From Candidatus Altimarinota bacterium (lineage in GTDB: Bacteria > Patescibacteriota > Gracilibacteria > GCA-2401425 > JAJOLG01), in contig JAJOLG010000023.1 in the NCBI GenBank assembly GCA_021129445.1, positions 1 through 7,168 on the forward strand: 7,168 nucleotides of DNA. The letters run 5' to 3'. Each line of letters opens with the position of its first letter. Within the stretch, counting starts at the first letter, position 1. Below are positions 1 to 7,168 of this stretch, one piece after another. The notes below the pieces were generated by a model that had not been told where the DNA came from, did no database searches, and saw only the letters and a list, made by a program, of their open reading frames with translations. A program made the position numbers and the translations under genes.

Positions 1-2
1 TA

Positions 3-2213
3 AAATTTCAAGCATACGCTTACCAATTCTACATTCCCGAAATCACCAACACATCCCAAAAAATCTCCTGAACAATCCCAACTTTCGTCTGAAAATATAT
101 CCCAAAAGACTCACAATTATTTTTTTACTCATCAGAAAATTGAAATGATGAATTTAGAATAAATGATATTCCAAAAAATTATACAAAAATTCATACTTGA
201 TATTCTTTGGGTTGATCAAATACTGATTTTTCAGACACATCAGACAAAATAAAAAACCTTGTTCAACTTGTAGACAATTCAATGCTTCATCATAAAATCC
301 GCCCATCTTCATTTTCCTGATCTTTAGCTTGATGATTTAAATATTCACCAGTTTATCATTTTCCAAAATCTTGAACTTGATATTTAAAATATTTTTACAT
401 TGATTCAAAATGAAATATTATTTGATGAAAACAAAAAGAATTTAAGATTTGAACATGAACAATTATTACTTTCAATAATTTTACAAATGAATCAAATGAA
501 ATAATTACAGATTCAGTTCAACCTTTTATTTATTGAAATTATGAACCAGACGAAGTAATAAATTGATCAATTGTTTGAAATTGAAAAATACAATCAATTG
601 CGATAAAAACAGATTTAAATTGAAATTTTAAATTTCAACCAAGGGAAAAATTAAAAGAATGAGAAACATATACAATAAATTTAAATTGATGACAGAAGAA
701 ATTAAATATTTTAGAAAATAAAAATATTCCAGAAATAATTTCTCATACAAGTTGAAATATTGAAGTATGAAAAAGACCAATATTTTTTTGAAACTGAAAA
801 CCTTGAGAAGATATTAAAATTGAGGTTTTTAACGAAGACCAATATGTAAATTCCACATCAACATGATTTTCTAATATTAAATGTAAAAAATTAACAGCTT
901 CAAATTGATATAAAAAAACTTTTACAGGTACAGATGTTTATTCTTGCTCTGAGTTATGAAACACTTGAAGTATTATTCCATTTTCTACAACATGAATTAC
1001 AATAAAAGACAATTGAAACTGGACATGGCAACTTGATAAAGATTTACAAGAAATTGAAACTGATTCAATAAATATTTATTTTGTTAAAGTTTATTATTCT
1101 GATGATCCAGAGCATTATGATCTGATATCATTTAGATATTTTCCAAAAAAAGAACCTCAAACTTTTGCTGGTGCATTTGCTTCATCGTGAAATTATTTAA
1201 AAATTGATTGAGATTTTGCACAAATTGATTTACCAAAATCTTGAAATTCTGACAGGAAAAACATTTTAGAAGTTTTTGAAAAATCCTGAACTTGAACGAT
1301 AAAAGTGTTTTCTTGAAGTGATTTGAATTACTGAATAATTTTACCACCATTTTCTTGAATAAAATTTTGAACCTGAATTTCATCATCTTGAATTTTAGTG
1401 GAAAGGGGGATGCGGTTGTATACAAAAAGGAATCAGCAAATGGAGTTAATTTTGAGAGATAAAATTTTAAATTTGAAAGAATGAGATAAAATTTTTTCCT
1501 GACCAAAAGAATCAACAATAAAAATTTTTAAACCATTAGAATTTTTTTCCTTTTGAAAAGTAAAAATTTTTCCTGATGAAAAAAATATTTCTGTAAAATT
1601 AAATAAAAATTTAGATTTTAATTTTGAAGATTTTGATAAAAGAAATTTGTGATTTTTTGAGAAAATTTGGAATTATTTTTCTGAGAATTCTTCCTGAGCA
1701 AATAAAAAATATTCTTCAAATCCAATGTGATTAGATAATGATTCAAGATTTACAGAGTACCAAAAAAATATTCAAACAATAATTCCCGACGATAAATATT
1801 CATCAGATAAAAGTTTTAAAATTGCAGATTCTTTAAATTGAAAAACAATTAAATGATGAGATAAAATCTTGATTAAATGAACAGCTTGGCCAAATACACA
1901 AATTAAATTTTCTGTTGATTGAGAAGCAATGTGAACAACTACAACAGATTGATCCTGAACATTTTTATTCAGGTTGCCAAAATGATTTAAGGCAAAATAT
2001 TGAACATTTGATAATAATATAAAAACAATAAAAATAGACAATATTGAACAAAAAAATTTATCAAAAGAATTGATTGTTTCTATTTCCAATAATTCAACTT
2101 GAACATATTTACAAGAAAATGAAATTTTAAACAAAGATAGAAATTTTGAGAAAAAAAATTGATTTATAAATTTTACTGAGAAAATAATGAAATTACCAAT
2201 TTTTGGGTGGTAA
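3..2213 (+). CDS. Large Ig-like-domain protein, probably surface-exposed (5' end outside window)
   Basis: With TGA read as glycine this frame stays open for 736 codons, from the left edge to TAA at 2211-2213. By eye it holds about 63 TGA and 5 GGN glycine codons. The start lies to the left, so any signal peptide is not visible. Three stretches look like bacterial Ig-like beta domains: fragment residues about 166-241 (a DLNGNFKFQP turn, then a GETYTINL strand), about 242-376 (KPGEDIKIEV followed by DNGNWTWQL), and about 606-672 (GGDKILIKGTAWPN, then TTTDGSGTFLFRLP). These resemble the modules that recur in adhesins and other secreted proteins. The middle (about 440-500) is Gly/Ser-rich and unassigned. 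Only two cysteines were noticed, near residue 300. There is no catalytic motif that I recognise. The two SLH genes nearby suggest an envelope role, but that is inference. The reading frame is certain, the function is not. Confidence 0.85.
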
Positions 2214-2244
2214 AAATTAGAACAATTAAAAAATTTTGTAATAA

Positions 2245-2271
2245 AAAAAGCAGGAGAAAATCCTGCTTTTT
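2245..2271. terminator. Bidirectional intrinsic terminator
   Basis: AAAAAGCAGGA (2245-2255) pairs perfectly with TCCTGCTTTTT (2261-2271) around a GAAAA loop, giving a GC-core stem flanked by A and T runs. It lies 31 bases past the stop of the Ig-like gene and 16 bases past the end of the minus-strand gene that stops at 2288. Its symmetry lets it end transcription from both converging sides. Confidence 0.9.
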
Positions 2272-2287
2272 AAATTATTTTTATTTT

Positions 2288-2836
2288 TTATTCCGGGATA
2301 ATTGAGTCAACCGCAGCCCATTCAGAATTTAAATCTTTTGGAACAATAATTGTTAATTTGTCTCAAATTTGTAATTTTAAAAATGTAACTGCTGCTAAAA
2401 TTACCTTGTAAACTCTTCATTCTGCGATAACTTGATATTGTCCACTTTCTAAACTTAAATTTCAAATCAAATGAACTCTGTCAACTGGTTTAATTTGTTT
2501 ATATAAAAATCTTCAATCATTTTTAATTGTCAACTTCAATCAATCTCATTCAACAAGTTTTGATTTTGAAATATAATTTGCAGGGATTGGATAAATTTCT
2601 CAATTTTTATCAACCATATTTTCTCAATCGAAAACTCATTCGATGATTTTTCATTCATCTCACGGTCTTTTGGCGTTTCATAAAGTATCCGCCATTTTTA
2701 CAAGTTCATCATTTGATGAATTTTCTCAGATTTTATTTCAAGAAATTTCTGATAATAAAATTCTTGCATTTTGCATTGCACTTGCTGAAATTTGCAAGGC
2801 TTCCTCGATTTTTTTTATTTTTTTTTCGATTTCCAT
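2288..2836 (-). CDS. Conserved Patescibacteria-type protein of unknown function, N-terminal coiled coil
   Basis: The gene encodes 182 aa in code 25, with 14 TGA and one GGA glycine codons. ATG is at 2834-2836 and TAA at 2288-2290. An in-frame stop three codons further upstream region (TTA at 2852-2854) leaves no earlier ATG. Residues 1-32 are charged and helical (MEIEKKIKKIEEAL...), a likely coiled coil. Residues about 64-182 form a compact, strand-rich domain with conserved-looking blocks: EGVFDGENMV, YPIPANYISKSKLVEGD, GRFLYKQIKPVDR, and a C-terminal VPKDLNSEWAAVDSII. From memory, proteins with the YPVPANYASKSKLVEGD and YKQI signatures are common in CPR genomes and have no assigned function. 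I cannot verify this here. There is no signal peptide or membrane segment, so it is probably cytoplasmic. It lies 104 bases downstream of the M23-SLH gene on the same strand and could share its transcript. No Shine-Dalgarno motif precedes the ATG. Confidence 0.88.
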
Positions 2837-2899
2837 TTTTTTGTTTTTATTTTATTTTTTTTATTATATTTCTTTTTCTTCAAAAAAAAATTATTTTCT

Positions 2900-2919
2900 C
2901 TTGAAAATTTTTTTCAAAG
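2900..2919 (-). terminator. Weak hairpin between the two minus-strand genes
   Basis: TTGAAAA (2901-2907) and TTTTCAA (2911-2917) form a 7-bp, A/T-dominated stem with a 3-base loop. On the minus strand it lies just after the stop of the M23-SLH gene, and a run of T follows about 10 bases later. The low GC and the offset T run make it a poor terminator. It may only attenuate read-through into the downstream gene, or be chance in such A/T-rich DNA. Confidence 0.22.
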
Positions 2920-2940
2920 ATTTTTTTATATTGAAATTTT

Positions 2941-4926
2941 TTATTTTCCTAAAAATTTTATCAAGTTATACAAACTTTCTGCCACTTCTGCTCTTGAAAC
3001 TCATTTTCATGGTTCAAAATTTTCTCAATCAACTTTTATCAAATTTGTATCTTTCACAAATCAAATATATGGTCAAAACCAAGAATCTTTTGGGACATCT
3101 GCAAATGGGTTTTCAGATGGCATTGGTGGGTTGATTTCTGCTGATAAAAGCAAAATTTTGTAATATTCTGATCTATTCACAGATTTTGAAGGTTTAAATG
3201 TTCAATCTGAATATCATTTCACAATTCATTTTTGCATCGCTGCTCAGACAAAAGGTGAGTACCATGCATCATTTACAGTATCTTTAAAATTCACATCTTT
3301 TTTATTTTCTGTTGAAATTTTCAATCAAGCGAAAATCATTTTTATTGCTTCAACTCTTGAAACGGTTTTTTCTGGTTTAAAACTTCAATCGGAATATCAT
3401 CAAATTACTCAGTTTTCTTTTAAATATTTTATTGCTTCATAATTTTTATTTTCTGGTAAAACATCAGTAAAAATTGGTTTTTCTTCAATTTTTTCTTCTA
3501 TTTTAGCTGATTCATGCAAATTTTCTTCAAGTTTTTCAGTTTGTGGAATTTCTTTTTTAACTTCTTGTTTTATAACTTTTTCAGTTTCTTCTTTTTTAAT
3601 TTTAATTGTTCAAGTTGAACTTGTTTTTTCTGTATTTTCAGTTGTTTTTCAAGTTTCAGTTTTTTCTGATGTTCAATGCAAATTTTCCGAGTCAGATTCT
3701 AAACTTGCAATATTTTCTTCTTTTTTAATCACAACCTTTTCAGCTTCTTTTGAGATTATTTTTTTAGAAAATTTTTCTTTTCAATTTGTAATTTCAAAAG
3801 TAAATTCTTCCGCTTGTGGATTTTTTATTGAAATTTCAGCGATTCAATTTTTGAATTTTAAAATTTTAGAAAATTTTGCAGTGTTTGAAGTTGAAGAAAT
3901 TTTTATTTCAGAAGTTGGTTTAAAATTTTTAATTGTTTTGTTTTTTTCATCTTTTGCAATAATTTTTAATTTTAATTCTTTTCAAACTTCAAATTCTTCT
4001 TTTCATAAAATTGAAAATTTAATTTCACTTTTTTTAACTTCATCTTTTTTTACGATATTTTCAGTTTTTACTGAAATATTTTTATTATTAAAATTTTCAT
4101 CAATCCATTTTAATGGGTTTATTGTGTATTTTATCGCATTTTCTTTTCAAAGTCATTCTTTAACAGCGGTAAAAAAATTTAAATTTGCTCAATATACTTC
4201 TTTTGCAGTAAATGGCCAATATGGGTGCCGTGGAGCATCTTTTTTATCAATTTGAAAGTGTAAATGTGGAGTTGTTGAAGTTCAAGAATTTCAAGTTTTT
4301 CAAATAATTTGTCATTTTTTCACAATTTGTCATACTTTTACATCAATTTGTGAAAGGTGACTGTAAGAAACATAATAATTTGTTTTTTTATTTGGATTTC
4401 AATATTCTGGAACATTTCTCAATTCCAAAACAATATGTTTTCAAAATCATGAGTTTGAATTTATGATTTTGATGATTTTTCAATTTGAAATTGCTCTTAT
4501 TGGTGTTCAAACAGGGACTCTGATGTCAACTGCAGGATGTGAACCTTTTCATTCTTCTCTGTTTTGAATGTCATAATTTCATAAATAAACAACAGAATAA
4601 GTTAGTTTTGCTTGTTTTTCTTTTGTTTCTCACTTTATTTCATCAGGGGTTTTTCATCAAACCGCAAGTGAGTATTTTGAAATATTTACAAGATTTTCTT
4701 GTGAAATTTCAGAAAACTTGGTTGTTTTGTTATTTCATCACCAAGTAAACCAATTTGGAACTTTTTCAATTGGATAGACTGCTCAATCAAATTTTTCTGG
4801 AATTTGTAAAATACTTGCGCGGAACCACTCAGTATTTCAAAAAATTGAAACCAGGGAGATTCAACAAATCATTACTAATCATAGAAATAAATCTTTGTGC
4901 TCGTTGAGAATTTTTTTTACACTCAT
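2941..4926 (-). CDS. Membrane-anchored M23 metallopeptidase with three SLH repeats
   Basis: The gene encodes 661 aa in code 25, with about 45 TGA and two GGN glycine codons. ATG is at 4924-4926 and TAA at 2941-2943. Residues 12-30 are a hydrophobic segment (LFLGLVMICGISLVSIFG), probably a signal anchor. Residues about 125-225 are an M23/LytM peptidase domain. The zinc and catalytic residues are visible: H130 and D134 in HPAVD, H190 in YSHL, and H221/H223 in HLHF, plus VGTP and the [17 protein letters not shown] loop. This family cleaves peptidoglycan cross-bridges outside the membrane. An Ig-like beta segment spans about 300-400, then a Glu/Lys/Thr-rich linker about 403-482. Three SLH repeats follow at about 483-540, 543-600 and 608-661, two with GYSDG.FKP and all with a V.R.E motif. 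SLH repeats typically hold proteins on cell-wall polymer. The likely role is a wall-tethered hydrolase for growth, division or attack on another cell. Residue 233 is encoded by CGG, see findings. No Shine-Dalgarno motif is seen. Confidence 0.93.
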
Positions 4927-5189
4927 AATTTTTTTATTATTTTTGTTTTTGTTTTTGATTTTTTTAAATCAGAAAATTTTAACTAAAAAAAAAATTTTTT
5001 CATTAAAAAAAAATTTACAAGATATTAAAAATATTTTTTTTAGCTAAAATTTTTTTTAAAAATAGTTTTTTTCGTCTTAAAATTAAGATTTTTAAAAAAA
5101 ATTATTTTTTTTAAATTTTTTACTTGATTTATTAAAAAAACCTCTTATCTTTTTTCGGCATTTTAATTTAATGTAATTTTAAATCTTGA
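4927..5189. other. A/T-tract intergenic region between divergent transcription units
   Basis: These 263 bases separate the minus-strand M23-SLH gene from the tRNA genes and contain no credible gene. They consist mostly of alternating A and T homopolymer runs of 5-10 bases, with a small inverted repeat TCTTAAAATTAAGA at 5075-5088. Promoters for both directions should lie here, but the composition makes -10-like hexamers ubiquitous. Long A tracts imply intrinsically curved or stiff DNA. Confidence 0.7.
5124..5151 (+). promoter_or_regulatory. Candidate sigma-70-type promoter for the tRNA-L25 unit
   Basis: TTGATT (5124-5129) and TATCTT (5146-5151) are separated by 16 bases and lie about 39 bases before the tRNA-Val gene. 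Both hexamers match the consensus only partly, and the A/T-rich background makes such pairs frequent, so this is a weak suggestion based mainly on location. Confidence 0.3.
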
Positions 5190-5266
5190 GGGCGTATAGC
5201 TCAGTTGGCTAGAGCAACTGGTTTACACCCAGTAGGTCACGGGTTCGAGTCCCTTTACGCCCACCA
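5190..5266 (+). tRNA. tRNA-Val(TAC)
   Basis: A complete 77-nt cloverleaf is visible. The acceptor stem GGGCGTA pairs with TACGCCC, the discriminator is A and the CCA end is encoded (5264-5266). The D arm contains AGCTCAGTTGGCTAGAGC. The anticodon stem ACTGG/CCAGT encloses the loop TTTACAC with anticodon TAC. The T arm contains GGGTTCGAGTCCC. It reads GTN valine codons, chiefly GTA and GTG. tRNA-Leu follows after 21 bases, so the two are probably cut from one precursor. Confidence 0.97.
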
Positions 5267-5287
5267 TTTAAAATTTAAATTATAATT

Positions 5288-5372
5288 GCCGAAATGGCGG
5301 AATTGGTAGACGCGCTCGACTCAAAATCGAGTTCCTTCGGGAGTGAGGGTTCAAGTCCCTCTTTCGGTACCA
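5288..5372 (+). tRNA. tRNA-Leu(CAA)
   Basis: This is an 85-nt class II tRNA. The acceptor stem GCCGAAA pairs with TTTCGGT (first pair G-U), followed by discriminator A and an encoded CCA (5370-5372). The anticodon stem CTCGA/TCGAG encloses the loop CTCAAAA with anticodon CAA, which reads the leucine codon TTG. The long variable arm TTCCTTCGGGAGT, with its TTCG tetraloop, is typical of tRNA-Leu. The T arm contains GAGGGTTCAAGTCCCTC. It lies between tRNA-Val and the L25 gene on the same strand. Confidence 0.97.
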
Positions 5373-5385
5373 ATTCAGAAATATC

Positions 5386-5406
5386 TTTGGTAAAAACTTT
5401 ACCGAA
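5386..5406 (+). other. Short hairpin between tRNA-Leu and L25
   Basis: GGTAAA (5389-5394) pairs with TTTACC (5398-5403) around a 3-base loop, and the stem extends outward by one G-T and two A-T pairs. No T run follows, so it is not a typical terminator. It may mark processing between the tRNA and the L25 mRNA, or shape the L25 leader. Confidence 0.4.
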
Positions 5407-5433
5407 ATTAAGAGAGGTGTCATTGGTATAAAA

Positions 5434-5460
5434 ATGAAAAATAAAATAGATTATGTCTAA
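5434..5460 (+). other. Possible 8-codon leader ORF overlapping the L25 start
   Basis: ATG at 5434 opens a frame encoding MKNKIDYV, ending at TAA 5458-5460, so it overlaps the first codons of the L25 gene at 5453. A purine-rich GAGAGGTG (5412-5419), the best Shine-Dalgarno-like sequence seen in the window, lies 14 bases before this ATG and 33 bases before the L25 ATG. It could be a translational-coupling leader, or a chance frame. No protein-level support is visible. Confidence 0.25.
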
Positions 5461-6025
5461 AATTAAACTTGAAGCTAAAAAAAGAGATCTATCAATAAAA
5501 GCTAAAGATTTATTAAAATCATCAAGACTTCCTTGAATCGTTTATTGACCAAAATCAGAACCGATTTTAGTTGATATGGATTATCAAGAGTTTAGAAAAA
5601 CTTTTTTAAAAGTTAAAAAATGAACAATTTTTACTTTGTCAATTGATTGAAAAGATATTGATGTTTTAGTAAAAGATTATATTTTGGATGATTTATATGA
5701 TACTTTAAAACATATTGATTTTGTTCAAATTGATGAAAAATCTACTGTGAAAGCAGAGGTTATCCTTGAAACAGAATGAGTTTCAGAAGCAGTTAAGATT
5801 TGATGAGTTTTAAGACAAGAAATGACTTCATTAAAAGTTAAATGTTTACCAAAAGATTTACCAGCATCTATTAAAGTTGATATTTCAAAATTAGAGCATT
5901 TTTCTTCAATTGTAAAAGTGTCTGATTTAGAACTTCCAGAATGAATTTCAGTTCTAGTTCCAGATACATTAATTGTTGCATCTGTAATTGTTCCAAGATC
6001 TGTTGCAGCAGCTACAAATTCTTAA
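5453..6025 (+). CDS. rplY: 50S ribosomal protein L25 (long TL5/CTC form)
   Basis: The gene encodes 190 aa in code 25. L25 binds 5S rRNA in the large ribosomal subunit. The N-terminal half begins with the family pattern MSKIKLEAKKRDLS followed by RLPGIVYGP, in which both glycines are TGA. The rest of that domain (to about residue 90) includes a strand ending FTLSIDGKDIDVLVKDY and the DTLKHIDFVQID block. Residues about 95-185 are the extra beta-rich CTC/TL5 domain (KAEVILETEGVSEAVKIGGVLRQ, LPASIKVDISKLE, ISVLVPDTLIVASVIVP). The length suits the long form rather than the roughly 95-aa enterobacterial form. All eight glycines I can find are encoded by TGA and none by GGN. TAG at 5447-5449 is in frame upstream, so ATG 5453 is the only good start. 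The gene follows two tRNA genes and probably shares their transcript. Confidence 0.96.
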
Positions 6026-6046
6026 TTAAAATAAAAAAATAAATTT

Positions 6047-6073
6047 CCCAATTCTTTGAATTGGGATTTTTTT
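6047..6073 (+). terminator. Intrinsic terminator after L25
   Basis: CCCAATTC (6047-6054) pairs perfectly with GAATTGGG (6058-6065) around a TTT loop, followed by A and seven T. It begins 21 bases past the L25 stop codon and closes the tRNA-L25 unit. Confidence 0.92.
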
Positions 6074-6111
6074 GTTTTATTGTTTTTGGTTGTTATTTTA
6101 AGTATTATTTT

Positions 6112-6212
6112 TGTCATTCTGAGCAACGCGAAGAATCTTTTATTTCATATTTTATTTTTCAAATCATTCCTGTTTCAATAGATCCTTCTTCGTTTCACTC
6201 CTCAGGATGATA
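6112..6212. repeat. REP-like imperfect inverted repeat
   Basis: The left arm (about 6112-6138) begins TGTCATTCTGAG and ends CGAAGAATCT. The right arm (about 6180-6212) carries AGATCCTTCTTCG and ends CTCAGGATGATA, the approximate reverse complement of the left. The arms are noticeably richer in G and C than the DNA around them and enclose about 40 A/T-rich bases. From memory, GTCATTCTGAG/CTCAGGATGAC palindromes containing CGAAGAATCT are widespread extragenic repeats in many bacteria, including CPR lineages. This copy has mismatches, so it may be an old one. Confidence 0.72.
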
Positions 6213-6229
6213 AAAAATTAAAAATTTTT

Positions 6230-6260
6230 TTGCCATATCTAAAAAAATTTTTTTTATTTA
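6230..6260 (+). promoter_or_regulatory. Weak promoter candidate for the second SLH gene
   Basis: TTGCCA (6230-6235) is close to a -35 consensus. T/A-rich hexamers such as TTTTAT (6252-6257) lie about 16 bases further on, and the SLH gene ATG is at 6271. The upstream terminator and repeat imply that a promoter must be near. The exact -10 cannot be chosen in this composition. Confidence 0.25.
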
Positions 6261-6270
6261 GAAAAAACAA

Positions 6271-7168
6271 ATGAAAAAAAATAAAAATTTTTTAAAGGCA
6301 AAAAAATTTTTTTTTAAAATAAAATTTTTTAGAAATTTATTTTTTGTATTTTTATTATTTTTTATTTTTTCAGAAAATTCTTTTTCTGAGTGAAAAGTTG
6401 TTCAAAATATTTCAGAGGCTGAAAAAAATATTGAAAAATGAATTTTGCCATTTTGAGATGTTTCAAAAGATAATCCAGCAAAAGATGCAATTTTGGAACT
6501 TTATAGGAGAAATATTATTACTTGATATAAAGATCAAACTTTTAGGCCGGATGCAAAAATTTCAAGGGCTGAATTTGTAAAAATTGTTTTATGAGCAACA
6601 AATTGTACGGATTGTACAAGGCCAACCGAGGAAATTAAACAAAAATTTATTAACAAATCTTTCAGAGATGTTGAGGTTTGGGACTGGTTTCATTATTGTG
6701 TTTCGATTTGAAAGGATCAAAAAATTATTACTTGATATTTATCTGATTGACTTTTTAGACCGCATAAAAATATTTCAAGAGGTGAGGCGGTTGCAATTTT
6801 ATTGAGAAAAGTCGGTGTAAAAGTTGAAAAATATAATTGAGAATTTCATGATGTGAAAGATTATCATTGGTTTAAAGATTATGTAAAAACCGCAGTTGAT
6901 ATTTGACTGATTACAGAAAAAGATTGATATGTAAATCCTTTGGAGTATATTACAAGATGAGAATTTGCAATGATTACTTCAAATTTGTTATCAATTTATG
7001 ATTGTAGAGATAAAGATTTAGATAAAAATTGAATTCGTGATTTTTTAGAAATGGAAGATGGTATTTGACCTTGAAAATGGGGAGATGTTTTTTCTGGTAA
7101 AGAAGATGATTTTTTACAAAATTTTGCTGATTTTAATCAAATTCAGAATCAAATAAACAACCTAAACA
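6271..7168 (+). CDS. Secreted SLH-domain protein with calcium-loop-like motif (3' end outside window)
   Basis: The first 299 codons are visible in code 25, with about 15 TGA and 5 GGN glycines. TAG at 6259-6261 is in frame upstream, so ATG 6271 is the start. Residues 1-40 form a signal peptide: a Lys-rich start, a Phe/Leu hydrophobic core (about 19-33), then SENSFSEG as a possible cleavage zone. SLH repeat 1 is about 61-112 (FGDV, ITGYKDQTFRPD, ISRAEFVKIV). Repeat 2 is about 130-186 (FRDV, ITGYLSDGLFRP, ISRGEAVAIL). Repeat 3 is about 192-242 (FHDV, LITEKDGYVNP, ITRGEFAMI). These usually bind secondary wall polymer. Residues about 245-260 (CRDKDLDKNGIRDFLE) resemble a calcium-binding thrombospondin type 3 loop. 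The SLH block is at the N-terminus, so the functional domain probably lies beyond the window. Cysteines at 112, 115, 143 and 245 could form disulphides. No Shine-Dalgarno motif is seen. Confidence 0.92.

Follow-up and report, generated by a model that had tools for sequence, protein, structure and literature searches.

UGA as the main glycine codon, with CGG apparently read as tryptophan, in a lineage that probably lies apart from the known code-25 clade

When the window (the whole stretch of 7,168 nucleotides analyzed here) is translated with table 25, five long genes appear on its two strands. These are listed here together with two tRNA genes and one codon that will be needed below.

3..2213, + strand: incomplete at the left edge, a large and probably extracellular protein; 736 codons, 63 in-frame TGA
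2288..2836, − strand: 182-aa protein that matches no family; 14 in-frame TGA
2941..4926, − strand: 661-aa protein with an M23 peptidase domain and three SLH repeats; 45 in-frame TGA; the standard-code genome G001 has an orthologue
4228..4230, − strand: CGG codon 233 of the M23-SLH gene, opposite a Trp of the G001 orthologue (DAP[CGG]HPYWPF versus TAPWSPYWPF)
5190..5266, + strand: tRNA-Val (anticodon TAC)
5288..5372, + strand: tRNA-Leu (anticodon CAA)
5453..6025, + strand: ribosomal protein bL25, CTC/TL5 type, 190 aa; 8 in-frame TGA; TIGR00731
6271..7167, + strand: secreted protein with three SLH repeats, incomplete at the right edge; 15 in-frame TGA

With table 11, the window holds no open reading frame longer than 163 amino acids, and none in the frames of these five genes. 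This bears out the original prediction that five genes on both strands are intact only when TGA is a sense codon. Its estimate of about 145 in-frame TGA proves exact on recounting (63 + 14 + 45 + 8 + 15 = 145, against 13 GGN codons). TAA terminates every complete gene. Further, each coding frame contains neither TAA nor TAG until its end, while the remaining five frames contain 3-43 of these, implying that the open frames did not arise by chance. The bL25 protein matches TIGR00731 with 137.6 bits (cut-off 73.1). The gene at 3..2213 gives weak matches to the Ig-like families Big_13 and Big_6 (Pfam) and carries a single CGG, at 1413-1415.

Among bacterial changes of UGA, the Mycoplasma-like version, in which the codon means tryptophan (code 4), is well known (PMC8629427). 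The Mycoplasma and Spiroplasma case resembles the present one in that a stop UGA has been turned to sense in an AT-rich genome; what differs is the amino acid. Here, Pfam domain scores fall sharply when TGA is read as tryptophan instead of glycine: from 104.4 to 34.3 for the first SLH protein, from 81.5 to 41.2 for M23, from 95.6 to 48.4 for the second SLH protein, from 57.8 to 44.7 for L25, and from 76.2 to 62.0 for the TL5 C-terminal domain. When the M23-SLH gene is aligned with its orthologue in G001, glycine stands opposite 16 of the 26 aligned TGA codons, and tryptophan opposite none (0/26).

The same pattern is seen elsewhere in the genome to which the window belongs. Its ribosomal and RpoB/RpoC proteins were aligned with those of standard-code relatives, with TGA masked, giving 386 aligned TGA codons. 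At conserved columns holding TGA, the consensus is Gly in 264 cases, Ala in 9, and every other residue in at most 3; the margin of glycine over the runner-up is 1399 log units. Tryptophan does not figure among the leading residues of the consensus there, and Trp columns carry TGG. A larger sample of non-overlapping genes, which replaced an all-frames BLAST of TGA contexts that was polluted by antisense ORFs, gives Gly at 586 TGA positions versus Ala at 47. Higher Pfam scores, conserved glycine columns and the G001 orthologue all agree with the earlier claim that TGA is glycine and that code 4 does not fit. From these comparisons, the meaning glycine is strongly supported, as is the exclusion of tryptophan.

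In ten sampled contigs, 2949 TGA and 488 GGN were counted in 46,742 codons, making TGA the main glycine codon (~86% of Gly codons) of a genome with a GC content of ~25%. Read-through or suppression, as opposed to reassignment, would be unworkable where UGA makes up ~6% of all codons. Both this and code 4 are, accordingly, extremely improbable.

Naming the code is another matter. The earlier assignment to genetic code 25 stands for the UGA part. As the entire code of this genome, however, table 25 seems to be incomplete, since CGG is found at conserved tryptophans and appears to be read as Trp. Comparison with solved structures places CGG opposite tryptophan in LeuRS (RQRY[CGG]GEP) and in LigA (PR[CGG]AVAYKFP). 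A thrombospondin-type-3-like protein has CGG where its sister repeats have PKEW with TGG, and a lamin-tail protein likewise has it at a Trp position. Pfam scores rise when CGG is read as Trp. The codon is scarce (~6 per 10,000 codons in the ten contigs). Such genomes are, of course, mis-annotated by table 11; they are mis-annotated by table 25 as well, at every CGG.

A tRNA with anticodon CCG, on contig C5, presumably decodes CGG after being charged by TrpRS. It has A1-U72 and G73, as in tRNA-Trp, yet it has A20, an arginine identity element. Codetta has reported CGG reassigned to Trp in Anaerococcus, in an RFN20 clade, in Absconditabacteria and in some Gracilibacteria (PMC8629427). The present genome resembles those cases in having rare CGG at conserved tryptophans, low GC and an anticodon-CCG tRNA. 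It differs from them in combining CGG as Trp with UGA as glycine in another lineage, in that CGA apparently keeps its meaning Arg, and in a tRNA that retains A20. CGA seems to stay arginine, on the basis of a few sites whose contexts fit Arg by eye (HN[CGA]VE in Mfd, FI[CGA]EEIKKGRQ in RecG, and Mur ligases); the E. coli Mfd residue aligned to CGA is Asp, not Trp.

According to a 2026 review (PMC13293708), the change of UGA to glycine is confined to JAEDAM01 and goes back to a single ancestor. The original prediction likewise took the recoding as one established for Gracilibacteria and Absconditabacteria. This part does not hold, as the window genome groups with standard-code relatives instead. 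In trees of rpoB/rpoC and of a combined marker set, both built with TGA masked, it lies among standard-code families and away from the families that share UGA as glycine (f12, f15, f22 and f24). In the combined set its partner is G001 (support 1.0), and a separate ribosomal tree in which TGA was taken as Gly agrees (99.8/100); in rpoB/rpoC alone, one group is made up of G001, G000 and the long-branched G046 (0.998). Judged from these trees, the known code-25 clade (Absconditabacteria/Gracilibacteria sensu Rinke, GTDB JAEDAM01) does not include the window genome. The lineage is sampled by one genome, a fragmented assembly.

It might be argued that the genome belongs to JAEDAM01 after all, as a divergent member that inherited its code from the ancestor of that clade. 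The meaning of UGA is, indeed, identical, UAA and UAG are stops in both, both are AT-rich Patescibacteria (CPR; the named groups of code 25 are Absconditabacteria SR1 and Gracilibacteria BD1-5), and CGG as Trp is reported for Absconditabacteria and some Gracilibacteria. In Absconditabacteria, however, CGA and CGG are both reported as Trp (PMC8629427), whereas CGA looks like Arg here. Constraining all UGA=Gly genomes to a single clade lowers the log-likelihood by 103 units (AU p = 0.003), and the constraint is also rejected after composition recoding (SR4, p = 0.015) and under LG+C10 (p ~0.0001, with fewer replicates than recommended). Shared AT-richness (some f15 genomes have ~23% GC) should attract the genome to the clade, yet it does not. 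Membership of JAEDAM01 is, in view of this, unlikely.

Most genomes of f12, f15, f22 and f24 have a tRNA-Gly(UCA), and a single release factor was found in the f12 and f15 genomes searched. The window genome differs in that tRNA-Gly(UCA) was not recovered from its assembly; pattern searches, including an intron-tolerant one on the 3' half of the Gly acceptor, gave TCC as the only glycine isoacceptor. This tRNA-Gly(TCC) differs from that of G001 by just a few bases. Searches of the assembly for RF1 (prfA), RF2 (prfB) and the RF-1 domain gave no match, though RF1 must exist. The absences of tRNA-Gly(UCA) and prfB are uninformative, because the assembly yields no prfA, tRNA-Met or tRNA-Glu either; with RF1 not found, loss of RF2 cannot be judged. 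A second anticodon-CCA tRNA, on contig C8, was considered as the reader of UGA and rejected: its C1-G72 and A73 conflict with the identity rules for glycine (PMC8629427).

The best explanation, to which we give a probability of roughly 85%, is that UGA became a full and main glycine codon here independently of JAEDAM01, with UAA and UAG as stops, CGG reassigned to Trp and CGA seemingly left as Arg. Independence is argued because the closest relative compared and the surrounding families use the standard code with RF2. That relative, G001, possesses RF1 as well as RF2; sense TGA is absent from its aligned conserved positions, and tRNA-Gly(UCA) was not found in it. An independent origin in the window lineage is thus most likely on the sequences compared. 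In this scenario, set in a very AT-rich genome, UGA would have dropped out as a stop; a tRNA-Gly that had been duplicated, bore the anticodon UCA and was charged by GlyRS would have captured it; RF2 would then have been lost; and AT pressure would have made UGA dominant, because all other glycine codons have at least two G or C.

A second origin would mean that a rare event has a replicate, and the sister genome, which uses the standard code, would serve for comparison. It would also show the change of UGA to glycine coupled again to that of CGG to tryptophan, in a very AT-rich genome.

A nearby genome outside the known clade, G012 (f13), carries both an intact RF2 and a tRNA-Gly(UCA) that is host-encoded. 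Its UGA codons stand at conserved glycines of PilT and of surface proteins, with none in core genes; G012 is perhaps a nascent stage of the reassignment. Finding this tRNA beyond the known clade might suggest one ancient origin in the class, followed by reversions in G001, f16, f11 and many other families. Many separate reversions would then be required, each with RF2 regained and sense UGA purged, and the G012 tRNA has a sequence clearly distinct from those of the f12 and f15 types. A single ancient origin is, if anything, slightly less probable than membership of JAEDAM01.

It is considerably more probable, if less so than the independent acquisition itself, that UGA was reassigned to glycine at least twice in the class and that three genomes from the second region of the tree stand at different steps of the change. 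They would then form a natural intermediate series of a stop-to-sense reassignment: G001 with the standard code and RF2, G012 with sparse sense UGA, and the window genome with UGA-dominant glycine and, apparently, CGG as Trp. With G012, the order in which UGA was vacated as a stop, tRNA-Gly(UCA) appeared, sense UGA spread and RF2 disappeared becomes directly testable. Contamination was rejected as an explanation for the sense UGA codons of G012: pilT, with five TGA, shares contig C43 with a TGA-free rpoB, and contig C33 carries both a surface gene with TGA and the ribosomal operon.

Under table 25 the window has seven genes, five for proteins (on both strands) and two for tRNAs:

bL25 (TIGR00731, 137.6 bits)
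M23 peptidase with three SLH repeats (profile search)
second SLH protein (profile search)
large protein with weak Ig-like matches (profile search)
2288-2836, minus strand, protein of 182 aa, 14 in-frame UGA, no match in Pfam or NCBIfam
tRNA-Val, anticodon TAC
tRNA-Leu, anticodon CAA

The original prediction held that these genes are intact only if TGA is a sense codon, and put the in-frame TGA at about 145. Both claims are borne out. With table 11, open reading frames reach 163 aa at most, and all of them lie outside the frames of the five genes; the count is correct to the digit (63, 14, 45, 8 and 15, or 145). Only 13 GGN codons occur across the five genes, and the complete ones stop at TAA.

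Every domain in the window scores higher with TGA read as glycine than as tryptophan (SLH, 104.4 versus 34.3 bits; M23, 81.5 versus 41.2; L25, 57.8 versus 44.7). An answer-free test was made by masking TGA and aligning the ribosomal proteins, RpoB and RpoC of the window's own genome to those of standard-code relatives. Here, at columns with at least 70% conservation among the relatives, TGA faces Gly in 264 cases, Ala in 9, and any one other residue in at most three; Gly leads the next residue by 1399 log-likelihood units. The tryptophan columns are occupied by TGG, which, with the lower domain scores, disposes of tryptophan (code 4), as had been predicted. In a broader sample of the genome's genes, the residue that TGA faces is Gly 586 times and Ala 47 times. 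When the M23-SLH gene of the window is compared with its orthologue in G001, a standard-code genome and the nearest relative in the set, 16 of the 26 aligned TGA face Gly. Of the 3437 glycine codons in a ten-contig sample of 46,742 codons, 2949 (∼86%) are TGA. Thus, UGA encodes glycine in this genome beyond reasonable doubt.

Genetic code 25, as originally proposed, therefore holds for UGA; it is incomplete, however, in respect of CGG. This codon is rare (29 in the same ten-contig sample). In LeuRS it stands in RQRY[CGG]GEPIP, where T. thermophilus has RQRYWGTPIP; in LigA, in KSPR[CGG]AVAYKFP, where a solved ligase structure has APRWAVAFKFP. A repeat protein on the window's contig has PKE[CGG]ADCDKDG, its sister repeats being PKEW with TGG, and a lamin-tail protein has two CGG sites at Trp. 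Codon 233 of the window's M23-SLH gene (4230-4228, minus strand) gives DAP[CGG]HPYWPF against TAPWSPYWPF in G001. The loci (L-numbers are stretches of genomes) are:

L247, 11340-13829, CGG at Trp
L251, 6367-7641, minus strand, CGG at Trp
L244, 4680-6356, CGG at Trp
L250, 12848-13945, CGG at Trp
window, 4228-4230, CGG at Trp

With CGG read as tryptophan, the LeuRS domain gains 7 bits and the lamin-tail domain 6.5 bits, and the LigA adenylation domain newly enters the match table. Judged from these contexts, CGG is Trp wherever its surroundings are recognizable, and table 25 does not describe the code in full. The few CGA sites (HN[CGA]VE in Mfd, others in RecG and Mur ligases) suit arginine, and CGA apparently remains Arg. 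In Absconditabacteria, by contrast, CGA as well as CGG has been reported as Trp (PMC8629427).

A tRNA with anticodon CCG lies on contig C5 (3026-3099). By published identity rules (PMC8629427), its A1-U72 pair and G73 are those expected for tryptophan, yet its A20 is an arginine element. Its identity elements are mixed; TrpRS is the presumed charging enzyme. A second tRNA with a CCA anticodon (contig C8, 1944-2016; L012:1501-1576) has C1-G72, A73 and G37, unlike the genome's other tRNA-Trp (contig C4, G73).

That UGA means glycine in Absconditabacteria and Gracilibacteria is established (sources in PMC8629427). According to a 2026 review (PMC13293708), both belong to GTDB JAEDAM01, and the reassignment is confined to that lineage and goes back to its last common ancestor. 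Among the families of the class, f12, f15, f22 and f24 read UGA as Gly; we infer that these are JAEDAM01, because they group together and have tRNA-Gly(UCA) and, in f12 and f15, just one release factor, RF1, whose gene contains in-frame TGA. G001 has RF2 together with an RF1 free of in-frame TGA.

The original prediction linked the window to this established recoding, a link that the trees oppose. Of 60 relatives, only G001 belongs to the genome's order. A ribosomal-protein tree (3089 columns, TGA of recoded genomes translated as Gly) joins the genome to G001 (99.8/100) and puts f12 and f15 in one group elsewhere (99.6/99). With TGA masked, rpoB/rpoC group the genome with G001 and the long-branched G046 (0.998), the combined tree joins it to G001 (1.0), and all four recoded families stand apart. 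A tree constrained to a single UGA=Gly clade is 103 log-likelihood units worse (AU p = 0.003); p is 0.015 once four-state recoding has taken out most of the effects of composition, and ∼0.0001 under a ten-profile mixture run with fewer replicates than recommended. AT-richness would pull this genome (25% GC) toward those members of the known clade that are AT-rich; the placement thus opposes the obvious artefact. The genome and G001 have almost identical tRNA-Gly(TCC). Most likely, then, UGA=Gly arose here a second time, independently, together with CGG=Trp. The open-access literature searched held no report of UGA=Gly outside JAEDAM01; what is new is the placement of this genome apart from the known code-25 lineage.

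Presumably, a tRNA-Gly(UCA) would read UGA here, and RF2 would have been lost. Neither that tRNA nor RF1 or RF2 was found in the assembly (77 contigs, 672,893 bases, the window being on C18), which also misses tRNA-Met, tRNA-Glu and several isoacceptors. Since tRNA-Met, tRNA-Glu and RF1 are indispensable, the stated completeness of 94.8% is probably too high, and the absences of tRNA-Gly(UCA) and RF2 carry no weight. Genomes of the class are mostly 0.8-1.7 Mb.

A search of 288 genomes of the class found convincing tRNA-Gly(UCA) in the four recoded families; the sole other convincing hit is in G012, a genome of family f13 (L159:1448-1524). The RF2 of G012 (on L262) is intact and carries the SPF and GGQ motifs; TGA is absent from its ribosomal and polymerase genes as aligned, and its core genes stop at UAA or UAG. 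Its pilT (L257:14311-15456, minus strand), however, has TGA at five codons, including the first Gly of Walker A, VT[TGA]PTGSGKST, and very large surface proteins have 7 to 19 in frames of 950 to 2422 codons that lack TAA and TAG. The TGA-bearing loci include:

L253, 738-6215, minus strand
L255, 289-4359, plus strand
L101, 16651-19500, minus strand
L271, 3-7268, minus strand

Against paralogues and homologues, 15 of 36 TGA face Gly and 4 face Ser, the next residue, with some of these reading frames perhaps non-coding. Contamination as the source of sense UGA is unlikely, because pilT and the TGA-free rpoB lie on one contig, C43. With UGA at conserved glycines of pilT and of the surface proteins, G012 may represent a nascent stage of the change from UGA to Gly: the tRNA is already there, RF2 is still present, and UGA is sense in some genes only.

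Within the four recoded families, in-frame TGA in rpoB are most numerous in AT-rich f15 genomes (more than 60 in G033, GC 0.24); the lowest counts belong to f22 and f24, where G065 and G140 (GC ∼0.44-0.45) have a few each. AT pressure in favour of UGA would produce such a pattern, no other glycine codon having so few G/C.

Follow-up and report, generated by a model that had tools for sequence, protein, structure and literature searches.

A probably doubly tethered M23 peptidase with SLH repeats, conserved across the class Gracilibacteria

The window (the whole analysed stretch of 7,168 nt from a Candidatus Altimarinota genome, GTDB class Gracilibacteria) carries on its reverse strand a gene whose features are summarized in Table 1. 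The first-pass annotation had described an N-terminal anchor segment, a full M23 site, an Ig-like module, a charged linker and three SLH repeats within one protein, and all of them were recovered by Pfam, AlphaFold and family alignments. Downstream on the same strand lies a gene for a 182-aa protein (2288-2836) without significant Pfam or NCBIfam match. The frame at 3-2213 (+), open at its 5’ end, encodes 736 aa with weak Ig-like matches (Big_13, Big_6) and is likely a surface or adhesion protein.

Table 1. Features of the M23-SLH gene. Residues refer to the 661-aa protein; coordinates are those of the window.
Feature	Coordinates	Strand	Basis or remark
Whole gene	2941..4926	(-)	661 aa plus stop, code 25; membrane helix - M23 peptidase - Ig-like - linker - 3 SLH
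N-terminal membrane helix (residues 11-30)	4837..4896	(-)	AlphaFold helix 11-30; Kyte-Doolittle maximum 2.15 at residue 12
Juxtamembrane conserved motif [FLY]-[KRQ]-[AT]-S-[VIL]-[LIV] (residues 35-40)	4807..4824	(-)	Column counts, 59 members; unfavourable for signal peptidase
Conserved stretch linking helix and peptidase (residues 44-119), FDG.xxPI.KVPNW	4570..4797	(-)	Alignments A1, A2, A4; pLDDT mostly high
Peptidase M23 domain (residues 129-233); H130, D134, H190, H221, H223	4228..4542	(-)	PF01551, E 5e-23; invariant residues; fold matches
Conserved helical segment after M23 (residues 234-278), WPFT...TINP	4093..4227	(-)	Alignment A2; AlphaFold model
Ig-like module (residues 301-394)	3745..4026	(-)	Model and fold search; phmmer within family
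Charged disordered linker (residues 395-478)	3493..3744	(-)	pLDDT below 50; composition
SLH repeat 1, motif VSRVE (R524)	3346..3471	(-)	PF00395; R in 58/59
SLH repeat 2, motif VNRSE (R585)	3163..3291	(-)	PF00395; R or K in 54/59
SLH repeat 3, motif VSRAE (R645)	2980..3108	(-)	PF00395; R in 59/59

The reading frame is open only if TGA is translated as glycine (code 25). A table 11 translation of the window contains no frame at 2941-4926 (-), and this reading was thus ruled out. The gene holds 45 in-frame TGA codons. Nine of them fall on glycines that are invariant across the first family alignment of 17 members (G48, G116, G160, G162, G212, G215, G258, G510 and G571). Since nearly all other members of that alignment use the standard code, code 25 is sound for this gene.

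TGA is often used as glycine in the genome of the window, with 245 in-frame TGA in 13.4 kb (window together with loci L024, L027 and L028). A relative of the same order, G001, has 6 in-frame TGA in 19 kb and a terminal TGA in 1 of 13 cases; G012 has 5 in-frame and 0 terminal TGA. In the tree of the M23-SLH gene the TGA-using genome of the window pairs with G001. The reassignment in the genome of the window could be a separate or an incipient event.

The AlphaFold model of the protein has a mean pLDDT of 81.5. It consists of the N-terminal helix (11-30), a high-confidence block from residue 44 to 282 that includes the M23 domain, a beta domain (301-394), a disordered stretch (395-478) and the SLH region (484-660). 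Pfam and fold match strengths lie far beyond chance. PF01551 is matched with 81.5 bits against a curated cut-off of 28.7, and in a fold search with the predicted model the M23 part came closest to active endopeptidases, namely lysostaphin, LytM and ShyA (Z 14-15). The loss of zinc ligands on alignment, which the first-pass annotation had raised against its own proposal, was not seen: H130, D134 and H223 are invariant in 59/59 homologues, as are the catalytic-type residues H190 and H221.

Three tandem SLH stretches are assigned by Pfam (E 3e-30), and the residues of the TRAE-type motifs are conserved. The best structural counterpart is the SLH part of Bacillus anthracis Sap (Z 22.4), including the structure bound to a pyruvylated unit of the wall polymer (6bt4). 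The Ig-like module, folded alone, is modelled as a sandwich of the Ig type that weakly matches domains of filamin and alpha-2-macroglobulin, and the linker of 84 aa contains 21 D/E and 15 K/R. M23 and SLH occur together in all of the 59 aligned homologues, and nearly all of these have one hydrophobic helix just upstream. The stretch between them varies from 51 to 350 residues across the family, and varying Ig-like modules are recognisable by phmmer within the family in a subset of homologues. Hence we infer that this stretch is a spacer, in which length rather than sequence matters.

Further M23 proteins were noted. The genome of the window encodes a second one of 344 aa (L154:1303-2334 (+), contig C13) with three degenerate SLH-like repeats (GISNGERPKEFISREE), no visible signal peptide and a layout resembling that of endolysins. 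In the TGA-using genome G033 (family f15) a full family member of 610 aa (L155:1377-3209 (+)) is found 12 kb from a 288-aa M23 protein (L155:14998-15864 (+)) that shares the flanking motifs, its frame lacking helix and SLH repeats.

The architecture was sought in other genomes as the first-pass annotation had proposed. When the N-terminal half was used as a profile (A2), 247 of the 353 class genomes gave matches at E ≤ 1e-30, as a rule a single one per genome. Among 379 genomes drawn from across the phylum, matches are confined to the class except for one weak and partial hit. By eye, this protein (G376) was rejected as a family member and is rather LysM-M23-like. Among 80 named loci most belong to Ca. 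Peregrinibacteria, Peribacteria and Gracilibacteria MAGs, so that the parallel to an Absconditabacterial predator that had been drawn has no tie to this protein. The gene is missing from about 30% of the class, among them the majority of the listed genomes of f12, a TGA-using family, and it is thus dispensable in some lineages. The f12 genomes have few SLH repeats.

In a small gene tree the multi-member families are monophyletic, and the gene of the window is paired with that of its same-order relative with a support of 0.96. Judged by this tree and the distribution it looks like a vertically inherited envelope gene. Neighbours of the homologues, named by eye, include tsaE-, ruvB-, VirB4- and aspS-like genes as well as a wall protein of the PG-binding type. 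The tsaE-, ruvB- and VirB4-like neighbourhood of the relatives is not conserved in the window, and the operon context is therefore uninformative on function here. The M23-SLH protein emerges as a conserved protein of the housekeeping type, belonging to the class as a whole, and not as a predator-specific weapon.

Whether the N-terminal helix is kept or cleaved decides how the protein would be held. Motif inspection with column counts over 59 members found no signal-peptidase site after the helix. The sole candidate has F, L or Y at -3 in 55/59 members and T at -1 in 22/59, and a hydrophobic helix is present in nearly all of them. By contrast, xFA ends of the ordinary kind are seen by eye in other proteins exported from this genome's cell (ENTFA/LN, QNIFA/ET, GFAFA/NC and LNVFA/EE). 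The bulky -3 position and the conserved, unfavourable motif, next to ordinary sites elsewhere in the genome, make it likely from the alignments that the helix is retained as an anchor. A count of A-x-A motifs gives 10/68 against 30/115 in a mixed control, which is a weak contrast. A lipoprotein was considered and rejected by eye: C21 lies inside the helix, preceded by V-M-I, and no lipobox is present.

It is nevertheless conceivable, if unlikely, that export is followed by removal of the helix, leaving an ordinary S-layer-associated hydrolase that only its SLH repeats hold in place, like BslO of B. anthracis. The short N-terminus would be compatible with a signal peptide, and SLH hydrolases of the BslO type are exported SLH proteins that aid the separation of daughter cells (PMC3297441). 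However, the helix is followed by conserved residues, most of which do not favour signal peptidase I, and the plain sites of the other exported proteins speak against this option as well. Moreover, many homologues have 30-100 residues ahead of the helix, with uncertain start codons, which is more in keeping with an anchor than with a signal peptide. The first-pass annotation had the protein held at both membrane and wall. The membrane segment and the SLH repeats are present, so that the double tether is probable on this basis, and the analysis of cleavage motifs argues against release from the membrane.

The genome of the window contains three matches to Mur ligases and further ones to PBP transpeptidases. 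It further encodes a CsaB-like pyruvyl transferase, whose best NCBIfam match is TIGR03609 (E 8.5e-44 across the whole model) with 150 bits, below the curated cut-off of 213. In B. anthracis, SLH repeats bind a polymer that is pyruvylated by CsaB (PMC3297441). Own peptidoglycan genes and a CsaB-like enzyme make a self-directed tether plausible without a host; substrate of the M23 domain and ligand of the SLH repeats are plausibly both the cell’s own.

Eleven SLH repeat matches are spread over several proteins of this genome. One of these proteins is a neighbour in the window (6271-7167 (+), on to L024:7413), seemingly secreted with a plausible signal peptide (SENSFS/EG) and with a run of unread bases in its C-terminal part. 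Two more are encoded by adjacent, divergent genes on contig C7: an SLH, DPBB and CAP protein of 909 aa (L025:8393-11122 (+)) and an Ig, PG_binding_1 and SLH protein of 760 aa (L025:6000-8282 (-)).

We consider it moderately probable that the protein is a doubly tethered type-II M23 metallo-endopeptidase acting on the cell’s own peptidoglycan. Its N-terminus would remain inside and the membrane helix attached, which would position the M23 domain directly outside the membrane. The Ig-like module and the flexible 84-residue linker would extend the SLH trimer outward, where the three repeats may bind a pyruvylated polymer on the wall of the same cell. Peptide cross-links would then be cleaved within the zone between membrane and wall surface only, and could serve growth, wall turnover or daughter-cell separation.

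The first-pass annotation had also proposed that the enzyme is presented to a host or prey cell, the protein being anchored in the membrane of an epibiont and the SLH repeats helping attachment. The authors who described SLH proteins of Absconditicoccaceae tied them to host contact (PMC13059738), and in a gracilibacterial bin M23 peptidases were interpreted as lysing other cells (PMC9530719); both are inferences from genomes. The hydrolases named in the Vampirococcus paper are other ones, and its text mentions neither SLH nor M23. Against such a role, the gene is class-wide and near single copy, seemingly inherited vertically, and the own peptidoglycan together with the CsaB-like gene offers a simpler target. 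Moreover, a membrane-tethered active site would have to cross the cell’s own wall before reaching a host. No host-specific feature was found in gene, distribution or context, and with no particular link to hosts or prey we regard this reading as improbable.

There is equally little to recommend a non-catalytic M23 domain, structural or activating as in EnvC or SpoIIQ and mainly joining membrane and wall: the LytM folds of both are among the structural matches of the M23 part and linking membrane to wall requires no activity, but 59/59 homologues have all zinc and catalytic-type residues unchanged. Activators of the EnvC/NlpD type have degenerate active sites.

On the reading of a doubly tethered enzyme directed at the own wall, a further function may tentatively be suggested. 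The class-wide double tether might act as a ruler that keeps M23 activity at a fixed distance from the membrane and at the same time as a mechanical joint between membrane and wall. If true, it would be a distinctive envelope part of these ultra-small bacteria. Their envelope biology is experimentally almost unstudied, and their M23 genes are usually interpreted as weapons. A conserved, near-single-copy and probably self-tethered M23 enzyme is a counter-example to this interpretation and a candidate core factor of wall remodelling. It moreover suggests that display by binding of SLH repeats to a wall polymer is common to the envelopes of this class.

M23 and SLH are already listed as a domain pair of modular cell-wall hydrolases (table of cell-wall peptidases in PMC6403190), and SLH domains are generally C-terminal in such enzymes (PMC6403190). 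Our literature search found no paper joining Gracilibacteria, SLH and M23. Hence, the fusion as such is known, but the literature searched gave no description of a family that is confined to one class, has juxtamembrane and flanking motifs of its own and probably keeps its anchor. The family seems to be a variant of the known fusions. In the same class, family f7 also has M23 and SLH in single frames (1883 aa in G018:C3, 1895 aa in G006:C27). These are about 3x larger, and the present family was not found in their genomes (for G006 by the phylum-wide search). With the M23/LytM endopeptidases lysostaphin, LytM and ShyA the protein has the HxxxD, H and HxH residues in common. It differs from them in that the M23 domain is placed between a membrane helix and SLH repeats, is flanked by conserved segments and carries a loop insertion. 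BslO of B. anthracis is likewise a murein hydrolase displayed by three SLH repeats (PMC3297441). It is a glucosaminidase, whereas the protein described here is an M23 peptidase that apparently retains its N-terminal anchor.
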